A stretch of DNA of 64,000 nt from a virus. Below the pieces are notes generated by a model. The model did no database searches. It saw only the letters and a program-made list of their open reading frames with translations, and was not told where the DNA came from. Within the stretch, counting starts at the first letter, position 1, and every line of letters begins with the position of its first letter. Location of the stretch: the IMG/VR virus record IMGVR_UViG_3300019458_000021, positions 62,001-126,000 of that record; one strand, written 5' to 3'. The translations under genes and the position numbers were made by a program. Positions 1-64,000 of this stretch are shown piece by piece.

Positions 1-1
1 T

Positions 2-154
2 GAAACAGCTGGCGAGCAAAACGCTATTCCTGATGAAGGTGCGGATCTGGGAGCAAAACAAGAAGAGGAAGAACTTGGTCGTAAGAACCTTCGCTTCCGT
101 AGTCGAGTTCCGGCCTCTCACTTGGCAAACTTCATCCTCAAAAGGATCAAGTAA
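2..154 (+). CDS. C-terminal end of an unidentified phage protein (partial)
   Basis: An open frame enters from the left edge and ends at TAA (152-154), giving about 50 residues. The tail is acidic (QEEEE) and then basic, ending in LANFILKRIK. The stop overlaps the ATG of the next gene, which suggests translational coupling. No family is recognisable from this fragment. Confidence 0.7.
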   Translation, partial: ETAGEQNAIPDEGADLGAKQEEEELGRKNLRFRSRVPASHLANFILKRIK

Positions 155-450
155 TGGATTCATTCAAGCAGTATCTTGACCAACTGAATGAGTTGGCAGC
201 ATCAGCAGCAGCCGCAAAAGCCGCTGAAATCGACACAATGATTGCTGCCATCGACAACAAGATTCAACAGTTGACCAATCCGCTTAATAAGCAGAAGATG
301 GGCCTTCAACGTCAAAAACAAGTGCTCCTCCCTCAAATCGAGAAAGAACGACAAGAGGCAGAACAACAACAGGGCCAACCGATGAAGCCATCAAGCAATG
401 CAACGACTACCCCTGGCAGTTCCGGAGCTCAAACTCCTGGACAGAGCTAA
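154..450 (+). CDS. small coiled-coil protein, unknown function
   Basis: 98 residues. The first 75 are rich in Ala, Gln, Lys and Glu with heptad-like spacing, consistent with one long coiled coil. The last 25 residues are a disordered Pro/Ser/Thr/Gly tail. It is stop-start coupled to the genes on both sides (TAATG at both ends), so it belongs to the same operon as the RecB-like nuclease. No enzymatic motif is visible and no function is assigned. Confidence 0.75.
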   Translation: MDSFKQYLDQLNELAASAAAAKAAEIDTMIAAIDNKIQQLTNPLNKQKMGLQRQKQVLLPQIEKERQEAEQQQGQPMKPSSNATTTPGSSGAQTPGQS

Positions 451-1109
451 TGTTCATTCACAAATCCGTAACACCCACTGAAACCAAAGTTCAAAATACA
501 CCAAAGGGTCGCTTTTACACGACGCCATCCGGCAAAATCTATCCTTCGATCACCAATCTACTTGGGGTGAAAGAAAGGCCATGGCTGATCGATTGGCGAA
601 CTTCTCTTGGTGAAATTGCTGCTGATAAGGAAACAAAGCGAGCTGCTGATAGAGGAACTGCTGTCCATTTGATGGCGGAACGTCTGCTTAATAATCACCC
701 AAATCCAACCGAGGGACAAACAGCAACTGACGCTGCAGAATTTAACTCACTGCGATTGTTGTTAAAAAAGGTAAACAACATCTATGCTCAAGAGCTACCA
801 TTGTACAGTGATACGTTGAAGATCGCAGGTCGTGTTGACTGTGTTGCAGAATGGGAAGGACGTCTTGCAGTTGTTGATGTCAAAACGTCGACAAACGACA
901 AGTACACACAAATGATTGAGGACTACTACCTTCAAACAACGGCGTATGCCTTGATGTTTGAGGAGCTATACAACATCCAAATCGACGATGTTGTCATTGT
1001 TATGTCGGTCGAAAAGGGAATTGTACCACTCGTTTTCAAAGCGCAGGTTGAGGCGTGGATTTGCCCACTGATCGAGCGTATAAATACGTACTATTCCAGC
1101 AGAAAATAG
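450..1109 (+). CDS. PD-(D/E)XK (RecB/Cas4-like) nuclease
   Basis: 219 residues. The nuclease core is visible as GRVDCVA (Asp130) followed by VVDVKTS (Asp143-x-Lys145), the PD-(D/E)XK signature, with QTTAYALMFEE downstream resembling the QxxxY motif of RecB-family nucleases. The N-terminal segment YPSITNLLGV and the RGTAVH motif (about residues 68-73) are typical of phage-encoded single-domain members. The likely role is DNA end processing in replication, recombination or host DNA degradation. The start overlaps the preceding stop. The fold is well supported; the exact role is inferred. Confidence 0.85.
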   Translation: MFIHKSVTPTETKVQNTPKGRFYTTPSGKIYPSITNLLGVKERPWLIDWRTSLGEIAADKETKRAADRGTAVHLMAERLLNNHPNPTEGQTATDAAEFNSLRLLLKKVNNIYAQELPLYSDTLKIAGRVDCVAEWEGRLAVVDVKTSTNDKYTQMIEDYYLQTTAYALMFEELYNIQIDDVVIVMSVEKGIVPLVFKAQVEAWICPLIERINTYYSSRK

Positions 1110-1119
1110 GGGCACACCC

Positions 1120-1830
1120 ATGAAGCACGAAGCTGACATGACAAGCGAAGAGGCAATGAATTATGCCATTGACCGCATTAAGATGGCCATTGACGATCTT
1201 GATCGTGAAACCGTATTCGCTGTCTATGTAAGAATGTTTGGTCAAGATGGTATCACCACTCAAATGATGCAAGAAAGTCATGAGGGCAACCACATTTTGG
1301 GTGATACAACAAAAGTGGTGTTCACAAATCTCGGTGGTGGTGCCACGGTTGACGCGAAAGTTGACAGCGGAGCTACAACATCTTCGCTGCACGTTGACAA
1401 GATTGATGTCCATGGCAACCAAGTTTCGTTTGTTTCAAGCGCTCTTGGTGGACGTCGTTTCACTATGGACCTTGTAGGCAACCAACAAGTACATTCCGCT
1501 GATGGTGGGGTGAGCAATCGACCTGTGATCAAGTGCGATATTGAGGTTAACGGCAAACCATTACAAGGCATCATGTTCAATCTCAACGATCGCTCAAACA
1601 TGGACACTCCCGTTTTGTGTGGGCAGAATGTTTTGAAAGCTGGTGATTTCGTTATTGACGTTCAAAAAGGTCAAACCGAATCTGTTCCGGAAAACGCAAT
1701 TATCAAGAAAGAGATCGACGACAAAGCGATTGTAGAAGCAATTGAAACGCTTGCTAACTCCGGCATGACACTTGCTGAACTTTTCACACACATGCGAACA
1801 GTAGTTGTTCGCAACTTGAAAGATGAATAA
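1120..1830 (+). CDS. retropepsin-like aspartic protease (RimK-associated / DUF785 type)
   Basis: 236 residues. The central region carries VDSGATTSSLHV (catalytic Asp82 in D-S-G-A), then ADGGVSNRPVIKCDIEVNGK, FNLNDRSNMDTPVLCGQNVL and a final FVID. This order (D-[ST]-G-A, R-x-V-I, NDRxxMxxPVLxG) matches the family often labelled putative ATP-dependent zinc protease, whose fold is retropepsin-like. About 65 helical residues precede the domain and about 50 follow it. The substrate is unknown; maturation of a phage or host protein is possible. The last 8 nt overlap the next gene. The start is preceded by AGGGG. Confidence 0.75.
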   Translation: MKHEADMTSEEAMNYAIDRIKMAIDDLDRETVFAVYVRMFGQDGITTQMMQESHEGNHILGDTTKVVFTNLGGGATVDAKVDSGATTSSLHVDKIDVHGNQVSFVSSALGGRRFTMDLVGNQQVHSADGGVSNRPVIKCDIEVNGKPLQGIMFNLNDRSNMDTPVLCGQNVLKAGDFVIDVQKGQTESVPENAIIKKEIDDKAIVEAIETLANSGMTLAELFTHMRTVVVRNLKDE

Positions 1831-2449
1831 GTCCCCATTTTACGTCGTAGAAGAGTTCTTGTCACCACACCTTGCAGATGTTGTTCTCGACTACATAAGT
1901 TTCACTGTTCCTGATACAGACAAAGAGGGACATGAAGTTAAGACACGTAAACCATCCGAAAAGGCCGAAGGTATCGTTTACGAACGTCTTCTGACTCTTC
2001 TCCCTGAAATCCAAGCTCACTACAACATCGTGTATCGTGGAACTGAGTCAATGGAGTTTGAATGGATTCCGGCAGGCGCTAAAACCGACTTCATGTGTGG
2101 CAATAGCAAGTATATACGCGGCAAATGGCTCCGTGTCGCAAATCGCGATCTTACAGGCGTCGTTTTCTTGTGCGACTACCAAGAAAAGGTACCGTTCGAA
2201 CAAGAATATGACGTGTACGGTGGAAAGCTTGAATTTCCACAGCATAATTTTGGATTCAATCCACAACGAGGAACGTTAGTGTTGTTCCCCGCAGATCCAC
2301 ACTTCATCAATATCACAACACAAATCCTTGCCGGGGATTTGTTCCAAATCCGCTTCCACCTAGCGGCAGATCGTCCTTACTTGTACAACCCAAAGAACTT
2401 TCCTGGCAATTATCAAACTTGGTTTTCTCCATATCTAACAAAGCGTTAA
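1823..2449 (+). CDS. 2OG-Fe(II) oxygenase superfamily protein
   Basis: 208 residues. The C-terminal half has the double-stranded beta-helix pattern of prolyl-4-hydroxylase-like oxygenases: GGKLEFP, then RGTLVLFPADPHFIN with a candidate distal iron ligand His160, then GDLFQIRFHL, whose Arg could bind 2-oxoglutarate. The usual proximal HxD is not present in standard form; the corresponding segment reads ANRD (residues 106-109). Similar proteins are common in T4-like phages and their substrates are unknown. It overlaps the protease gene by 8 nt, so the two are probably co-translated. Confidence 0.75.
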   Translation: MNKSPFYVVEEFLSPHLADVVLDYISFTVPDTDKEGHEVKTRKPSEKAEGIVYERLLTLLPEIQAHYNIVYRGTESMEFEWIPAGAKTDFMCGNSKYIRGKWLRVANRDLTGVVFLCDYQEKVPFEQEYDVYGGKLEFPQHNFGFNPQRGTLVLFPADPHFINITTQILAGDLFQIRFHLAADRPYLYNPKNFPGNYQTWFSPYLTKR

Positions 2450-2544
2450 TACATTTGCTGTTGCAATGAGCAACAAACGTAAGGTAAGGTTGTTCCAGCT
2501 TAACACGCTATGGGGCTTTCATTCACTCTGAAAAGGAGGAACGC
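2450..2544. other. short intergenic stretch with hairpin before the SLT gene
   Basis: It contains a small inverted repeat (TGTTGC/GCAACA, about 2459-2475) and a strong AAAGGAGG ribosome binding site at about 2532-2539. No convincing TAAATA or sigma70 promoter was found. Confidence 0.4.
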
Positions 2545-3330
2545 ATGAAGATAGCAATATGCCTCGCCGTGATGCTTATGATTCTTTCATCGTTCATCAC
2601 TGCACCTTGCACGGCTCAGATGAACTACGAAGGAGCTGTTACCGTTTCAAGAAACGGCAAGTCCTTCACATTTTCAAGCATCGCGGTTCAAAATCTAAAA
2701 GTGTTGCGAGAAGTTGCAGTGGATATGGGCGCAGACGTTCACATTCCAACTCTTCAAGCAATCATGATGACTGAAACACATGCAGGAACCGGTGGGTCAA
2801 TTGGATTGCCGCGCGCGCACCCAACTCGTAGATCATACGGTTGGATGCAGTTAACGATTCCAACAGCAAGAGTGCTGTTCCGAGACCTCGCCGACTTGCG
2901 GATGAAGTATTTTGGCGAGCGGGTTCTGAAATCTGTGAAAGACGCAGAAATCAAGAAACTGCTTCTAACAGACTGTCGGCTCAACGTCCGTCTTGGGATT
3001 CTGTTGTACGTTCAATATCTCGATATGGTCAAGAAGGAATGGGCGCGAGCTGTTGCTGGATATAACATGGGTATCGGCAATGCCTTGAAGCGAGCTCACG
3101 CGCCAAAGAGCGTTTATGTTGTCAAGGTTCGGAACTGGATACCTTTGGTAACTGCAATGACTGAAGAGGTTACGAAAGCGGAACAAATTGTTCTGGTTGC
3201 CTATTCGTCAACCTTGCCGGAAAATTGGCTGGGCATAAAAGGTACTTTACAAGGAGAACAAGATGGCCAAAAAGAGCAAAAAGCAGCCGAAACCTTCACA
3301 AGAGCAGAGTGTTACAAAAGTTGTCAATGA
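2545..3330 (+). CDS. secreted SLT-type lytic transglycosylase
   Basis: 261 residues. An N-terminal signal peptide ends near PCTAQ, so the product is probably exported. The SLT domain follows: MMTET with catalytic Glu77, then SYGWMQLTIPTA (the GLMQ-like motif), then LNVRLGILLYVQYL and AVAGYNMG, in the family order. It would cleave peptidoglycan glycan strands in the periplasm. A very strong AAAGGAGG site precedes the ATG. The last 68 nt overlap the next gene in another frame, so the final 22 residues may be shadow sequence or the result of a lost upstream stop. Confidence 0.85.
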   Translation: MKIAICLAVMLMILSSFITAPCTAQMNYEGAVTVSRNGKSFTFSSIAVQNLKVLREVAVDMGADVHIPTLQAIMMTETHAGTGGSIGLPRAHPTRRSYGWMQLTIPTARVLFRDLADLRMKYFGERVLKSVKDAEIKKLLLTDCRLNVRLGILLYVQYLDMVKKEWARAVAGYNMGIGNALKRAHAPKSVYVVKVRNWIPLVTAMTEEVTKAEQIVLVAYSSTLPENWLGIKGTLQGEQDGQKEQKAAETFTRAECYKSCQ

Positions 3331-3613
3331 CACCGACGAACGTCGCAAATTTAAGACAACGCTTGCAACGCTGACGCACTACATGCAACAGATTGATGAT
3401 GCAAGAGAGGCGATCAAGGAGACTATTGCTGATTTGTCAGGTGCAACTGGAATCGACAAAAAACAAATCAAGAAGCTAGCTACAACGATGTATAAGCATA
3501 ACTATGCAACGTTGCAGGAAGAGAACAGACACTTCGAAGCGCTGTACGAAACACTCGTCGAAGGACGTTTGACGCAAACAGACGACGAAGACCAAGAGAA
3601 ACTCGCCGCATAA
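3263..3613 (+). CDS. dsbA: DsbA-like dsDNA-binding protein
   Basis: 116 residues. It has a Lys/Gln-rich N terminus and then a helical region (DDAREAIKETIADLSG, IDKKQIKKLATTMYKHNY, ENRHFEALYETL). This layout resembles T4 DsbA, a small double-stranded-DNA-binding protein linked to late promoters. A clear AAGGAG site precedes the ATG. It is the last gene of the operon, closed by the terminator at 3617-3641. The assignment is by pattern only. Confidence 0.6.
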   Translation: MAKKSKKQPKPSQEQSVTKVVNDTDERRKFKTTLATLTHYMQQIDDAREAIKETIADLSGATGIDKKQIKKLATTMYKHNYATLQEENRHFEALYETLVEGRLTQTDDEDQEKLAA

Positions 3614-3616
3614 AGT

Positions 3617-3650
3617 GAGAGCCGCTCGAAAAGCGGCTCTCTTCCTTTTC
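3617..3650. terminator. bidirectional intrinsic terminator
   Basis: A perfect 10-bp stem (3617-3626 with 3632-3641) with loop CGAAA is followed by a pyrimidine-rich tract. It lies between convergent genes, so it can serve both strands. Confidence 0.85.
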
Positions 3651-3654
3651 CAAA

Positions 3655-6024
3655 TTAGAACTCTGAGTATGTCAGAACAATTGCGTTGATCGTTGCATCA
3701 GCCGCACCGGCACCGGTACCACCGCCATTATTCGCTCCACGCACAGTGATCGTGTTTGCACCACTCACATAACCGTTGTAAGTGAAACCTGCAGGAACTG
3801 TCGATGGAAGACCAAGTACGACAGGGTCGCCAACAACCGCACCGGTAACGGTAATCGTGTTTGTGCTGTCTCCAACCGCGCCGTCCACAATCGCACCAAA
3901 CGTCACACTTTGTGTGCCTTTGAATGCAGCAACGTTAAATGTGCGTGATGTTGTGATATCGCCACCGCCTGTCAGACCGACACCAGCCGTGAGGCCGACA
4001 CCAGAGTGATCAACGTGCTCATTTGCAACAAAGTTCATCAACGCGTCGTGATCGACGCCAGCTGGAAGAACGTTAGCTTCAATTGTGGCTGGACCATCAG
4101 TGTACACCAGCTCAACACTTGCTGTATCTGTCAATGTTGTGCCGACCGCATCTTGAGCTGCTTCTGCGAAGTCGGTAACTTGGGAAGAAGTAATCGCAAC
4201 CGCAACAGATGCTGCGGTTGTCAAACGACCCTGAAGATCGACTGAAAACGTTGCAATATTAGCAGCATCACCGTAAGAGGCAGTAATAACACCTGTTGCT
4301 GGTAAGTCGACATTTGGATTAGCTGCAACTCCGTTACCGTTCGTTACAGTAATTGTGCCACCGGTAGATGTTAAAGTGCGTGTTGCAACTGTACCAGCAC
4401 CGGTGCGTGCCACAAGGCCTGTCGTTGCAAGGGCTGCTACTGCATCAAGATCTGCATCCCACGCTTGAACTGTCACACCAATCGAAGCCGCCGTTAGAGC
4501 AGTCATCGGGCCCGGAGGACCACCAAATGTTGCCACAGGAGCACCTGCTACCATCATTGTCATGACGCCCGGAGGACCAAACGAAACACCTGTCGTTGGA
4601 TCTGCTGTTGACCACAATGCCATGCCTGGTGTTGATGCGTAGCCACTAAATGTTGTGATACCACCAGCATCAATACGAACTTTTTGAGCGCCAGCAATTG
4701 CAAAGCTAACTTCACCAGCGCCACTGTCGTACATGCCTTTTGTTGCATCACTTACAAATGTGTATGCTGGAAGAAGGGCCGTACCTGCTGCCAGAGCAAT
4801 CGTAGCACGATTAACCCACAATGCGCCATTGTATTGAAGGACGTTATTCGCTACAGGTGCTGTGATTGTTACATCCGTTAGGTCTGTCAATGCAAGGTTT
4901 TCTGATGTAAGGATTGGGAACGCCGATCCAACAACACCAACAAGCCACTGATCTGTACTCTCATCCCATTCAAGAATGGCATTTGGAGGACCACCACGAT
5001 CGACTTGTAGACCAGAGCTGGCAGGGTCGAATTGTACAAGAGAAATTGGCTGATCAACACCGTTGTCAACAGTTACAGTTCCTGTGAACGTTGCGCCTGT
5101 TAGGTTTGCCTTCAAAGCAAGCCCTGCTGCCAATTCTGCATCTGTTGCCAGTGCACTAAGGGCGATACCACCATCAGCAAGTGCCGTACCGGCACCGGCA
5201 ACAGTCACAACATTACCGTTTACGCCAACAAAATCGTCAAGTTTTGTTGCAATCGCAGCAGCAACTTCCGCATCAGTTGCAAGACCTGTCAATGGTGTGC
5301 CACTGTCAATTAGAGCACCACCAGCCGTGAGTGTTGGAACATTGCCAACAGTTGCACCACCAACAAGTGGAATGAATGAACCAGCAACAGCTGCGATATC
5401 AACGAAACCTATACCGTCATTTGTAAATTGCCACGTGTCTGTTGCTTCATTCCAACGGATGGAAACATCTAGAGAAGCACCTCGATCGACAGAAAACAAA
5501 GCATTTGCAGGGCCGGCAGCTCCCTTGTTCATGTAAAACTGTGAATTTGGTGTACCGTCAACATCGGCCTTCAATGCAAGAGCGTTGTTCATATCCGTAA
5601 AAGTTGGATAATTAACGAGGGCCGCAGTTGGATCTGCAACAACACGATTCAGTGGACGAACGTCATTGATCAACCCCGATGTGATCTGTGTTGTTGATGA
5701 AGACATATAAACCGCAGCCAAGGGCAAGTTGCCTGTTGGTGGTGCAGGGATCGAAGGAGCTGCAGCGGTCGTACCATGTGTCAGAACCACGGAAGCAGAG
5801 CTACTCAGAGAAACTAATGTCCAGCGATTGAGAGACCCTGGTGCCGGAATGGAGGGAGAATTACCACCTGGAAATTCTACAACTTCGTCATCAGCATTCC
5901 AAAAAGACCCGGCTCGGATCCTAACTGTCAAGTTTGGAATGTCTTGTGCAGTAACAGATAACGGCGCAAAGTTAGCACCAATTTCCTTGTCTGCTTCACC
6001 TTTGAGTGGAACAGAGTTTGACAT
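3655..6024 (-). CDS. tail fibre-type structural protein
   Basis: 789 residues from the ATG at 6024, chosen because AAGGAGA sits just upstream; a longer in-frame extension to 6165 lacks such a site. It has the low-complexity, beta-rich composition of phage fibres, with phrases such as HVDHSGVGLTAGVGLTGGGD and GGTITVTNGNGV. Two internal units resemble each other: DRGASLDVSIRWNEATDTW and DRGGPPNAILEWDESTDQW. The gene is a single-gene cassette on the opposite strand between two plus-strand operons, with its own late promoter motif (6066-6071) and terminator. It probably contacts the host surface; no receptor-binding tip can be identified. Confidence 0.75.
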   Translation of the reverse strand: MSNSVPLKGEADKEIGANFAPLSVTAQDIPNLTVRIRAGSFWNADDEVVEFPGGNSPSIPAPGSLNRWTLVSLSSSASVVLTHGTTAAAPSIPAPPTGNLPLAAVYMSSSTTQITSGLINDVRPLNRVVADPTAALVNYPTFTDMNNALALKADVDGTPNSQFYMNKGAAGPANALFSVDRGASLDVSIRWNEATDTWQFTNDGIGFVDIAAVAGSFIPLVGGATVGNVPTLTAGGALIDSGTPLTGLATDAEVAAAIATKLDDFVGVNGNVVTVAGAGTALADGGIALSALATDAELAAGLALKANLTGATFTGTVTVDNGVDQPISLVQFDPASSGLQVDRGGPPNAILEWDESTDQWLVGVVGSAFPILTSENLALTDLTDVTITAPVANNVLQYNGALWVNRATIALAAGTALLPAYTFVSDATKGMYDSGAGEVSFAIAGAQKVRIDAGGITTFSGYASTPGMALWSTADPTTGVSFGPPGVMTMMVAGAPVATFGGPPGPMTALTAASIGVTVQAWDADLDAVAALATTGLVARTGAGTVATRTLTSTGGTITVTNGNGVAANPNVDLPATGVITASYGDAANIATFSVDLQGRLTTAASVAVAITSSQVTDFAEAAQDAVGTTLTDTASVELVYTDGPATIEANVLPAGVDHDALMNFVANEHVDHSGVGLTAGVGLTGGGDITTSRTFNVAAFKGTQSVTFGAIVDGAVGDSTNTITVTGAVVGDPVVLGLPSTVPAGFTYNGYVSGANTITVRGANNGGGTGAGAADATINAIVLTYSEF

Positions 6025-6065
6025 AGGGTTTCTCCTTGAAAAGTCGCAATTATGTCGAGTGGGTG

Positions 6066-6071
6066 TATTTA
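6066..6071 (-). promoter_or_regulatory. late promoter motif (TAAATA) for the tail fibre gene
   Basis: AATAAATA on the minus strand, 42 bp before the ATG at 6024. Confidence 0.6.
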
Positions 6072-6089
6072 TTCGAAAGGGGCGGAATG

Positions 6090-6118
6090 TTGATGTTTTG
6101 CGAAGAGTCGGGTATAAT
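6090..6118 (+). promoter_or_regulatory. sigma70-like promoter of the DNA polymerase gene
   Basis: TTGATG (6090-6095) and a perfect TATAAT (6113-6118) are separated by 17 bp, ending 22 bp before the polymerase ATG. This fits early transcription by unmodified host RNA polymerase. Confidence 0.75.
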
Positions 6119-6140
6119 CGGCGCCTTCTAGGAGTAGTGG

Positions 6141-8852
6141 ATGAGCTATATTTCGGCAGCAACAATAGAAGACGACGTCATTGTGTGGGAGCGTGATGAG
6201 AACGGACAGAGAATCGAAACAGTTTACACAGCTCCTTACCTGTTCTACTACAACGATCCCAAGGGAAAACACGAAACAATCTACGGCGATAAAGTCTCTC
6301 GTGTAATTTGCACAAGCAAGCGTGACTTTGAAGATAAGGTTGGTCTCTATAAAGGCCGAGGACATACAGTTTATGAGACAGACATCGAGCCTCACTTCCG
6401 TGTGTTATCAACGGACTACTACAACAAACCTGCACCTAAACTTAACGTAACATTTTACGATATTGAAGTCGACTACGATCCAGCGTTAGGCTTTGCAGGG
6501 GTCGAAAATCCTTACGCAAAAATCAACTCAATGTCGCTATTCCATAAATGGTCACAGGAGCTAATCGTACTAGCTGTTCCTCCGGAGTCTGGATGGACGG
6601 AAGAACGGCTAATCGAAGAGATGACCAAGCAGGTTCCTGATGCACCGATCCCGAAAGAATACAAACTCACAATTATTCTTTGCAAAGAAGAGACGGAACT
6701 GCTCCTGAATTTTCTCGACCAGATAGAGGATTCAGACGTGTTGTGTGGATGGAACAGCTCAATGTTCGATTCACCATACACAGCAAAGCGACTTGAAAAT
6801 CGCCTGGGCAAACGTTACATGGCGAAGATGGATTTCAATGGAACACGACTTCCTTGGTTTAGAAAGGTTCCATCTCGAAAGATTCGCAACCGTGACGGTA
6901 CACCAAAGATCATCGGAACAACGCTTGAAACGGCTGGTCGGATCATGGCTGACTACATGGAGTTGTATAAGAAATACGAAGCGGGAGAACGAGCTTCGTT
7001 TAAGTTGGCTGCTATTGAGCAGGAGGTCGGTTTGAATCTTCCGAAACTCGAATACAAAGGAACCTTGCACAACCTCTACCGAAACAACTTTGCATTCTTC
7101 ATTCGATACAACATTCGAGACACCGAAATCCTTCACGGATTCGAACGTGTGCTTGGCTACGTTGAACTTGCAAACCAAATGTACCACTTGTCAACGGGTG
7201 TGTTCAAACATGTGACAGGAACGCTGAAGCTCGTAGAAGCATCAATTCTTAACTATTGCCATCATGTTGTGAATAAGGTAGTTCCGAATAGCGTCTCACC
7301 AGAAAACGATCGCCAAATTGATGGAGCTTTAGTCTTGTTCCCACAGATTTCCCTCCAAGAATTCACAGGCTCGATTGACATCAACTCTCTGTATCCAACA
7401 GCAATCCGCTCAATCAATATTTCCCCGGAAACACTCAAAGGCCAGTTTGATGAGTTCAATCGCGCTGTTGAAGAAATTCGCATGCGCTCGTTTGCAACAC
7501 TCACACTTCGACTTGAAACTGGTGAAGTGTTAACAAAAGAAGCTTCCGAATGGCGTGAGTGGCTTAAAGAACGGATGTGGTCTGTGTCTGGCTACGGGAC
7601 TGTGTTTGATCAAAACCAACAAGGAATTGTTCCGTCTATTCTTGCAGACTGGTACAAGCAACGTAAAGAGTATCAGAAACTGATGAACGAAGCTCTTACA
7701 CAAGGCGAGAAAGAAAAGGCTGACTACTATGATCGTTTACAGTATGTGTACAAGATTAAGCTAAACTCAGCCTATGGAGCTCTGACAAACATCAACTTCC
7801 GTTTCTTTGACTTGCGGTTAGGGGAGAGTGTGACAGCTACAGGTCGAATGATTCTCCGACATCAGTGTCGGAAGGTCGCTGAGTTCCTCGATGGAGAGTA
7901 CGACGTCGACTTTCCACAATATGAGACAATCAAAGATTGTAACGAGGCGAACAACAAAAAAGGTGTCCCACACGAACTTGCCTTGAATGGTCCAAAATTC
8001 AATGGTAACTTTATGTGCGAATCGGTAATTTACGGAGATACGGACAGCACATACTTTAAGACACACGCAACAAACGTTGTAGATGCAGTGAAAATTGCCG
8101 ATCGGGTTGCACTTGAGGTCAACAACTCGTACAAACCGTTTGTACAAGAGGTGTTTTTGTGTAATCCAGGCTTCGATGATCTCGTTAAGTGTGGTCGAGA
8201 AATTGTGACTGATAAAGGAATTTTTGTTGACAAAAAGCGTTACATTCTTCATGTTGTTGACAAAGAGGGTAAACCATCGGATAGTATGAAAGTCATGGGT
8301 CTTGATACCAAGAAGACCACGCTACCAAAGCACGTGGCCGACGAATTGAATAAATACGTCGGGATGTTCCTAAAAGGAATGCCTTGGGAACAAGTAGCAG
8401 AATTGATAGTCAACTATAAGGATACTCTTCGCAGTCAAGCTAAAGAAGAGATTCAGTTGATTGGATTACCGAAAGGGATCCAGGAAGTAGAAGACTATCA
8501 ACAGCAGTACAAGCGGTTGGGTGATCAAGTTCGATTACCTGGCCACGTGGCTGCAGCAATTCACTACAATTTGCTGTTGAAACATTTCGATGATCGTGAG
8601 AGTATGCCGATCATGTCGGGTATGAAGATCAAAGTCTTCTATCTGACACAGATGAACGGCAAGTTCAAAAGTATTGCTTTGCCAACTGACATCGAAGTTG
8701 TTCCACAGTGGTTTTTTGACAACTTTGAAGTAGACATAGATGCGCATATTGAGAGGTTGGTTGACAATCCGATGCAGAACATTCTAAAAGCAATCGGAAA
8801 GCGAACACCAACTCGACACGACTTGATGGTTGAAGACGTTTTTGGCTTCTAG
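6141..8852 (+). CDS. 43: DNA polymerase, family B (gp43)
   Basis: 903 residues, close to T4 gp43 (898). The proofreading exonuclease is marked by FYDIE (Asp107, Glu109). Polymerase motifs follow in order: motif A SIDINSLYP (Asp413), motif B KLNSAYG (Lys540) and motif C YGDTDS (Asp633, Asp635). It replicates the phage genome with the gp45-type clamp encoded downstream. The ATG at 6141 follows TAGGAG. It begins a plus-strand replication block driven by a sigma70-like promoter. Confidence 0.97.
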   Translation: MSYISAATIEDDVIVWERDENGQRIETVYTAPYLFYYNDPKGKHETIYGDKVSRVICTSKRDFEDKVGLYKGRGHTVYETDIEPHFRVLSTDYYNKPAPKLNVTFYDIEVDYDPALGFAGVENPYAKINSMSLFHKWSQELIVLAVPPESGWTEERLIEEMTKQVPDAPIPKEYKLTIILCKEETELLLNFLDQIEDSDVLCGWNSSMFDSPYTAKRLENRLGKRYMAKMDFNGTRLPWFRKVPSRKIRNRDGTPKIIGTTLETAGRIMADYMELYKKYEAGERASFKLAAIEQEVGLNLPKLEYKGTLHNLYRNNFAFFIRYNIRDTEILHGFERVLGYVELANQMYHLSTGVFKHVTGTLKLVEASILNYCHHVVNKVVPNSVSPENDRQIDGALVLFPQISLQEFTGSIDINSLYPTAIRSINISPETLKGQFDEFNRAVEEIRMRSFATLTLRLETGEVLTKEASEWREWLKERMWSVSGYGTVFDQNQQGIVPSILADWYKQRKEYQKLMNEALTQGEKEKADYYDRLQYVYKIKLNSAYGALTNINFRFFDLRLGESVTATGRMILRHQCRKVAEFLDGEYDVDFPQYETIKDCNEANNKKGVPHELALNGPKFNGNFMCESVIYGDTDSTYFKTHATNVVDAVKIADRVALEVNNSYKPFVQEVFLCNPGFDDLVKCGREIVTDKGIFVDKKRYILHVVDKEGKPSDSMKVMGLDTKKTTLPKHVADELNKYVGMFLKGMPWEQVAELIVNYKDTLRSQAKEEIQLIGLPKGIQEVEDYQQQYKRLGDQVRLPGHVAAAIHYNLLLKHFDDRESMPIMSGMKIKVFYLTQMNGKFKSIALPTDIEVVPQWFFDNFEVDIDAHIERLVDNPMQNILKAIGKRTPTRHDLMVEDVFGF

Positions 8853-8861
8853 GAGTTTACG

Positions 8862-9827
8862 ATGAAGTGGTATGAACTGCTCATGATTGCAGTTTTAGGC
8901 GTGTTCCTTAACACGAACGGGTACGCCTTCGAAACCGAGGCTGTGCAAGAGGTGGAAATTTCGACGGTCGTGCAACCTCCACATCTTGAAAGGATCACCG
9001 TTGAGACGCAGGTCGTTCCTTTCAAGATCAATGCCAAATACGCACTTGTAATCGATCAAACAACAGGCGAAATCCTTTACGCAAAGGGCGCGGACACAAT
9101 TGTCCCAATTGCTTCAATCACCAAGCTGATGACTGCTGTTGTGACGCTTGATGCTAGTCTCGATCTTGAAGAAACGATCCAAATCTCACAGGAGGAAGTT
9201 AATGCGACAATGCTTCGCGGTCGGGTAACAAGCAAATCGTTGCCGATGGGTGCGACATTGTCCCGCGCTGAGCTTCTCCATGTTACGTTGATGAATTCTC
9301 AGAACCGTGCAGCCGTGGCACTGGCTCGAACCTACCCAGGCGGTACAGAAGCGTTCGTTGCCGCTATGAACCGCAAAGCTGAGATGCTCGGGATGAAAGA
9401 TACCAACTTCACAGATCCAGCTGGCCTGTACAATACAAACGTGTCCTCAGCAATTGATTTAGTAATCCTCCTCAGACATGCTGAGGATTATGTTTTGATT
9501 CGTGACTTCAGCACATCAGAATCGTTTGCGCTATCGATGTACTCAAAAAAGAAAAGGCGTCCACACCTTGTGAAGTTCGGAACAACAAACCGACTTGTTC
9601 GCAACGATAGCTGGGATATCGTTGTTCAAAAGACTGGTTATATTCGCGATGCTGGTCACTGCGTTGCCATGACGGCAAGAACTGTCACAAACACCATTTC
9701 GATCATCCTGTTGAACACAACGAACAACACTGCGCGCGCCAATGATGCGATTCGAATCAAACACTACATCGAGACAGGTGAAATTCTTCAACCAATGAAG
9801 GCAAAACGCAAAAAACGTCGAGCATGA
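8862..9827 (+). CDS. secreted S11-family D,D-peptidase (PBP7/PbpG-like)
   Basis: 321 residues. An N-terminal signal peptide (about residues 1-23) directs export to the periplasm. All three penicilloyl serine transferase motifs are present: SITK (Ser85, Lys88), SQN (146-148) and KTG (257-259). Surrounding text such as MNRKAEMLGMKDTNFTDPAGLYNTN matches low-molecular-mass PBPs of the PBP7/PbpG endopeptidase type, which cut D-Ala-meso-DAP crosslinks. The C terminus is Lys/Arg-rich and lacks a clear membrane anchor. The gene sits between DNA polymerase and the clamp, not in a lysis cassette, which suggests early expression. Its role during infection is unknown. Confidence 0.88.
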   Translation: MKWYELLMIAVLGVFLNTNGYAFETEAVQEVEISTVVQPPHLERITVETQVVPFKINAKYALVIDQTTGEILYAKGADTIVPIASITKLMTAVVTLDASLDLEETIQISQEEVNATMLRGRVTSKSLPMGATLSRAELLHVTLMNSQNRAAVALARTYPGGTEAFVAAMNRKAEMLGMKDTNFTDPAGLYNTNVSSAIDLVILLRHAEDYVLIRDFSTSESFALSMYSKKKRRPHLVKFGTTNRLVRNDSWDIVVQKTGYIRDAGHCVAMTARTVTNTISIILLNTTNNTARANDAIRIKHYIETGEILQPMKAKRKKRRA

Positions 9828-10267
9828 AGACACTTTACACATCCTATTACGCACGGTCTGGCAAGCGACCAGGCGCAATCTCGATCAGTGCCAAAGCCCC
9901 ATTCTTCTACAAGGGTGCTGCTCGCATTGACCTTGCTCCGTCATGGGAACTACTTCGTGCCTACAAAGACGGAACGGTCGATGCATATGGTTACACGGAA
10001 TGGTTCGGACGCTTGTTAAAGGAACGAAACCTAACTCCAAAGGCGGTGATCGATAGTCTTCCAGAACACTCAATCATGTTGTGTTACGAAAAGGTTGGTG
10101 ACTTTTGTCATCGTCACATTGTCGCTGTTTGGTTGAATCAATCCGGGTTGGCGCAGGTTTATGAGCTGGAAAAAGATGGGTCATCGATGCAATCGCCCAC
10201 AAGTATCGATGATCTTATTCACTTGTTGGCCGTTGATGTGAAGGAGGAAACATCAGACAATACCTGA
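9824..10267 (+). CDS. DUF488-family protein
   Basis: 147 residues. It shows the DUF488 pattern: an N-terminal TSYYARSGKRPGAISIS followed by LAPSWELLRAYKDG, then the signature LCYEKVGDFCHRHIVAVWL with a conserved Cys and CHRH. The family is widespread in phages and bacteria and its biochemical function is not established. The start overlaps the S11 gene stop (ATGA), so translation is coupled. Confidence 0.75.
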   Translation: MKTLYTSYYARSGKRPGAISISAKAPFFYKGAARIDLAPSWELLRAYKDGTVDAYGYTEWFGRLLKERNLTPKAVIDSLPEHSIMLCYEKVGDFCHRHIVAVWLNQSGLAQVYELEKDGSSMQSPTSIDDLIHLLAVDVKEETSDNT

Positions 10268-10288
10268 TTGAACAATAAAGGAGTTCAA

Positions 10289-11002
10289 ATGAAACTCTCC
10301 CCCCAAGACCTAGCCTACATTCTCAACGTCGTCCAGACGGCCGCACTGGTTAAGATCGACAAGATCATTATCGAACCAGGCAAGATTCGCGGTGCAGATG
10401 AAGATCGTTCCATTGTAATGTTCCAAACTGACAACGTTCCAGCATTTGAGTTCGGTTCAATCGGCTTAAACCGCATCGATGTGTTACAATCTCGATACGA
10501 TATCGCTAAGAGCTGTGATAATGTTGAGGTAGAAGTGATTCCGGCTGGTGATTTTGCACGCGCATTAGTTTTCAAAGGCAAGGGAGTCAAGTTAGATTAC
10601 CGAGCCGCAAATCCAGCAACACTACACGACTCTACTCCCAAGCAAATGAACGATCCCGCCAAGTACCGTATCCAAATGTCAGCGGACGCAGTATTGAAAA
10701 TGGTTCGTGGAGCTTCGGCCATGAAGACCGACGACGTTCAATTTGTTAGCGACGGCAATGGAGTGGTGTTCAATATGGAAGATGTTGTGAACCGTGACAT
10801 GTTCACATGTGAGTTTGCACAAAAGACAGATGTAGCGAGCCTCGATGGTTCCCCCATCAAATTCTCGTATACATACCCGATCAAGAACCTCTTGGTTCTG
10901 TTGAAGCAGAACCCGGAAGGATACATTTATCTGACAGAACGAAAAGGGATTCTAAAGGTTGTTGTCAACCAACTCGATCTGTACATCCCACCAAGGACAT
11001 AA
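10289..11002 (+). CDS. 45: DNA polymerase sliding clamp (gp45-like)
   Basis: 237 residues from the ATG at 10289, which follows AAAGGAG; an upstream in-frame TTG has no such site. Length and two-domain beta pattern are close to T4 gp45 (228). Supporting text includes MKLSPQDLAYILNVVQTAA at the start, a mid segment DYRAANPATLHDSTPKQMND that resembles the ADPSxxxxPxKP linker of gp45, and a second-domain segment DAVLKMVRGASAMKTDDV. In T4 the trimeric clamp tethers gp43 and also activates late transcription through gp33 and gp55. The clamp loader genes are not in this window. Confidence 0.8.
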   Translation: MKLSPQDLAYILNVVQTAALVKIDKIIIEPGKIRGADEDRSIVMFQTDNVPAFEFGSIGLNRIDVLQSRYDIAKSCDNVEVEVIPAGDFARALVFKGKGVKLDYRAANPATLHDSTPKQMNDPAKYRIQMSADAVLKMVRGASAMKTDDVQFVSDGNGVVFNMEDVVNRDMFTCEFAQKTDVASLDGSPIKFSYTYPIKNLLVLLKQNPEGYIYLTERKGILKVVVNQLDLYIPPRT

Positions 11003-11003
11003 T

Positions 11004-11465
11004 ATGTGGCCACTTAAAAAGCCAAGCCGACCAACGATTGAAGAGCAACTTGCGACTATTGGCAATCGCCTCGACGCTCAAGACGCGGAAAAACAACGAT
11101 TGGAACGCGAGAAGGAAACACTTGAGCGAAAGAATAAGGAACTGTTGCAATCAATTGAAGAACTACGAGCAACGGTTACGCTCTTGGCAGAAGAAACAAA
11201 CAAACGCAAAGCTCGTTATGAAGCAAAAGAACCGTGGATCGAGATTGCAAGTGATGGGTTTGATGAAGTCAAGGGAATTGCACTTGGCCTAGATTGGAAC
11301 GATGCAATGATCCAGTACCTGAAAGACAATGGTATCACTGGGTCAAGTGACGAGGACGTGATGCGTAAGTACATTGCATTCCTGTACGAAGACCTAGTAG
11401 GAAAACTTGAAGCAGCCGTCACGGAACAATCAAGCTCTAAAGGCAAGATTGCAGATTTCGAATGA
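11004..11465 (+). CDS. coiled-coil protein of unknown function next to the clamp
   Basis: 153 residues from ATG 11004 (MWPLKKPSRP), 1 nt after the clamp stop and preceded by AAGGA. Residues of about 10-70 form a strongly predicted coiled coil. The C-terminal half (EPWIEIASDGFDEVKGIALGLDWNDAMIQYLK) looks like a small folded domain. It lies between the clamp and the RNase H-like nuclease, so a link to replication or transcription is plausible but unproven. Confidence 0.75.
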   Translation: MWPLKKPSRPTIEEQLATIGNRLDAQDAEKQRLEREKETLERKNKELLQSIEELRATVTLLAEETNKRKARYEAKEPWIEIASDGFDEVKGIALGLDWNDAMIQYLKDNGITGSSDEDVMRKYIAFLYEDLVGKLEAAVTEQSSSKGKIADFE

Positions 11466-12373
11466 TGAAATATCTTGTGTTTGACATCTCGAACATGCTG
11501 TATCGGACGTTCTTCGCCCACAAAGACCAATCAGATACAACAATCGCTGGTCTTGCAACACACTCTGCATTGATGACACTCAACAAGTACTTCCGACAGT
11601 ACAAGCCGGATCGTGTCGTTATGGCGTTTGATCACTCAAGCTGGCGGAAAGATTACACAGCAAGTGAATTGTGCATTTCTCAGAAACCGTATAAGGGCAA
11701 TCGGCGCAAGGACATGTCGCCTGCTCAGCAGGCAAAATACGAGCGGTTCTGCGGCCACCTGAAAGAGTTTGAGTCATTGATTACAAACCACTCAACGATC
11801 ATTTCTCTCGCTGGTGAGAAACTCGAAGCCGACGACCTGATTGCAGGATTTTGTGAAGCACACCAGAACGATGATATCACACTAATCAGTAGTGATAGTG
11901 ACATGCTTCAACTCCTACGCTTCCAGAATGTTAAGATCGTTTCACCGGCAACAGACAAGGAAGTAACGTTGGAAGAATATAACCACGATCCGAAGTACTA
12001 TCTGTTTGTCAAGTGCATGCGTGGTGATTCAACTGACTACATTCAATCTGCACTGCCACGGGTTCAATCAAAGCGACTCGAAAAGGCGTACAAGGATCCT
12101 TTCGAGCGGGTTCAGCTGATGCAAGAGTTCTGGATCGACCCGAAAACAAAGACAGAGTTTAAGGTGCAGGATCTCTACGAAGAAAACATCATGCTAATCG
12201 ATTTAACACAGCAACCCGATCCAGTTCGCCGCCGAATTTTTGCTGTTGTTGACGAAGCTGTGAAGAAAGAGCGAAAGTATTCGCACTTCCATCTGATGCG
12301 ATACTTGGGTAAGTATGAGCTTGAAGTGATTGCAAAACAGTTGGATACCTTTCTACCACTGTTGAGCCAATGA
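11462..12373 (+). CDS. rnh: 5'-3' exonuclease / RNase H (FEN family)
   Basis: 303 residues, matching T4 RNase H (305). Acidic metal-binding motifs appear in family order: FDISNMLYR near the N terminus, VVMAFDHS, EKLEADDLIAGF (Glu122, Asp124, Asp125), ISSDSDMLQLL and CMRGDSTDYIQ. The enzyme would remove RNA primers and flaps from Okazaki fragments. The start overlaps the preceding stop (ATGATG). Confidence 0.9.
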   Translation: MMKYLVFDISNMLYRTFFAHKDQSDTTIAGLATHSALMTLNKYFRQYKPDRVVMAFDHSSWRKDYTASELCISQKPYKGNRRKDMSPAQQAKYERFCGHLKEFESLITNHSTIISLAGEKLEADDLIAGFCEAHQNDDITLISSDSDMLQLLRFQNVKIVSPATDKEVTLEEYNHDPKYYLFVKCMRGDSTDYIQSALPRVQSKRLEKAYKDPFERVQLMQEFWIDPKTKTEFKVQDLYEENIMLIDLTQQPDPVRRRIFAVVDEAVKKERKYSHFHLMRYLGKYELEVIAKQLDTFLPLLSQ

Positions 12374-12891
12374 GAGTTTTCGTTTATCGCAATCTAAATC
12401 GTCCAAATGCTTGTTGGTATTCAATCAAGGCACTTGAAGGACCTTACAAAGGCTGGGTCGTCGGATATGCACAGGAGTTATTGCTCTGTGATGTTAGATT
12501 CCGGGTGTCCGAGGCAGGCAGACAGCGTGTTCTTTCACAGCGACGACGCAACGTTCATGCTGGAATTGTTGGTAACGTTGTTCGTGTAGGTTCGGAATAC
12601 GAAAAACGTTACGTGTACGATGATCACCTTTGTAACACGACGTTCGATTTTGACTGGAAAACATTTCACAAGCAATATGGTGTACCAGTGACATATAATC
12701 CATACCGCATGGGTTCGTTTGTGGAACGAAAGACCAACAATCCAGTTTACGAAGCAAATTACGCTAGCCTGATTGGTTCCGACGTTCGATGTTTCAACGT
12801 CGAGTACGTTGCCGAACCAAGCCTACTCGCCCCAATGTTCTCGTTACGACTCTCTGTGCCCGTTGTACAATCCTTCGAAGTCCGCAGTTAA
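12370..12891 (+). CDS. conserved phage protein of unknown function
   Basis: 173 residues starting with ATGA overlap on the nuclease stop. The opening (VYRNLNRPNACWYSIKALEGPYKGWVVGYA) and the segment FRVSEAGRQRVLSQRRRNVHAGIVG have the feel of a conserved family seen in phages and plasmids, with several conserved Arg/His residues. No catalytic motif is assignable. It ends the replication block 10 nt before a convergent gene. Confidence 0.75.
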   Translation: MRVFVYRNLNRPNACWYSIKALEGPYKGWVVGYAQELLLCDVRFRVSEAGRQRVLSQRRRNVHAGIVGNVVRVGSEYEKRYVYDDHLCNTTFDFDWKTFHKQYGVPVTYNPYRMGSFVERKTNNPVYEANYASLIGSDVRCFNVEYVAEPSLLAPMFSLRLSVPVVQSFEVRS

Positions 12892-12900
12892 CGCACCTTG

Positions 12901-13392
12901 TCATTTCTTCGCCTCCGGTGGTAGTGCAGCATCAAGATCTGCCTCATCCACACCAACCGTTGGTGGAGTAGGACGCAATGGCCTCTGAACTGACTGAAGT
13001 CGTTGATAGCCAGTTGGCTCATAGCCTCCATTTCCGTTACCGTTTCCATTGTTGCTGTTGAAACCACCGTAACGCGCGGAGACAAACTTGCTCCAAGCTT
13101 CAATTGCACCTACATATGCCAAGTAGATCATCAGATAATCCGGCGTCATCTTTTCCTGCAATGTCAGTTTGACAATCAGCCACGTACCAACGATCCCGCC
13201 AATCAGTTGTAGTAACTTCGTCAAACTAACAAAGTTCGTTCCTTTCATCGTGATCAGGTCGGTCCAGACTAGATTCTTTTGGCGATTCGCTTTGTAGAGC
13301 AAGTAGAAGAAAAACAAGCCCAAAAACAGAATGAACGCCCCGTACATATCGAGGTTGATTACTGGTAGCATGTCAACGACTTTTTCTAACAT
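12901..13392 (-). CDS. membrane protein with Asn/Gly-rich tail, possible holin
   Basis: 163 residues from the ATG at 13392, preceded by AAGGAGA. There are three hydrophobic segments: about residues 16-36 (YGAFILFLGLFFFYLLY), 62-80 (LLQLIGGIVGTWLIVKL) and 87-105 (YLMIYLAYVGAIEAW). A soluble tail follows with an NGNGNGNGG run and a Pro-rich end. The size and topology are compatible with a holin or another inner-membrane protein, but no signature proves this. A TAAATA motif lies upstream (13416-13421), so it is probably expressed late. Confidence 0.7.
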   Translation of the reverse strand: MLEKVVDMLPVINLDMYGAFILFLGLFFFYLLYKANRQKNLVWTDLITMKGTNFVSLTKLLQLIGGIVGTWLIVKLTLQEKMTPDYLMIYLAYVGAIEAWSKFVSARYGGFNSNNGNGNGNGGYEPTGYQRLQSVQRPLRPTPPTVGVDEADLDAALPPEAKK

Positions 13393-13415
13393 TTGGGGTC
13401 TCCTTATGATGTGCA

Positions 13416-13421
13416 TATTTA
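13416..13421 (-). promoter_or_regulatory. late promoter motif for the membrane protein gene
   Basis: CTAAATAT on the minus strand, 24 bp before the start at 13392; divergent from the motif at 13460. Confidence 0.6.
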
Positions 13422-13459
13422 GGGTGTGTCGTGGGGTGTTCCTATTGGAGAAAAATACC

Positions 13460-13465
13460 TAAATA
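13460..13465 (+). promoter_or_regulatory. late promoter motif for the PAAR gene
   Basis: CTAAATAC, 63 bp before the ATG at 13528. Confidence 0.55.
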
Positions 13466-13527
13466 CTCATGGAAAGACATAGAGTGGTATACAGGGCATT
13501 ATCGACTATGTGTAAAGGAGCGTATTC

Positions 13528-13818
13528 ATGCCACCAGTTGTACGTTTAGGTGATGTCTGCACGGGTCATGGTTGTTGGCCACCACGTCCAAATGACCAAG
13601 GATCGCCCAATGTGTTTGCAAATGGAATTCCAGCCCACCGGCTGGGTGATCACTGGTCAACACACTGCTGTCCAAGCCTTCCGGAATGTCATGACAGTAA
13701 CCTCGCAGGAGGAAGTCCAAACGTGTTCGTAAACGGAATTCCATGGGGTCGTATTGGTGATGCAGTAGCATGTGGATCCGCATGTGCCCAGGGTAGTCCA
13801 AACGTGTTTGCAAACTGA
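13528..13818 (+). CDS. PAAR-domain tail spike tip protein
   Basis: 96 residues with the PAAR pattern: it starts MPPVVRLGDVCTGHG and has three SPNVF[AV]N repeats. The turns are rich in Cys and His (THCCPSLPECHD, VACGSACAQ), consistent with metal binding at a sharp tip. Such proteins cap the central spike (gp5 or VgrG-like trimer) and help pierce the outer membrane. A clean AAAGGAG site precedes the ATG. It is followed 8 nt later by a second structural gene. Confidence 0.9.
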   Translation: MPPVVRLGDVCTGHGCWPPRPNDQGSPNVFANGIPAHRLGDHWSTHCCPSLPECHDSNLAGGSPNVFVNGIPWGRIGDAVACGSACAQGSPNVFAN

Positions 13819-13826
13819 GATAGTTT

Positions 13827-15212
13827 ATGCCAGCAACTCCGATTCAAATTACTGCATTCCAAGAACTGTCCCGTGGCGGAGGTTTCTTTAACCCTATCGG
13901 TGGTTTCTACAATCCGCCAACGAATCCCGGCGTTCTTGCACCACTGTTAAGCACAGCACTGTTCACGTTTTTTGACACGATTCTATCACAAATTACCGCA
14001 GCTTCACCGTTTCTAAGCAGTCCTGCACCATGTCCAAATCCATTCCCCCCTCCGACTTGCGCCACAGTAACGGCATATCCTTCGGTGTTGGCAGGACAGC
14101 TTCAGGCAGCGATGCCAGAATACTATAACGCTTGGTATTCGATCAAAGGACGCCAAGAATCACCGAAAGAAGACCCATTATTTGCGCTTACAAAAATCCC
14201 AGGTGTGTCATCTGGATCAACAGCTGGTAGTCTTATGGAACATAGCGACAAATACTTTGGCCATCGACGTACGCCACTCCCAGGATTTTCAACCGGTGCG
14301 TGTAATTACTACAAGACGGGGTTACCACCTCTTCTTGTAAAAATCGCCAGCGCTCGTAGCGTTGACGATCGTCTCGGCCCGGAAGGACTCGATCAGACCG
14401 CATATCCTGCTTCACAAACGTTCTCAATAGTTGGTGTCGTGCCAGGCGCTGGCGGCAGCTGGTCTGTTGCCGGCGATCAAACAGCGATCTTTTCAGAAGG
14501 AGCAACTTTTGCAGTTACGGGTAATACCGGTGGCGGCAACGATGCGTACACGGTTCTCACGTCGGTGTTTATGCTTGGTGTCACTGTGATTAGTGTCATT
14601 GCATCACAGACAATTCCAGCACCATCAACACCAAATGGAACAATTGGAGCTGTGTTTGCAAAGGGATACTTCGCAGTAACTTTTCCGCTTGTTGATATCG
14701 CACCATTCAAGAATGCCTCCATAACAAAGCTATCTGGCAACAGTTGGTATGATGAAATGATCGGTATGATCACAGGTGCGGTTGATGAAGAGATTGACAC
14801 GATCATCAACTACTACACTAATCTTGGACTGACACCTGCAGGTGCGACGTTTCTAGCCACGCTTGCTATAGAACAAGCAAACATTCTCACTGAACTAGCA
14901 ACAATCGTCAGCTTCGCTACGTTCACAACTGCAACGGCCACGATTACAACTTTCGTTGCAAACATCGCTGCTGCCTATACGACAGTTATAGCAGCTTTGC
15001 CACCTCCTGTCACGGAAAGGCAGCGAATTGATGCACAAATCGTGCAAGAAAACCTCCGCTACTATGGACAGCAGTTTGTTATCCTGAACCAGGGGTCCGT
15101 CGCAGCAGGCTTCTACCAATACAAGAACGATCCTGTTGCATATCAAGTGCTGTCTGACTGCTCTAGTCCAGCAATGCTAGCGGCTTTGAACGAAGTTATT
15201 GTGTTCCCCTAA
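13827..15212 (+). CDS. virion structural protein with NTG/YTV module
   Basis: 461 residues. Residues of about 199-275 carry a beta-rich module (WSVAGDQT, then FAVTGNTGGGNDAYTV, then IP...GTIG) that recurs in several other virion genes of this window. The C-terminal third is Ala/Thr-rich and helical (EEIDTIINYYTNLG to AAAYTTVIAALPP). It lies directly after the PAAR tip gene and shares its late promoter. A baseplate or spike-associated role is inferred; no T4 counterpart is recognised. Confidence 0.7.
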   Translation: MPATPIQITAFQELSRGGGFFNPIGGFYNPPTNPGVLAPLLSTALFTFFDTILSQITAASPFLSSPAPCPNPFPPPTCATVTAYPSVLAGQLQAAMPEYYNAWYSIKGRQESPKEDPLFALTKIPGVSSGSTAGSLMEHSDKYFGHRRTPLPGFSTGACNYYKTGLPPLLVKIASARSVDDRLGPEGLDQTAYPASQTFSIVGVVPGAGGSWSVAGDQTAIFSEGATFAVTGNTGGGNDAYTVLTSVFMLGVTVISVIASQTIPAPSTPNGTIGAVFAKGYFAVTFPLVDIAPFKNASITKLSGNSWYDEMIGMITGAVDEEIDTIINYYTNLGLTPAGATFLATLAIEQANILTELATIVSFATFTTATATITTFVANIAAAYTTVIAALPPPVTERQRIDAQIVQENLRYYGQQFVILNQGSVAAGFYQYKNDPVAYQVLSDCSSPAMLAALNEVIVFP

Positions 15213-15247
15213 ACCCTTTTGATTGGTTACAGTGTGTTTTCATTGCG

Positions 15248-15253
15248 TAAATA
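15248..15253 (+). promoter_or_regulatory. late promoter motif for the gene at 15285
   Basis: GTAAATAA, 37 bp before the ATG at 15285, in the 72-bp gap after the preceding gene. Confidence 0.6.
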
Positions 15254-15284
15254 ACCACGTTGTAGCAACAAAAGGAGAAAAACT

Positions 15285-15656
15285 ATGAGAGTTGTCAAGT
15301 CCGCAAACCACGCTCACGTCGAATGGATTGAGCTGTACAATGATGGCGTTCTGCACGAGTGCTGCGTCCTCAAAACAGATCCACAAGGCAACAAGCTGTT
15401 GTTCCCGACCAACCACCTCGACGACATCGATCGTAAGCGTCTCGCTGGTATCCTTCTCGACCGCAATGCTCGAAACTTCGAGCTGTGGGACTTGATGGCT
15501 CAGAAGACCCTTGGTAATGGTATGAATGCACTTCAGTACTTCCACCAGTACGTGAAGATTCTCACGCCACAGGGCAAGATGATCGATCCGAAGTCTGGTC
15601 AGATTGGTGTCCCAGCAGGCACGGTGAAGCTCGACGACGGCCAACCGGCTGCGTAA
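15285..15656 (+). CDS. conserved phage protein of unknown function, probably late
   Basis: 123 residues with a strong AAAGGAG site. The sequence is well structured (HVEWIELYNDGVLHECCVLKTD, then LMAQKTLGNGMNALQYFHQYVKIL, then a Gly-rich tail), but I cannot name the family. It is transcribed alone from a TAAATA promoter and closed by the strong terminator at 15674-15702. The codon usage pattern suggests high expression. Confidence 0.75.
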   Translation: MRVVKSANHAHVEWIELYNDGVLHECCVLKTDPQGNKLLFPTNHLDDIDRKRLAGILLDRNARNFELWDLMAQKTLGNGMNALQYFHQYVKILTPQGKMIDPKSGQIGVPAGTVKLDDGQPAA

Positions 15657-15673
15657 GTCAAACTGTAAGAAAC

Positions 15674-15702
15674 GAAAAGAGCCCTCTTAGAGGGCTCTTT
15701 TC
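15674..15702. terminator. bidirectional intrinsic terminator
   Basis: Near-perfect palindrome with a 13-bp stem (GAAAAGAGCCCTC) and loop TTA, with A and T tracts on either side. It lies exactly between convergent genes ending at 15656 and 15703. Confidence 0.9.
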
Positions 15703-16914
15703 TTATGCAGTGATCAGAGGTGTACGTGCGACAGAGATTGTCAGAGTGTAGGTGATCGTCAACACACGGTTCCGTGATTTGAGAACTGGTGAGAAGATCA
15801 AGTGAGCAAGAAGACGTTCACGCTCTGTTGTTGGTGCTACAGGATTGTTCTGAACGCCAGCAGCCTTACCAGCAACAGACGTTTGAGCTGTTGCACCTGA
15901 CGGCGGATTCAATGCAGCTAGGAATGCGACTGCCGCACTAATCAAAATGCTCGAAGTTGCTCCAGCGGTTGGACTCTCAAATTTCAAGAAGCCAAACGTT
16001 TCTGCACCAGCAATAGTTGGGAATGTGCCGCCTGTATTATCAGTGATCGAAATTGTTGCACTACCCATCGGATTTACGCCCGACATGCCCCACAAAACGT
16101 CGCCTGTGTTGATTGCTTCACACAGATCGCCATAAAGGATTTCACCACCAGAACCGCTACCACCGCCGGCTGGTGTCGTAAAGGACACAGGGATCGGAAT
16201 TCCACCGTCAATTGAAATGCTGAATGAATAAGCCGTACCTGGCAGCAGTCCGCTGTCCTCTTCAGAGTTGCGTGTGCCAACGTCAAGGTATTGATAACCG
16301 CTTGTTGCGATTGCAGGGGCTCCAGCGGTATACAAACCGATTTCGTCAAACACAAAGTCTGTTTCTGTGTCGTCCGTTGGAGGAGATGAATCTGTTGCTT
16401 GCTGTGAGAGCGGCTCGTCTTGATTTAGAACGCATGTAATTACGACTTCAGATGTCAGACCAAGCTCATTGCTGCGAACACCTGGACCAGAAACGTGCGG
16501 CACAGAAGGAGGATCACTTGCAGGCACTGCACCACCACCTGGACGATCGCCCGTATTGAGGTCAGCGGATCCTGGGTCGGTACCAAGTAACGGATTCAGT
16601 GTGACCTGACCAGCGTCGATAATTTCAGAATACGTTTCATTGTAGATACGGCTATCCCATGTTGCAAGATCAGGTGGTTGGCCATCGTTTGGTGTCTTGT
16701 AAGTAATCGTGAATGCTGCATCAACAATCGTACCGCCGTTACCGAATGCCATACGGTAAATGTAGTAGTTGTGCTCATTTGACAGCGCACGGGCAAAGAC
16801 ACGTGCGAGGTTTTGTGGATGAACAGCGTTTGGCTTGGTCTCTAGCAACACATTACCAAGATCATCCACGATCTTTGCACGACCTTTAACTTCGACTGGC
16901 AGAAACGTACGCAT
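15703..16914 (-). CDS. virion structural protein, tail/baseplate block
   Basis: 403 residues. The N terminus (NAVHPQNLARVFARALSNEHNYYIYRMAFGNGGT) resembles a conserved structural family of large myoviruses. The mid part holds a beta-rich unit, LLPGTAYSFSISIDGG to CEAINTG, related to units in other virion genes here. It is the last gene of the long minus-strand tail block and has its own late promoter motif (16936-16941) and an AGGAG site. The exact place in the particle is unknown. Confidence 0.7.
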   Translation of the reverse strand: MRTFLPVEVKGRAKIVDDLGNVLLETKPNAVHPQNLARVFARALSNEHNYYIYRMAFGNGGTIVDAAFTITYKTPNDGQPPDLATWDSRIYNETYSEIIDAGQVTLNPLLGTDPGSADLNTGDRPGGGAVPASDPPSVPHVSGPGVRSNELGLTSEVVITCVLNQDEPLSQQATDSSPPTDDTETDFVFDEIGLYTAGAPAIATSGYQYLDVGTRNSEEDSGLLPGTAYSFSISIDGGIPIPVSFTTPAGGGSGSGGEILYGDLCEAINTGDVLWGMSGVNPMGSATISITDNTGGTFPTIAGAETFGFLKFESPTAGATSSILISAAVAFLAALNPPSGATAQTSVAGKAAGVQNNPVAPTTERERLLAHLIFSPVLKSRNRVLTITYTLTISVARTPLITA

Positions 16915-16935
16915 TGATTATCTCCTGATTTCAGA

Positions 16936-16941
16936 TATTTA
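16936..16941 (-). promoter_or_regulatory. late promoter motif for the gene at 16914
   Basis: ATAAATAT on the minus strand, 22 bp before the ATG. Confidence 0.6.
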
Positions 16942-17163
16942 TCAGTCCATCCTCTTGACGCTGGTCGTCAGTTGTTTGATCATATTGTTGAACGCAACTG
17001 GCTCGACGCGAGCATCGCCCAAATCGTAAGATTGGATGAGATCCTGATCTACGTTCGCAAAGACAAACGTACCTTTTTGCCCCTGTTTCTCGATTTTTGT
17101 CATTTGACAACCGCTTATCTTCAGAAATGCTGCTAAAACGATATCGCTAGTTTTATACTCCAC
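16942..17163 (-). CDS. DUF5659-like small protein
   Basis: 73 residues from a GTG (GTG GAG TAT AAA). AAGGAG is about 11 nt upstream and a late promoter motif lies at 17182-17187. The opening MEYKTSDIVLAAFLKISG, the KGTFVFAN strand and the closing FNNMIKQLTTSV follow the DUF5659 pattern. The function is unknown. Confidence 0.7.
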   Translation of the reverse strand: MEYKTSDIVLAAFLKISGCQMTKIEKQGQKGTFVFANVDQDLIQSYDLGDARVEPVAFNNMIKQLTTSVKRMD

Positions 17164-17181
17164 TCTGCGTCTCCTTTGCTG

Positions 17182-17187
17182 TATTTA
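17182..17187 (-). promoter_or_regulatory. late promoter motif for the DUF5659-like gene
   Basis: GATAAATAC on the minus strand, 19 bp before the GTG start. Confidence 0.6.
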
Positions 17188-17191
17188 TCGC

Positions 17192-18517
17192 TTAGATCGT
17201 ACGTCCATAAACGTGAACCAGTGTAGAAAGATCCTCATCCATTCCACCAATGTCCATGTAGAGAGCATCCAAACCAGACGGGAGAATCAAAATACCGGTA
17301 GTTGGTGCAGTTGCAGGAAATGGTGAATCTCCCGTTCCAAACGGACCATCACCGTATCCCATCGTACCGAAACCATGCGGTTCATTCTCTAGGACTGCTG
17401 CTGAGATGTCATCAGCAAAGTCCCCAAGTGTAAAGTCAAAGCGAATTGATTCAGCAACAAATGTGTCTGTATGCAAATCGCCCGCCTGGAGCAATCGACA
17501 GTACGGTGGCTCGTCATAGCCTTCCACGTGGAGATACATACGGCCATCATAGGTATTTGCTAGAGGTTTTGTTGCTGGGACAGCTTCTTTGACAAATACG
17601 ATCGTGTTGCCAAGTTCAATTGTGCCAGTTGCAGTTGCATCGACAGGAATTGTGCCTGCAACAGTGATCACTGTGTCCCCGTCAACAACTACTGCTGATA
17701 CAACGGTATACACACCATTTCCCGTACCAGTATTGCCCGTTACGGTGAATGTGGAACCGACTTGGAAACCAACAGTCATGTAGCCAGGAACGGTCCAAGC
17801 GCCACCAAGTCCGGTTGTTACTTCAATTATTGCAAGCTCATCGTACGTCTCATGGATGATGTAACCACCATTGTTTCGTCCCAAATACGTGTTGTCAACC
17901 GAGATGAACACACCTTCAAAGTACTTCTCCGTTTTCTCACCAGAGACCAAGAATGCATTTGAGTCAGCGCTGCTGTTCAGAATAAAGTCCTTCGTCAAGT
18001 CAAATACGTACGCAATACCGTGCGGTGTTGCAGTGGAAATGATTGATGTCAGCCAAAAGAGCGGTGGCGTTGATGCTGTTGTGTCAATCGTGATAACCGT
18101 ATTTGTCCCGTTGAACAATGACGAAGCAACACGATACCACCCACTACCGCCTCCAACGTTTCGACCGACAACAAAGAGTGTGCCAGGTGTGAAGCTCAAC
18201 GTGCGATCTCCGGCAACTGTCCAAGAACCAGCTCCCGTCACAACACCTTTGATCATGAAAGCTGTGTGTGCAAATCCAGCAGGAGCATCCCAAATGATGC
18301 CAAATCCACAATCATATACAACATCAGGTTGAGGACGACTGAACACCATGTCCCATGCCCAACGCTCACAAACTGTTGCGTTAATTTCTTCCGTCCACAC
18401 GTATTCAATCAACACCTCGAGAATCTTCGTATGATACGGTTTGACGGTTGAAACATAATCAACAAAACCACCAGTTGGGTCCGTTCGGAAAAGTGCGTCA
18501 ATTAACCGGCTTGCCAT
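17192..18517 (-). CDS. virion structural protein with two NTG/YTV modules
   Basis: 441 residues. Two copies of the beta-rich module are present: about residues 88-160 (GAGSWTVAGDRTLSF to NVGGGSGWYRV) and 225-300 (GGAWTVPGYMTVGF to NTGTGNGVYTV). The N terminus (GGFVDYVSTVKPYHTKILEVLIEYV) is probably the particle-docking part. The start overlaps the stop of the LRR gene (TAATG). Its position after the gp7-like gene is where T4 has gp8 and gp9, but no homology to those is visible. Confidence 0.7.
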   Translation of the reverse strand: MASRLIDALFRTDPTGGFVDYVSTVKPYHTKILEVLIEYVWTEEINATVCERWAWDMVFSRPQPDVVYDCGFGIIWDAPAGFAHTAFMIKGVVTGAGSWTVAGDRTLSFTPGTLFVVGRNVGGGSGWYRVASSLFNGTNTVITIDTTASTPPLFWLTSIISTATPHGIAYVFDLTKDFILNSSADSNAFLVSGEKTEKYFEGVFISVDNTYLGRNNGGYIIHETYDELAIIEVTTGLGGAWTVPGYMTVGFQVGSTFTVTGNTGTGNGVYTVVSAVVVDGDTVITVAGTIPVDATATGTIELGNTIVFVKEAVPATKPLANTYDGRMYLHVEGYDEPPYCRLLQAGDLHTDTFVAESIRFDFTLGDFADDISAAVLENEPHGFGTMGYGDGPFGTGDSPFPATAPTTGILILPSGLDALYMDIGGMDEDLSTLVHVYGRTI

Positions 18518-19062
18518 TATAGTCTCGCTTGTTCTATGTATCCGGCATCAAGTAACGCTTGTTGCAACGCATAAACATCTCTGTCATTTAGATGAGTATT
18601 GAAGATATTTTGGAGCTCCATCTCACGCGGAAATTCAAATGCTGTTACTCCTGGAATTAGAATCAATCCTAACATGTTGGTCTTTTTCTCGCAAAGAAAC
18701 ATTCCCTTGATCGTTCCAAGATGTTTATGCACATTTGTTAGTGAAAGTAACGTTGGATTTTCCAGAACGGAAAAATTGCCACCAACAAATCGAGGCCCAC
18801 CGACAAGGGACACTAGCTTATTATGTGCAGCATTATAAGACTTATTCACGTGAGATGGTCCACCAATTAGAGAAGTCAGATAATTGATCTGACAATCAAA
18901 GGTGCCAGTCACTGTTTTTGGACAACCAGCTAAGGAGGTTAGCTCCTGATAACGAACGTATAAATTACCTTCGTGTGGATCAGAAAATCGTTCTCTGTAG
19001 GCGGAAGCAACGTTTCGTTCGCGTGGCCCTTTTGGTGTTTTAATTACTTCATCAAGATTCAT
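18517..19062 (-). CDS. leucine-rich-repeat-like protein
   Basis: 181 residues from the ATG at 19062, preceded by CGGAG; a TTG 15 nt upstream is less likely. A repeat of about 20 residues is visible: LTSLAGCP.TVTGTFDCQ, LTSLIGGPSHVNKSYNAA, LVSLVGGPRFVGGNFSVL, LLSLTNVHKHLG. This is the short LRR-like pattern often found in large phages. A protein-binding role is inferred. It overlaps the 3' end of the preceding DUF723 gene, and the pair looks like inserted cargo inside the tail operon. Confidence 0.75.
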   Translation of the reverse strand: MNLDEVIKTPKGPRERNVASAYRERFSDPHEGNLYVRYQELTSLAGCPKTVTGTFDCQINYLTSLIGGPSHVNKSYNAAHNKLVSLVGGPRFVGGNFSVLENPTLLSLTNVHKHLGTIKGMFLCEKKTNMLGLILIPGVTAFEFPREMELQNIFNTHLNDRDVYALQQALLDAGYIEQARL

Positions 19063-19063
19063 G

Positions 19064-19786
19064 TCAAGCTCCGTCAATTTCCTGCTTCAGCGTTGTCAGA
19101 AGTGTTGAAGGAAAGCATTCGGTCCAACCCGTTTGATTCAAAGCTTGAAGTTCTTTGGACTTATAACGATGTTTTTTATACTTACGTAAAATGGTCTGTT
19201 CCATCAAAAACGCCTCGTACAAAGGCATTTGTTTAGCTACAACTACATCAAAATCAATTCCAGGAAATCGTTGTTTGATGTAACGTTTGCTCGTAATTCC
19301 TACTTTGCAAAAATTTGTACTGTTGATCAAGTACAGATACGATGGTTGTGTTTTTGCTTCTGGTCGTTTTACAAAATATTCTCGAGTGTAGCCGCCCTGT
19401 TTCAAACTTCCACACACAGGACAACCAACACCATTTACATGGTCGGCCGGTCGTTGTTCGAAATCCCCATGAATTTTACAAATAATCGTAACCTTTGTAT
19501 TCATATTGAGCAACTCTGTCTTTTCATAGCTGTATTTTTGCTTGTGTGTGCACCGGGCGCGTCGTACAAATTCCTTTGTCGTTAGTTTCTTTGTACCTCC
19601 ACATGAAGGACATCCGTAGCCTTGCAAGTGATCATCCGGTGTTTGTAAAAAACTTCCATGTTTGCAACAATCGATCAACACCTTCGTCTTGACATTACGG
19701 TAGTTCACTTTTTCGTACGTATATCGAGCGTTATGTCGTTCTCTGGCACGAATTTCAAATGCTTCTTTGGTTAATTTCTTTGGCAT
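19064..19786 (-). CDS. DUF723 zinc-ribbon protein with GIY-YIG-like domain (probable homing endonuclease)
   Basis: 240 residues. Two tandem DUF723-type units of about 60 residues run from 5 to 130. Each has F..RAR..H...Y.YEK followed by HG.F.Q.P.DH..G.GCP.CG, with Cys/His suited to zinc binding. The C-terminal part, SYLYLINSTNFCKVGITS to RYIKQRFP, resembles a GIY-YIG nuclease core (YLYL, then KVGI), with MEQTILRKYKKHRY supplying a possible catalytic Glu. It is probably a free-standing homing endonuclease inserted in the tail operon. A late promoter motif is upstream. Confidence 0.7.
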   Translation of the reverse strand: MPKKLTKEAFEIRARERHNARYTYEKVNYRNVKTKVLIDCCKHGSFLQTPDDHLQGYGCPSCGGTKKLTTKEFVRRARCTHKQKYSYEKTELLNMNTKVTIICKIHGDFEQRPADHVNGVGCPVCGSLKQGGYTREYFVKRPEAKTQPSYLYLINSTNFCKVGITSKRYIKQRFPGIDFDVVVAKQMPLYEAFLMEQTILRKYKKHRYKSKELQALNQTGWTECFPSTLLTTLKQEIDGA

Positions 19787-19804
19787 GTTTAGTCCTAAAT
19801 CTGC

Positions 19805-19810
19805 TATTTA
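19805..19810 (-). promoter_or_regulatory. late promoter motif for the gene at 19786
   Basis: ATAAATAG on the minus strand, 19 bp before the ATG, right after the gp7-position gene ends. Confidence 0.5.
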
Positions 19811-19815
19811 TGGCT

Positions 19816-22800
19816 CTAGTCATCAAATATACCAGCAACTTCCAACACACGAATACCGTGCAAAGCTACCCAGGAGGTCTTAAAGATCTCACGGTATTTA
19901 GATTTCACGGACAATGCATCTAGCAGACAGTTAAACCAAATGTTGTTGACGTGTTCTGTACCAAATGTGTTGTAGATTGCATCCATTGCTGTGGCAATAT
20001 TCTCAGACGTGTCAAACGAGAACGTTGCAAAGAACGAGTTGATGTCTAGTGGATAAAAGTCGTTGTTCGGATCCTCGAGATACGCAATGACCGTTTGCAG
20101 CGACAATGTACCATCGGTGAATGACTGATCAACACCAAGACCGTATTGTGTATCCGTGCCAGAAATCTCATCATACAGCGTGCGCTCCAACGCTGGGACA
20201 CGAACGCTTGGATCAGCGAGCTTGTAGCCAATCAACGATTCCGTTAGACGGTCCCACAGACGGCGGTCAATGTTAGCCCCCTGGCTGCGACGAATTGCAA
20301 GCCATTCTTCATGCTTGTTTTTGAGGTTCAACGGTGTCGGACCGTCATCAAGAGTGTCACGAAGTGTCAGATCCCGTGTAAATCGCACTTCATAGCGATC
20401 ATCCGTTCGAATAAAGTCCGCAGCCTTACGAATGATCGCTTGGCGATAGAACACTGGAATAACAGGGTATTGATCATAGATCCAAGGCGCTGAATAAATG
20501 ATGCCAAATGTGATACCGTATCCGAACCGGTCCGCCAAAGTTGGATCATCTTCTGGACGCTGTACAACAAGATATAGCGTTGGAATCTGTTCGATCTGTT
20601 GGGCAACTTGGATCAAAGGCAATGCATCATTACGATCCTCGATCTTGTTCAATCGATTTTCAACCCAAAAGTAGAACAATGAACGCGTAACGTTGTCAAT
20701 TGTTACAACACGTTGTGTGTATTCGGTCTGTTGCTTGAATTGCGTGTGTGTTGTTCCGTCATCTGTCGTATCTGGGTCAAACGTAATCTGTTCTTCTGTG
20801 AGAACAGGAATTGGACGTACGACCGTCACAATATCGTTGATTGTGAGAGAGGTTGAATTCGAGATCTCCAGCGAATTATCAACAACAAGACCTGTTTCCA
20901 CGACAACTCCGTTCACATACATGTTGACAACATCACCAGAAGCAAACAAGTCGCTGTCAAGCGTAAATGTCGCAGGAACCGGAAGTGTATACCCGTCAAT
21001 AATTGGAATGATTTTTTGCGACACAATCGGTTTACGCACCCAAGATGTTGCTTTGAATGCTGGAACAACTTCTAGTGTTCCAATGCCGGCCGTACCGTAT
21101 TCGAACGGCGTACCATTTTCCGTGTCGCTTAGTTTGGTAATTGTTGATGTTGTACCCAGTGTTGCAAAATACTTTGTTGAACCAGCAAGCGTTGTAGTTG
21201 TTGTTAATGGAAGTTGCAGGTCGAATGTTGTGATCACAATCGTGCTTTCCACAGCTTCAACTGTTGTTGGTACACCTGTGAGAGCAGTTTGCATCAAAGC
21301 TGCAAGCTGTGTAACTGTCGTTGATGCAGAAGTAATTGTGATCGTGTAGTCGATTGCCGCTCCACCATTCACAGCGAGGGTAAAGTCATAGCTGCCAATA
21401 GCCAAATTTGTCAACGTTGTTGGTACTACTGCCGGTGTATCATAGAAAGTAACCGTTGCAATGGCTGGTGATGTTTCAAACACCGCTGGAACGACCGTAA
21501 TCGTTACAACCGCTGTCATCGAAGTTGCTAAACTGTCAAACAAGTCTGGATTAGCACCCGTTGTCGGACGAGTTGGTGTAATTGTTCCATTAACGACTAA
21601 CACTACTTCATCGCCTATGCTCAACGTGTTCACGCCAGCAATTTCATCGGTGCCGACGTTCACAGTCGCTGAAATTGGTGTACGTTCACGGAAGAAAGTT
21701 GTCATTCGTGGGGTACCAGTGATCTTGTCGTTTGACGCAATTGCTGTGTCATTGGTCTCATCAACAGCTGTTGCAGCCCATTCCTCAGGTGTGAATTGGC
21801 TTTCAACCCATTGATACACACGAACGTCGCCCCAATCCGCCAAACGACCCCAGTTGTAGAGGCGGTCGTTGAGATCCGGTAGGACAACATCGTCATAGTA
21901 CGGACGATATGCAAGCGTTGCTGTATCAAGCCACACTGTTTGTGTTTCAGCCTGATTCCATGGCTGTTGTGAGATGTCATTTGGATTCAACGTATTCGTA
22001 TACAGAGCTGGATCGACAGCATTTTGAATGTCAACATTATGAACGGCTGTGGGTGAGTGATATCCTCGAGCTGGATCCCACATCGGAACATTGGTCAGCA
22101 CCGTTCCGGCAACGTAATCGATGATCTTCGCAGGACTATTCTTTGTCTTACCTGGGTTGATCGTGAAGATCATGATAATGTCAGTGAAACCAGTCGTTGT
22201 AAACCGGATCACTTCCGAATTGATTCTTGAGAACTCATCTGCACCTGTGCCTTCAATCATATACGCTGTTGTATAGTTGCGTAAATCACCAGCAACAACA
22301 AGATCACGGTTGGTTACACGAACTGTGTCTGCAAAAGTTGGCAGCTGTATGTAGATATCACCGGCAACAGTTGTAATTTTGACTGGTACGTCAGTTGTCT
22401 GAACCCATTGTGTTCCATCCCAAATGAAGATGAAGCCAGTCGACTTTTCATACCACATGTCAACCGTTTCTTCGCCAGCTGTTGGAACAACATCAGAAGC
22501 ATAGATTGTTGTGAGAGTTGTCACCTGACTGTCTAAAAACAGGATTGAATTATCGAGCAACACCCGTTGCTCGGGCGCATCAATCCAACGGTCTTGATTG
22601 CTAAATGTTACAATCTTGAATCCCATTGCCTCATCAGCCTCAACCTGTGCCGTGTCTGATGCTTCTGTATCTGTCAAAAACTCGAGACGAACGTCATCGA
22701 CTTGGCCATCAGACGCAAACAATTTGATTTCTGGATACACACGCGGACGAACATCTCCAAATTGAGCAATCTTCCAAGCCCAAAACTCGTCGATTTTTGC

Positions 22801-25800
22801 GTCAACAAATCGACGAGAGTTGATGTACGCCTTGATTGCATTTGTTGATCCTTTTGCTTGGATCATACCGCGGTAGAAGACAAACTGTGTTTTTGCATTT
22901 GTGTTCAACAGATCCAAATATGGCTGTGAACCGGCACGGTAACCAAGCAATTGACGAGAGTTGAGACCAACCTTCGTAAGTTCCTTCAGCCCGTATGTGT
23001 CATAGTAGTTCTGCGAATCGACGGTCTGGCCTTCAATGTTGCGACGGTATTTGCCGCCGAGCAAGTAATATCCACCTAATGTTGGACGAAGTGAAAAATC
23101 GTTCTTTTCGTAGAAGTCCATGCCAAATCGCTGTGCTGTTAATCCGAGGAATGAATCGTACAGAATTTGATTGCTTGTTGTGTAATCGTTGAACAAACAA
23201 ATGTGCTCGTATCCTTCGATAAACAAGTGCGCTCCACCCATGTGAATATAGTTGTATGGGTCAGCGGTAGAGATTGATGGTGGAACAGTGTCGTTAGGAA
23301 GTTCTGTTCGCATTGCAAGACGGCTCTGTTTGTCTTCACGGAACACCAACAACTTATCAGCACTGATTGGCCGTGCATACTGGTCAAAGATCGTTTGCTG
23401 AACACGAATGTCTGCATACGGTCCTTGAACAACGTCCGAAAGAACACCTTGAGGCGTGTCAATCCACACATTGTTCCGAGCCGCATTCAACTCAAACGAT
23501 GGGAATGAAATCGGACGGCTTTGTGGAGCAATAAACATCACCCCACTGCCGTTTGTGAGAACGTCAACGATGCTTGCGTTCAACATGCGTGTGGTTGATA
23601 ACCTGAACTCACCTGACACGCCGGTCGGATTATAGTAGTATGGTGTGTTCGCGATGAACGGTTCTGGCAGAAGACCTGTTGATGACATTAAGATAGCAGT
23701 TCCTGGTTGCCACATTGGCACCTGACCTGAGAACGTCATGGTATTTGCGGCCAAGTCTGTCACAGTGAATTGATATTTGTCAGCAACGCTCATGCGTGTA
23801 CGACGTAGTCGGAACGCCCAATCGATGAATCGTTCTTCTTCAAGCTGCCAGTTAACTGTGCGTCCTGTTTCCGGATCCAGCTCTGTGAAGTCGCTCAAAT
23901 TGTACAAGACGCCAATGTCTTTCTGGTAGGCTGCGTAGCCGTCGATGATGTTAATCAGTCGCTGAATACCAGCGATCGAGTAAGGAGGAATAAACGTTCG
24001 AACCTTTGTCTTGTCCAGTGCATAGTGATACCAGATTTCTGTTGAAGGGCCCGCACCTCCAAACACTTGGAATGATGAATCGACTTGACCAACATTAAGA
24101 TCTCCTGTACCAGTTGTTGTCCACACAAAAGGAACACCAGCCAGCGCTGCATTTGGACTTTCTGCAACTCGGAACTGTCGATTGTTCAGTCGGATAATGT
24201 ACAATGGTTGATTCGGAACCAACGGAGCTGGTAACAATTTTGATGAAGTTACGAACACAAGATCGCCAGTTTGCCACGGTAGAACACTTAACGGAAAGTC
24301 AATCAAACCATTTGCGATTGAACTTGGTAGTGGTTCAAGTGTTGTGATTCTTGTCCTGTCAACCGATGGATCGTAAATCGAAGCAACAACGGTATAGGAA
24401 CCATCATTTCCTGTTGAGTTGATAACGTCAAATTCTTGATCCGGAGGAAAATCTGTCACATGATCACCATCAACCTCAAGCAGATTCGATACAGACAGTG
24501 CACCTGTAATTGTATAGCGGAAAATCGTTGCAGTGTTCGTAAGAATATCAACCGTGAACGGATAGTTGATCACGTCATAGTAGGAAACGTCGCGAGGAAT
24601 TGACGCAAGCGTTTCGATTTCAAGTTTCCACTGAGTTTGACTGTTGTACTGAACAAGTTGTGGTGGCATATTCAAGACAACGACTTCAAACGCATCTGAC
24701 CACATGTCTTTGATCACACCCATATTTGCGAGCAATACGTTGTAGTCTTGTGGACCAACATCAAAGTACTTGTTCGAAACTTCGAGAGTTGATGTGTCAA
24801 TAATGCCGGAGAATTGATAGGACAATAATGGATCCCAAGCTGTCCACAAAATACGGAATTCTTTGTTCGTGTCGTAGCCAACGAATCGGTCATAGTTCAC
24901 ATACCACTGGTTCAATCCTCGTGCTAGGAATGAGACGTCATTGTTGTAAATGTCGCCGTGGAACAGTGCGTCTTCGTGGTTGTACACCTGACAGAATGTT
25001 GGATCGATCTGAAGGTTGTTGACACGTATAAAATCAATGCCCCACGCATAGTGCATGAAGCGAACAGGTTGCATTCGAAATGCAATCACTAGTGGATCGT
25101 AAACATGCTCACCGGAAACCAACCACTGCCATTCTACAGGACCGCCGTCTCCAAACGCATAGTTCGCTCCAGGGGCAACAATCTCAGTCGACAAACTTGT
25201 GAAGAACGAGCGAACAATTGATGAAACGGTAGTGTAATACGGTGGCAACAGATCATCCGGTGCATAGTTGCCTTGAATTACACCGTCACTGATGTTGACG
25301 GAGAAATAGTTGTACACCAGCGTCACTTGGCCTGGTAGACCAGTTCCCGGCGAACCATCCGGAGCAGTACCACCCACAGGAATGGTACCAACACGAATAT
25401 TCTCCCACATACCAGTTGTTGTGCCGTGGTTGTAAATCCATCGACGGGTGCCGTTGGTTTCAAGGTAGAACGCATCCCACCAGTCAGGTTTGTCCGCAAA
25501 TCCCTGGAGTTTCCATGGCTCGAGATGTGGGTAAGGTGTATTGTACCATAGCGTGTAAAGCTGTTGCCAAGACCCTGCCAACCCAGGCGAAATCGAGAAC
25601 GTTGGTGGTGTAGTCAAGTTGCTATACACATAGTTCCATGTGAACGCATCTGACGGATTATACAACACATTTTCGAACGGTGCACGAATACGGCGAGCGG
25701 CGACAAATGCAAAGAATTGGTCTTCGGTATATTCATCGAAGAATGCTTGTTCACTTACATCGGGAGTTAACGATGAGTAATCGAATGCCGTTTCAGCGAA

Positions 25801-28707
25801 GTCAGGCGTAACAGCATGCAATTGTTCTTCGATTGAAAGGATTGTGTTTGCCAATAGCGCGCGCATATCAACTTGTTGCCATGCAATTGAGATCTCGCCA
25901 GCAGGTGCTGCAGCAACCCAAGAAACACCGTTCCATTCAAACAGTTGGTTAAATGTGGTGTTCCAGTACAAGGCACCAATTGGAACGCCAGCCGATGATG
26001 GCGCAACGGGCGAAACAGCAATCACGTTGAAGCGATACAAAACACGAGGCGCAATAGTCTGATACCAGTAAACACCGTTTCGAATCACACCAAACTCTGC
26101 AACGAACGTTGTTAGTGGGCAGCCAGGTGGTAATATGAACGGAAGCGTTGACATGAAACATGGTGGCGCTGTCGTAGAAATCTTTCCAAGAGTACCGTTT
26201 GTTACTCGCGTGTCCGGTAAACTACACAAAATACGTGCGATGCTATCTTCTTCGGCGGCTGTGAAATCAATACCCGAACGATGACCGTCGTGATGTAGAA
26301 TTTGATAGATGTTCAACTTCGAATCGATGTCTACAATCGGTTTTGTCTTTGGTCCGAGTGCAAACATTGGAACTGTTGCAACCCAATGACGTACACCAAT
26401 ATCGGTTACATTGTCGAACGCACTTGTATCAACATACACTTGGCCGTAGAAGTCGTTCGCTTCATAAGCGTCTTGAATCGTTTCGTTGATGAATCCTTGC
26501 AAGTCTGTGATTGTTTCCGTGTTGATTGTTGACAACATTGTCAACACGTTCTTCGTGTATAGTTCTTTAATCGCTAACAACAATGATGCATACTGTTGTT
26601 GTGCAAAATCAATGATGCCCAACGGGGTCACAACAGTCTCATTTACTGCAGAAATCAGAGTATCATAACTATCATTGTGCTCCTTGATCGTACCACCCAA
26701 CGAATAGTTGAACGACCCCTGCGTCAAAGCAGAAACTGTTCCGCCTGGGAATGCAAATGGATTTGGTTGTTCAGCAATGATTGATCGGAAATGTGAGACA
26801 AGCTCTGAGTAGGCAACAACCGCGCGGTTGTGATGCTCCGGATTGAATCGCCACTGATCAGGTATTTCCCAGTCACCAGTAGGATCGCCAACAGGCAGAG
26901 GATTTCGATTGCCGTCGACCCATTCGGGAATGTAAACACCACCAGTCCAATCGCTAGGTGGACCAGAAGTTCCGTTTGTGTATTGCGGGACGCTACGCCA
27001 AATCGTCGTCAGTGTTGGATCAGCTCCTTCGATACAAACAACCGGTGTTAGAAGGGAATCGTCCTGTTTCGGCTGAGCTTCTGTTGACCATGTGGTGCCA
27101 TTAGATCGGAAGACAATCTGCTGTTCGGGATCATAGTAAATGCTGTTAACAATTGTGACAAGATATGCAGGAGGATCTGTGCCAACAAACGGTGCATGCG
27201 TTTCAAAGCGATCGTTCGCATCTTGAATGACAAACAACGATTGCCATGCGTCACCATCCCATTGTTTTAGGACTTGTGTGCTGGTGTTATACCAGTAATC
27301 ACCCGACTGCACACGACCATCATGCAGGCGATAGCCGTAGATCTGACCATTATCTTCTGCAAGTAGGAACTGTTCGAATCCAAACTCCCGGCCACCATCT
27401 GAAACTGTAATACGCTTCTGAACAGAACGATTGATTGGCGCCGATGGATCTTCTTGGAAAGAAAAAATTGGCGATGCTTTGATGATTTCTCCCGTGCAGA
27501 CATTGTACACGTTGAACAACGGATACTGATTGATCAATATCTTGGCTTGTTCGTTTCGTTTGTATGTTTCACGTGCAAGATATTCTGGTTGAGTACCAGC
27601 AATCACAGCTGCAAGGAATGTCACTTCATCTTCAATTGTACGAACAGGAACATACTGTAGACCCATGTCACTCAACGAAGCCGGACCAACTTCAATGCGA
27701 ACAATGTCATATTGTGTCAGTGGTGTTGTAAAAATGATCTGCGTTACATAACCGAACGTTTGAGAAGTGTAGATGCTTGTACCGACTACCGTATAGTCCG
27801 GAGTACCGACAGTTGTTGTTTCTACATACTGACCATACTGACGAACATCGTTAACATATACACGAAGTTGGTCTTGTCCGGCAAGCGCAAACAGGGAACG
27901 GCCAGTCGTAATTGTACCAGAAGCGTTTGCTGCAGCAGGAATTGTTTCGTTGACGACAATGTTTGTATTCAGACCAACGTTTGTTGCCGACAATACTGTG
28001 TAGATGCCGTCGCCACCGCCCGTGTTGTCTGGAATGACAAACGACATGTTTGGGAAAAAGAATGATGCAAAATTGCCTGTAATTTGCCATGTTCCGTTAA
28101 CACCCACGATCACACCATTGATCGTAAATGCTGTCTCATTGATGAATTGGAATGAGGCATCGAGAGGGATAGTCGTTACGCCAACGCCCGTGACTGTTGT
28201 CTCTTGGAAATACTGGCCAACAGTCATTGGACCAATAGCTGGATTGCCGAAGAATGAGTATGGATCGCCGTCTTCTATCGCACGACGGAGCAGCGGGTTA
28301 CCGACAATCGATCCTTCCGCAGTAGTCACTTGTGATGCGGTGTTCATAACCCAATGAACATGATAGCCGCGCCAGGTGTCGCCAAGACTTGTCAAGCTCG
28401 GTTCAAGTCGTAAGTGTGTTGGACCACCACCGGTTGGGTACGTTGCAAAAAATACATCAACAGCTGGACCAGCCTCAATCAGTTTCACAATTGTTACCAT
28501 ATAGCGGCCTTGGACATCCGCTGGATCAGTTGGACCTCCTTCACGGTAAATTGAGTAGTCGACGGTGAATGTATTGTTCGTCACCGGCAGATCAGACTTC
28601 ACTAAAAAGTGAAAACCCGGAACAAATGTGTCTGTATAGTTTGTGTCACGCGCCTCAGTTTCTGACTTGTCAAACAAGTACAAGAACCATTCTGTGCCTG
28701 CCCCACC
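19816..28707 (-). CDS. giant baseplate wedge-type protein, gp7 position (main part)
   Basis: 2963 residues in the second frame of an interrupted gene. It has no credible start of its own: the 5' end of its open frame is a TTG at 28893 without a ribosome binding site, inside the coding sequence of the upstream segment. Joined to 28709-30427 it would give about 3536 residues, versus 1032 for T4 gp7. It holds NTG/YTV modules, YW-motif units (YYWNTSTQVLKQWDGDAW-like, LYWNTTFNQLFEWNGVSW, MWYEKSTGFIFIWDGTQW) and a long C-terminal conserved part. Placed directly downstream of gp6, it probably forms a baseplate wedge arm or peripheral structure. Confidence 0.8.
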   Translation of the reverse strand, partial: GGAGTEWFLYLFDKSETEARDTNYTDTFVPGFHFLVKSDLPVTNNTFTVDYSIYREGGPTDPADVQGRYMVTIVKLIEAGPAVDVFFATYPTGGGPTHLRLEPSLTSLGDTWRGYHVHWVMNTASQVTTAEGSIVGNPLLRRAIEDGDPYSFFGNPAIGPMTVGQYFQETTVTGVGVTTIPLDASFQFINETAFTINGVIVGVNGTWQITGNFASFFFPNMSFVIPDNTGGGDGIYTVLSATNVGLNTNIVVNETIPAAANASGTITTGRSLFALAGQDQLRVYVNDVRQYGQYVETTTVGTPDYTVVGTSIYTSQTFGYVTQIIFTTPLTQYDIVRIEVGPASLSDMGLQYVPVRTIEDEVTFLAAVIAGTQPEYLARETYKRNEQAKILINQYPLFNVYNVCTGEIIKASPIFSFQEDPSAPINRSVQKRITVSDGGREFGFEQFLLAEDNGQIYGYRLHDGRVQSGDYWYNTSTQVLKQWDGDAWQSLFVIQDANDRFETHAPFVGTDPPAYLVTIVNSIYYDPEQQIVFRSNGTTWSTEAQPKQDDSLLTPVVCIEGADPTLTTIWRSVPQYTNGTSGPPSDWTGGVYIPEWVDGNRNPLPVGDPTGDWEIPDQWRFNPEHHNRAVVAYSELVSHFRSIIAEQPNPFAFPGGTVSALTQGSFNYSLGGTIKEHNDSYDTLISAVNETVVTPLGIIDFAQQQYASLLLAIKELYTKNVLTMLSTINTETITDLQGFINETIQDAYEANDFYGQVYVDTSAFDNVTDIGVRHWVATVPMFALGPKTKPIVDIDSKLNIYQILHHDGHRSGIDFTAAEEDSIARILCSLPDTRVTNGTLGKISTTAPPCFMSTLPFILPPGCPLTTFVAEFGVIRNGVYWYQTIAPRVLYRFNVIAVSPVAPSSAGVPIGALYWNTTFNQLFEWNGVSWVAAAPAGEISIAWQQVDMRALLANTILSIEEQLHAVTPDFAETAFDYSSLTPDVSEQAFFDEYTEDQFFAFVAARRIRAPFENVLYNPSDAFTWNYVYSNLTTPPTFSISPGLAGSWQQLYTLWYNTPYPHLEPWKLQGFADKPDWWDAFYLETNGTRRWIYNHGTTTGMWENIRVGTIPVGGTAPDGSPGTGLPGQVTLVYNYFSVNISDGVIQGNYAPDDLLPPYYTTVSSIVRSFFTSLSTEIVAPGANYAFGDGGPVEWQWLVSGEHVYDPLVIAFRMQPVRFMHYAWGIDFIRVNNLQIDPTFCQVYNHEDALFHGDIYNNDVSFLARGLNQWYVNYDRFVGYDTNKEFRILWTAWDPLLSYQFSGIIDTSTLEVSNKYFDVGPQDYNVLLANMGVIKDMWSDAFEVVVLNMPPQLVQYNSQTQWKLEIETLASIPRDVSYYDVINYPFTVDILTNTATIFRYTITGALSVSNLLEVDGDHVTDFPPDQEFDVINSTGNDGSYTVVASIYDPSVDRTRITTLEPLPSSIANGLIDFPLSVLPWQTGDLVFVTSSKLLPAPLVPNQPLYIIRLNNRQFRVAESPNAALAGVPFVWTTTGTGDLNVGQVDSSFQVFGGAGPSTEIWYHYALDKTKVRTFIPPYSIAGIQRLINIIDGYAAYQKDIGVLYNLSDFTELDPETGRTVNWQLEEERFIDWAFRLRRTRMSVADKYQFTVTDLAANTMTFSGQVPMWQPGTAILMSSTGLLPEPFIANTPYYYNPTGVSGEFRLSTTRMLNASIVDVLTNGSGVMFIAPQSRPISFPSFELNAARNNVWIDTPQGVLSDVVQGPYADIRVQQTIFDQYARPISADKLLVFREDKQSRLAMRTELPNDTVPPSISTADPYNYIHMGGAHLFIEGYEHICLFNDYTTSNQILYDSFLGLTAQRFGMDFYEKNDFSLRPTLGGYYLLGGKYRRNIEGQTVDSQNYYDTYGLKELTKVGLNSRQLLGYRAGSQPYLDLLNTNAKTQFVFYRGMIQAKGSTNAIKAYINSRRFVDAKIDEFWAWKIAQFGDVRPRVYPEIKLFASDGQVDDVRLEFLTDTEASDTAQVEADEAMGFKIVTFSNQDRWIDAPEQRVLLDNSILFLDSQVTTLTTIYASDVVPTAGEETVDMWYEKSTGFIFIWDGTQWVQTTDVPVKITTVAGDIYIQLPTFADTVRVTNRDLVVAGDLRNYTTAYMIEGTGADEFSRINSEVIRFTTTGFTDIIMIFTINPGKTKNSPAKIIDYVAGTVLTNVPMWDPARGYHSPTAVHNVDIQNAVDPALYTNTLNPNDISQQPWNQAETQTVWLDTATLAYRPYYDDVVLPDLNDRLYNWGRLADWGDVRVYQWVESQFTPEEWAATAVDETNDTAIASNDKITGTPRMTTFFRERTPISATVNVGTDEIAGVNTLSIGDEVVLVVNGTITPTRPTTGANPDLFDSLATSMTAVVTITVVPAVFETSPAIATVTFYDTPAVVPTTLTNLAIGSYDFTLAVNGGAAIDYTITITSASTTVTQLAALMQTALTGVPTTVEAVESTIVITTFDLQLPLTTTTTLAGSTKYFATLGTTSTITKLSDTENGTPFEYGTAGIGTLEVVPAFKATSWVRKPIVSQKIIPIIDGYTLPVPATFTLDSDLFASGDVVNMYVNGVVVETGLVVDNSLEISNSTSLTINDIVTVVRPIPVLTEEQITFDPDTTDDGTTHTQFKQQTEYTQRVVTIDNVTRSLFYFWVENRLNKIEDRNDALPLIQVAQQIEQIPTLYLVVQRPEDDPTLADRFGYGITFGIIYSAPWIYDQYPVIPVFYRQAIIRKAADFIRTDDRYEVRFTRDLTLRDTLDDGPTPLNLKNKHEEWLAIRRSQGANIDRRLWDRLTESLIGYKLADPSVRVPALERTLYDEISGTDTQYGLGVDQSFTDGTLSLQTVIAYLEDPNNDFYPLDINSFFATFSFDTSENIATAMDAIYNTFGTEHVNNIWFNCLLDALSVKSKYREIFKTSWVALHGIRVLEVAGIFDD

Positions 28708-30427
28708 CCTGGTCAGCAATCCAGCCTTTGACTGGCTCAAGTTCAAGTCGTGTTGGCTGGCTAGTTGTTGCTGAAAACACACCACTTGTTGTTGGACGAT
28801 ACTTCCAACTATATGTGACCTTTGTCCATTCGTTGAGTTCCGTTCGGGAATCGTACTCGAGAATTGGAATTTGAGCACGCCGGACACCGGCAAATGATTG
28901 CACTTGTGACTTGTGAATCCAACGGTTTTGTTGAGTCCACTGATTGCCTTCTTGAAGGGCGTTAAAGCAACTCGTGGTTAGGTCCCATAGGACGTCCCCA
29001 AGCAACTTGTCTCCGATGAACGCCGTCCAATCCTGTACAACAGCGATCCAGGTAGTGTTAGCAGGATTACGCTGGAATAGTATGTCCTGAGTTGTATCCA
29101 ACCACAATGCCAACGCTGTTGGTGCACCATTAAAAGTGATCCAGTCAGCTTCTGTTGGCTGAGCATATGGACCAAGCAACGTATACCATGGCGGCAAAGT
29201 CTCTTGATTGTCATCCCACAACGCTAAGTCCCAACCATAATCGCCCGTACAGACGCAGTTCGTGTCTGCACGGATAATATTATGGAGCTCTGCGAGCGAC
29301 AAAATACCTGAAGCAATAGGTGTGCATGGCACCCAGTCCAAACCGTCCCAACAGAACACCTCATCTGTTGATGTGTTGACCCAATATCGACCAACGAGTG
29401 ATGGCGGTGGCTCTATAGAGCTACGAATGGCCATCGGTGATGCGTCCGGATCAAAACACACAGTTGTCTGTGATGGCACTGCATCCTCAGCACATGAACT
29501 TATGTCAATTGTGCATGTTCCATCACCAGTTGCTGTTAGCGGAATGTCTTCATTGACAAGAATTGTTGTTACACCAGCTGAAAAAGTTGTGCTTGAAACG
29601 GTGAATGTACCATTTGCACCTCCTGTATTGTCGCTAATTGTAAATGAAGCACCCACAGGAAGAACATCTCGGAAATCACCATCAATCATCCACAGGCGTG
29701 AGGTAGCGTTAACGTCGACAACAGGTGTTGTTCGTGTTGAAAGGCTGAACAACGAACTTGAAACTGTGAAGAAACGGTTCCGAATATTGATATCGTCCGT
29801 CCCTTTGATCCATACTTGGAAGCCTTCAATGAACAAACCATCGTACCGTCCGTCAATCACAACGCAATTGTTGACTACATCAATCTCGACTATTGGAAAG
29901 GTTTCGCCATACGTTTCAACCAGTGTATTGTATGCATTGAGGACGTTCTGCTGTTTGCGGCAACGGTCCTCAATCGTTAGATATTGTGGCTGGTCTGTGC
30001 GATCGTCTGGTGCCCAGTAGTAGTCGACGAAGTTGACCAACATATCGATATTAACAGGAGGAATCCAGTTGAATTGAATCGTGTTGCCCCACTTTTGCAT
30101 GCGGTCAAAGTCAACACCCATCAACGTTAACTGCTGTTGATAGTTCTTAAACGTCATTGCCGTTTCAACACTTCCAACCTTTGTGTAGATTGTCGGCGCA
30201 AGCTGGAACGCTTGCAGTTGCGGAGTTGGCTCCGGTAGTTGACGGTTTGTCAGTGATGATGGGTTCGGTTGTCCGACAAAGCCCGATAAATGTGTTGTGT
30301 CATCTTTGGTAAGATGTCGGTTGAACGACGTTTCAAATACGCTACGGTTTGTCTCCGAATGTAGAACTTCCGGAAGCAGTTCGAAGATGTTTGTGCGTGG
30401 CTGATTGTCGTGATCGCTTTTACTCAC
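28670..30427 (-). CDS. N-terminal segment of the giant gp7-position protein
   Basis: 585 residues from the GTG at 30427, preceded by AGAGGA; a TTG further upstream lies in the late promoter itself. Good-quality coding continues to about residue 573 (EPVKGWIADQG). It then becomes an unlikely Arg/Val tail, while the other frame takes over with GGAGTEWFLYLFDKSE. A YW-motif unit (RYWVNTSTDEVFCWDGLDW) and an NTG/YTV module (MIDGDF to NTGGANGTFTV) are present. It is best read as the first part of one gene broken at 28701-28709. Confidence 0.8.
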   Translation of the reverse strand: MSKSDHDNQPRTNIFELLPEVLHSETNRSVFETSFNRHLTKDDTTHLSGFVGQPNPSSLTNRQLPEPTPQLQAFQLAPTIYTKVGSVETAMTFKNYQQQLTLMGVDFDRMQKWGNTIQFNWIPPVNIDMLVNFVDYYWAPDDRTDQPQYLTIEDRCRKQQNVLNAYNTLVETYGETFPIVEIDVVNNCVVIDGRYDGLFIEGFQVWIKGTDDINIRNRFFTVSSSLFSLSTRTTPVVDVNATSRLWMIDGDFRDVLPVGASFTISDNTGGANGTFTVSSTTFSAGVTTILVNEDIPLTATGDGTCTIDISSCAEDAVPSQTTVCFDPDASPMAIRSSIEPPPSLVGRYWVNTSTDEVFCWDGLDWVPCTPIASGILSLAELHNIIRADTNCVCTGDYGWDLALWDDNQETLPPWYTLLGPYAQPTEADWITFNGAPTALALWLDTTQDILFQRNPANTTWIAVVQDWTAFIGDKLLGDVLWDLTTSCFNALQEGNQWTQQNRWIHKSQVQSFAGVRRAQIPILEYDSRTELNEWTKVTYSWKYRPTTSGVFSATTSQPTRLELEPVKGWIADQGWGRHRMVLVLV

Positions 30428-30453
30428 GTAGTATGTCCTCTGATTTGCTCCAG

Positions 30454-30459
30454 TATTTA
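30454..30459 (-). promoter_or_regulatory. late promoter motif for the gp7-position gene
   Basis: GATAAATAC on the minus strand, 27 bp before the GTG start. Confidence 0.65.
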
Positions 30460-30491
30460 TCAAGAGGAACCCTACTATTATTCCACTGATT

Positions 30492-33400
30492 TTAACCGTT
30501 TAAGCGCAAATTGATTGCATTATATGCAGGGACAATCAAGACGTCATCAACCGTAATGTCTGAGTAGAAAATCTCGTCCTCACGCGCGACCACCTCGAAC
30601 ATATCACCAAACTGGTTTTGCTCGAACAACGGGACGAGAACAACAGAACTGATGTCAACTGGTAATGCAGAGTGAATAGCAGCTGCCAATTCTGTGAAGA
30701 AGAATGTTTCACCGAACTCCCACGAAGTAATGTCGAAGAAGTTTCGAACCGTCGCAACAATCGTTGTTTTGATTTCATTGTCTGTGAGTAGCGCATTTTC
30801 CGACTTGATCACCTTCAACTGTGCTTGCAGCTGTGGAATTGCGTTTGAACCAAATAACAGCTTGAGGCGGCCAGGACGCAAAACGACGGTATCAGAAATC
30901 ATTGCATTGTCCAGCAAGTAGTTGTACGACGTGCGTAAATCAAGTGGGGTGGGTAATGGGGGTAACGACAACTCATTCTCGAGCGCCCGCTTCAGTTCTG
31001 TGAAGTAACCTTTTGTAATGATCATCATGTCGATGATGTTGCTTGCAGCCGGATCAACTAAGTGGTATCGTGGCGAACGATGGAACCAGGCAAAATTGAA
31101 GTCATCACGACCATTGTTTCGCTTCCACAAGTCTGTTGCAGCTAATTGGTCTTCAATGTAAGACGTAATCGTCTCAAACGACGTTGGAGCCGGTACATAC
31201 GGATCTGCCAACGTCAGACGCGAAAAGTATACGTAGTCCTTCACAGAAATCGTTACTTCTGTGTTTCCGCCCATGTTCAACACAAGCACAGTATCAACAA
31301 TCTGATTGGCGACAAGAGATCCTTCTTGCCAATCAACGGGCGTCGCAAGAGGAATGATGTTGCCACTTACCGTCACGTCACTTTGACCTGTGATGTAGAG
31401 AATTGGAACCGTCACTGTTGTTCCTGAAGCTGTTGCAGTTGAACTGCCAACGGTCGGTGTCTCCAGGGACAGGAAATTTGTTAACGATGAAAACAACGGC
31501 GGTGCACCATCAACGATGCTTACGGTCGATAGTGCGCCAAACGTGTTGCTCATTATGACAAGAGATCCGTCAATGATCGCCGCATATCCGTTACCGAGTA
31601 AATCGGCATTGATGTCAGTGATCAGGTTTGTATACAGGTACGTTACAGGTGTCACCACTGTAACGCTCACTGGATGCGGAACACCATCCAGTGTGATGGT
31701 GGCATTGTACGTGCCCGCTAGTGCAAAAGGCTGTCCTGTGTCAGAAATATCAATTGTAAACGTGACTTCTTGTTGGCCAGTAACTAACGTGATCAACGGA
31801 TTGATTATGTCGTTTAACATCGGATTGTCTGGTACTCGGTCACCGTTCTCATCTGCTGAGATTACGTTGAGCTTGTTAATGTCTGGCAGGCCCAGTTCCG
31901 TGCCCGAATCGATTGTTTCTTGACTCAGAACATTGAAGTTCCAGTTCTGAGTCATCAGGCCGTCACGATTGTTGTTCGCATTGGCCTGCAGAATCACAAT
32001 TTGATCATCATCTGAATTCAATGTGTCGTACTCAATCACTGACAAACCGTCGTTAGAATTCCAGAACTCGGTTGTAACACTCTGAACTATCGTACGTCGA
32101 GCATTCCGCGAAACATCGTAGATTGTTTCAAACACACTTAGCTGTTCAACGGTTATCAGCGCGTAAGTGATGAAGTCGGCTGGGTAACCAACAGTTGCAA
32201 GACCGTCAACAAAGAATGGCGGTGTACCAACGTTGGCGGGATTTGCGCTCTGCTTAACACTGTACCATTCGTTCGTTGCTGTGTTGTAATACATTTCAAA
32301 TGCAGCTGGCGCTGGAGGAGGAGCTAAGGCTGCGTTGATTCGATCGATCTCATCTTGATTGAATACTCGGCGAATGTTCGTGTTGTCAACACCATTGCTG
32401 ATCAATTGCAGATATACGTCTGTCGACGAAAGCAACGGTTCAATATACGTTGAGATCAACGTGCTTGCATCAACGACAGGTGTTGTGTTCGAGATTGTCT
32501 CATCTTCAAAGTACAGCAGTGCGTCATCACCAAACAGTTTAACGTTCTCATACGTACCGCTTGGGTCATGCCAAGTGATGTACTTACTGTCTCCGGCAAA
32601 TGTTCGGTTGAATGCTCGCAGCTTCAAAATCGAACTATCTTGCAACGGGAAGATGTTATAATCTTGTGCATTAACCATACGGTCTTGTGTGTAATAAACC
32701 GCTGGCGCAGTAACGCCAATGTGCTCGAGTTCTTCACTTGCAGATGCGTTCTGCAGTGTGTTGATCAAAGAAACTGTGAAAGTAAACGTCTGAACACGGC
32801 TGAGCGAATCAAGATATGTGAATGATAACGACTGGTTGACAATCGACGAACGAGGAATAACGATGTCTTCGTTCAAACTTGAACGAATCCAAATATCAAA
32901 CGTGCCTTTTGGAATGTCTGCGAATTCACCATCACCAAAAATCAGACGAATTTGATCGTTGACAAGCGTCTCAACTTCGTACTTGTTACGAGCGGGATTC
33001 GTGTTAAAAATCACGTTTTGAGCGTGCGCCAAGTCAACTAACTGCCACTCGCCCGACTTGATGTTTGTTGCTCGTTTGTAAGGCAATAATGCAGGCAAAT
33101 CCAATGTTACTGCTGTGTTAGGATCAATATTGTTCAACCAAACATCTGTCTCGTTAATGTTATTCGCATTGACAAGATAGATTTGATTTGGCGTAATTCC
33201 GTCAAATGTTGTGCGGAACCGTTGTATTGTACCTTGCTTGGTTAAACAGAAGAAACCTGTGGTGTCTGATTGATCACCAAGACCGTCAGTTCCGTACGTC
33301 AAGGTAAAGTTTGTGTTGTTCTGAGGACGTCGCTCAATCAGTCCTAATGCCGAGTCATGAGCGATTGGTACAAGTTCCATTGGTACTGATGTACCACTCA

Positions 33401-33998
33401 CTGTTGTCGAATATTGGAACACACCCAACGGCAGCGGCACGAGATTCACTTGGTAGAGTTCAAACACAACGTCTTGAATTTGGAATCGATCTGTAGGAAC
33501 AACCGATCCAAACGGTTGTTCAAGAACTCGGTTCATGATCAGAAGAAACTGCTGCTTCCAGTCAGGATTATTGACATCGTTCCATCGGATTGTCGTGTTT
33601 GCAAGGTTCGTACCACTGGAGTCGATCACAGGCTCGGTGGTCGTGATCGACTGAATCTTGACCAGGCCACGGGCTGGCAATGAACGATCTGCTTTGTAGG
33701 AAACCAACTTTGCCAAACGGAGAATGCTGTCACGACGTTGAGCTGTCGTGATGAAGTTTTCTTGTGCGTTTACATCGAGACGGTAAGCAATTTGCTCGGC
33801 AACATATGCAAAAGACTCGATAACAGCAATGAATTCACTACTCTCAATAAAGTCGTTGAACGTCTCAGGGAAATACAGCTGAATGTATTCAATGAGACTC
33901 TGCTTGATTGTGTTGAAATCAAACGCAGCAAAGTTGACGTTCTGGAACGCTGTGTAAACACGCTCAAACGATTCTGCTCGTGAAACTAGACGGCTCAT
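30492..33998 (-). CDS. 6: baseplate wedge protein gp6
   Basis: 1168 residues, much longer than T4 gp6 (660). The N terminus follows the gp6/J-like pattern: FDFNTIKQSLIEYIQLYFPETFNDFIESSEFIAVIESFAYVAEQIAYRLDVNAQENF, then TAQRRDSILRLAKLVSY (quoted in two parts in the protein). The middle (about residues 700-860) contains an inserted beta unit, LAGTYNATITLDGVPHPV, related to units in other virion genes here. gp6 dimers form the inner ring of the baseplate wedge. The start overlaps the gp25 stop (ATGA). Confidence 0.85.
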   Translation of the reverse strand: MSRLVSRAESFERVYTAFQNVNFAAFDFNTIKQSLIEYIQLYFPETFNDFIESSEFIAVIESFAYVAEQIAYRLDVNAQENFITTAQRRDSILRLAKLVSYKADRSLPARGLVKIQSITTTEPVIDSSGTNLANTTIRWNDVNNPDWKQQFLLIMNRVLEQPFGSVVPTDRFQIQDVVFELYQVNLVPLPLGVFQYSTTVSGTSVPMELVPIAHDSALGLIERRPQNNTNFTLTYGTDGLGDQSDTTGFFCLTKQGTIQRFRTTFDGITPNQIYLVNANNINETDVWLNNIDPNTAVTLDLPALLPYKRATNIKSGEWQLVDLAHAQNVIFNTNPARNKYEVETLVNDQIRLIFGDGEFADIPKGTFDIWIRSSLNEDIVIPRSSIVNQSLSFTYLDSLSRVQTFTFTVSLINTLQNASASEELEHIGVTAPAVYYTQDRMVNAQDYNIFPLQDSSILKLRAFNRTFAGDSKYITWHDPSGTYENVKLFGDDALLYFEDETISNTTPVVDASTLISTYIEPLLSSTDVYLQLISNGVDNTNIRRVFNQDEIDRINAALAPPPAPAAFEMYYNTATNEWYSVKQSANPANVGTPPFFVDGLATVGYPADFITYALITVEQLSVFETIYDVSRNARRTIVQSVTTEFWNSNDGLSVIEYDTLNSDDDQIVILQANANNNRDGLMTQNWNFNVLSQETIDSGTELGLPDINKLNVISADENGDRVPDNPMLNDIINPLITLVTGQQEVTFTIDISDTGQPFALAGTYNATITLDGVPHPVSVTVVTPVTYLYTNLITDINADLLGNGYAAIIDGSLVIMSNTFGALSTVSIVDGAPPLFSSLTNFLSLETPTVGSSTATASGTTVTVPILYITGQSDVTVSGNIIPLATPVDWQEGSLVANQIVDTVLVLNMGGNTEVTISVKDYVYFSRLTLADPYVPAPTSFETITSYIEDQLAATDLWKRNNGRDDFNFAWFHRSPRYHLVDPAASNIIDMMIITKGYFTELKRALENELSLPPLPTPLDLRTSYNYLLDNAMISDTVVLRPGRLKLLFGSNAIPQLQAQLKVIKSENALLTDNEIKTTIVATVRNFFDITSWEFGETFFFTELAAAIHSALPVDISSVVLVPLFEQNQFGDMFEVVAREDEIFYSDITVDDVLIVPAYNAINLRLNG

Positions 33999-34381
33999 TG
34001 GGACGCGCCTTCAAAGATGATGTTCAAGTTCAGATTGTCGATTAAGTTCAGTTCGATGTACAGTAATCGAGCAGAAGCAACAACTGTGTTTCGGTCTTCA
34101 TCAGGTACGATTTCCAGCTGCAGAAGCTCAACACGAGGATCAAAGTTGATCACCGTTTCAAGGTCTTCTCGCAAAATCCCAATTGTTATTTCGTCCAACG
34201 GCTCAAACGCCAAGTCTGGGATTCTTGTACCGAATGTAGGCATCATTACACGCTCTCCTCTACGTGTAAAGATGTGATTGAGTAAGTCCATCTTTACGAG
34301 TTCGAGATCTGTTAACGAGAATGTCTTGTTCTTCTCGTACTCGAACGAGGAATACCCTTTGTAAAGTCCTGATGCCATCAT
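33995..34381 (-). CDS. 25: baseplate wedge protein gp25
   Basis: 128 residues, like T4 gp25 (132). The conserved core is present: SLTDLELVKMDLLNHIFTRRGERVMMPTFGTRIPDL. The EPR-like motif seen in contractile systems is replaced here by text around FEPLDE. gp25 clamps the gp6-gp7 wedge and starts sheath polymerisation. Two adjacent ATGs are possible starts (34381, 34378). A late promoter motif lies just upstream and the stop overlaps gp6. Confidence 0.9.
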   Translation of the reverse strand: MMASGLYKGYSSFEYEKNKTFSLTDLELVKMDLLNHIFTRRGERVMMPTFGTRIPDLAFEPLDEITIGILREDLETVINFDPRVELLQLEIVPDEDRNTVVASARLLYIELNLIDNLNLNIIFEGASQ

Positions 34382-34399
34382 TTACTCCGAAAGTTCATG

Positions 34400-34405
34400 T
34401 ATTTA
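34400..34405 (-). promoter_or_regulatory. late promoter motif for gene 25
   Basis: CTAAATACAT on the minus strand, 19 bp before the ATG at 34381, in a 29-bp gap inside the baseplate block. Confidence 0.6.
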
Positions 34406-34410
34406 GTCGG

Positions 34411-35838
34411 TTATCTTCGCCAAAACTTACCGCGCGGAATCGTCTTACCACGTTCAGAACGTCCTACCTGTGTGCTTGTATAAGGAAACTCCGGATCATG
34501 TGTAAAGTCATTCTTGGTCATTGTTCGTGCCCACGGTTCGTGCGCTGGAACACGACTTGTCCACATCGCATTCTGTGAATTGGCCGTTGTTGCAACAGCA
34601 GCACTTGGACCATTGTGATGAATTGTTGGTGCTGTTTCAATGATAGCCGCACCTGCATTTTGGTGTGTAGTTCCACCGGACGTTAACTTCAGATCGGAAC
34701 CCGAACGAACATTGATCTCTTCGAGCGTATCCATGTACATGCTCTTTGATGCCCGCATCCGAATATTTTCAAGCGTTTTCACGTTGATGTCTTTCTTTGC
34801 CTGCATCCGAATTTCGCCATCGGAATACATGTGAATTCCATTCTTCGCAAACATTCGAATCGAGTCATCGCTTGTGAAGTTTATTCCTTGCTTTGCATGG
34901 ACATTGACTTTGTTGTCGGTGTAGATGTCGATGTTTCCTTCCTGATCCATCTCAATCCAGTTCTTGCCTTTGGCTGTTGCGATGTAAACACGCTCGTTTG
35001 TATCATCCATCAAAATTTGATGTCCGGAAGTGGTACGGAATCGAACTCGGCAGTTCTTTTGACTGTCGTCCATTGCAATCGCATGGAACCCAGGCGTCGT
35101 CCATGCATATGTTTCTGAATCGAGATTGCCTTCTCCAAACAACCCCTCATAATCAGGGTCCTGGCGACTAATCTGGTAACCTTGAGAGGTCGTCCACCCA
35201 TCAAACGTTACATCCTTGTCGTCAGGCACATTACTTGTTGATGTTGGCAAAGCAGAAACGTCAATTGCACTCACTGCGTTGTCTGCAACGCGTGTTCGCC
35301 ACTCAAAATTTGGCTCACTCTTTGGAAATGCCTCTCGCATGTTAACGTTAAGTGGTTCAATGTACTTTTCATCAGATGTATACGGGCCAAAAGGACGACG
35401 GTTATCAGATTTTTGCAGAGCAGGATGATCTTCATACATGAATCGACCATGCGGCATTGTGTGCGGACGGAACTGATCATAGATTCCACCAACACACACG
35501 CGCAGGTTTGGATCACCGTCAATGAACATTACGACAACTTGGGCGCCTACCTTAGGCCGCGCCCAAAATCCATAACCAACGGCACCGTCAGATGTCGTAT
35601 CGCCAGGACCGCGCGCACCGACAGTCGTGCTACCAGCAAACGGTGATACGTAAACTGCCCACGGCAAGTCTTCGATTTTCATCCGCATGTTTTCGCCAAG
35701 CGTCGCACAAACGACACGAATTCGTCCCATTTGCTGCGGGTCGTTTGTGTCAACCACCGTGCCAATTGTTACAACACCATCGAATGATGAGCGAGGTGCT
35801 GCTTCGCTTTGGTATGTGTCTAGTTGTCTTGTTCTCAT
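34411..35838 (-). CDS. 5: central spike protein gp5-like, without lysozyme domain
   Basis: 475 residues. An N-terminal OB-fold (about 20-130: GVVTIGTVVDTNDPQQMGRI to GAQVVVMFIDGDPNLRVCVGG) is followed by a central part. Then a beta-helix needle of regular short repeats runs from about 300 to 400 (RMFAKNGIHMYSDGEIRMQAKKD and similar). T4 gp5 (575) carries a lysozyme domain between the OB-fold and needle; none is seen here. The muralytic activity appears to be on the neighbouring hub protein instead. The start overlaps the hub stop. Confidence 0.88.
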   Translation of the reverse strand: MRTRQLDTYQSEAAPRSSFDGVVTIGTVVDTNDPQQMGRIRVVCATLGENMRMKIEDLPWAVYVSPFAGSTTVGARGPGDTTSDGAVGYGFWARPKVGAQVVVMFIDGDPNLRVCVGGIYDQFRPHTMPHGRFMYEDHPALQKSDNRRPFGPYTSDEKYIEPLNVNMREAFPKSEPNFEWRTRVADNAVSAIDVSALPTSTSNVPDDKDVTFDGWTTSQGYQISRQDPDYEGLFGEGNLDSETYAWTTPGFHAIAMDDSQKNCRVRFRTTSGHQILMDDTNERVYIATAKGKNWIEMDQEGNIDIYTDNKVNVHAKQGINFTSDDSIRMFAKNGIHMYSDGEIRMQAKKDINVKTLENIRMRASKSMYMDTLEEINVRSGSDLKLTSGGTTHQNAGAAIIETAPTIHHNGPSAAVATTANSQNAMWTSRVPAHEPWARTMTKNDFTHDPEFPYTSTQVGRSERGKTIPRGKFWRR

Positions 35839-38741
35839 GAGATTGTCTCGATATTCACGCCACCGAACGATTCATACGTCTTGATGAATCGTTGCATGCT
35901 AACTTGTCTTTGACCTGGCGCATACGCTCCTGGTAAAGATGCCCATTGTGACTTTAACTTGTTTACGGCCGTAACAATCCGACCTGCTTTAATGTCGTTA
36001 AACGCATTGAAGTTTTTGAAGATTTGTTCGCACGCTTGATCTTGGCTGTCTGCACCAAAATCTGTCAAACCAAGCTGCGCTTTGATTGCGTTCCAAGTCG
36101 TTAGAACGATCTGATATCCACCAGCAGCACTTGATGGAAGAACAACCTTCTTGTTTGTGGTATCTTGCGTACCTCTCAAAGTGTCGATAAATGCCCTTGT
36201 TAGACCTTCAATCTTAGACACAATCTTTGCTGCTGTCACACGGAAGTTGTCACTGACAACAAGCTGTGGAGTTACTCCAGCAGCTGGATGATCATCGAGC
36301 GATGAACATTCTGTTCCCGGATTAACGATCTTCCGATAGTTGATTGTTCCTTCTTTGGTCAATGTGCCTTCACCTTTTGCAATCGCGTGGCGGAACGCAT
36401 AGAGATTCTTTTGCTCTTGGTCGTTGGTTGGCAGCTGTGGTGCTTCGTCTTGAACAATAACAGGTGTTGGATTTACAACCGTCGAACGTTGTACCTGATC
36501 AGTAGGTGGTGATTCAGGTTGGCCAGTACCACATGGTGCCTTCAACATTTGTTGAGCTTTTTCTTGCGGACATTCAAGCTGCGCTGTTAGACTGTCGTTT
36601 GCTGTCCTTGTGTCTGGTTGACCATCAGCAGACGGTTTCGGCTGCTGACAAGGAACTGTTGAACCAAAACAGTCGACAATTTGTTCTGTGAACGCAACAG
36701 CAGAACGTCGCTTATCGTTCAAGAACGCAAATGTTCCTGGGTCTGGCAGAGCAATCATATTGAGCGTTTGGTTAAACTCTCCCTGCGTAAATTCATGATT
36801 GATTGCATAGATGTAGTAATAGCCTTGAAACCAGAAGTTCGCAGCATAGTTTGAACGATCGCGAAACGCTTGTAGGTCGTCTTGATCGGCAGGCATTTTG
36901 ATGTTAAGCTTTGCAAGCATTGGAAAGTCCCCCATAGACATACCACGAATCTCTCCTTGAGATTCCGCCGGGGCTGACGGCTGCGCAGAGCAAACGTCTA
37001 CATTTCCTGATTTGTCACGAACAACCGCATCAAGAAATCTGAATACCGAATCTGGATTCGACATCTCACTAGCTGTGTGGAGAAATGCCGTATTACCACG
37101 AATCTTAACAGTTGCTTCAGCAACTTCAAGACTAGCATGTTTTGCCATCGTGTAGTTCGCACCAATGTTTTCTCCCGGATACATAGTGTTAAGTCCACGA
37201 CGTTGCGCCTGCGCACCAAAATATAGCGGAATCTTCAACGGCTGACCTGGATTCTGACGATTCTTTTCAGCATTTGGATTGATGTGTGTTGAACTACTGG
37301 GTGCCGCTTCGAGTTGCTGTTTGAACGAGTTAGCAGAAGTTGCTGTCTGCATATACCCCATTCCAAGATTCAACTTCAGATCAAACTCCAGAATATCGGT
37401 GTTTAGTCCGGTGTAAATGTAATCGAAGATTGTCAAATTGTCACTGATCACTTTATCGTTGAACACGCGTTCGTTTTCCGACTTCCCACCAACGAGTTCC
37501 GCAACAAGACCCGCCTTTGGTGACACAAACTGCTTGATCGTATAAACAATTTGGACTTTGTTCTCAAGGGCCCGAAGAGCAGTTTGCACCTTGTATTCGT
37601 ACTTGATCACACTACCCTTACCATCTTTCACGCCGGCCATTTCTTCGAGAATCTGGGGACTGAGTTGCATGACACCACGAATCGCACTTTCAATACTACC
37701 GCCAATGGTTTGCTTAACGTAAGCCTTACCTTTTTCACAATCAACCGTGTCGCGGTACTGTTGAGGGCGATCGGTCACTAGATAACGCTCGTTACAGTAC
37801 ACAGGATCAAGAAGAATAATGTACTCAACCGGTAGATAGTCCGAAACTGTGTTGACAAAGTTCGTACCATCGAGAAGGTGAAGCTTCTGCTCAAAGCAAT
37901 TCTTGTATTCAGTGTATCGATCATTGATATAGATCTGAAGCTGTTGCATTGCATCACGCAACGATGGACCAACCTGCAAAGCAAAACCATCAGCAGCACG
38001 AGAATATTGCGGCAGACGTGTCGCACCATTTGCAAGGCCTACAAATGACAAATCATACGTGCCACCTTGTTCGGTGTAAACACCGGTTAGATCATACGGA
38101 ATGAACATCAACGGACGAACATCAGCGATTGTTTGTGCGATGTCCTGTCTCGTGTTTGGATCGACAGCATATCCAACGAAGAATGGTTTCAACATCCACG
38201 TGACCATTGACGCATCAACGCCCAATGCCTGACAGCATCGAATTACCTGATCAACAAACAGAATGCCACGTGGTTCGGAAACCTTAATGTTGCCTTCAAC
38301 AGCAATAGACGTTCCTGCATCACCGGGAACAGCTTCGCCGGCTGTTACTGACATCCATGTCACGTCTGTAATTGCAAATGCAGCATCTGTAGCTCCAAAG
38401 ATTAGTACGCAGTAATCGTTACTCGTATTGCCGCCATCCAAAGCGCGAGGAGCGTATTGTTCAAGACCTTCAACGTTCCAAAGCTGTGCTTCTTTTGGCC
38501 CTGTTGGATGTTGCCAAGCTGTAACATTTGTTTGTTGAGCGAGCGTTTCTGCAATCTCTGTTGTTCGACAAAGAACCAGTGAGAAAAAATAGCTGTAAGA
38601 GCGCATTTCCGACAAACGGTTGATGTCTACCGCTCGACGGCCTAGAACGCCCTCAGGATGGTCGAATTCCGAAACAGGCGTCCTTTGACGAGGATCCTGC
38701 AGCGGCGCTTCGTTGTCGAACTGTCCGATATTGTCTGGCAT
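35835..38741 (-). CDS. baseplate hub protein with C-terminal lambda-R-type transglycosylase (GH104) domain
   Basis: 968 residues. The first ~690 form the hub part, with text such as YYYIYAINHEFTQGEFNQTLNMIALPD that resembles gp27/VgrG-like hubs. A Pro/Gln-rich linker (about 700-775) follows. The last ~190 residues match phage lambda endolysin R: LYAFRHAIAKGEGT (candidate catalytic Glu791), DDHPAAG, SSAAGGYQIVLTTWNAIKAQLGL, SQDQACEQIF, QWASLPGA. It would puncture peptidoglycan during injection. It is stop-start coupled to gp53 and gp5 genes. The transglycosylase call is strong; the gp27 equivalence is inferred. Confidence 0.85.
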   Translation of the reverse strand: MPDNIGQFDNEAPLQDPRQRTPVSEFDHPEGVLGRRAVDINRLSEMRSYSYFFSLVLCRTTEIAETLAQQTNVTAWQHPTGPKEAQLWNVEGLEQYAPRALDGGNTSNDYCVLIFGATDAAFAITDVTWMSVTAGEAVPGDAGTSIAVEGNIKVSEPRGILFVDQVIRCCQALGVDASMVTWMLKPFFVGYAVDPNTRQDIAQTIADVRPLMFIPYDLTGVYTEQGGTYDLSFVGLANGATRLPQYSRAADGFALQVGPSLRDAMQQLQIYINDRYTEYKNCFEQKLHLLDGTNFVNTVSDYLPVEYIILLDPVYCNERYLVTDRPQQYRDTVDCEKGKAYVKQTIGGSIESAIRGVMQLSPQILEEMAGVKDGKGSVIKYEYKVQTALRALENKVQIVYTIKQFVSPKAGLVAELVGGKSENERVFNDKVISDNLTIFDYIYTGLNTDILEFDLKLNLGMGYMQTATSANSFKQQLEAAPSSSTHINPNAEKNRQNPGQPLKIPLYFGAQAQRRGLNTMYPGENIGANYTMAKHASLEVAEATVKIRGNTAFLHTASEMSNPDSVFRFLDAVVRDKSGNVDVCSAQPSAPAESQGEIRGMSMGDFPMLAKLNIKMPADQDDLQAFRDRSNYAANFWFQGYYYIYAINHEFTQGEFNQTLNMIALPDPGTFAFLNDKRRSAVAFTEQIVDCFGSTVPCQQPKPSADGQPDTRTANDSLTAQLECPQEKAQQMLKAPCGTGQPESPPTDQVQRSTVVNPTPVIVQDEAPQLPTNDQEQKNLYAFRHAIAKGEGTLTKEGTINYRKIVNPGTECSSLDDHPAAGVTPQLVVSDNFRVTAAKIVSKIEGLTRAFIDTLRGTQDTTNKKVVLPSSAAGGYQIVLTTWNAIKAQLGLTDFGADSQDQACEQIFKNFNAFNDIKAGRIVTAVNKLKSQWASLPGAYAPGQRQVSMQRFIKTYESFGGVNIETIS

Positions 38742-39073
38742 TAGGCACCCGATACAACCAATGGTTTCGTCAAGAACTCAGTCTGAACACGTTCACGAGT
38801 TGGAAGAAGGATTTCTTTCCCTTCAGCGAATTCGAGATTTATGTCGACGATGTTGTTATAAAGCAAGATCACCCATGCAAGTGTTGCTTTACCATACACA
38901 TCGTATGCCAATAAGTCGGGACGAACAGCGTATCGCGGTGTAATTGTCAGTTTGATATCTGTCACAGAAGGTGCGTAGATTCGACGTTCCCACCATCCCA
39001 ATCGATCACGGAGCTGTTCTACTGTTCCACCCTGTACGTATCTTCCGTCACGTGTTTGATCTGATCTTGCCAT
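38741..39073 (-). CDS. 53: baseplate wedge protein gp53-like
   Basis: 110 residues, shorter than T4 gp53 (196). The key segment YDVYGKATLAWVILLYNNIVDINLEFAEGKEILLPTRERV has the gp53/LysM-like pattern (YG...W.I...N.I.D, then G..I.LP). It starts at ATG 39073 after AAGGA and has a late promoter motif at 39111-39116, inside the 3' end of the preceding gene. The stop overlaps the hub start (TAATG). Confidence 0.8.
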   Translation of the reverse strand: MARSDQTRDGRYVQGGTVEQLRDRLGWWERRIYAPSVTDIKLTITPRYAVRPDLLAYDVYGKATLAWVILLYNNIVDINLEFAEGKEILLPTRERVQTEFLTKPLVVSGA

Positions 39074-39082
39074 TGTTGTTCC

Positions 39083-39847
39083 TTAGAACGAGTCCAGTTG
39101 ACCCGTCTTGTATTTAATCAGTGAGAATCGTTCAAACTCACGAGGCGAATGGGTTTCTGCCAGTTCAATCGACACATCCCAACGCACAGGACATGGTTGA
39201 CGATAAAGATTCGGAATGTAGTCAACATCATCCGGATACGTAATGCTCAAGCTCGTAAGGACAACAGGAATCTTGTTCAGGTGAACATTTGGCAATCGAG
39301 AACGATCTGTGTCCGGAGCGGAATATGCATATAGGTAAAGAACTTCTGGAGGCGCTCCGAGCAGCTCAAACCCAGTCTTTGACGCTCGAGCGCGCAACGT
39401 CTGAATCTCAGCTGCTTGTGCTGGATCAAGCGCACGTTGCTGTTCGCGCATCATCTGTTGCATTGCACGGTCACGAGCAGTTGCTTCACTCTCCAACTGG
39501 CGTCGCTTGTTCGATTGACTATCTGTCAATGTTGAACTTCCAACACCAAAGAAAGGAAAACGCCACGAACGGAGCAGCTGTACTGCTTCCATGCTTTGTG
39601 TTGCTTCGCCGCTGGTACGTGAAATGAACTTGTGAGAGATGGAAAACGAGCGAGGCTGAGTGTTCTTATACACTTGTATTGCTCCAGGCATGTGAATCGG
39701 CATCACCGGTGTGTACTCTACACCGCCGCTCTCGGTAAACTGAGGCGTGTTGTCAAACACGACTTGTTGAACACGAAACCGGTCATCGCCTGTTGCAATG
39801 TTGTTCAGAGATGACACTAGTCGAACCTTAAAGATGCTGTTGGCCAT
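39083..39847 (-). CDS. baseplate/tail tube-associated protein (gp48/gp54-like, tentative)
   Basis: 254 residues. It has a tube-like opening (FRVQQVVFDNTPQFTESGGVEYTP, MPGAIQVYKNTQPRSFSISHKFISRT), LLRSWRFPFFG, a central Gln/Arg-rich helical insert (about 105-155), and a C-terminal part (LGAPPEVLYLYAYS, LTSLSITYPDDVDYIP, ELAETHSPREFERFSL). Similar proteins occur in T4-like phages at the tube-baseplate junction. The gp48/gp54 role is an inference from layout and position at the head of the baseplate block. Confidence 0.65.
   Translation of the reverse strand: MANSIFKVRLVSSLNNIATGDDRFRVQQVVFDNTPQFTESGGVEYTPVMPIHMPGAIQVYKNTQPRSFSISHKFISRTSGEATQSMEAVQLLRSWRFPFFGVGSSTLTDSQSNKRRQLESEATARDRAMQQMMREQQRALDPAQAAEIQTLRARASKTGFELLGAPPEVLYLYAYSAPDTDRSRLPNVHLNKIPVVLTSLSITYPDDVDYIPNLYRQPCPVRWDVSIELAETHSPREFERFSLIKYKTGQLDSF
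39111..39116 (-). promoter_or_regulatory. late promoter motif for gene 53
   Basis: TTAAATACAA on the minus strand, 38 bp before the gp53 ATG, embedded in the end of the upstream gene. Confidence 0.45.
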
Positions 39848-39866
39848 TTTCCACTCGGTAAATAAG

Positions 39867-39872
39867 TATTTA
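39867..39872 (-). promoter_or_regulatory. late promoter motif at the head of the baseplate block
   Basis: GTAAATAC on the minus strand, 20 bp before the ATG at 39847. Confidence 0.6.
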
Positions 39873-39878
39873 CACCTG

Positions 39879-39906
39879 TTGCCCTAAAGGAAAAATCCAC
39901 TATAAT
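39879..39906 (+). promoter_or_regulatory. sigma70-like promoter of the gp55 gene
   Basis: TTGCCC (39879-39884) and a perfect TATAAT (39901-39906) with a 16-bp spacer, 37 bp before the gp55 ATG. This suggests the late sigma factor itself is made before late transcription. Confidence 0.7.
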
Positions 39907-39942
39907 GACCAGAGAAGCCGTAATTTCACAAGGAAGGCTCGA

Positions 39943-41817
39943 ATGAATAACAAGAAGAAATCGACCAAGAAGGCTAGTGAGAAGCTGTCTTACTACCAGC
40001 GAAAAAAACTAGAACGTCTAAAAGAAGAACGAAGAGCTCTTCGTGAACAACGTAAGAAACAAAAAGAGAAAGAAGCGAAGAACCCTAAAATCGCAAAGCG
40101 CAAAAAATCAAAGAAACAGGGTCCTGACAAAGCCAAAGTCAAGCGCTCTCCTGTTACCAAGCCGAAAAAACAACCTCGTGTTAAAGCAGTTGAGATTCTG
40201 CCTCAACTCGTTGTAGTTGACCTTCCAGAATTGGAGGAAGAGAAACCCATCTACAATCCAACCGCCGCAAGTGCTCTTGCAGGTAAGAATATCTATCTGA
40301 ACAACAGGGACTTGCTTGCTGCTGTCAAAGACAGCAAGAAGAGGGGAGAGATGTCAGATAAGTTGGCTCGAATGCTACAGTTGCTTTGTGCCAAGTATGC
40401 AAAGAAAGGCAACTTTATCAACTACTGTGTTGATAGTGCCACACTAGCACTAACAAAAAGTGGTTGGAAAACACATCAACAAATGACAACGGACGATGAG
40501 ATTCTTTCGTATAACCTGGAAACACAACAGCTGGTATGGTCAAAAGTTCTTGAAGTGTTTCGAAATAACTACTCAAGTACGATGCACAAACTAGCAACAC
40601 AAGGACTCGATGCTCTAGTAACACCAAATCATAAGTTTGTTTCCATAGAACGTGGTTTGATTCCCGTTGAAGACATCATCTGCAATGAACACATCGTTTT
40701 AATGGGACAACCGGTGGCAGATGGTAGTATTATCTATCCCGATGATGTTGTGGAGCTTGTAGGATGGTGTGTTACTGAAGGACACTACAGCACTAAATCT
40801 AAAAAGCGACACTCGATACAGATTTCCCAAAAACAAGGAGCCAAAGCTAACCGAATCCGTGAACTGTTACAGTCACTTGCTATTCCCCATAAGGAATATC
40901 TGAACAAACAGGGGATTATTCTCTTTAACTGTACAGGCGTCTGGATATCAAAAATACATCAAACAATTGCTCCGTCTCGTGTACCTGCATGCGAATTTCT
41001 TTTAGACCTTATTCAAACACAACGACTGTTACTTATCAAAACTATGGTGGCTGGAGATGGATGGATGCGACCATCAGGAGGGATGTCATACGTGCAAAAG
41101 TCCCCCGAACATATTGACGCATTCCTAATGCTCTGTACATTGGCAGGTCAGACTGTTTCTGTCACACCAATGACATACAAAACACCTACCAGTCGAAAAA
41201 ATCCCAATGGCGGTGTTAGCGATGTACTCAGCGTGAACATTTATAGTGAACCTAAAACAACATGTCGTGCGGAGTGGATTGACTTTCATGGTGGAAAGCA
41301 AACAGCTGGCGGTCGCAGGAACGACAAACCGAACCTACCCACCGAGCAATACACCGGACAGATATGGTGCCCACGGACTGAGTATGGAACTTTTGTCGCT
41401 CGTCGTGGCAAGTATATCTACATCACAGGGAATACGTACAATGACGACATGCAAGGGTATGCAATGATGATGCTTGTTCGGACGTGGAACAGTTTCGATC
41501 CTGAACGTAGCGAGAACGCATTTGCATTCTATACACAGTGTATCAAGAGTTCGTTCATTCAATATCTCAACCAAGAGAAACGACAACGAACAATTCGTGA
41601 TATGATGCTTGTCGATCAAGGTCTCAATCCTTCTTTCAGTTATGAAGGTGAGGGCAGTGATCAACATATTCTTGAGGATGAACAGGACTTTTATGCGCAG
41701 AAACGTGCAGCTGATCTGTTAACACGACTTCCTAGAGAATACGAAGAGGGTTCGACAGATGTTGACAGAACCCCCTCGGAACCAGATAATGTTGAGTCTA
41801 ACAATACTGCCAGATAA
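39943..41817 (+). CDS. 55: late transcription sigma factor gp55, interrupted by an intein
   Basis: 624 residues as encoded; removal of the intein (162-497) leaves 288. Extein text fits T4 gp55 (185): YLNNRDLLAAVKDSKKRGEMSDKLARML before the intein and NDDMQGYAMMMLVRTWNSFDPER, then NAFAFYTQCIKSSFIQYLNQEKRQ after it. A Lys/Arg-rich extension of about 85 residues precedes the sigma core and has no counterpart in T4. gp55 directs host RNA polymerase to TATAAATA late promoters with gp33 and the gp45 clamp. The ATG follows AAGGAAGG. Confidence 0.9.
   Translation: MNNKKKSTKKASEKLSYYQRKKLERLKEERRALREQRKKQKEKEAKNPKIAKRKKSKKQGPDKAKVKRSPVTKPKKQPRVKAVEILPQLVVVDLPELEEEKPIYNPTAASALAGKNIYLNNRDLLAAVKDSKKRGEMSDKLARMLQLLCAKYAKKGNFINYCVDSATLALTKSGWKTHQQMTTDDEILSYNLETQQLVWSKVLEVFRNNYSSTMHKLATQGLDALVTPNHKFVSIERGLIPVEDIICNEHIVLMGQPVADGSIIYPDDVVELVGWCVTEGHYSTKSKKRHSIQISQKQGAKANRIRELLQSLAIPHKEYLNKQGIILFNCTGVWISKIHQTIAPSRVPACEFLLDLIQTQRLLLIKTMVAGDGWMRPSGGMSYVQKSPEHIDAFLMLCTLAGQTVSVTPMTYKTPTSRKNPNGGVSDVLSVNIYSEPKTTCRAEWIDFHGGKQTAGGRRNDKPNLPTEQYTGQIWCPRTEYGTFVARRGKYIYITGNTYNDDMQGYAMMMLVRTWNSFDPERSENAFAFYTQCIKSSFIQYLNQEKRQRTIRDMMLVDQGLNPSFSYEGEGSDQHILEDEQDFYAQKRAADLLTRLPREYEEGSTDVDRTPSEPDNVESNNTAR
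40426..41433 (+). mobile_element. intein with LAGLIDADG-type homing endonuclease inside gp55
   Basis: 336 residues (162-497 of the precursor). It begins at Cys162 (CVDSATLALTKSGWKTHQQM, splicing block A), has block B TPNHKF with His230, and ends ITGN with Asn497 followed by Thr498 as +1 nucleophile. The penultimate residue is Gly rather than the usual His. Two dodecapeptide-like endonuclease motifs are present: VELVGWCVTEGHY (Glu279) and LIKTMVAGDGWM (Asp372). Homing into intein-free gp55 alleles is predicted. The host gene stays in frame on both sides. Confidence 0.92.
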
Positions 41818-42538
41818 AACCGCCAGCGGTTTTTGATTTACCACGACAACATTCACTAATGTTATGTAACATTACACCTGTTGCATGTTGTGCGGCTGTT
41901 AGTGATCGAAACGTTCTAATTAGAATACCATCAAGTGATAATTGCCGAACTGTGCGAAAATATTTCTTTGAGAAAATCGGAGGCGAAGATCCATAATAAC
42001 ACCATAAAAAACCACCCGCCGATCTTCTCTTTCCCTTGCAACACTGACTGATGTACGAGGCGTTTGCTTTCGTCACTTCACTTGCCAATTTGCATGACGA
42101 GAAACTTGCAAGCAACTTTCCGTCAAGCGAATATTGCGAAACTGGTTTCTCTATGATCGGCAAATATCCACGTTTTCCTTTCATCTTCGTACTTAGGATT
42201 TTGCGTCGAACATTAGTCCACGCGGTAGAGTTTCCTTCACCACCTTCAGTCAGATTACATAGAATACCGGTGTGATTTATCAATCGCCCGTAGTAACTTA
42301 TCAGTTCTTTCTCTTTTTGAAAAGCCTCCGCTTCACTTACATTAATTAAAACTTTTTCGTATACAGGCTTCTTTCCTCGTTGATAGAGCTTACATAACTT
42401 ATTTTTCAACAAAGGATTTGTCAATCGACTTCGCACACGATTATGCTCGTACATACGCGTTCCTGAACCTTTACCTACGTAGAAAGGTTGTCGCGAATCC
42501 GGATCTATAATACAATACGTGTAGAAATTTCTATTCAT
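41798..42538 (-). CDS. GIY-YIG homing endonuclease with NUMOD-type repeats
   Basis: 246 residues. The N-terminal nuclease has FYTYCIIDPDSRQPFYVGKGSGTRMYEH (the GIY-YIG variant YTY...YVGKG with Arg28) and a later Glu in EAFQKEKELISYYG. Two C-terminal NUMOD1-like DNA-binding repeats follow: VSQYSLDGKLLASFSS to AGGFLWCYY, and VRQLSLDGILIRTFRS to AGGFIWQYC. It is a free-standing mobile endonuclease lying opposite and 20 nt overlapping the 3' end of gp55. The ribosome binding site is weak. Confidence 0.88.
   Translation of the reverse strand: MNRNFYTYCIIDPDSRQPFYVGKGSGTRMYEHNRVRSRLTNPLLKNKLCKLYQRGKKPVYEKVLINVSEAEAFQKEKELISYYGRLINHTGILCNLTEGGEGNSTAWTNVRRKILSTKMKGKRGYLPIIEKPVSQYSLDGKLLASFSSCKLASEVTKANASYISQCCKGKRRSAGGFLWCYYGSSPPIFSKKYFRTVRQLSLDGILIRTFRSLTAAQHATGVMLHNISECCRGKSKTAGGFIWQYC
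41816..41833 (+). terminator. probable terminator after gp55
   Basis: Stem AAAACCG/CGGTTTT with loop CCAG and a run of T, starting in the gp55 stop codon; it overlaps the 3' end of the convergent GIY-YIG gene. Confidence 0.5.
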
Positions 42539-42556
42539 AATAAGAAGTTCCGTAAA

Positions 42557-42562
42557 TATTTA
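42557..42562 (-). promoter_or_regulatory. TAAATA motif within a palindrome upstream of the GIY-YIG gene
   Basis: CGGTAAATATTTACGG (42550-42565 region) reads as a TAAATA motif on both strands, 19 bp before the GIY-YIG start. Confidence 0.4.
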
Positions 42563-42594
42563 CCGTAATGAATGGTATTTATAAGGAGACTGCC

Positions 42595-43674
42595 TTGAGC
42601 AAACAATTGCGGAAAATGGCCGCACTAACCGATATACACTTCGGTAAAAAAGCAAATTCACAGCTGCATAATGAAGACTGTTTACGATTTATCGATTGGT
42701 TTCTTATTCAGGCGCAAGAAAACAACTGCGATTACATTGCTTTCCTTGGTGATTGGAACGAGAACAGAAGCGCCCTAAACATTGCAACACTCAACTTCTC
42801 ATACCAGGGAGCAAAACGGATTAACGCCGTTGGACTCCCGGTCTTCTTTTGTATTGGGAATCACGACCTTTACCATCGACACACACGAGAAGTGTATTCT
42901 GTCGTTCCTTTCCAGGAATTCAAACACTTCCAAATGATCGATCAACCAATTCTCATTCCGGAGATCGGTGATGGAGCTGTATTCAGTCCATATCTTTTTC
43001 ACGACGAATATCCTGGAATGATGCAGTACTTAGACACACCGTTTTGGGCTGGTCATTTCGAGTTTCAAGGATTTCAAGTCACTGGATATGGTGTGAAGAT
43101 GCAAACAGGACCTGATCCAAAGTTGTTCAAAGGTCCGAAACACATCGTATCAGGCCACTTCCATAAGCGACAAACAATGGATAACATAGTCTACATGGGG
43201 AATTGTTTTCCAATGGATTTCGGTGATACGGGCGATGACAATCGCGGAATGATGATCTATGATCATGTTACACAAGAAATGACGTTCATCAACTGGGCCG
43301 ACTGTCCGAAGTATGTCAAGACAAAGTACACTGATCTTCTTGATGGAGTTGTTGATATTCCTGTTCAATCGCGTGTTCGTTGTATAATGGATGATCCACA
43401 CGCATCATTTGAGGAAATTACTTTTGTTCGAGCAACTTGGCTCGAGAAATACAACCTTCGTGAATTTATCATGGAGGAGACAATGCATCTTGATGAAGCG
43501 CGAACGTCTACAGTAACGACAGCTGATGTGAATTCGCTCGAGACAGACATCGATTCCGCTAAGGATGAAACCAACAGTTTCGACGAACTTGTCGTGCAGA
43601 TGTTGAATGACATCAAGAGTGACGCAATCGACAACACTCTTCTCATCGAACAATACAGGATGATTCCGTCATGA
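42595..43674 (+). CDS. 47: recombination nuclease subunit gp47 (SbcD/Mre11-like)
   Basis: 359 residues from the TTG at 42595, chosen because AAGGAG (42583-42588) is 6 nt upstream. An in-frame ATG at 42568 has no such site, and the first 9 codons from it would contain the ribosome binding site itself. Metallophosphoesterase motifs are complete: LTDIHFG (D-x-H), FLGDWN, IGNHDLYH, VSGHFHKR. T4 gp47 is 339 residues. With gp46 it forms the Mre11-Rad50-type complex that resects DNA ends in recombination-dependent replication. It overlaps gene 46 by ATGA. Confidence 0.92.
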   Translation: MSKQLRKMAALTDIHFGKKANSQLHNEDCLRFIDWFLIQAQENNCDYIAFLGDWNENRSALNIATLNFSYQGAKRINAVGLPVFFCIGNHDLYHRHTREVYSVVPFQEFKHFQMIDQPILIPEIGDGAVFSPYLFHDEYPGMMQYLDTPFWAGHFEFQGFQVTGYGVKMQTGPDPKLFKGPKHIVSGHFHKRQTMDNIVYMGNCFPMDFGDTGDDNRGMMIYDHVTQEMTFINWADCPKYVKTKYTDLLDGVVDIPVQSRVRCIMDDPHASFEEITFVRATWLEKYNLREFIMEETMHLDEARTSTVTTADVNSLETDIDSAKDETNSFDELVVQMLNDIKSDAIDNTLLIEQYRMIPS

Positions 43675-45617
43675 TCGAGTTCACGTCACTCACACTGCGA
43701 AACTTCCTCTCCTATGGTAACAACACAACGATTGTTAACCTCTCTCGTCAAAACACAACAACACTGATTGTTGGTGAGGACCTCGATAACACCGCTGATG
43801 GAAAGGGAGCAAACGGCGTTGGCAAGACAGCAATCATCAATGCGTTAACATATGCAGTATACGACACACCGATTTCGAATATTTCCAAGGACAACCTTGT
43901 TAACAATATCAACAAGAAGAACATGGAGGTTGTTGTTGAATTCAAAATGCCGAGTGGTGATCAGTACACAATTAAACGTGCTCGTAAGATGAAAGCTGGA
44001 GCAGCTGGAAACACAGTGTACCTGCTCAAAAACGAGGTTGATATTACACCAGATAGTGCCAATGCAACAAATGCACTGATCCAAAAGATCATCGGGATTC
44101 CTTACGAGTTGTTCATCCGCATTGTTGTGTTTTCAGCTGCTCACACACCGTTCTTAGATCTAAAAGCAGCTGACCAAGCCGCAATGATTGAAGAACTGTT
44201 TGGTTTGACAATGCTTTCTGAAAAGGCCACTTACCTTAAGGACATGATTCGCGATACTGAATCCAAGATTGCGATCCAACAGGTGTTGGTCGGTGAGAAG
44301 GAAAGGGAACGTTCTCAATATGACAAACAGGTAGAATCAGCGCGTCAAAGAATTGACGCATGGGTTTTAAAACATAATAAAGATGTCGGTGATCTTGTCG
44401 AAAAGGCAGCGATTTGGAAAAACGAACGAGAAGCCCGGCGTCTCGCAGCAGTTCAAAAAATCGAAGCGTGGGAGTCTGACCATTCGCGTGATGTTAAGAC
44501 GTATGAAGATAGGTTGATTATTCTTTCAGAGATTGACTTCAATCACGAACAGGATGTATTTGATGCAATAAAACAAGCAACTTCAGAACGTGATTCAATC
44601 GTTGCTGAACAACGAGAAAAGACTCGTGATAAAGCAACCCTTATGTCAAAGCTTCAGACAAACGAAAACGAGCTTGAGCATCTTCGGGACGCTAAATGTC
44701 CTCGTTGTTTCCAAAATATGCCAAATGCTACACAAGAGATTCAGAGGTGTGAAACACACTCAAACGAATGGATGGTAGCAATCGAACATATCCAAACTGA
44801 GCTTGCTGAACTCTCAACATCTTTAACAGTATGTGACGATAAAATCAAGACTTGGAAGATCAGCCTTCGGGTTCAAACCATCAACGATCTTGCCCAACTT
44901 CGAGCAGAAAAGGACAGTGCTAGTAGTAACCTGCAGCGAATTAAAACCGCTGTTAACCCTTTGATCGGTACTGATCTTGCCGTACTGGATGAAAAAAATC
45001 CTTATGTAGCTCAGCTTGATCGAGTAGAAAACGAGACAAACCCGCACATAGGTGCCTTCGACGAATTGCAAAAACTCGCACCACCAGCACCGGACTACAC
45101 AGCGATCAACTCACTAACAAAGGTTGTTGAACATCAACAGTTTCTGTTGAAGTTACTGACAAAGAAGGACAGTTTCGTCCGTAAGGCGCTTCTTAACAGA
45201 AACATTCCGTACCTCAACAATCGGCTTCAACACTATCTGTCACTGTTAGGATTACCACATAAAGTTGAGTTCACTCATGAAATGACAGCAAGGATCTCTC
45301 AGATTGGTCGCGAGCTGGATTTTGGTAATCTCTCGGCAGGTCAGGCAGCACGTGTGAATTTCGCACTCGCTCTTGCATTCCGAGATGTCCTCCAAGGTCG
45401 CCACGCAAAAATCAATGTGTGTATGCTCGACGAAGTGCTCGACCATGGATTGGATACAATTGGCGTCCAGGCGGCTGCGCGTCTGTTAAAGCGTAAGGCT
45501 CGCGATGAAGGACTTTCGTTGTACATCACCTCACACAGGGACGAAATTGACCGTGCTTTCGACCATACGATGACTGTGCAGTTGTCGAAAGGTTTCAGTT
45601 ATATCATCGAAGAATGA
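43671..45617 (+). CDS. 46: recombination nuclease subunit gp46 (SbcC/Rad50-like)
   Basis: 648 residues (T4 gp46 is 560). Walker A GANGVGKT (46-53) is near the N terminus. Two coiled-coil arms flank a zinc hook, CPRC (Cys343, Cys346). The C-terminal ABC part has the signature NLSAGQAAR (about 553-561) and Walker B VCMLDEV (Asp587, Glu588). It is the ATPase partner of gp47. Start and stop overlap the neighbouring genes, so the gp47-gp46-45614 trio is translationally coupled. Confidence 0.95.
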   Translation: MIEFTSLTLRNFLSYGNNTTIVNLSRQNTTTLIVGEDLDNTADGKGANGVGKTAIINALTYAVYDTPISNISKDNLVNNINKKNMEVVVEFKMPSGDQYTIKRARKMKAGAAGNTVYLLKNEVDITPDSANATNALIQKIIGIPYELFIRIVVFSAAHTPFLDLKAADQAAMIEELFGLTMLSEKATYLKDMIRDTESKIAIQQVLVGEKERERSQYDKQVESARQRIDAWVLKHNKDVGDLVEKAAIWKNEREARRLAAVQKIEAWESDHSRDVKTYEDRLIILSEIDFNHEQDVFDAIKQATSERDSIVAEQREKTRDKATLMSKLQTNENELEHLRDAKCPRCFQNMPNATQEIQRCETHSNEWMVAIEHIQTELAELSTSLTVCDDKIKTWKISLRVQTINDLAQLRAEKDSASSNLQRIKTAVNPLIGTDLAVLDEKNPYVAQLDRVENETNPHIGAFDELQKLAPPAPDYTAINSLTKVVEHQQFLLKLLTKKDSFVRKALLNRNIPYLNNRLQHYLSLLGLPHKVEFTHEMTARISQIGRELDFGNLSAGQAARVNFALALAFRDVLQGRHAKINVCMLDEVLDHGLDTIGVQAAARLLKRKARDEGLSLYITSHRDEIDRAFDHTMTVQLSKGFSYIIEE

Positions 45618-45991
45618 CAACGTTATATTTTGACGCTAATCTCAGACAGGAAGAGGCACCAATGTTGCCACGATTGCCTGTAGATACATTCCGACAACCA
45701 GATGTTGATACGGTTGTTGCACGTGATGTTGAAAGGATTATAACATTTCGACGGATGCCAGACCCGCTTTCCTACCGAGCCCGATACACGGTTGGAGGAG
45801 TTACGGTGTATGCAAAAGTACGAAAATGGCAAGTTGTCTCAAAAACAGCCGACGACGATTTCCAAGCCCGTTGGTATGATTGGATTGCTATAGACGACAA
45901 CAACTATCACGAAATTGACTGGTACCTTGAAGGATGTGTTCATCCTTTGATACATGATCCTAGACTAAGTGGTTTCGTGTTCCATGAATAA
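45614..45991 (+). CDS. small protein of unknown function downstream of gp46
   Basis: 125 residues, ATGA-overlapped with gp46. The sequence is well formed (DVERIITFRRMPDPLSYRARY, VYAKVRKWQVV, ARWYDWIAIDDNNYHEIDWYLEGC) with many Trp/Tyr/Asp residues, but no family is recognised. Co-expression with recombination genes is the only hint of role. Confidence 0.75.
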   Translation: MTTLYFDANLRQEEAPMLPRLPVDTFRQPDVDTVVARDVERIITFRRMPDPLSYRARYTVGGVTVYAKVRKWQVVSKTADDDFQARWYDWIAIDDNNYHEIDWYLEGCVHPLIHDPRLSGFVFHE

Positions 45992-45997
45992 TAAATA
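45992..45997 (+). promoter_or_regulatory. late promoter motif for the gene at 46019
   Basis: AATAAATATAC, 27 bp before the ATG. Confidence 0.55.
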
Positions 45998-46018
45998 TAC
46001 ACATATACGGAGAAATGC

Positions 46019-46333
46019 ATGAAACTTGACGAGCTCTTGTCCGAAAATGTGGTGTGGACGGACACTCTGGGACACCTAGTTGATCAAGCGGTCCACTACC
46101 ATTCACAAAACCCTCACGATGATGCAGCTCGAATTCTTCGCCACTACATCGCTCCAATGTTAAGTCACGCTCATGATCATCCGGCCGACATTGATGATCC
46201 TGAAGCATTTCGGACAGCTGTTCATACCCTTCAAACAAACTTTCCTAACCCTGTTGCGGATAGTTTGAAACAGGTCGTACATTTCCTGCATAACGCTATG
46301 CCTTACTACAAGGAAAGTGACAAGGGGATTTGA
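46019..46333 (+). CDS. small His-rich helical protein, unknown function
   Basis: 104 residues, preceded by ACGGAGA. It appears all-helical, with many His (QAVHYHSQNPHDD, LRHYIAPMLSHAHDHPADI). No family is recognised. Its own TAAATA promoter suggests late expression, perhaps in the particle or its assembly. Confidence 0.7.
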   Translation: MKLDELLSENVVWTDTLGHLVDQAVHYHSQNPHDDAARILRHYIAPMLSHAHDHPADIDDPEAFRTAVHTLQTNFPNPVADSLKQVVHFLHNAMPYYKESDKGI

Positions 46334-46338
46334 ATCCC

Positions 46339-46344
46339 TAAATA
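46339..46344 (+). promoter_or_regulatory. late promoter motif for the RuvC-like gene
   Basis: CTAAATAG, 27 bp before the ATG at 46366. Confidence 0.55.
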
Positions 46345-46365
46345 GTTCTCCATACGGAGAGCTAT

Positions 46366-46959
46366 ATGCAGAAGAAAGTATTCATGGGGATTGATCAATC
46401 CTACACAAGTTGTGGTGTTGTGTTAATCAACGAACAGAAAGAAGTTCTCAATTGCTATCGTATCACGTCTTCAAAAACTGACGACATATACCAACGCGCG
46501 CAGACGATCACTAACACAGTCAGTTCCTTGATTCAAAAGCATGACCCATACGTGATTGGTCTCGAAGGATTGGCATTTTCGAATTTCGGTAATGCCACAC
46601 GAGATCTCGCCGGCCTTCAATTTTGCCTGGTTCAGCGAATCCGTTACTACCACAATCACCACTACGGACCTGTTATAGTCGCTCCTAAGGAACTAAAGAA
46701 ATATGCATTCAAGGGCAACGCAACCAAAGACAACATGGTTGACAAACTCCCACAAGCCGTGTTAGACTTGTTCAAGGAGCACAACTTCAAGAAGACAACA
46801 GGGTTGTATGATGTAACTGATGCCTATTGGATTGCGTGCTATGCACAAGACAAACACAGACCCGACCAGACCTCCTCGTTATATTTCGTTTTTGATTCAC
46901 TAGTAGATCCGAAGCATTTCACAGCAGAACAGATCAGACAAGCAGTCCTCGACCTCTGA
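46366..46959 (+). CDS. RuvC-like Holliday junction resolvase
   Basis: 197 residues with an RNase H-like fold. Motifs in order: FMGIDQSYTSCG (Asp10), IGLEGLAFSNFGNATRDLAGL (Glu67) and YDVTDAYWIACYA (Asp149, Asp152). It would resolve branched DNA before packaging, a job done in T4 by the unrelated endonuclease VII (gp49). The late promoter fits that timing. Well supported as RuvC-like; the substrate is inferred. Confidence 0.85.
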   Translation: MQKKVFMGIDQSYTSCGVVLINEQKEVLNCYRITSSKTDDIYQRAQTITNTVSSLIQKHDPYVIGLEGLAFSNFGNATRDLAGLQFCLVQRIRYYHNHHYGPVIVAPKELKKYAFKGNATKDNMVDKLPQAVLDLFKEHNFKKTTGLYDVTDAYWIACYAQDKHRPDQTSSLYFVFDSLVDPKHFTAEQIRQAVLDL

Positions 46960-47274
46960 AACAAACAGATCAAATAGAAACATAGCCGAACAAACCCTAA
47001 CTGTCGGTGGCGTAGGAACAGAGTCCGTCTCTCGAGCCTCAGGAACGATGTCCTGAAAGTTGACCCGCTTGGGAGTGAAGCCCCCTTCACTCATGATTCA
47101 ACGTTTTGCGTCGCAGTTCTACCGCACTGTCGCGCGTGTTCATAAAACACAAAAAGGAGCGGTATGGTGTATCTTTTCAATATTGAAAAGAGAAATGATA
47201 GACGAGAACGTGAGCGTTCCAACGAACGCAGTGAGGAAGGACGCGAACAGTTCTGCTTCGCGTCAGCGAAGCAA
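46960..47274. other. non-coding region rich in inverted repeats between convergent genes
   Basis: No convincing gene. It holds at least five hairpins: TCAGGA/TCCTGA (47039-47056), GAGTGAAG/CTTCACTC with CCCC loop (47073-47092), a perfect palindrome centred on CAATATTG (47172-47191), GAACG/CGTTC (47206-47219) and GCTTCGC/GCGAAGC with GTCA loop (47255-47272). The last lies 3 nt beyond the stop of the minus-strand chaperone extension and may be its terminator. Confidence 0.6.
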
Positions 47275-47505
47275 TCAATATTGTGGATACATCTTTTTCG
47301 CTTCAACTTCGAGCCGTTTTTCAATAAACTCTACCATTCGCTGACGTTCAATAGCTGTTGTAACAAACATTGAGTCATACTGGACAGCACCACGCATGAA
47401 GTAGGAAATCTCTACCAATCGATCGATGATGCCTTCGCGCTCAGATTCCATCCGACTAAACATTTTTCGAATGTCATCATCAGTTCCTATTCTGAGCGTC
47501 AGGTA
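47275..47505 (-). CDS. -1 frame C-terminal extension of the gp26-type tail chaperone
   Basis: 76 residues beginning at the TAC codon reached after a -1 slip on the T7 run at 47505-47511. The text is well formed (YLTLRIGTDDDIRKMF, then LVEISYFMRGAVQYDSMF, then EFIEKRLEVEAKKMYPQY). The only in-frame ATG (47463) has no ribosome binding site at a usable distance, and the frame stays open and sensible upstream of it to the slippery run. This argues that the segment is made as a fusion of about 339 residues. See the finding on frameshifting. Confidence 0.7.
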   Translation of the reverse strand, partial: YLTLRIGTDDDIRKMFSRMESEREGIIDRLVEISYFMRGAVQYDSMFVTTAIERQRMVEFIEKRLEVEAKKMYPQY

Positions 47506-48293
47506 AAAAAACTTACTGGGTTGGCATTGATGTAAAGTTCAATCGCACCACCGCAATCGAGACATGCTCGGTGAACAATTCCATCCACGCCCCATTGACT
47601 GACTCGTTGAGCTGCTTGTTCAATCTGTCTTTTCCAACCGAGAGGAACCGCTAGAACCCACTGGCGAATCTGATCTTTGTCTGTGATTGTATCAACTGAT
47701 CGAATTACACCGGTGATTGTATCAACGACAAGTTTGATCGCTTCTTCTTCTGTCAGTTCGTTACGTTTCGTTAAAGCGGTCGTTTGATAAAGCTCAACGA
47801 TATGCTGGTATGTCAACGGTTTCAGAGTCACAACCTGTCCATTTGTCATCGTAAGCCTGTATTCATCTTTCACGATAGTCGGATCGACCATCTTTGCCGA
47901 ACGGATGATTTCGTTCAGGTCAATCTGATACGAGTGTTTCTTGGCGTGTTCACAATCATGCGTGAAGAATGCCTCCATTGTTCCTTCAAAAGATACCATT
48001 CGGAGGCAAATCATCAAATAGTCGACGTCCTTCGAAAGTAGTTCGGTTGGCTTGAGAATTTGTGGAATACAGCGCGAGAATACTTCAACAATAGCTTTGC
48101 CAGATAGAAGTTTGTCTGGCGTGCTAAACACAATCTCATCCATTGCGGTCATTGGATACACTTCAAGTTCACCATGCTTAACGTCCGGCGCAAGTTCGCC
48201 GTTCTCGTAGAACAAACCTTGCGACGGTAACTTAAAAGTTGCGCCAGGGATACGCAATTTTTCCATCAATGGATTTTCGTGGGTTTCACTCAT
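47499..48293 (-). CDS. 26: gp26-type baseplate hub / tail assembly chaperone
   Basis: 264 residues. It fits the T4 baseplate (gp26/gp51) family: FKLPSQGLFYENGEL, then GELEVYPMTAMDEIVFSTPDKLLSG, then VDYLMICLRMVS, and a C-terminal zinc-ribbon-like end (CLDCGGAIELYINANPVSFFT). The ATG follows AAGGAGATC. The frame ends just after AGT TTT TTT ACC TGA, a classic slippery context. It has a late promoter motif at 48315-48320 and is divergent from the tape measure gene. Confidence 0.8.
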   Translation of the reverse strand: MSETHENPLMEKLRIPGATFKLPSQGLFYENGELAPDVKHGELEVYPMTAMDEIVFSTPDKLLSGKAIVEVFSRCIPQILKPTELLSKDVDYLMICLRMVSFEGTMEAFFTHDCEHAKKHSYQIDLNEIIRSAKMVDPTIVKDEYRLTMTNGQVVTLKPLTYQHIVELYQTTALTKRNELTEEEAIKLVVDTITGVIRSVDTITDKDQIRQWVLAVPLGWKRQIEQAAQRVSQWGVDGIVHRACLDCGGAIELYINANPVSFFT

Positions 48294-48314
48294 ACAGATC
48301 TCCTTAACACTGAG

Positions 48315-48320
48315 TATTTA
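48315..48320 (-). promoter_or_regulatory. late promoter motif for gene 26
   Basis: GTAAATACTC on the minus strand, 22 bp before the ATG at 48293; back-to-back with the motif at 48339. Confidence 0.6.
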
Positions 48321-48338
48321 CAAAAGGGAAGCGTCCGA

Positions 48339-48344
48339 TAAATA
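48339..48344 (+). promoter_or_regulatory. late promoter motif for the tape measure gene
   Basis: GATAAATACG, 23 bp before the ATG at 48367. Confidence 0.65.
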
Positions 48345-48366
48345 CGCGGTATGAAGGGGTATTTTG

Positions 48367-50430
48367 ATGGCGGAAGCTAACATCGCAACACAACAAATCG
48401 CAGCTTTGGCTGAATCGTCACGGCAATTGGTTGCCGCGCACAACGCTGAACTGAAGGCGATGAAGCAGTACACAGATGCGCTGAATCAGTCAACAGAAGC
48501 GTTAGAAGCTTACGAGTTGGAGTTGACGAAGGGTCAAGAACTGACGGACGATGAAAACAAACTCCTTCAAAAAGCCCTTGTTGCAAAGCAAAAAGAACTG
48601 CAGATCACCAACAGCCTGAACGCAGCAAACAAGCGACTTCAGGACATGCTTCAGCAGCGCCACAAAATTGCTAAAGAGGATCCAACACTTGGAAAGGTTC
48701 ACAACAGACTTATCCGCGAGCAGATCCAACAGATCAGAACACTGAAGTCCTCTCAGGCTGCCGCTTCCGCTGGTTCCGCGGCGTCCGCTGCCCAGTTTGC
48801 AAAAATGATGAGTGGAGCCGTTGTAGCGCTTCGAGTTTTCACCGGCATTTTGGGCATCATCGTTGGTGCGATACTGGGTCAGTATGAACTCCAAAAGAAG
48901 TTGATGGTCGCCAACCAAGGATTCATCGAAGGAACTGACAACGCAACCCAAGCGTTGATGCGTCAACAAGAACTTGCAACACTTCGTGCGAAAGTTGAAC
49001 CAGTTGAATTTGCTAAAATCATTACATCATCTCGACAAATGGTCAACGCGTTAGGTGGTAATGCAAAGGTAGTTGATTTGTTGTCTGAATCACAACATGC
49101 ATTATATGCAATGACCGGCAACTTCGCCGATGCATTGAAAGCAGCAAACGATATCGCACAATCATTGATCTATAGTGGTTTCCGTCCAACGCAACAAGCA
49201 ATGGAAGCGTATATCCGCGACCTGAAAGACCTTCACATCCTCACAGGTAGAACCGAAGCAGAGCTTCGAGGAATGTTTGACGAGATTGCTAAAGATACCG
49301 ATTCACTCACGTTGTTGCGAGCAGCTCGAGAAGATGAACGTGAAGCAATCCTTGCATCACAACGAGCATTATTTAAGTTGGGTGTTGAAGCTGGTATGAC
49401 GGCTGAACAAGCTCGAGATGCGGCAAAGATGTTGAACAAGATGGTTGCCGCGAAGCCGCTGGAGCGTATTAAACAAGCAGCGAAAATGCGCGCATTTGGT
49501 GCAGCATTCGGTATTGCTGGAAGTGAAGAAGCAGCACGAGCAGTTCTAGCCGGACCAAGAGCAACAGCTGATCAGAAAAAGTCCCTGCAACAATTTAGCA
49601 TGGCGGCAACAAGCTTCGCCGATCAAGCACGAGGTGCAGGCATGGCAACAGAAATTGCTGTAACAACTCTCCTTGACAAGCTTGACCTTGAGCAGTATTA
49701 CGGACCTGGCAGCACATTTTCAACAACGTTAGGACAACAATTGCAAAACAATGCGGGTGATTTGCTGAAACAGTTCATTGACATTGCAAAGGATCCGCTC
49801 GCTAAAGTCGTACAGACAGAAGAATGGGCAAGAACACTTGTTGAATGGGCTGCTGTAAGTGGTGGTTGGTTAGCAATTATATCAAACCACTTGAAAGACA
49901 TTCTCGAAGCGGTTAGGGGTATGTGGGCTTCAATCAAACATGGGTTCGGTTGGGTAGGGGACAAAATGGCTGAATTCTGGCTCGGGTTCAAATCAGTATT
50001 TCTTGAGATGTTCTATGGACTTGCTGAGGCACTGGGTAAAGTTCCTGGTTTAGGTTCACTAACTGAATGGGCAACCGAGGGCAGAAAGAACCTAGATAAA
50101 GAGGCGTTGCGTATTGGTGCAAGTACTCAACCAATTGGTGATAGATCTGCGCTCGTGAAGAAAGAGCGTGAACTAGAAGAGCGCCAGAGGAAACTTGAAC
50201 AGCGGACTACCGCTGCTCCGGTTGAAAACAAACAGGTTGTTGATGAAGCGAAGAAAACGAATAACACACTTGAGAAGCAAAACGCACTGATGGAAGAAGG
50301 TAACGCTATTGCGAAGAAGACGCTCGAGCAAGCGACAACATCTGCAGCTGAAATCAAAGCACGACTTGAAGAAGCGGCAAGAATGGATGCGGCGAAACGA
50401 GGTCTCTCTTATCACGATCTCGTTCGGTAA
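48367..50430 (+). CDS. tail tape measure-like protein
   Basis: 687 residues from the ATG at 48367, preceded by GAAGGGG. The N-terminal ~150 residues are coiled coil. One hydrophobic segment follows (about 155-178, VVALRVFTGILGIIVGAILG), then a long helical, Ala-rich middle. A second amphipathic/hydrophobic zone (about 495-565) and a Glu/Lys coiled-coil C terminus complete it. This layout suits a tape measure (T4 gp29 is 590). At 1.5 angstrom per helical residue it would span roughly 100 nm. No sequence signature clinches it; position next to the tail chaperone supports it. Confidence 0.65.
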   Translation: MAEANIATQQIAALAESSRQLVAAHNAELKAMKQYTDALNQSTEALEAYELELTKGQELTDDENKLLQKALVAKQKELQITNSLNAANKRLQDMLQQRHKIAKEDPTLGKVHNRLIREQIQQIRTLKSSQAAASAGSAASAAQFAKMMSGAVVALRVFTGILGIIVGAILGQYELQKKLMVANQGFIEGTDNATQALMRQQELATLRAKVEPVEFAKIITSSRQMVNALGGNAKVVDLLSESQHALYAMTGNFADALKAANDIAQSLIYSGFRPTQQAMEAYIRDLKDLHILTGRTEAELRGMFDEIAKDTDSLTLLRAAREDEREAILASQRALFKLGVEAGMTAEQARDAAKMLNKMVAAKPLERIKQAAKMRAFGAAFGIAGSEEAARAVLAGPRATADQKKSLQQFSMAATSFADQARGAGMATEIAVTTLLDKLDLEQYYGPGSTFSTTLGQQLQNNAGDLLKQFIDIAKDPLAKVVQTEEWARTLVEWAAVSGGWLAIISNHLKDILEAVRGMWASIKHGFGWVGDKMAEFWLGFKSVFLEMFYGLAEALGKVPGLGSLTEWATEGRKNLDKEALRIGASTQPIGDRSALVKKERELEERQRKLEQRTTAAPVENKQVVDEAKKTNNTLEKQNALMEEGNAIAKKTLEQATTSAAEIKARLEEAARMDAAKRGLSYHDLVR

Positions 50431-50435
50431 CGAAA

Positions 50436-50441
50436 TAAATA
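50436..50441 (+). promoter_or_regulatory. late promoter motif for gene 20
   Basis: AATAAATAAT, 24 bp before the portal ATG. Confidence 0.6.
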
Positions 50442-50464
50442 ATCCTTGATATAAAGGCACATAC

Positions 50465-52159
50465 ATGGCAAAGTTCGTAGACTTCTTCAAAGTTGTCCAG
50501 CCAAAAACTGGCACAACGACAATGACCGATAGTCAAAGCATTGGCGATCAAGGCGTCTATGCAAACTACTCATGGTACCAGCGACTGATTCAAGGATCTG
50601 CCTCTCGTATTACACGTTACCGTGAATATGATTTGATGGACAACGACGTTGAAGTAGCTCGAGCACTGGATACGATTGCAGAAGAAATGACAGGATCTAA
50701 TCCACAACTTGAAATGCCGCTAGAACTCAACATCAAGATGGAGAAGCAAGAGTCAATCCCTTCATCCGTTGTTATGACGTTGAAATCTGCCCTTAGTTAT
50801 TGGTGTGATCTCCATGAATGGGAAACCCGTTTATTTCCCGTAGCTCGTAACTCGATCAAATATGGGGACTGTTTCTTTCGTCGCAAGACGGACACGAAGA
50901 AGTGGGAATACATTCATCCTAAGAACGTTGTTGCAGCAATTGTTGACGAAAATGATATGACGCGAGTGCTTGGATGGCAAATCAAGCAAGACATTAAAGT
51001 GCCGAACTCGCCCTACAATGCTCCTGTCGGTCATTTTGGGAAGTATAGTGAAACACAAGTAGACACATACAGTGCAGATGAGATTGTGTGGTTCACATTG
51101 AACAATGATCTCGGTGAGCAAGCGCCATTTGGTGATAGCGTGCTTCGTGCTATTTACCGTGCACAAAAGCAGAAGGAACTGCTGGAAGATGCAATCATCA
51201 TCTATCGTATCCAGCGTGCTCCTGAACGTCGTGTTTTCTACATCGATGTTGGAAAGATGCCACCACAACGCGTTAAGACGTATCTTGAACAAATCAAGAA
51301 CGAAATCCGCCAGAAGAAAATTCCAACATATGGTGGGGGTGTTGAACAAGTTGATAGTGTTTACAACCCACACAGTATGAATGAGGACTTCTTTTTTGCA
51401 CAACGTCAAGAAGGTAAGGGCTCACGCGTTGAAGTTCTACCAGGGGGACAAGGTCTCGGCGAACTTGCCGATCTCGAATACTTCCAATGGAAAGTCTTTC
51501 GTGGTCTTCGGATTCCTCTGTCATACATGAGAGAAGGCCAAGATAATGCCATCTTTAATGATGGCAACACTGGTATTGCATACATCCAAGAATTGCGATT
51601 CGCTTTATTTGTGAAGCGTCTGCAGCGCTATGTTGAACGTGTTCTTGACAAGGAGTTCAAGCGCTATCTCCACGCTGCAGGAATCAACATCGATACAGCT
51701 ATTTTCAACATTAAGCTGCCAGATCCGGAAAACTTTGGCATCTACAAGCAGCAGAAGCTCGATAGTGAGTTGCTTAATACAATGTCAACGGCGCAGGCTA
51801 TTACATCACTTTCTGCACGATTTGCAGAGAAGAAGTACCTGCAGCTTACAGACGAAGAAATCATCACCAACTATCGTCAGAAGTGCGAAGAGTTGCAGCT
51901 TGATCCAGAAGATTCTGCAAGCATGCCGAAGGTCTACGGTCCACCACCAACTGAAGGAGGTTTGGTAGCTGGTGGCCTTGGAGGTGGTCCAGGCATGTTC
52001 CCAGGAACGCTTGGAGGAGTTGGAGGCGCTCCTGGCATGGAAACCGGTGGTTTAGGTGGTGAAATGGGTGGTCAGCTTCCAGCAGGAGGTCCGGAAACTC
52101 AAACTGCTGGACCCGCACAACTCCCTGGAAATACAGGTGGAATGACGCCGCCTCAGTAA
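50465..52159 (+). CDS. 20: portal vertex protein gp20
   Basis: 564 residues (T4 gp20 is 524). The portal core is unmistakable: RYREYDLMDNDVEVARALDTIAEE, RNSIKYGDCFF, ADEIVWFTLNND, APERRVFYIDVGKMP, QRQEGKGSRVEVLPGGQGLG, FRGLRIPLSYM. The last ~75 residues are a low-complexity Gly/Pro/Met tail not found in T4. It forms the dodecameric packaging and neck ring and starts the head gene cluster. Confidence 0.96.
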   Translation: MAKFVDFFKVVQPKTGTTTMTDSQSIGDQGVYANYSWYQRLIQGSASRITRYREYDLMDNDVEVARALDTIAEEMTGSNPQLEMPLELNIKMEKQESIPSSVVMTLKSALSYWCDLHEWETRLFPVARNSIKYGDCFFRRKTDTKKWEYIHPKNVVAAIVDENDMTRVLGWQIKQDIKVPNSPYNAPVGHFGKYSETQVDTYSADEIVWFTLNNDLGEQAPFGDSVLRAIYRAQKQKELLEDAIIIYRIQRAPERRVFYIDVGKMPPQRVKTYLEQIKNEIRQKKIPTYGGGVEQVDSVYNPHSMNEDFFFAQRQEGKGSRVEVLPGGQGLGELADLEYFQWKVFRGLRIPLSYMREGQDNAIFNDGNTGIAYIQELRFALFVKRLQRYVERVLDKEFKRYLHAAGINIDTAIFNIKLPDPENFGIYKQQKLDSELLNTMSTAQAITSLSARFAEKKYLQLTDEEIITNYRQKCEELQLDPEDSASMPKVYGPPPTEGGLVAGGLGGGPGMFPGTLGGVGGAPGMETGGLGGEMGGQLPAGGPETQTAGPAQLPGNTGGMTPPQ

Positions 52160-52187
52160 AAAAGTAGCCAAATCAACAAGGTAGAAA

Positions 52188-52193
52188 TAAATA
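52188..52193 (+). promoter_or_regulatory. late promoter motif for the prohead core gene
   Basis: AATAAATAAC, 56 bp before the ATG at 52249. Confidence 0.55.
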
Positions 52194-52248
52194 ACCACGA
52201 ATCACCTAAACCGGTGAGTTTAACTGTTGTTTCCACAAGGAGCAGACA

Positions 52249-52590
52249 ATGAACAAAGAAATGAAGGACAACCTTGGCAAGGTGATCAACAGTCTTGTCA
52301 ATGACGATAGCAAGACTGCATCTGATTCACTTCACGAGTATCTTCGTGCAAAGGCTCAGTCTATCATCCTCGGCGAAGAACATGATATGGATGAGAAGCC
52401 AGAAATGAAGGACGAGGAAGACGTGGATGAGAAGCCAGAAATGAAAGCTGATGCTGACGACGCAGATGAAGATGCTGATGACGAACCTGTCGATGGCGAT
52501 GATGACGAACCTGTCGATGGCGATGATGACGACGTTGACATGGAAGAGGAAGAGAAGTCTAAGAAGTCCAAGAAGAAGGACAAGAAGTAA
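52249..52590 (+). CDS. 67: acidic prohead core protein (gp67-like)
   Basis: 113 residues. The N-terminal ~45 residues are helical (LGKVINSLVNDDSKTASDSLHEYLRAKAQSIILGE). The rest is an Asp/Glu run with repeats (DEKPEMK twice, EPVDGDDD twice) ending in KKSKKKDKK. T4 gp67 has the same helix-plus-acidic-tail layout and the same position between portal and protease genes. It is an internal scaffold component, probably degraded by gp21. Confidence 0.8.
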   Translation: MNKEMKDNLGKVINSLVNDDSKTASDSLHEYLRAKAQSIILGEEHDMDEKPEMKDEEDVDEKPEMKADADDADEDADDEPVDGDDDEPVDGDDDDVDMEEEEKSKKSKKKDKK

Positions 52591-52607
52591 TCCTTTAAGG
52601 ACGTACC

Positions 52608-53249
52608 ATGAACAAGAAAGAGATTGTGCTTCTTATTGAATCGCTTCTCCCTTCAGAAAGCAACATGGTTTGTGAAACATCCGCTGACGGTAAGTCTTAC
52701 TGGCTTAACGGCACAATGATGCAATCAAATATCAAAAACCGTAACGGTCGTGAATATCCGCTCACTGAGATTACCTCGGCCGTTGAATCTGCTATCAAAC
52801 AGATCAATGAATACGGTCTGATGGGAGAGCTAGACCACCCACAAACGCTTCAAATCAACCTTGATCGTGTTTCACATAAGATCACTGAAATGAAGATGGT
52901 GAATGGCAACGCAATCGGTAAGGCTCAACTACTTGATACACCAATGGGTAAAATTGCACAAGAGTTTGTCCGTGCAGGTCTCCGTCCAGGTTTTTCGAGT
53001 CGTGGTGCTGGTAATGTCAACGAAAGCGGCGGTGTATCAGGCTTCCAATTTGTCACAGTGGATATCGTGGCGCAGCCATCTGCCCCAGGAGCATATCCAG
53101 AAAGTGTGTATGAAAGCCTTGATCGCAGCAGAACGGGTCGTAATGTGTTAACTCTTGCTGAAGCAGTTCGAAATGATCCTCAAGCACAAAAATTCCTTAA
53201 GGACGAAGTGCTTAAGTTCCTTTCAAGTGTGAATTGGCGCAAAGGCTAA
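52608..53249 (+). CDS. 21: prohead core protease gp21
   Basis: 213 residues (T4 212). Herpes-type serine protease features: MGELDHP with His77, FSSRGAGN with Ser130/Ser131, and a strand FQFVTVDIVAQPSAPGA. It processes scaffold and capsid proteins at L/I-x-E|G/A/S-like sites, several of which are visible in gp22 and gp23 here. The ATG follows AAGGAC. Confidence 0.93.
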   Translation: MNKKEIVLLIESLLPSESNMVCETSADGKSYWLNGTMMQSNIKNRNGREYPLTEITSAVESAIKQINEYGLMGELDHPQTLQINLDRVSHKITEMKMVNGNAIGKAQLLDTPMGKIAQEFVRAGLRPGFSSRGAGNVNESGGVSGFQFVTVDIVAQPSAPGAYPESVYESLDRSRTGRNVLTLAEAVRNDPQAQKFLKDEVLKFLSSVNWRKG

Positions 53250-53385
53250 ATCCGGAAACTAAGGAAGAGAATAACACGTTGATTTAACTCGGGATTTTCT
53301 GTATAGATTACAAGTTTCGTGCAGGAATGCGGATTTACCGCTAAATAAATCCCACAAGGAACAACTTGTTACCAAGGAGATTTAC
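53250..53385. other. intergenic region before gene 22
   Basis: 136 bp with no gene. It ends with an inverted repeat GGATTTA/TAAATCC (about 53331-53352) that contains the late promoter motif, then AAGGAGA before the ATG. Confidence 0.4.
53342..53347 (+). promoter_or_regulatory. late promoter motif for gene 22
   Basis: GCTAAATAAA, 44 bp before the gp22 ATG, within an inverted repeat. Confidence 0.55.
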
Positions 53386-54336
53386 ATGGATGAGCTGCTT
53401 AAGAAACTGCTTGCTGCTGAAGTCCTGACGGAAGACACCCGCAAGGAACTTGAAGCTGCATTCAAGCAGAAGATCGACGAAGAAGCAAAGAAGGCCCGCG
53501 AAGAGGCAACAGTTGCAGTCAACGCAGAACTCCACGAAAAGTGGACACAAGAGCGTGACACTCTGATTGAAGCTCTCGATGCAAAGGTCAGCGAAGTTCT
53601 GAAAGAAGAGCTTGCAGAGCTGAAAGATGACATCGACCGTTTCCGCGATCTTGAAGCTGAATACGCAGAAAAGCTCGTCGAAGCAAAGGGTGAAATGGCT
53701 GATGGTCTCAAGAAGGACATGGACGCTCTCATCGAGAAGCTGGACAAGTTCCTTGAAATCCGCCTGACAAAAGAACTCGAAGAACTCCACGAAGACATCG
53801 AAACACAGCGCAAAAAGAACTTTGGTAAGCGTGTATTTGAAGCATTCGTTGATGAGTTCAAAAAGCACTACGCAGCAGATGACAGCGTAGAAGGCAAACT
53901 TCACGAAACAGAGCAACAGCTTGCAGACGCTCTCAAGGCTCTCGAAGAGTCCGAGAAGAAGTCCGCTAAGCTTGAGCGCGCAAAGAAGATGGACGAAGTC
54001 CTGAAGCCTCTCTCAGGTCGCTCACGAGAGGTGATGGAAGCTATCCTCAAGAACGTCGACACTCCTATGCTCGAGGATGCATACAAGACTTACGTAGGTA
54101 AGGTCTTGAAGGAAACGACAGCCGTCGAGCCAAAAACCGACGACAAGAAAACTTCAGAGAAGGAAACTCCAGTACTAGCTGAAGGTGAGAAGAAGAGCGA
54201 AACCAAGCCGCAAGGCGTAACAAAGACCGGCGATGACAATGAGCGTATCACAGAGGGTGCTAAGCTCGACCAACCAGCAGGCAAGCTCTCGGAAGAGAAC
54301 AAAGCCAAGCTGCGTCATCTTGCAGGCATTAAGTAA
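53386..54336 (+). CDS. 22: prohead core scaffold protein gp22
   Basis: 316 residues (T4 269). It is almost entirely coiled coil and highly charged, from LEAAFKQKIDEEAKKAREEA to about residue 215, then a conserved EVLKPLSGRSREVMEAILKNVDTPMLEDAY. The disordered tail contains gp21-type cleavage contexts, VLAE|GE and ITE|GA. It forms the internal scaffold of the prohead and is lost on maturation. Strong AAGGAGA site. Confidence 0.93.
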   Translation: MDELLKKLLAAEVLTEDTRKELEAAFKQKIDEEAKKAREEATVAVNAELHEKWTQERDTLIEALDAKVSEVLKEELAELKDDIDRFRDLEAEYAEKLVEAKGEMADGLKKDMDALIEKLDKFLEIRLTKELEELHEDIETQRKKNFGKRVFEAFVDEFKKHYAADDSVEGKLHETEQQLADALKALEESEKKSAKLERAKKMDEVLKPLSGRSREVMEAILKNVDTPMLEDAYKTYVGKVLKETTAVEPKTDDKKTSEKETPVLAEGEKKSETKPQGVTKTGDDNERITEGAKLDQPAGKLSEENKAKLRHLAGIK

Positions 54337-54361
54337 TCTCACTTAGCTAGGAGCTAAAACA

Positions 54362-55651
54362 ATGAACGAAATTTTTGAAAATTGGAGCGAAGTCAAGGAA
54401 GCGCTTCTTGATGGTCTTACTCCTCAACAGCGTACCGTAGTCGGTCCTGTTCTGGAAAACCAGAAAGAGTACCTCTTGGCAGAATCCGCAGCAGTAGGCG
54501 CTGTTCAGGCGCACGACATTGCTGGTTTCCGTAAGATCCTCATCCCGATGATCCGTCGTATTATCCCAGGCACAATCGCGACCGAAATCGTTGGTGTTCA
54601 GCCAATGCAAGGTCCAGTTGGACTGGTTTACACGATGCGTTACCGCTACGGCGAAACAGTCAACGTGCCAGGTGCACCAACAGCAGCAAACCCATGGTCA
54701 CCGAATCCAGTTGGTAACTTTGGTAACATCACGTCTGGTGATGAAATGTTTGGTAACAACCCAGTTCTTCGTCAGTTCTATTCTGGCGCAGCTGGTGCAG
54801 TCGTAGGTGATGGTGGTGCTAACCAGCCAGCTGGCGCATCCGGTATCACAAACGCAGCTGCAGATGAAGCCGACATTCAAGCTAACGCATCACGTGGTGC
54901 ATGGCCATCCAGCATCCCAGCATGGAACACATCATTGTTTGGTCCATACCCAGCTGTAGGTACAGACGCAATCGGCAAGCAGTATGCTGGTCGTCTCTTC
55001 GGTGGTTCTGGTTCCTTCATCGAAGGTTCCGGTGGTCGTGTGGTCAAGCTTGAAGTTGTGAGCCAGGCTGTTGAAGCAGGCACGCGTAAGCTTCAGGCAG
55101 GTTGGACAATTGAATCGATGCAGGACCTTAAGAGCCAGCACGGTCTCGACCTTGAGAACGAACTGACACAGGTTATCTCTGCAGAAATCGTTCAGGAACT
55201 CGACTCTGAAATTCTGACAGACCTTTTGGCTCTGGCAGGAACAGTCGGTACCTACGACTATGCAACGATCGGCCTTGGCCCACAGTACCAGCCAGCATAC
55301 CTTGGTGACCGTTTTGCAAACCTTGGTATTATCATCAACGCAGTTGCAAATGAAATTGCACGTAAGACCCGTCGTGGTCCAGGCAACTTCATCGTTGTAT
55401 CGCCAATGGTTGTTTCTATCCTTCAGAGCGCAGCAAAGTCAGTGTTCGCACCGGCAGTTGCTGGCAGCTTCAAGGGTCCTAACAACAGCATGTTGGTAGG
55501 TACACTCAACGGCACGATCAAGGTTTACAGCTACCTGTGGAACCAAGTATCAGGCCTCGCAGCTCAAACAAACGACGTCATCCTTGTTGGTTACAAGGGC
55601 GGCAACGGTGAGACAGACACTGGTTACTTCTACTGCCCATACATCCACTGA
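54362..55651 (+). CDS. 23: major capsid protein gp23 (frame interrupted near the 3' end)
   Basis: 429 residues as read; about 482 if the last part in the -1 frame (55645-55809) is joined (T4 521). The capsid core is clear: GFRKILIPMIRRIIPGTIATEIVGVQPM, YTMRYRYG, GWTIESMQDLKSQHGLDLENEL and FIVVSPMVVSILQS. A gp21-type cleavage site, LLAE|S, lies after Glu41. The frame stops at GYFYCPYIH instead of continuing with the usual PYxPL segment, which is present one frame away. AGGAG precedes the ATG. Confidence 0.95.
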   Translation: MNEIFENWSEVKEALLDGLTPQQRTVVGPVLENQKEYLLAESAAVGAVQAHDIAGFRKILIPMIRRIIPGTIATEIVGVQPMQGPVGLVYTMRYRYGETVNVPGAPTAANPWSPNPVGNFGNITSGDEMFGNNPVLRQFYSGAAGAVVGDGGANQPAGASGITNAAADEADIQANASRGAWPSSIPAWNTSLFGPYPAVGTDAIGKQYAGRLFGGSGSFIEGSGGRVVKLEVVSQAVEAGTRKLQAGWTIESMQDLKSQHGLDLENELTQVISAEIVQELDSEILTDLLALAGTVGTYDYATIGLGPQYQPAYLGDRFANLGIIINAVANEIARKTRRGPGNFIVVSPMVVSILQSAAKSVFAPAVAGSFKGPNNSMLVGTLNGTIKVYSYLWNQVSGLAAQTNDVILVGYKGGNGETDTGYFYCPYIH

Positions 55652-55809
55652 TGTCAAGCGGTGTTGTTATCAACCCAGTAACGTTCCAGCCAGTTGTCTC
55701 CATGATGACACGTTATGGTAAGACAGCGTTTACCCAAACAGAAACATCGTTGGGTAATAGTGCAGACTACTATGGAAAGATCAATATGCTGAATTTCCAA
55801 TTCGCATAA
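55645..55809 (+). CDS. 23: gp23 C-terminal segment in the -1 frame
   Basis: 54 residues starting PLMSSGVVINPVTFQPVVSM, then MTRYGK, and ending DYYGKINMLNFQFA. This is the standard end of T4-type capsid proteins (D/N-P-x-F-Q-P, TRYG, YG.I). Reading ATC then slipping back one base gives CPYIPLMSSG, the expected family junction. An ATG at 55651 could start a separate 52-residue peptide, but there is no reason for the capsid C terminus to be made alone. A missing C in a CCC run is the simplest explanation. Confidence 0.85.
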   Translation, partial: PLMSSGVVINPVTFQPVVSMMTRYGKTAFTQTETSLGNSADYYGKINMLNFQFA

Positions 55810-55835
55810 ACAGTGGATCTTCACGAAGCAGCTAT

Positions 55836-55867
55836 AAAAATCCCCGTTTTTCGCCGGGGATTTTTTT
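55836..55867 (+). terminator. intrinsic terminator after gp23
   Basis: Stem AAAAATCCCCG/CGGGGATTTTT with an 8-nt loop and a T tract, 27 bp after the gp23 end. It lies upstream of the HNH gene, so that gene's start was placed at 55942. Confidence 0.9.
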
Positions 55868-55908
55868 ATCAACTGGGAAACTCCGTGGATTACCCTTCCG
55901 ATATAGCG

Positions 55909-55914
55909 TATACT
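55909..55914 (+). promoter_or_regulatory. possible -10 element (TATACT) for the HNH gene
   Basis: TATACT 28 bp before the HNH ATG; the -35 region (TGGATT, 17-bp spacer) matches poorly. Confidence 0.35.
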
Positions 55915-55941
55915 CAGAAATCTATAGGGAGAAAACACCAG

Positions 55942-56805
55942 ATGCCATTAGCAGGAGAAATCGATAGAACATATTCCGAACGTCTAACGGCAATCGGAAT
56001 CGAACTTCAAGAGAGTTTCAAAGGAACCAAAATAACACATCGTATGAAGTGTGTCAAATGTCAACACAAGTGGTCAGCGACACCTCTATCGAAGATTCAA
56101 TCCAATAAAAAACGTAAAGGAAACGGTTGTCCCAACTGCAATCTCGATCGGCAAATAGCAGAAAAGAAAGAATTACGTGCCAAAAATATCAAACTTCTTG
56201 AAGACAGAGGACTTGAGATTCTATCTGATTGGGATGGTAAACGTGTAGCAGATAAACATGATACACCAATATTCGTAACCGTTCGAAACAAAGTTTGTGG
56301 TCACACGTTTACTTCAGTGGCGAAGAACCTTCTCTCAAGAGGCATAACATGTGCAGTTTGCGGGAAAGAGGAACGAACGAAGAATATCAATGCCTGGTCA
56401 AAAGCAAACTCAGAAAAGTGGCGAGAAACAGCCGACCTGTGGTTGCAGTATCGCTCGAAAGTAATGTCGCTCACCCGTCAGAATTACAAAGCCCATAAGC
56501 AAGAAATCAATCCAAACAATCTTCCAACAGGCAAAGCTGGCACAGAAGGTGCGTATCAACTTGATCACATCGTGCCGATTCGATACTGTTTCGAGCACTA
56601 TATCCCTGCGGAAACTTGTGCTGATTGGTCCAACCTCCAGATGTTACCTTGGCAAGAAAATCTCTCTTCAAAAGCACACCTAAAAGAAGGAATTCCACCA
56701 ATCTTCGCTAAATATCAGCTTCAGAGGGTCCTCAATAAATATTGGCATGGACCTGTCATTCAAAGAATACCTGAAAAGCAAGGAACAGCTCAGACAAGCA
56801 ATTGA
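55942..56805 (+). CDS. HNH endonuclease with zinc-ribbon domains (probable homing endonuclease)
   Basis: 287 residues from the ATG at 55942 (AGGGAGA upstream); longer frames would run through the gp23 terminator. Two Cys clusters, CVKCQHKW...CPNCN and VCGHTF...CAVCG, look like DNA-binding zinc ribbons. The C-terminal HNH core is YQLDHIVPIRYCFEHYIPAETCADWSNLQMLPWQENLSSKA. It lies directly downstream of the capsid gene, a common insertion place for homing endonucleases. Its end overlaps the next gene by 59 nt. Confidence 0.85.
   Translation: MPLAGEIDRTYSERLTAIGIELQESFKGTKITHRMKCVKCQHKWSATPLSKIQSNKKRKGNGCPNCNLDRQIAEKKELRAKNIKLLEDRGLEILSDWDGKRVADKHDTPIFVTVRNKVCGHTFTSVAKNLLSRGITCAVCGKEERTKNINAWSKANSEKWRETADLWLQYRSKVMSLTRQNYKAHKQEINPNNLPTGKAGTEGAYQLDHIVPIRYCFEHYIPAETCADWSNLQMLPWQENLSSKAHLKEGIPPIFAKYQLQRVLNKYWHGPVIQRIPEKQGTAQTSN
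56736..56741 (+). promoter_or_regulatory. TAAATA motif close to the gene at 56747
   Basis: AATAAATATT ends 5 bp before the ATG, too close for a normal leader; it could drive the gene at 57078 instead or be chance. Confidence 0.3.
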
Positions 56806-57076
56806 GCAAACTCCGCGTGCAGTTGTTGAATATGAAGTTCGTAAATATTGCAGTATTGCTTTGGGTGAGAACAAAGAAGATCGTAAAATCGTTGGGTTGA
56901 AACCAAAACAAACGATCATTGTTGAATGGCGATATGATACAATCAGCAACCCAACGATTGTATCATTGAAATTCAAGAATGTTCAGGCGTTAGATGAGCA
57001 GGAAGAATTCCAGACATTCTGGAATTCTTCAAAACTCAAGAAATGGTTGGCTCGGCACACAAAAGAAGGACAATGA
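56747..57076 (+). CDS. conserved phage protein of unknown function
   Basis: 109 residues: MDLSFKEYLKSKEQLRQAIEQTP, VVEYEVRKYCSIALGE, VGLKPKQTIIVEWRYDT. It looks like a compact alpha/beta domain with a charged C-terminal helix. No family is named. It overlaps the end of the HNH gene by 59 nt and no ribosome binding site is seen before its ATG, so the start is uncertain. Confidence 0.65.
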   Translation: MDLSFKEYLKSKEQLRQAIEQTPRAVVEYEVRKYCSIALGENKEDRKIVGLKPKQTIIVEWRYDTISNPTIVSLKFKNVQALDEQEEFQTFWNSSKLKKWLARHTKEGQ

Positions 57077-57077
57077 C

Positions 57078-57815
57078 ATGAAAAAGAAGACCCCAAAACA
57101 GCGTTGGAACAAAGCTGTTAACACGTACAAGAAAGTCAACCGAACCAACGTAACAGTCAAAGCAAAGCAGAAGCTGAAAGTTCCTCGGATGACAAAACTT
57201 GCTAAGATCATCAAACCACAAAACGCCTTCCGTGCGTTCAAACTCGTTCGTGAAGCAGATGAAACAATTAAAGCAAATGACATGCTGATTGAGAAGGCGG
57301 TTGTAACTTGGACTGTTCGCTTCGGTGATCGTGCTTCAATTGTTGTTGAAAATGTGATGAAGGTTCTCGGTGCTGTTCAAGCAAACATCAACGCAGGAAA
57401 AAATCCTTTGAGTATTGCACAGGGGAAGGAGCAAGACCTTGTTGACCTGCTTGCGGGCGCTCGAGCGCTACAAGCAACTGGCACAGGAAGCTCGGTGGCT
57501 CTACATTCATATATGCAACAAGTGGCTGGACAAAAGCAAGGACTGACACCGGAACAAGTTGAAATTGCAGCTGTGAAACAAGCCGGTCGTGGATCTCGTG
57601 TTTCTCCTGAAGTTCAACAACAATTGCAGCAACTTGCGCAAGCGATTCAGACGGGGGATGCGGCAGCAGTGGAAGCGATCAAGCGTCAGTTCCAGCAAAC
57701 GTTTTCATTCTATCAGCAGTTGCAACAACGCATGGCACCACAACAACAGACACCTGTACCAGCGCAGCGTCAACCTGTCATGCCTACGCAACGTCCGGCA
57801 CAACTACCACGTTGA
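57078..57815 (+). CDS. Lys-rich and Gln-rich protein of unknown function
   Basis: 245 residues from ATG 57078, after AGAAGGA. A basic N terminus (KKKTPKQRWNKAVNTYKKVNRTNVTVKAKQK) leads into a helical middle. The C terminus is Gln/Pro-rich (QQQTPVPAQRQPVMPTQRPAQLPR), probably disordered. A nucleic-acid-binding or head-internal role is possible from composition only. Confidence 0.7.
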   Translation: MKKKTPKQRWNKAVNTYKKVNRTNVTVKAKQKLKVPRMTKLAKIIKPQNAFRAFKLVREADETIKANDMLIEKAVVTWTVRFGDRASIVVENVMKVLGAVQANINAGKNPLSIAQGKEQDLVDLLAGARALQATGTGSSVALHSYMQQVAGQKQGLTPEQVEIAAVKQAGRGSRVSPEVQQQLQQLAQAIQTGDAAAVEAIKRQFQQTFSFYQQLQQRMAPQQQTPVPAQRQPVMPTQRPAQLPR

Positions 57816-57883
57816 TTTGCCCCTGAAAGCCTGTCATACTGGTCATGACCTCAGGGTCATTGATCAACATTAAGGGGACTCTT

Positions 57884-58126
57884 ATGAAATCAGCAATCGT
57901 TGTTGCTCTTGCAGCAGCTGTGTTCGCCGGTTCGGCAAATGCAGCGATTCTCGAGGGCGTGAAGGACGGATTCAAGCGCGACGTATACGTCAATGACACC
58001 TACAAGCAGCATGATGGTGTTGGCGGCGGTGGCAGTTCCGCTGGTAGCGCTGGTGCAGCGGCAGGTGGTTCAACTGGCGGTGGTTCAACTGGCGGCAACG
58101 GCGGTACGTGTGGCGGTGGTAAGTAA
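57884..58126 (+). CDS. small secreted Gly/Ser-rich protein
   Basis: 80 residues from ATG 57884 (AAGGGGA upstream). A classical signal peptide, MKSAIVVALAAAVFAGSANA, with an AxA cleavage site, precedes a 25-residue polar segment. A Gly/Ser/Thr-rich tail with GGSTGG repeats ends in a single Cys. The product should reach the periplasm. The function is unknown. Confidence 0.75.
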   Translation: MKSAIVVALAAAVFAGSANAAILEGVKDGFKRDVYVNDTYKQHDGVGGGGSSAGSAGAAAGGSTGGGSTGGNGGTCGGGK

Positions 58127-58151
58127 GTCAAAAACGTGCAAACATGAAGGT

Positions 58152-58184
58152 ACACCACGCGTGGGAAAACTCCACCCGTGGTGT
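58152..58184 (+). terminator. hairpin after the secreted peptide gene
   Basis: Outer stem ACACCACG/CGTGGTGT with an inner GTGG/CCAC stem, 26 bp after the stop. There is no T tract, so it may be a terminator or an mRNA-stabilising hairpin. Confidence 0.4.
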
Positions 58185-58291
58185 CGTTCTTGTGGAACGT
58201 GCTTAGGTTCGATTTTCAATACGAAACGATTCTGTTGACTCTTTAGTTGTACAAGTGTAGCATGCGACCACCTTAACAAATGGAGGTCAAA

Positions 58292-58858
58292 ATGCAAGCT
58301 CTTGATTATACAAGGTTCGAACACGGACTTCGTTCTTTTGTTCGACTGATTCCCCTGCGCCGCGACTCCACCCAAGCTAAGTACATCCAAGACGAATTCG
58401 ATCTGTTTTCTGCAATCGACTGTCTTGAGCAGTATCTAAACGAATCTGCTGAAATGTTCGGCAAACAGAAGTACCGCGATACGCCGTTCGATTTCTGTGA
58501 GGACATTCAACTCGACCTCGCCGAACTGTTCCTCAACCATGAAAACCAACAGAAAGCAGCTGTTCTTCGTAAGAAGAACCAGCCAATATACCACCTTGTT
58601 CTGTGCGTGATCCTCGATCTTCTTCGCACCTATCCGCATGGTGATGTCCTGATGCATGCACAGGAAATTTTCAAAGAAATTCGCGAGCGGATTGCGAACC
58701 ATAATTACGATGGTGGATACGACGACGCTCTCGTGATGCAAGAGATCATCTACAAGGAAATCCGTGAAAAGGAAGCCGCTCGCCAGGCGAAGATTGTCAA
58801 ACGTCGCAAGCGTCATGAGGCAATGCTTGAAGAAATTGTCGAGTTGTCGTTCGAATAA
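58292..58858 (+). CDS. helical protein of unknown function
   Basis: 188 residues from ATG 58292, chosen because TGGAGG lies 6 nt upstream; an ATG at 58280 would place that site inside the gene. The sequence is all-helical and charged (FSAIDCLEQYLNESAEMF, DIQLDLAELFLNHENQQKA, YHLVLCVILDLLRTYP) with a basic C-terminal helix. No family is recognised. It is closed by the terminator at 58876-58908. Confidence 0.7.
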   Translation: MQALDYTRFEHGLRSFVRLIPLRRDSTQAKYIQDEFDLFSAIDCLEQYLNESAEMFGKQKYRDTPFDFCEDIQLDLAELFLNHENQQKAAVLRKKNQPIYHLVLCVILDLLRTYPHGDVLMHAQEIFKEIRERIANHNYDGGYDDALVMQEIIYKEIREKEAARQAKIVKRRKRHEAMLEEIVELSFE

Positions 58859-58875
58859 CTCTTTCACCCTGCAAC

Positions 58876-58908
58876 AACAGCCGTGTTCCGAAAGGACACG
58901 GCTGTTTT
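58876..58908 (+). terminator. intrinsic terminator
   Basis: Stem AACAGCCGTGT/ACACGGCTGTT followed by TTTTGTTTT, just after the gene ending at 58858 and just before a new late promoter. Confidence 0.88.
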
Positions 58909-58918
58909 GTTTTCCGGA

Positions 58919-58924
58919 TAAATA
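58919..58924 (+). promoter_or_regulatory. late promoter motif for the gp13-like gene
   Basis: GATAAATAC, 22 bp before the ATG at 58946, immediately after the terminator. Confidence 0.65.
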
Positions 58925-58945
58925 CAACTACATCAAGGAGAAAGC

Positions 58946-61900
58946 ATGAGTACTTTCGATATTAGCCACGACTCCCCTGGTTTGCTGCGCTTTGAAGCGC
59001 TCAACATGAGCCTTAAAGTCGAACGAACAAGTGAGACAACTGCTCGAATCAGCTGGAACATTCCAACTCCAGCAGCCGGCTGTACAGCTGATACCCAAGC
59101 ATATTGTGGTATTGTCATCACCGGCGACACAACAGCAATCAATGGAAGCAAGCTTCCAAAGAATGGTGTCGTGTACAATTCTGATCCAACAATGGACAAG
59201 AATTTATTTGCAGGTGACAAGATCGGAACATCGTTCGTTCTTGGCGCTTTCTATCAAGACAGAACAACAACATTTCTTGACGTGACAGGTCTGTTACCAA
59301 ACACACCGTTTTACGTTTCAGGATTCCCGGTTGATTGTGAGTACCGATACTTCTTTGAAGGCGTACATGGGTACTCGCTGGATTTCAAATCTGATGGAAC
59401 CGAACCAACACATGCAACACAAACAGTATTGCTTACAAAGCCAGACGGTACGGCAGGTGTTCTTCCAACAGATTACACAGGTTTGGTTCCAGGTGTAACG
59501 TACACGTTTACAGCTTCAGTTGGTGCAGGAAGCCTAGCGACACAACCACAAGTTCCTCTTCCGCCATCTGCGTGTGTGACAAAACCAACTGTGTACACAG
59601 TTACAATCAAAGGCGAAAATGCTCTTACATATCAAGATCTGATCGATGAGATCAATCGACAGTTCGGGATCTTGACAGGTTGCCCACAAAGTCCACAACC
59701 ACCAAACGCTGGTACGTATTTCTGGAATGTAGTAGCACAGAAACTGTACCTGTTTGACGGATTCCAGCTGATTGAACTCCCTGTGTACATTCAGCCAACG
59801 CCGCCAACGCTTGTTGCGATTGGCACATACTGGTACAACCCGGTTACGAAAATTCTCTATCAATGGGACGGCACACAATGGATCGTTCAGACGGTAATCG
59901 TCTATGCAACGGATCCAACACAACCGATCTGTGATCAATCAATCTGGTTTGACGGAACTGCCGTTCACTTGTGGAATGGAATTGCGTGGTGTGACACAAC
60001 TCTATACACATCGCCCGTCGATCCATCACAACAGAATCCAGCTCCGTGTGGAGCGTACTGGTATAAAGCATCAACAAAACAGATGTTCAAATGGAACGAC
60101 GCACTTGAGATCTGGATTGCCACACTCGTCATCAAAGCGACCCTTAATCCGAACGCCTTGCCAATTGGATTCTATTGGTTCAACTCTTCGAACAACACAT
60201 TGTATCAATGGAGCGGTGTTTCTTGGGTTGCTCAAGTAAACGTACGTATTCAAGAAACAACTCCGTTAATGCCTGGTCCTGGCACGTATTGGTACAATCC
60301 GCTGACAGAAGTCCTACAACAGTGGAATGGTGTTGCGTGGATTGTTTTGCCTGATGTAACAACGTTTGCAACTGATCCTCAGGACCGTAGTTCTTGTGAC
60401 TTATGGTGGGACCTAACTAACAACCTTCTCTATGTTTGGGATATTGTAAACGGTGTATGGAAAGAAGTAACGGTATTCTTTCAGCAAGAGGTTGATCCAA
60501 CAATTCCTCCTGACATAGTTGATGGATCGTATTGGCTGAACCCAACAACACTTGTAATCAACGTGTGGGTGAATGGCTGCTGGATAGAAACGCAGTACAT
60601 CTTTTTCCCGACTGATCCAACACAGATGGTCAATGGAACTGTGTGGTTCAATGGTACAGGTTGGTTCTACTGGGACGGCACGCAGTGGGTTCCATTTGTG
60701 CCGACAATCTCAGAAATCGATCCTTCGTTGATTGCAGCTGGAGCATACTGGTTCAACACCACAAACGATACGTTGAATTTGTGGAACGGTGCATTGTGGG
60801 TGAACCTGTTGTATGTAACAACACCTCCGACGCCTGTTAAGGGTGATTGCTGGTTCAATACGACAACTGGCAAGGTGATGGTTTGGGACGGTACGCAGTG
60901 GATTGATGGAACGCCTGTTGCTTCTGTTGAACTTGACTGTGACGGAAACTTACTGTTCACAGACACATCACACCTTGGCAGTGCATCGTACATTGCTGTT
61001 GACGGTCGTGTGTTGACGAATTCGTTGGTGTTTGGTTTCCCTGTGTGGGAGATTTCTTCAGCAGGTCCTGGAACGTTGTGGATGTCACTTGGAGCTCAAC
61101 CAACGTTCACAAATCCACAACCTGGCATGGACGGCATCTCCGGAGAACCAATGTATCGCCAACTCGGTATTGGCACCGATGGTTCGAGCGACGAGCGTTT
61201 GGCTCTTGCAACAGAAATTCGATTCCAGCTTGGTTATCCAGTTGTTGATGTTGAGTTGAGTAAGGAACAACTCGATTATTTCATCACGAAGGCCATTGAT
61301 GAACTCCGTCAGCGAGCTGGCATTGCATACCGTCGTGGTTTCTTCTTCATGCAAATCGCTCCAGAACATCAGCGATACATTCTGTCGAACACAGCAACTG
61401 GCTACAACAAGATTGTAAATCTCATGGGTGTTTATCGTCTGACATCAGCGTTCTTGAGTTCAGCACACGGTGCTGGAGTGTACGGACAGATTGTTCTTCA
61501 GCACTTGTATAATATGGGTACGTTTGATTTGTTGAGTTATCACATCATCTCCGAATACATCGAACTGATGGAGATTCTGTTTGCTGGTCGAATCACTTTC
61601 ACGTGGAATGAACAAAAACGTGAGCTTCACTTGCTTCACCGATTCCCATTTGCAGAACGTATGGTGCTGATTGAAGCAGCTGTAGAACGCACGGAACAAG
61701 ACCTGCTTTCTGACCGATTCACATTCCCGTGGATTCGTCGTTACGCTCTTGCGCAATCCCGTATTGCTCTAGCGGAAATTCGTGGTAAGTACAGCACCCT
61801 ACCTGGGGCAGGGGGTGGTGTAACACTCAACGCCTCCGATCTGCGCGCTGCCGGTGTAGAAGAAATCAATCTTTGCTTGCAGGATTTGGATAACTTTGTG

Positions 61901-61951
61901 ACAGACACGCCAGAGGAATTTGGCATGGCAGCATCGTTCATTTTGGGTTGA
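58946..61951 (+). CDS. 13: gp13-like neck protein fused to a long N-terminal repeat array
   Basis: 1001 residues (T4 gp13 is 309). The last ~260 residues (DERLALATEIRFQLGYPVVDVELSKEQLDYFI to TDTPEEFGMAASFILG, with FPWIRRYALAQSRIALAEIRGKY and LPGAGGGVTLNASDL) fit the T4-type neck protein family. Ahead of this is an FN3-like domain (about 20-130, SLKVERTSETTARISW). About ten units of a 35-45 residue repeat follow (about 255-655), each centred on YWYN....LYQWDGTQWV. The neck domain would sit between portal and tail; the array probably projects outside as decoration or whisker. Confidence 0.75.
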   Translation: MSTFDISHDSPGLLRFEALNMSLKVERTSETTARISWNIPTPAAGCTADTQAYCGIVITGDTTAINGSKLPKNGVVYNSDPTMDKNLFAGDKIGTSFVLGAFYQDRTTTFLDVTGLLPNTPFYVSGFPVDCEYRYFFEGVHGYSLDFKSDGTEPTHATQTVLLTKPDGTAGVLPTDYTGLVPGVTYTFTASVGAGSLATQPQVPLPPSACVTKPTVYTVTIKGENALTYQDLIDEINRQFGILTGCPQSPQPPNAGTYFWNVVAQKLYLFDGFQLIELPVYIQPTPPTLVAIGTYWYNPVTKILYQWDGTQWIVQTVIVYATDPTQPICDQSIWFDGTAVHLWNGIAWCDTTLYTSPVDPSQQNPAPCGAYWYKASTKQMFKWNDALEIWIATLVIKATLNPNALPIGFYWFNSSNNTLYQWSGVSWVAQVNVRIQETTPLMPGPGTYWYNPLTEVLQQWNGVAWIVLPDVTTFATDPQDRSSCDLWWDLTNNLLYVWDIVNGVWKEVTVFFQQEVDPTIPPDIVDGSYWLNPTTLVINVWVNGCWIETQYIFFPTDPTQMVNGTVWFNGTGWFYWDGTQWVPFVPTISEIDPSLIAAGAYWFNTTNDTLNLWNGALWVNLLYVTTPPTPVKGDCWFNTTTGKVMVWDGTQWIDGTPVASVELDCDGNLLFTDTSHLGSASYIAVDGRVLTNSLVFGFPVWEISSAGPGTLWMSLGAQPTFTNPQPGMDGISGEPMYRQLGIGTDGSSDERLALATEIRFQLGYPVVDVELSKEQLDYFITKAIDELRQRAGIAYRRGFFFMQIAPEHQRYILSNTATGYNKIVNLMGVYRLTSAFLSSAHGAGVYGQIVLQHLYNMGTFDLLSYHIISEYIELMEILFAGRITFTWNEQKRELHLLHRFPFAERMVLIEAAVERTEQDLLSDRFTFPWIRRYALAQSRIALAEIRGKYSTLPGAGGGVTLNASDLRAAGVEEINLCLQDLDNFVTDTPEEFGMAASFILG
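59700..60915 (+). repeat. tandem YW-motif repeat array in the neck protein gene
   Basis: About ten protein-level repeats, for example TYWYNPVTKILYQWDGTQWI, FYWFNSSNNTLYQWSGVSWV, TYWYNPLTEVLQQWNGVAWI and AYWFNTTNDTLNLWNGALWV. The spacing is 35-45 codons and the DNA is diverged between units. Confidence 0.85.
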
Positions 61952-61954
61952 CCT

Positions 61955-62488
61955 TTGAAACTCAACACTCAAACATTCATTGAACGAGCGCGCCAGGTTC
62001 ACGGCAATCGCTATGATTATAGCAAAGTCGAGTACAAGCGCAGCACTGAAAAAGTCAAGATCTTTTGTCCCTTACATGGTGCGTTTTTACAAGCTCCGGA
62101 GAATCACGTTAACCAGAAGCAGCATTGTCCGAAGTGTGCCAATCTTCGTAAAGGAAAGCATGAACGATATAGTTTTCAATGGATGCAACAACGTCCGGAA
62201 CGTGCTTATGCACCTGCCTTGTTGTATGTTGTCGACGCTGGCGCTTACATTGAACTGGGAATAAAAACGACAAGCGTAATGCCTATGAAACACAAGCTGT
62301 TACACTTGCTTTACCTGTCTCTCAAAGATGCGTATCTGCTCCAGGACAAAATTGAAAAAGCACTTGAGAGTCATCGCCACGAGACGTATGATATTTACGC
62401 TGAAAAATCAAAGCGTTGGAACAACAAAAAACATGTACTCGAAACTCTGCAGGAAATTTTACCGAAACCCGAGTACCCTTATAAATAA
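61955..62488 (+). CDS. DUF723-type protein with degenerate C-terminal domain
   Basis: 177 residues from a TTG at 61955 (MKLNTQTFIERARQVHGNRYDYSKVEYK). One DUF723 unit (HG.F.QAPENHVNQKQHCPKC) resembles the two units of the gene at 19064-19786. The C-terminal half (ALLYVVDAGAYIELGIKTTS) keeps the outline of a GIY-YIG start but lacks a clear catalytic Arg and later core. It may be a decayed homing endonuclease or a DNA-binding remnant. Inserted between two structural genes. Confidence 0.65.
   Translation: MKLNTQTFIERARQVHGNRYDYSKVEYKRSTEKVKIFCPLHGAFLQAPENHVNQKQHCPKCANLRKGKHERYSFQWMQQRPERAYAPALLYVVDAGAYIELGIKTTSVMPMKHKLLHLLYLSLKDAYLLQDKIEKALESHRHETYDIYAEKSKRWNNKKHVLETLQEILPKPEYPYK
62480..62487 (+). 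promoter_or_regulatory. late promoter, exact TATAAATA
   Basis: TATAAATAAG, identical to the T4 late consensus TATAAATA, 36 bp before the ATG at 62523. Confidence 0.75.
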
Positions 62489-62522
62489 GTCTGCAGTTCA
62501 TTTTATCTAAGGAGAAGAACTA

Positions 62523-64000
62523 ATGTTGAACGTACCAGCACCTTTCGTACCTCTTGATGTAAGTTGGAACCGTATTGCTGAAAATACGCTTCTACTTCGT
62601 GCATCAGCGGGTTACGCACATATCAAATTTGGTCCTAACTTCCCTGGTGGTAGCAGCACCCCGACAGGACTCGCGAACGACGCAACAGTATACACAGCAA
62701 CAGTTCGTATCGATGGTACAAACCGTGCAGTGTCTATCGTTGGTTCCGCAGCACAAACATTCACGACACTGATGACAGAACTCAACACAGACCTCAGCAC
62801 ATGGTCGACTGTTGTTCTCGATGGTGATACAATCAAAATCACGAGCTTGACGACAGGTGCAACAAGTGCAGTGTTTGTTTCCGACTCTGGTGCAAACTTC
62901 TTGTTTGCAAGTCTCCGAGGCACCGGTTCGCAGAAGTTTGGCGTTACCGACTACGACTCCACACGCGGCTGGTTCAATATTGCAGCTTCTACAAACCGTG
63001 TTGGTACAAGTGTTCGTGGTAACTCACAGTACCTTCGTTGGGACAAGATGCGTGACTTCACAAACATGCAGGAAGATATTTCTGACCTTATCGACGCGTT
63101 CTTGGCAGCGGCAGCAGCAAACACGAACGTTAAGTGGCAGAATGCAGCTGCAGGTATTGTGGTTCCGACAGGCCTTCCAAATGCTGATACAAGCACAGGT
63201 TTGCTCCGCACAACGATTTACCAGTTGCGCGTCAACTTGAACGGTGCAGGTAACGTAACAGTGTTCATTGACTTGAACATTCCACAAACAACCGGCGTTT
63301 CATTCAACAACCTTGTTGCCGCATTGAACACAGGTCTGAAGACAGCTGGTCTTGCAGTTGAAGCAGTATGGCGTCCTGGTTACAGCGCTACTGTTCCACC
63401 AGCAATTGTGTTCACAGCATTCCCTGTTAACACAGCATTCACAGCAACATCAACAGGTGCGGTCCTTCAAGGAACCACATCCTCGATCGTTCTAACGGAT
63501 GGTGCAACAAACGGTATCGTTGCCGCACTTGCAGCATTTGGTGGTGCAATTGACGCAGCAGCTGAAGGTTTTGGCTGGGTTGATTTCCATCGCGTAAATG
63601 CAGCAGCAGTTTTGCCAGCAACAGTTCCTGGTGTTGCAGCTGGTAGTTATGACTTTACAGTCACAACAGAAGACGGTGCCTTCGATGTAACGGTTGTACT
63701 TGCAGGCGGTGAAACAATGACAGCAATTGCTGCATTGATGCAAACTGCTCTTCAAACAGCAACAGGTGAAGCTGAACTGGTTACTGCAGTTGGTAGCAAG
63801 TTCCTGTTCGTTAACGACGATGCAGGTTTCAATTCCGGCATCTCTGTGACAATTCCAACAGCTGGTTTAAACTCAGACCTGTTCCAGGCAATTGCAACAG
63901 CGCTCGACACAACTGTTGGTAGCATCACAACCCTGCACACGTTCTCTGGTGATGGTTGGGCAACACCTGGTGTTGACGGAACAACCAACTTGGCATTCCC
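62523..64000 (+). CDS. large virion structural protein (3' end beyond the window)
   Basis: Open without stop from ATG 62523 to the right edge, at least 492 residues. AAGGAG lies 8 nt upstream. It starts MLNVPAPFVPLDVSWNRIAE and contains three or more beta-rich units with the pattern Y.[AF]TV..DG....V, T...L...L......, then I.S...G: about residues 57-120, 235-320 and 375-440. These units also occur in gp6, the gp7-position protein and the 403-residue protein. Position after the neck gene and an exact late promoter indicate a particle component. Confidence 0.85.
   Translation, partial: MLNVPAPFVPLDVSWNRIAENTLLLRASAGYAHIKFGPNFPGGSSTPTGLANDATVYTATVRIDGTNRAVSIVGSAAQTFTTLMTELNTDLSTWSTVVLDGDTIKITSLTTGATSAVFVSDSGANFLFASLRGTGSQKFGVTDYDSTRGWFNIAASTNRVGTSVRGNSQYLRWDKMRDFTNMQEDISDLIDAFLAAAAANTNVKWQNAAAGIVVPTGLPNADTSTGLLRTTIYQLRVNLNGAGNVTVFIDLNIPQTTGVSFNNLVAALNTGLKTAGLAVEAVWRPGYSATVPPAIVFTAFPVNTAFTATSTGAVLQGTTSSIVLTDGATNGIVAALAAFGGAIDAAAEGFGWVDFHRVNAAAVLPATVPGVAAGSYDFTVTTEDGAFDVTVVLAGGETMTAIAALMQTALQTATGEAELVTAVGSKFLFVNDDAGFNSGISVTIPTAGLNSDLFQAIATALDTTVGSITTLHTFSGDGWATPGVDGTTNLAF

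Follow-up and report, generated by a model that had tools for sequence, protein, structure and literature searches.

A baseplate hub of the gp27 type that ends in a lambda R-type (GH104) domain, and probable enzyme exchange at the hub tail among its relatives

The stretch of DNA analysed here, referred to as the window, comprises 64,000 nucleotides (bases 62001-126000) of a 237-kb virus record of IMG/VR, which was derived from a metagenome. A group of baseplate genes on its minus strand contains the following features, in which residue numbers refer to the hub protein.

30492..33998, minus strand: gp6-type baseplate wedge subunit (phrog_10646 at 8e-270, synteny)
33995..34381, minus strand: gp25-type baseplate wedge subunit (PF04965 at 2.8e-10, synteny)
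34411..35838, minus strand: 475-aa protein of the gp5 type with OB-fold and needle but no enzyme domain
35835..38741, minus strand: hub protein of the gp27 type with a C-terminal GH104 domain, 968 aa, one uninterrupted frame
35838..36422, minus strand: GH104 (lambda R type) domain, predicted lytic transglycosylase, residues ~774-968 (sequence and predicted fold)
36135..36284, minus strand: residues 820-869, an enlarged lower lip within the GH104 domain (50 aa against 11 in lambda R)
36369..36371, minus strand: codon of Glu791, counterpart of the catalytic Glu19 of lambda R (alignment)
36423..36530, minus strand: Pro/Gln/Thr/Ser-rich linker, residues 738-773 (P+Q+T+S = 53%)
36531..36671, minus strand: four-cysteine tail, residues 691-737 (Cys691, Cys698, Cys724 and Cys737)
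36732..38621, minus strand: gp27-like hub core, residues 41-670 (core HMM and fold)
38741..39073, minus strand: gp53-type baseplate wedge subunit (PF11246 at 1.9e-5, synteny)

The hub gene adjoins the gp5 needle and wedge genes, as expected of a gp27-type hub, and shares 4 overlapping bases with the gp5 gene. The gene order gp53-hub-gp5-gp25-gp6 recurs in two jumbo phages, RaK2 and CBB, and the orders in PA5oct, RAS14, and XacN1 are closely similar; the hub and needle architecture is also that of T4 gp27/gp5. A model of the hub core (residues 1-680; mean pLDDT 69.5, moderate confidence) matched the Anabaena eCIS hub (Z 14.2), the hub of cyanophage A-1(L) (8kea_A, Z 14.0), the diffocin hub-hydrolase (8v3w_H, Z 12.9), and T4 gp27 (1k28_D, Z 11.8 over 262 residues). 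Many hub chains matched it at Z 10-14, and its fold is that of gp27/VgrG/Tal hubs. Judged by synteny and predicted fold, ORF 35835-38741 is a gp27-type baseplate hub, in agreement with the first-pass annotation, which had named the protein beside gp5 as the hub and as the carrier of the enzyme. An HMM of the hub core matched 52 of the 52 collected hub sequences, including those of RaK2, CBB, RAS14, XacN1, Phosso, and PA5oct, and the core is therefore regarded as the vertically inherited part. The homologous baseplate proteins gp349 and gp350 of PA5oct bear ESI-MS/MS notes in their record, and gp240 and gp241 of phAPEC6 were detected by MS (PMC7247149); the size and position of gp240 suggest that it is the hub. 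By analogy, the hub is presumably present in the particle of the window's phage.

The C-terminal domain of the hub belongs to the lambda R/GH104 family. In phmmer searches against PDB, lambda lysozyme (1am7/3d3d) was the best match of the whole hub (1e-10; the runner-up was at 0.037), and the domain alone matched 1am7 with an E-value of 5.5e-12. In addition, phrog_90 (endolysin) of PHROGs matched residues 777-962 at 2.1e-21, and residues 745-968, as modelled with AlphaFold (mean pLDDT 79.6), matched 3d3d with a Z score of 20.6 and an rmsd of 2.7 over 147 residues at 33% identity. The domain had originally been recognised from the motifs KGEGT (789-793), SSAAGGYQIV (870-879), SQDQA, and QWASLPGA; all of them are where they had been placed, and the searches, among them the GH104 profile search that had been proposed, agree with the fold in confirming the assignment. 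No match was obtained in a Pfam search of the hub. Since Pfam was equally silent on the GH104 parts of three related loci (L082, L090, and L110), this is no evidence against GH104, and the assignment rests on phmmer, PHROGs, and the fold. The hub thus combines a gp27-like domain and a fused GH104-type hydrolase domain in a single chain, as do Tal and hub-hydrolase proteins.

Lambda lysozyme is a lytic transglycosylase whose catalytic residue is Glu19 (PMC6916166). Glu791 of the hub, already singled out, aligns with Glu19 and is invariant in 11 of 11 and 30 of 30 aligned sequences. From these alignments, transglycosylase activity of the hub domain is predicted. The enlarged segment, whose lambda counterpart forms the active-site lower lip, was modelled with low confidence. 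It was rejected as a unique insertion, since the hub of L018 has the same segment, and a wider count of lip lengths by pattern gave artefacts, so that rarity of the 50-aa lip is not claimed. The GC composition profile showed no foreign-looking step at the GH104 domain, and no notable repeats were found at its borders.

A Pfam search of the window's gp5 revealed only the OB and needle domains (Phage_base_V, 3.2e-13; DUF2345, 1.2e-6) and no enzyme domain, as the first-pass annotation had stated. PF00959 (GH24) was not found in the record, and gp5 is not a tail lysozyme of the T4 type. The C-terminus of gp5 has the conserved motif RVPxHEPW...RG..WRR. Matches to enzyme families in Pfam were found in 0 of the 38 gp5 proteins beside the collected hubs, a count that is limited by the fact that Pfam has no GH104 model that would flag them; on the other hand, all 38 are too short for a GH104 domain beyond the needle and the conserved end. 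When bacterial genomes were scanned for relatives of gp5 in order to name the host, the one hit was a 3.2-kb contig in a Heimdallarchaeota MAG; it is probably stray DNA of a phage, and this lead was set aside.

In T4, a GH24 lysozyme sits inside gp5. A change of both enzyme family and carrier had been claimed relative to T4; the GH104 family and the hub as carrier are upheld, but T4 is the wrong yardstick because there are nearer phages. RaK2, CBB, RAS14, and XacN1 have a homologous hub and an OB-needle gp5 like those of the window, whereas their enzymes lie on gp5 (M23+GH24 in RaK2 and CBB, SLT_3 in RAS14 and XacN1) and their hub tails are only 5-31 aa long. In PA5oct, an enzyme was detectable on neither the hub nor gp5. 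Homology alone is therefore insufficient to name a gp5 a "tail lysozyme", as PA5oct and the window-type gp5 proteins, which have no detectable enzyme, illustrate.

A profile scan of viral contigs yielded 46 loci, approximately 40 of which were non-redundant by sequence. GH104 was found on the hub tails of the window and L017-L019. The same fusion is present in a 193-kb record (L002/L016, 100% identity) and, at 66-68% identity, in the diverged contigs L003-L005/L017-L019. SLT (GH23), the enzyme of most relatives in the window's own clade, is on the hub tails of L024, L027-L031, L033, L034, L036, L060, and L061; these were called by Pfam, PHROGs or, for the remaining ones, motif and close kinship, and the score of L034 falls slightly below the Pfam cut-off. 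Degenerate SLT domains, in which the catalytic Glu is replaced by Gln (L026) or Leu (L022/L023), indicate that hub enzymes can decay. L020/L021, whose hub core is approximately 60% identical to that of the window, carry an M15-type peptidase (PF08291 at 2.4e-4, slightly below the cut-off; phrog_894 at 6.7e-15). Phage_lysozyme2 (L056, 2.3e-35) and Glucosaminidase (L057, 4.1e-17) were also found, and the tails of L049 and L037 were assigned from motif alone as M15-type and SLT-like, respectively. No enzyme was detected on approximately 21 of the collected hub tails. Judging from these sequences, the hub tail of the window's clade is an exchangeable enzyme slot, in which relatives appear to have repeatedly swapped wall-cutting enzymes. 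L021 and L016 bear an identical metagenome number.

Other phages have previously been described with wall enzymes on their hubs, and no description of enzyme exchange on the hub of RaK2/T4-type jumbo phages was found in the open-access papers searched. The hub gp15 of A-1(L) (8kea; PMC10966104) is, like that of the window, a gp27-family hub with wall-degrading domains, and its chain residues 97-254 form a lambda-lysozyme fold that matched the window domain at Z 14.9. Unlike in the window, this lysozyme domain is N-terminal within the hub (56-265) and is accompanied by an endoglucanase and a C-terminal peptidase, and A-1(L) is not a T4/RaK2-type jumbo phage. Diffocin CD1368 (8v3w; PMC10996793) likewise has a gp27-like hub, joined by a flexible linker to wall hydrolases at its C-terminus, but it belongs to a bacteriocin with a Gram-positive target, and its enzymes are an MltA-type transglycosylase and an NlpC/P60 endopeptidase. 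In gp147 of Bacillus phage 0305phi8-36, a gp27 homologue is likewise fused to cell-wall enzymes, and the fused domains differ in its relative BtI1 (PMC2147016); however, the transglycosylase is N-terminal, NlpC and M23 are C-terminal, GH104 is absent, and the lineage is another one. The Tal proteins of the siphophages TP901-1, Tuc2009, and 80alpha (PMC7291167) have a gp27-like N-terminus and a C-terminal lysin extension, but their tails are non-contractile and their enzymes are different.

In the hub-core tree, which was built by a quick method and has several long branches, the window and L018, both with GH104, were sisters; L020 (M15) joined them next (98), followed by L023 (degenerate SLT; 99). 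The window's clade contained 16 hubs; apart from those with GH104, M15, and degenerate SLT, all were SLT hubs except two that had no enzyme. Because hubs of this clade already bear SLT in the same tail next to a gp5 with no detected enzyme, the visible change is an enzyme swap on the hub. It is therefore probable, from the sequences, that GH104 replaced another hub-borne enzyme in the window's lineage, and the proposal that the enzyme had moved there from gp5 gave way to this placement among SLT hubs. Such a move, by which a gp5-borne GH104 domain would have been transferred to the neighbouring hub gene, is unlikely. It has a conceivable source, since the gp5 proteins of L082, L090, and L110 end in GH104 directly downstream of a homologous hub, and a single clade of hub and gp5 GH104 was not rejected by an AU test (p = 0.216). 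However, the two are separate in the best GH104 tree, where a long branch leads to the hub pair; an enzyme was detected on no gp5 of the window's clade, and the nearest relatives of the window already have other hub enzymes; nothing in the sequences appears to favour such an origin. Exchange on the hub is the simplest reading; its timing, source, and direction are inferred, and counts of changes are unable to give direction.

The hub GH104 domain might also lack activity or have a chiefly structural role, as a relic or plug. The decay of SLT in related hubs is in line with this, as is A-1(L) gp15, in which activity was shown for the endoglucanase and peptidase domains and not reported for the lambda-like domain (PMC10966104), so that a hub-borne lambda R fold need not be active. 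On the other hand, the window retains Glu791 and every other position that is invariant in the GH104 alignments, and the domain is retained at 56% identity in a second lineage, L018; a dead domain is thus considered improbable. That the domain doubles as a late-lysis endolysin, or is cut free as one, is thought very unlikely. The hub is the sole phrog_90 (GH104) match of the 237-kb record, in which neither GH24 nor M23 was found, but the record may be incomplete, and lysis could be the task of a separate SLT protein (2545-3330) whose N-terminus is signal-like; SLT proteins occur in the genomes G001, G002, and G003, too. A metagenomic origin leaves room in principle for an assembly or gene-calling artefact; this is hardly credible, since the frame is open throughout and the fusion recurs in the 193-kb record and the diverged contigs.

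For this virus, it is thus quite likely that the hub carries a GH104 entry enzyme in an exchangeable tail slot. The hub trimer would hold the gp5 needle at the tip of the tail tube, like gp27, and the flexible tail of each subunit would bear a GH104 lytic transglycosylase. Upon sheath contraction, the needle would pierce the outer membrane and the tethered enzymes would enter the periplasm, where they would cut glycan strands locally and let the tube pass. In this phage lineage, the SLT domain may have been lost from the hub tail and GH104, probably from a free phage endolysin, may have been appended behind the four-cysteine tail and the proline-rich linker. These observations show that contractile phages of the T4/RaK2 type need not carry their entry enzyme on the gp5 needle: relatives interchange both the carrier, which is one of two neighbouring proteins, and the enzyme, which comes from several unrelated families. 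Whether wall chemistry, be it glycan or peptide cutting, tracks changes of host thereby becomes testable.

The slot is marked by the four-cysteine tail. Of the 16 hubs in the window's clade, 15 have a Cys that opens the tail 17-24 residues past the core, and 11 have a second one 7-9 residues further on. Outgroup hub tails are without these Cys residues, save for isolated ones in L040, L052, and L058. In the SLT hubs, the second Cys pair follows the enzyme, so that SLT lies between the pairs, whereas all four precede the enzyme in the window and L018 (GH104) and in L020 (M15); L032 and L025 have four Cys residues and no enzyme. We tentatively propose, with somewhat less than even confidence, that the C-terminal tail of the hub is an enzyme port in its own right, which accepts domains at two points: SLT within the loop, and GH104 or M15 behind it. 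If this is true, phages could change their wall-cutting chemistry while hub and needle stay unchanged. The tail of such a port would probably be closed by nested disulfides, Cys698-Cys724 inside and Cys691-Cys737 outside. Some hubs keep a lone Cys pair, which speaks for disulfides rather than a metal site. The third Cys is present wherever the second is (11/11) and absent wherever it is absent (L026, L029, L030, and L037), a complete covariation that comprises only three independent changes, for which significance is unreachable in a sign test (p 0.25).

The hub of the related loci L022/L023 carries Leu in place of the catalytic Glu of its SLT domain, near residue 770, and in the hub tail of another relative, L026, the catalytic Glu of the SLT domain is replaced by Gln. 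These hub SLT domains are decayed enzymes in the tail slot.

A P.HEPW...RG..WRR-type motif was conserved past the needle at the C-terminus of gp5 among the relatives of the window (window gp5, 34411-35838). The gp5 of Phosso was located as follows:

L012 8974-12108, Phosso gp5 (1044 aa)

This protein is rich in Gly over a very long stretch and contains the lysozyme-like motif SEGT...GVGRY; its comparison with Pfam gave no enzyme match. An extra ORF was found in the gp5-gp25 interval of the following related loci:

L009 8491-9657, extra ORF
L010 11851-12687, extra ORF
L011 11670-12509, extra ORF

In XacN1, the extra ORF between gp5 and gp25 is an M23 peptidase; the window has no ORF at this position.

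Elsewhere in the window, two proteins with signal-like N-termini were encoded:

2545-3330 (+), SLT-domain protein (261 aa; SLT match)
8862-9827 (+), D-alanyl-D-alanine carboxypeptidase (Peptidase_S11 match, 1.4e-53)

The former is a candidate lysis enzyme, and SLT matches were also present in the compared sequences G001, G002, and G003. The latter places a D-alanyl-D-alanine carboxypeptidase gene in a phage genome.

The window also contained the following adjoining features:

39943-41817 (+), gp55-type late sigma factor, split by an intein that carries a LAGLIDADG-like domain
41798-42538 (−), GIY-YIG/NUMOD homing-endonuclease-like ORF

An intein-like insert was found at the same gp55 site in the related loci L003 and L004, where the ORF beside gp55 is different from the GIY-YIG/NUMOD ORF of the window.

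Follow-up and report, generated by a model that had tools for sequence, protein, structure and literature searches.

A class 1 intein with a LAGLIDADG homing endonuclease in a T4-type late sigma factor gene, gp55

A gene for the late sigma factor gp55 is interrupted in frame by a 336-residue insert, which is confirmed as a class 1 intein with a two-motif LAGLIDADG homing endonuclease. The gene lies in the window, by which we mean the whole 64,000-nucleotide stretch analysed here (positions 62,001 to 126,000 of IMG/VR record IMGVR_UViG_3300019458_000021). The reading that we favour, with a probability of roughly 0.92, is that a mobile, bifunctional class 1 intein invaded a T4-type gp55 gene between the codons of what are now Tyr161 and Thr498 of the precursor, that it splices itself out of the protein, and that it spreads by homing. 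Judged from its sequence, the intein of the window is real and is probably active.

In the proposed cycle the entire gene would be translated as one precursor, from which Cys1, the Thr and His of block B, Cys F:4, Asn336, and the +1 Thr would excise the intein and ligate the two halves of gp55. The LAGLIDADG domain would cut intein-free gp55 genes carried by co-infecting phages, at the conserved insertion-site DNA, and recombination repair would copy the intein into the cut allele. The site would serve the element as a safe harbour, being highly conserved and tolerating just precise splicing or precise deletion, because imprecise loss would break the RNA polymerase-binding sigma region.

The interrupted gp55 gene and its insert

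The precursor ORF occupies 39943-41817 of the window on the plus strand (ATG at 39943, stop ending at 41817) and encodes 624 aa. Its N-extein (gp55 residues 1-161; 39943-40425, +) begins with a Lys-rich low-complexity head, continues into a sigma region 2.1-like part whose last residues are NFINY, and aligns with intein-free relatives and with residues 8-63 of T4 gp55. The C-extein (residues 498-624 plus the stop; 41434-41817, +) is likewise supported by relatives and by T4 gp55, and PHROG 234, 'late sigma transcription factor', matches it (residues 488-580, E=8.5e-18); its first residue, the +1 nucleophile Thr498, stands where the clamp-binding helix begins. Searched as a profile, the excised extein matches T4 gp55 (PDB 7d7c chain F) with E=1.1e-18 in an alignment that crosses the splice junction, and homology of the sigma region 2 domain to gp55 across the junction is seen with both PDB 7d7c and PHROG 234. 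These sequence comparisons confirm the interrupted ORF as a T4-type late sigma factor gp55, and counting along the profile alignment places the insertion point at Tyr63/Thr64 of T4 gp55 (here and below a slash marks the splice junction). The initial annotation, which had read an intein in the gp55 frame and predicted that residues 1-161 and 498-624 would align to gp55 across Y161-T498, is borne out, and the coordinates and junction residues that it gave (Cys162, Asn497, +1 Thr498) are exact. A single gp55 was found in the 237-kb record, which may be incomplete. Judged by gp55 (49%) and the major capsid protein (57%), the cultured phage nearest to the host phage is Xanthomonas phage XacN1, whose gp55 is without intein.

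The intein itself (Cys1 to Asn336; 40426-41433, +) is a class 1 Hint domain with a nested LAGLIDADG endonuclease, as judged from Pfam, a structural model, and 60 distinct alleles that are described below. Cys1, the N-terminal nucleophile at block A:1, is Cys162 of the precursor (40426-40428, +) and is Cys in 60/60 alleles; the terminal Asn497 is encoded at 41431-41433 and is followed by the +1 Thr498. Block B reads TPNH (40621-40632, +), with Thr B:7 and His B:10 invariant in 60/60. The homing endonuclease domain, delimited approximately by LAGLIDADG_3 and Foldseek, covers intein residues 101-285 (40726-41280, +), and both of its LAGLIDADG motifs end with an acid in the window: the first, VELVGWCVTEGHY (40750-40788, +), with Glu118, which is Glu in 57/60 alleles, and the second, LLLIKTMVAGDGW (41026-41064, +), with Asp211, which is Asp in 59/60. 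Blocks F and G, IWCPRTEYGTFVARRGKYIYITGN (41362-41433, +), contain Cys F:4, Gly G:6, and Asn G:7, again invariant in all 60. The features claimed for the insert from the letters (block A, block B TPNHKF, two LAGLIDADG motifs, and the +1 Thr) are thus all present.

A profile search of residues 162-497 matched both Pfam Intein_splicing (PF14890; E=6.7e-7, 29.7 bits, below the curated cut-off of 35.8) and LAGLIDADG_3 (PF14528; E=1.1e-4, 22.8 bits, just above the cut-off of 22.5). Sequence searches of the PDB with the single intein gave weak matches (best E=0.011), and a five-row profile reached 2e-5. The relation to solved structures is settled by the fold search: an AlphaFold model of the intein, built from an 11-row alignment (pLDDT 88.9, pTM 0.89), retrieved with Foldseek the TliVMA intein (E=2.4e-13), PI-PfuI (3e-11), PI-SceI (4e-10), and then I-DmoI. 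The model of the 624-aa precursor is weaker (pLDDT 75, pTM 0.61), and no claim is based on it.

Assignment to class 1 follows from Cys1, the Thr and His of block B, Cys F:4, the C-terminal Asn336, and the +1 Thr498; it agrees with the Hint fold predicted by the model and its matches to solved inteins, and with an in-frame insert that is absent from homologues (L009, L010, L028, and others) and leaves a seamless extein. The penultimate His is absent, Gly standing in its place in 60/60 alleles; such a His is usual in class 1 inteins and is not a strict requirement. Class 3 was considered on account of Cys F:4 and Thr G:5, and rejected since Cys1 is present and B:12 is Phe and not Trp. Trp occurs at B:12 in just 1/60 distinct gp55 inteins, where Cys1 stands alongside the complete Trp/Cys/Thr-type set, so that marks of both classes are mixed. 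At F:4 of ordinary inteins, Cys ranks second in frequency (PMC4031507).

Convergent with gp55, and overlapping the last 20 bp of its 3' end, is a gene for a free-standing GIY-YIG homing endonuclease that has NUMOD/I-HmuI-like repeats (window 41798-42538, -). A perfect TATAAATA precedes the start of this endonuclease gene by about 40 bp (42576-42583, -). Between gp55 and gp47, relatives differ in their nuclease-like ORFs, which are unrelated to one another: the GIY-YIG gene in the window, an ORF at 7763-8803 (+) in L005, and another at 4393-6057 (+) in L021, the latter two endonuclease-like by eye. In L003 the gap is empty. The gp55-gp47 gap is a hot spot for free-standing endonuclease genes.

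A family of gp55 inteins at one site

A scan of IMG/VR with the gp55-intein profile returned at least 338 relatives, the best 80 of which were kept. All 80 of these have gp55-like exteins and the identical insertion site, between Tyr and Thr or Ser. Together with Synechococcus phage B23, the best 80 of the 338 comprise at least 60 distinct gp55 inteins of 323-345 aa; the IMG/VR counts are lower bounds. Seven residues, C1, T66, H69, W314 (F:3), C315, G335, and N336, occur without exception in the 60 distinct inteins. At the junction, position -1 is always Tyr, and +1 is Thr in 48 alleles and Ser in 12. Both endonuclease acids are kept in 57/60; the first acid is lost in L119 and in L122, and both are lost in L164, losses that fit the homing cycle as expected.

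Intein-free alleles are frequent in near relatives. The uninterrupted gp55 reads NFINY followed directly by SYNEDMQGYAMMM in L009 and NFASY followed directly by TYNDDMQGYAMMM in L010, and the site is empty in these two and in most gp55 relatives; occupancy was 3/57 distinct gp55 in one biased sample, a figure that is indicative only. Among cultured phages, 740 gp55 matches in 50,697 records included an intein of this family in B23 only, and a scan of GTDB genomes with the intein profile found no relative. We found no intein in gp55 or in any late sigma factor reported in the open-licence literature, which is not proof of priority. The gp55 gene is a new and widespread intein host gene and site, apparently unreported, the mechanism being ordinary. 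With it, the list of essential proteins invaded by inteins gains the sigma factor of late transcription, which switches on the virion genes; these inteins are common in uncultured T4-like phages and nearly invisible in cultures (1/740 records), and in annotation an intein-bearing gp55 will be missed or named hypothetical.

Chance and assembly error are excluded, since alleles at this site recur across many contigs and in the genome of an isolate, B23. The source is a metagenome-derived virus record, which might favour an assembly chimera or a misread gene with no insert in gp55; however, a second assembly (L002) contains the gene at 100% identity, the contigs with same-site alleles are independent, and we regard the probability of such an artefact as negligible.

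Inteins and exteins have diverged to different extents. Between the window and L003 the inteins share 92% DNA identity with dS 0.27, against 78% and dS 1.7 for the extein core, whereas L005 has a closer extein (90% aa) but an intein of 73% aa. The pattern of similar inteins in divergent exteins recurs in L156/L157 (intein 95%, extein 73%) and L124/L130 (97% and 81%), and also in L156/L163 and L132/L135; across such pairs the inteins are 90-97% identical in DNA and the exteins 70-81% identical. The reverse case is L159/L177, with exteins 98% and inteins 59% identical in amino acids. In ten close pairs intein dS was mostly 0.1-0.8, against an extein dS of 1.3 or saturated. This discordance argues that the gp55 intein is actively homing, the cutting itself being a step that we infer from the sequences. 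Intein and extein distances are nonetheless correlated overall (Spearman 0.76), so most transfer is between related phages; the trees of the exteins were built on about 130 columns. In the exteins beside the window and L003 inteins no co-conversion tract is visible, near flanks being no more alike than distant ones, so that any such tract has either been eroded or covered very little sequence. The homing cycle can be studied on this family as it occurs in nature, its single site offering many alleles in the filled, empty, and decaying states.

The endonuclease is under purifying selection: its dN/dS was 0.06-0.37, mostly 0.1-0.2, in the ten pairs, and dN/dS is low in the splicing part as well. 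These values bear on whether the insert has instead decayed, splicing having been lost so that the gene is dead or works as a fusion. The noncanonical penultimate Gly, the lack of a block F His, and the weak match to the Pfam intein model are what such decay might leave, and the 3/60 alleles with a lost acid show that endonuclease decay does occur in the family. We nevertheless judge decay of the window insert to be highly improbable, given that the splicing residues are all invariant in 60/60 alleles, no stop interrupts the frame, both parts have a low dN/dS, the window copy keeps both acids, and gp55 is, as established, essential in T4.

Other inteins were seen in these phages. The SbcC-like gp46 carries one inside the P-loop motif GxNGVGK/T in L007 (6836-9541), L009 (7576-8595), and L018 (5742-7013), with a class 3 signature by eye (Ala or Phe at position 1, NHLW, a block F Cys, THN, and +1 Thr). 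The window's gp46 is empty at the P-loop site, and L009 has the gp46 intein and no gp55 intein. Outside the window in the same genome, a second intein ending LHSN/S lies in the G000:C1:172390 region (L012, 1090-2913), in a gene that adjoins a nucleotidyltransferase-like fragment. A 1935-aa ORF at G000:C1:50461-56265 (-) (L280), also outside the window and by eye an apparent ribonucleotide reductase, contains three apparent inteins, one of them a mini-intein ending FIHN/C, and the phage record therefore holds about five inteins.

The insertion site and late transcription

In the T4 complex, E70, D74, and E77 of gp55 helix H3 dock on the clamp helices of the RNA polymerase beta-prime subunit (PMC7892883), and the intein is inserted at the start of this docking helix. 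A 336-residue domain at that position should block RNA polymerase binding until it is removed, so the precursor would be expected to have no activity before splicing. Given the position of the site against the docking helix, and the single gp55 found in the record, it is reasonable to infer that late transcription should need splicing.

The host looks like a user of T4-type late promoters, although the evidence is suggestive only. The window contains 33 copies of the motif TAAATA where 17.5 would be expected, a count reached in 0 of 100 shuffles. The motif lies within 60 bp upstream of 13/33 ORFs of at least 200 aa, against 5/33 for the reversed motif; among the genes with a copy just ahead of them are those for the portal and the head-tail adaptor. 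For the exact T4 late promoter, TATAAATA, the excess is slight (3 against 0.66 expected). These TAAATA sites are probable T4-type late promoters. On both strands of the window, TAAATA sits 15-47 bp upstream of many ORF starts.

The penultimate Gly had been expected to slow C-terminal cleavage in place of His. As a general rule this is contradicted by the presence of Gly in all 60 alleles and by experiments on a related intein: the Bethlehem RDF intein, whose native penultimate residue is Gly, splices to completion, and its change from Gly to His slowed the reaction, so that about 50% splicing needed more than 5 h (PMC5050341). Phage class 1 inteins are often without the penultimate His (PMC5050341). 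By this analogy, the expected effect of Gly is not supported and may be reversed. Both of the usual assisting histidines are absent from the window intein, at G:6 and, by eye, at F:13, so Asn cyclisation must get other help; phage homologues that end in the same way are able to splice (PMC5050341).

It had also been suggested that splicing acts as a timing or condition sensor. On such a reading the splicing rate would be tuned or conditional (on redox state, metal, or temperature), and the intein would time or gate late transcription after translation. In favour of this, the protein concerned switches on the late genes, the record yielded a single gp55 copy, two cysteines of the catalytic site, C1 and C315, are present in 60/60 alleles, and conditional splicing is described for mycobacterial DnaB inteins (PMC6195587). 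However, intein-free gp55 is common in near relatives and in cultured phages, the intein appearing in 1/740, so no gate is needed; Cys at F:4 is commonplace in ordinary inteins (PMC4031507); the Gly ending is a family trait and not peculiar to the window phage, and a homologous intein that has it splices completely (PMC5050341); and horizontal movement with an intact endonuclease explains upkeep without regulation. We see no support for a sensor and think it unlikely, the data fitting a homing element that has spread through gp55 genes; such an element, in a place where imprecise loss kills, explains all that was observed. It is quite unlikely, too, that the gp55 intein family is kept partly since slow or conditional splicing brakes the early-to-late switch, with C1 and C315 as a possible thiol switch. 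Since in vitro assays of gp55 function with E. coli RNA polymerase are available, intein timing of a viral programme is directly testable.

Relation to known systems

The closest known system is gp289 of Synechococcus phage B23 (MN695335, QGT54902.1), which, like the window, has an intein at the same gp55 site. The B23 intein is 340 aa long and 42% identical to that of the window, with Cys1 and a TGN ending; it differs in its +1 Ser and in residing in a cyanophage whose gp55 core is about 24% identical to that of the window. The record names gp289 a 'hypothetical protein' with the note 'phage T4-like gp55', the intein being unmentioned.

Beyond gp55, homologous class 1 inteins are found in the RDF (metallophosphoesterase) of mycobacteriophages, as in Bethlehem gp51 (25% over residues 1-164, E about 1e-7). 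The SargentShorty9 RDF intein resembles the window intein in its VWC block F and its TGN/S ending, which reads HLTGN/S in full. The RDF intein splices in a reporter (PMC5050341) and differs from the gp55 intein in host gene and site; moreover, its penultimate-Gly chemistry has been tested experimentally, whereas the window intein is known from sequence and a model. The next-closest inteins are in the portal, TerL, methylase, or unnamed ORFs of actinophages and soil phages (Gordonia phages Belphegor, Hail2Pitt, and GordTnk2; GX15bay; Pinkcreek; RedBird), host genes that differ from gp55. The portal, TerL, and methylase inteins are 24-29% identical over the whole intein and share with the window intein the WC block F, ARR, a TGN ending followed by Ser or Thr, and a two-motif LAGLIDADG endonuclease. 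Finally, TliVMA, PI-PfuI, and PI-SceI have the same overall fold as that predicted for the window intein, a Hint domain with a nested LAGLIDADG endonuclease (Foldseek E 1e-13 to 1e-8), but differ in their 8-15% sequence identity, in their VMA and RNR hosts, and in the penultimate His of the canonical forms.

Follow-up and report, generated by a model that had tools for sequence, protein, structure and literature searches.

The gp26-family gene at positions 47499..48293 (- strand) of the window, a 64,000 nucleotide stretch of viral DNA, is very likely the tail assembly chaperone gene of a T4-like jumbo phage; its product would be made as a short form and, by programmed -1 ribosomal frameshifting, as a minor long form. 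The gene ends in a slippery heptamer. The overlapping -1 frame is a conserved extension that is selected as protein and has no usable start codon, and an RNA stem follows the heptamer.

In the proposed mechanism, most ribosomes would stop at 47499 and release the 264-aa short form. A minority would slip back one base on T_TTT_TTT, aided by the stem 6 nt downstream, and carry on to a 339-aa long form, whose C-terminal domain would be helical. Slippage itself, its rate and the binding partners of both forms are inferred. On the model of lambda gpG/gpGT, the tape measure protein would be coated by many copies of the short form and a few of the long one; the extra domain of the long form would bring in the tail tube subunit or hub, after which the two forms would leave.

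The gp26-family gene

The short product (TAC-N, 264 aa) begins at an ATG preceded by an AAGGAG ribosome site. Profile searches matched it to PF12322 (E=1.2e-9, 38.7 bits, curated cut-off 24.5) and to phrog_150, 'baseplate hub' (E=4.6e-13), and membership in the T4 gp26 family was assigned on such profile matches above the curated cut-off. The AlphaFold model of the protein (pLDDT 79.7) has the fold of the family, as its top viral fold matches were T4-like baseplate hub assembly proteins (TM up to 0.80); a PDB fold search with the model gave no meaningful match to any solved structure. The virus record from which the window is taken (237,379 bases) has no other phrog_150 / PF12322 match, and a second, in-frame long paralog, as in the T4 gp26 plus gp51 arrangement, was not found in these 237 kb, although the record may be incomplete.

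The protein ends in ...NPVSFFT, encoded by ...GTA AGT TTT TTT ACC TGA. The slippery heptamer T_TTT_TTT (codons AGT TTT TTT) is the T7 run at 47505..47511 (-), and a slip site is found at the same position in ~67 relatives. A 6-nt spacer, ACCTGA (47499..47504, -), follows and includes the zero-frame stop (47501-47499). The frame, its terminal codons and their coordinates agree with the preliminary description of this DNA.

The -1 frame extension

The -1 frame extension (47275..47505, -) reads FF-YLTLRIGTDDD...KKMYPQY and remains open for 76 codons up to a TGA at 47277-47275, as had been described. Joined to the first 263 residues of the gp26-family protein, the 76 aa would complete the 339-aa long product (TAC-NC). 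The first ATG of the -1 frame is codon 15, and the earlier observation that this internal ATG has no ribosome binding site held, as no Shine-Dalgarno-like sequence precedes it. The extension is predicted by modeling to be mostly alpha-helical. Searched alone in Pfam and PHROGs, it produced chance-level matches only. A perfect hairpin, GCTTCGC-TGAC-GCGAAGC (47253-47270, -), lies a few nt past the extension stop and has no T tail; it is possibly a transcript end.

Selection on the extension as a protein is confined to the -1 frame. Over 316 pairs, the median pN/pS of the extension was 0.32 in the -1 frame versus 1.24 and 1.76 in the other frames. For the window-type extension, comparison of a contig (L001) with a relative (L002) gave 0.35 in the -1 frame versus 1.00 and 1.99 in the others. 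Conserved positions are L4, I12, MRG at 37-39 and R54, and in many loci some of them precede the first start codon.

Conservation of the slip site

A DNA-level search of phages gave no match to the window, and relatives were therefore collected with protein searches. The comparison took in about 70 gp26-family loci whose 3' end is complete, drawn from viral contigs, jumbo phages, S-PM2, P-SSM2, HTVC008M, KVP40, phiM12, Cr30, DLP6, phiW-14 and others. The preliminary description had proposed examining homologs for a slippery run and an overlapping -1 frame at the same position. Nearly all of the ~70 loci have an in-frame T_TTT_TTC or T_TTT_TTT near the gene end together with a conserved -1 extension of 57-80 residues. 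The slip site is real, judged by its recurrence in nearly all of the distant relatives examined.

A tally was made of 54 loci, comprising 46 viral contigs and eight named jumbo phages (XacN1, RAS14, Atu_ph07, Phosso, SNUABM_19, 121Q, Paride and XaC1). NNT TTT TTT or NNT TTT TTC ends the gene in 54/54, starting 3 to 13 codons ahead of the stop, and the -1 frame is open for 70-80 codons in every contig of sufficient length. Another eight T4-like phages found through PF12322 (P-SSM2, S-PM2, HTVC008M, DLP6, Cr30, phiM12, KVP40 and phiW-14) share the site, with extensions of 57-63 codons. Site and extension are also present in SCTP-2, Vibrio 2.275.O, RaK2 and GAP32 (L101-L104), and probably in the uncultured phage LR756511 (L106).

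Conservation of the X_XXY_YYZ heptamer is at the nucleotide level. The residue ahead of FF varies (N, S, R, H, D, A), yet its codon is NNT in 48/48 distinct loci. The first Phe of the site is TTT in the same 48/48, whereas TTC makes up 39% of the Phe codons elsewhere in these genes. Among 62 gp26-family genes (16,725 codon positions), 64 in-frame T_TTT_TT[TC] sites were identified, of which 62 are terminal, one per gene. In these genes, only ~2% of random codons are followed by a -1 frame that stays open for 57 codons or more. The compared sequences are related and not independent observations, so raw probabilities for the conservation of the site overstate the case. The branches are deep, with 25-31% protein identity to the window for all relatives but L002.

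A few loci depart from this pattern. In two large contigs (L050 and L051) the gp26-family gene is present and the slip site and extension were not found nearby; their long form may be elsewhere or lost. No slip site was found in the gp26-family gene of L105. The PF12322 gene of Rhodothermus phage RM378 (L082) ends in a T7 run with ESFFWNKL and a stop, and its extension-like frame is at +1, not -1 (GISYDSEEELEKIV...). Reading into that frame would need +1 or -2 slippage.

A downstream RNA stem

The putative stimulatory stem of the window (47438..47498, -) was delineated by RNA folding and covariation. It consists of 8 pairs between a 5' arm, CGCTCAGA (47498-47491), and a 3' arm, TCTGAGCG (47445-47438), around a 45-nt loop with an inner hairpin. 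It starts 6 nt past the heptamer (-23.9 kcal/mol, z -2.76). A stimulatory structure a few nt downstream is a common, not obligatory, companion of such sites; the window has one, and it is not strong in every relative. Across the 54 loci, the best stem starting 4-11 nt past the site beats shuffles above chance (43% at p<=0.05), and about half of the relatives have no strong downstream stem. A search of Rfam gave no match at the slip site.

In eight loci with the stem register of the window, 90% of cells are paired and 6/9 pairs have changed on both sides. The covariation score of this group was 0.556, compared with 0.166 for shuffles and 0.147 or less when slid, and as the eight loci were chosen after the stems had been seen, the covariation is strong support for the stem and not a clean test of it.

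Alternative explanations

The extension could be a separate small gene that has a start of its own and whose translation is perhaps coupled to the first gene's stop. Databases annotate it in this way for 121Q, Phosso, SNUABM_19, XacN1, RAS14 and others, and some of the annotated starts overlap the first stop. These starts are inconsistent and mostly lack a ribosome site; across loci the first start codon of the -1 frame ranges from codon 2 to codon 37. The conserved residues begin at the slip site, ahead of most starts, and the 73-codon extension of Pseudomonas phage Paride (L060, about 3865-4090) contains no ATG, GTG or TTG at all. An independent small gene, which would moreover leave the selection for NNT TTT TTY unexplained, is therefore disfavored, and we consider it very unlikely; in homologs the extension does not consistently stand alone with its own start, an outcome that the preliminary description had named as evidence against frameshifting. 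The Paride extension carries no annotation in its record.

Slippage could instead be by RNA polymerase, with transcriptional realignment on the T run generating mRNAs of mixed length. A homopolymer at a frame junction is a signature of that process too, but in most relatives the run is just six T and then a C, and polymerase slippage usually needs longer runs. The T run also keeps its codon register, and a stem at about 6 nt fits ribosomal slippage. Transcriptional realignment is a very unlikely source of the long form. Homopolymers are also error-prone in sequencing, and an indel in the T run could have split what is truly one continuous gene. The match of the region to a contig from another assembly (L001) covers 6,792 bp at 99.7%; it contains 18 substitutions and is free of gaps, which rules out a sequencing indel in the T run. 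L002, whose protein is 74% identical to that of the window, shares both the T7 site and the extension. Equivalent sites occur in many isolate genomes from different sequencing projects, and together with the gap-free match they refute the indel, whose probability is negligible. An extension always in frame in homologs had been named beforehand as the sign of such an error; none of the homologs tested had it so at a single-gene locus, and T4 gp51 is a separate full-length gene. Programmed -1 ribosomal frameshifting is the explanation retained below.

Genomic neighborhood

A divergent neighbor of 688 aa (48364..50430, +) contains a hydrophobic segment and lies upstream of the portal gene. It had no family match itself. 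Its positional equivalent in SNUABM_19 matches tape-measure PHROGs weakly, at about 1e-6, and that in RaK2 is annotated as tape-measure-like. From its position and these equivalents, the neighbor can be read as a probable tape measure protein, which would make it the client expected for the chaperone.

TGTAAATACT (48313..48322, -), 20 nt ahead of the gp26-family start codon, resembles a T4-type late promoter (TATAAATA) and may act as one. Two copies occur in the window, at 48313-48322 (-) and 39865-39874 (-), versus 0.16 expected. Elsewhere in the window, an ORF that looks GIY-YIG-like by eye (41798-42538, -) lies beside gp47/gp46-type recombination genes (42568-45617) and is a possible homing endonuclease.

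T4 gp51 and the proposed origin of the long form

T4 has no slip site; short gp26 and long gp51 are separate genes. Profile positions 3-281 of phrog_150 align to gp51 in a single frame, and gp26 covers just 10-236. A separate match to the C-terminal portion of the profile (about 206-282) lies in the -1 frame at the end of the single gp26 gene in S-PM2, P-SSM2, HTVC008M, Cr30, phiM12 and DLP6. A profile of the cyanophage-type extension matched the C-terminus of gp51 (i-Evalue 1.5e-7, in a two-protein search) and did not match gp26. Because phrog_150 spans gp51 in one frame and the cyanophage-type extension matches its C-terminus, gp51 looks like the long form carried as its own gene. The window-type extension had no match to gp51 directly, only the cyanophage type did; the two types are weakly linked (hhalign probability 57%, E 1e-4, one comparison).

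It is likely that -1 frameshifting was the ancestral route to the tail chaperone pair throughout the T4 superfamily, including jumbo phages, cyanophages, pelagiphages, rhizobial phages and KVP40, from a near-invariant NNT TTT TTY site followed by a covarying stem particular to each lineage. The T-even phages would then be the exception, the slip having been replaced by a duplicated in-frame long gene, gp51. In jumbo phage genomes, the annotation of the small 'hypothetical' ORFs that follow gp26 should be changed to C-terminal part of the long chaperone. The relatives also supply many natural variants for testing how site, spacer and stem set the protein ratio.

Comparison with known systems

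T4 gp26 and gp51 have been listed as hub assembly chaperones (PMC3004832). The identification of tail assembly chaperones in T4-like phages is due to Vladimirov, Gautam and Davidson (2022, Virology 566:9), as cited in PMC10885494 and PMC12846349. The former cites that work for a short gene plus a longer fusion gene in some T4-like phages, and the latter for -1 signals of the poly-T kind in T4-like TAC-N genes. Given the 2022 identification, the functional assignment is not new and may be regarded as already known; what may add detail is the breadth of the comparison, together with the stem and the case of the window itself. The preliminary description had suggested that this family is the T4-type equivalent of lambda G/GT. 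That equivalence appears right, and judging from these citations of the 2022 study it is not new, but T4 itself has no frameshift and relies on separate gp26 and gp51. A 2016 review described G-T frameshifting as conserved in long-tailed phages 'except T4' (PMC5009743); in contrast to T4 as the listed exception, most of the T4-superfamily branches sampled here carry the frameshift site.

The window gene resembles T4 gp26/gp51 in family (PF12322, phrog_150) and in having a short and, as predicted, a long form. It differs in being one gene with a slip site where T4 has two separate genes, and in a C-terminal part of 76 aa rather than about 50 aa.

As in lambda gpG/gpGT, overlapping frames provide for a short form and a C-terminally extended form, the latter expected as a minor -1 frameshifted product; here the likeness is one of coding arrangement. 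The lambda short form attaches to the tape measure protein, and recruitment of the tube subunit falls to the T part (PMC5009743). Family searches found no sequence relation between the two systems, and the window site, unlike that of lambda, is a T-run heptamer. The lambda gene lies upstream of the tape measure gene in the same operon, whereas the window gene is divergent to the probable tape measure gene. The TAC locus of Pakpunavirus Adele and the Vandenendeviridae (PMC12846349) is similar in that a T-rich -1 site ends TAC-N and the -1 frame is open for >200 bp family-wide, although it belongs to a different phage lineage and its motif is GTTTTT.

Follow-up and report, generated by a model that had tools for sequence, protein, structure and literature searches.

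A gp13-type neck protein with an N-terminal array of eleven predicted beta-beads suggests a fused neck fibre or collar in a jumbo-phage clade

The extended neck gene lies in the window, the 64,000-nucleotide stretch of DNA that was analysed, which was taken from a virus record of 237,379 bases. It starts with ATG at the coordinates given in a preliminary description of the sequence, and its product matched phrog_211 with 625 bits over residues 216-994 (Table 1). Profile matches placed genes for the portal, a gp21-type prohead protease and a gp23-type major capsid protein upstream, and genes matching the tail sheath stabiliser, the sheath and the tube downstream. This setting among head, neck and tail genes is as expected for a neck gene. 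The region also holds an open reading frame resembling a homing or HNH endonuclease directly after the neck gene, which is absent at that place in phages XacN1 and RAS14, and an HNH-type endonuclease-like frame after the major capsid gene, in which zinc-finger-like CxxC motifs were recognised by eye. In a 595-residue protein encoded after the neck gene, a YTxTVxIDG...LMTELN motif recurs several times; by eye, it looks similar to residues ~215-243 of the neck protein.

Table 1. Position of the features in the window, with the basis for each assignment.
Feature	Position	Strand	Basis
Whole gene, extended gp13-type head-tail adaptor, 1001 aa	58946..61951	+	phrog_211, relatives
FN3-like domain, residues 11-149	58976..59392	+	AlphaFold model; FN3 structures with Z up to 9.7; no Pfam match
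Second small domain, residues ~150-250, strands plus helix 229-243	59393..59695	+	AlphaFold; present in relatives
Array of 11 YW units, residues 254-670, ~37 aa each	59705..60955	+	Unit profile; models with pLDDT 88-93
Beta-rich connector, residues ~671-744	60956..61177	+	AlphaFold secondary structure
gp13-type neck-ring domain, residues 745-1001, without the T4 fibritin-binding segment	61178..61948	+	Alignment, profile, fold
gp21-type protease gene	52608..53249		Profile match
HNH-type endonuclease-like ORF after the major capsid gene	55813..56805	+	CxxC motifs, by eye
Homing or HNH endonuclease-like ORF after the neck gene	61955..62488	+	phrog_681, 1.2e-14
595-residue protein after the neck gene (L008:4524-6311)	62523 onward		Motif copies, by eye
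3025-residue ORF with most of the scattered YW units	19816..28893	-	phrog_10938
Further ORF with scattered YW units	28670..30463	-	phrog_10938

The C-terminal domain is genuinely a head-tail adaptor of the T4 gp13 type. Residues 746-1001 (256 residues) aligned with 333 phage records, 321 of them covering 80% or more of the query, and many of these matches are annotated as neck protein or head-tail adaptor. A profile built from eight gp13-type domains picked up T4 gp13 (E 4.9e-19) and matched it at its two ends, and a Foldseek search with the full-length AlphaFold model returned T4 gp13 (9mkb) at E 5.7e-10. When T4 gp13 (9lu7) was compared by VIA-align, it gave a Z score of 13.4 over 115 residues with an rmsd of 4.0, and the fold is a helix bundle plus a swing domain. 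Thus, the gp13-like C-terminus of normal size proposed in the preliminary description was borne out, and the outcome that would have spoken against it, a C-terminus that does not align with gp13-type proteins, was not what we found. T4 gp13 itself matches phrog_211 only at positions 721-959 of 976, so this profile already includes extended members. Plain gp13 proteins of 250-266 aa, lacking an extension, are encoded by the jumbo phages PA5oct, Atu_ph07, SCTP-2 and RaK2.

About 744 residues precede the gp13 domain, in agreement with the roughly 740 first estimated, and they include two parts that had not been listed before, namely the second small domain and the beta-rich segment directly ahead of gp13. 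The whole protein was modelled with AlphaFold from 57 sequences, giving a mean pLDDT of 82.1. The FN3 structure 6hyf was superimposed on residues 2-146 of this model with a Z score of 9.7 over 96 residues and an rmsd of 2.7, and the FN3-like domain that had been suggested is, as modelled, real as a fold, though a scan of the whole neck protein against Pfam and NCBIfam gave no matches. The connector differs in length from relative to relative.

Between the second domain and gp13 lie 11 diverged YW units, starting near residues 254, 292, 330, 368, 407, 446, 483, 526, 562, 598 and 633. All 11 were found by a profile made only from the units of other phages, with 23-55 bits each, and in 1000 shuffles of the protein there were at most two matches over 2 bits and none over 14.4 bits. 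The tandem repeat described earlier was therefore confirmed, with the count corrected from about ten to eleven. When the array was modelled alone, AlphaFold gave a pLDDT of 93.5 and a pTM of only 0.65, which makes the model more reliable for the beads than for the overall shape. Most units were built from three or four short antiparallel strands, and the models thus portray each unit as a small antiparallel beta-bead.

The bead domain has no Pfam or NCBIfam family model and no convincing solved relative in our searches. VIA-align of the whole array against solved structures was weak throughout and gave nothing above Z 2.8, with a dextransucrase as the best match, and no PDB match was convincing. 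Beta-propellers stood at the top of the PDB Foldseek list, but with a TM score of up to 0.12 and an rmsd above 20, and a propeller formed by the whole array is unlikely. In a library of viral protein models, the best matches to the array (E down to 2.5e-23) were an uncharacterized protein and collagen-like proteins of Orpheovirus, collagen-like proteins of other giant viruses, and phage tail fibres. Array-like stretches also occur in cyanophage tail fibres. Within this genome, large structural proteins assigned to phrog_10938 contain scattered single YW units, above all one frame of 3025 residues.

Full-length relatives with 35-38% identity were found in Xanthomonas phage XacN1 and Stenotrophomonas phages RAS14 and CM1. 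Their architecture is the same as here (ORF268 in XacN1), 11 units were counted in XacN1 and RAS14, and the protein is annotated in these two phages as hypothetical only. The extended protein was present in some 80 viral contigs, some of them near-copies, in addition to the three isolates, and an assembly artefact was thereby ruled out. Exactly 11 units were detected in 75 of the 85 rows examined, some of which are near-copies of one another. The other ten rows comprised three cut rows with fewer units, four with 9 or 10, and three with 12 or 15; for some of the 9- or 10-unit rows, doubled spacing in the sequence suggests a missed unit. The 15-unit lineage consists of L005, L082 and L087, the last with 12 units detected and a wide gap, and a further two rows (L136 and L141) have an insertion of ~115 residues within the array. 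The contig L087 had been binned as a Thaumarchaeota MAG yet encodes a phage neck protein, and it is probably a wrongly binned viral contig.

The order of the units is conserved as well. Of 781 units, 486 matched best the unit at the same position in the window's protein, against about 71 expected by chance, and across relatives the whole length of the extension is conserved. The fixed number of units and this positional orthology imply that the array is old and that its number has been held nearly constant. A recent repeat expansion was ruled out, as the units average only 35% identity within the protein and same-position matches are far above chance. In a tree of gp13 domains, the array-bearing members fell on one side of a branch with support 98/97, with the 15-unit pair nested inside, and by sequence they are a single clade. 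When only the gp13 domain served as the query, no complete array-free member was found; a few rows had a downstream start or ran into the contig end. The neck protein of RsoM2USA has been reported as 494 aa (PMC8504454) and may be an intermediate.

In T4 gp13, residues 190-239 form domain III, which binds fibritin (PMC12270204). No counterpart of residues 190-236 was found here, where the alignment jumps from 189 to 237, and a similar gap appeared in a second alignment. By alignment, the fibritin-binding segment is also missing from the array-free gp13 proteins of RaK2, PA5oct and Atu_ph07, so the segment was lost either before the fusion or independently of it. Searches with Fibritin_C (PF07921) and phrog_1056 gave no match in the neck protein, in this genome, in XacN1 or in RAS14, while the T4 control was positive (E 2.3e-34 and 1.3e-207); these searches could miss a very diverged fibritin, and the record of ~237 kb may be incomplete. 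With PF07880, the control itself gave no match. In T4, the fibritin gene wac lies directly upstream (5') of gene 13.

Because the C-terminus is of gp13 type, the extension would sit on the neck-ring subunit. Its predicted fold is fibre-like, and the T4-type segment that holds fibritin is absent, so it is reasonable to infer that the array forms a neck fibre or collar fused to gp13. We therefore favour, as the best and a fairly probable reading, that the array is a self-carried neck fibre or collar of fixed length. The C-terminal gp13 domain would join the ring, which has 12 copies in T4, and the ring would dock on the portal after DNA packaging and then receive the tail. From the N-terminus of gp13 would extend the eleven beta-beads, with the second domain and FN3 at the far end, giving one appendage per neck subunit and up to twelve bead chains round the neck if the copy number follows the T4 gp13 dodecamer (PMC12270204). 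These chains might project as whiskers or pack as a collar, in either case presumably exposed on the surface, and the array may take over the place of fibritin, which in T4 is made separately and docks on the gp13 segment that has no counterpart in this protein. The fixed number of units argues for a set distance or packing, and the chain could span, for example, the distance from the neck to the capsid vertex, the sheath or the folded-back fibres, acting as a spacer, a fibre holder or a collar. There are observations that do not sit easily with the fused neck fibre. For XacN1, another carrier of this protein, microscopy reportedly showed no tail fibres, and the text of the paper mentions no neck fibres (PMC5852040). 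In addition, RaK2-like phages and PA5oct lack both the segment and the array, so the loss need not be tied to the fusion, and a very diverged fibritin could escape the searches.

The same fixed number, together with the conserved unit order, would also fit a defined packing in which the array is wrapped round the neck, the capsid vertex or the upper end of the sheath, forming a compact collar and making the head-tail joint stiffer. A non-protruding collar of this kind is known from phage Milano (PMC10491603), and some cysteines recur at set places, with C46, C349 and C484 invariant in the first 7 sequences. However, the pTM of the array model is modest and the neighbours of the array by fold are fibre proteins, and we regard the compact collar as rather unlikely. 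Far less credible is an extension that serves assembly alone, for example by spacing or chaperoning the docking of the neck, and that is cut off or hidden once the virion has matured. The phage does encode a gp21-type protease, but T4 gp13 joins after packaging, which is later than prohead proteolysis, and the extension is conserved at full length, like a structural part.

The preliminary description had taken the Trp/Tyr-rich repeats as a sign of carbohydrate binding, with the array acting as an adhesin for the host surface or mucus. The array is certainly aromatic, with 33 Trp and 20 Tyr in 419 residues, and similar beads occur in tail fibres and dispersed in the large structural proteins of the same genome. 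However, among 57 relatives with 32-78% identity, the first Trp, which belongs to YW, and the final one were kept in at least 90% of the sequences in most units, and the middle Trp was often replaced. A Trp pair that is near-invariant across distant phages would be easier to explain by a bead core than by host-specific sites for sugar. Nor is the array hypervariable, as it shares 77% identity with the nearest distinct relative, compared to 85% for gp13 and 76% for FN3; its copy number is fixed, and no carbohydrate-binding family was matched in Pfam or NCBIfam. In Anabaena phage A-1(L), a carbohydrate-binding module at the tip of the neck fibre did not bind the host (PMC10966104). An adhesin is thus improbable. 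What remains plausible of the earlier proposal is the neck-anchored, whisker- or collar-like array, given its gp13 anchor, fibre-like predicted fold and missing fibritin-docking segment, and what is not supported is the carbohydrate binding.

The presumed task of neck fibres in tailed phages is to hold the tail fibres or to sense conditions, and those of T4, XM1 and A-1(L) are separate proteins. The family to which the extended protein belongs was already known by sequence, as phrog_211 and as a hypothetical protein of XacN1, and no description of the array or its repeat motif was found in the literature searched. We tentatively propose that a jumbo-phage clade may have fused a fibre of eleven beads and fixed length to each neck-ring subunit, replacing the separate whisker of T4, that the bead may represent an undescribed domain family common to phage fibres and collagen-like fibre proteins of giant viruses, and that the invariant number may serve as a molecular ruler. 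If this were true, culturable phages such as XacN1 and RAS14 would carry a covalent neck fibre of constant bead number, and a single laboratory phage with one gene cut back would suffice to test the function of a neck appendage.

Compared to known systems, the C-terminal 256 residues match T4 gp13, the head-tail adaptor Ad2 (phrog_211), in family and fold, and the protein here differs in its ~744 extra N-terminal residues. The bead regions resemble, in predicted structure, those of the collagen-like fibre proteins of Orpheovirus and other giant viruses and of phage tail fibres, but architecture and location differ and these proteins have no known role in a neck ring. The neck fibres of A-1(L) are a bead-chain appendage like the one proposed here, but built from three separate proteins on a pentadecameric ring (PMC10966104), in contrast to the single fused protein of this phage. 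With the fibritin (wac) whiskers of T4, the array would share both place and role, as a fibre at the neck fused where wac sits. In contrast, T4 fibritin is a separate trimeric protein that docks on gp13, and the array is part of the neck protein and has no family match to fibritin.
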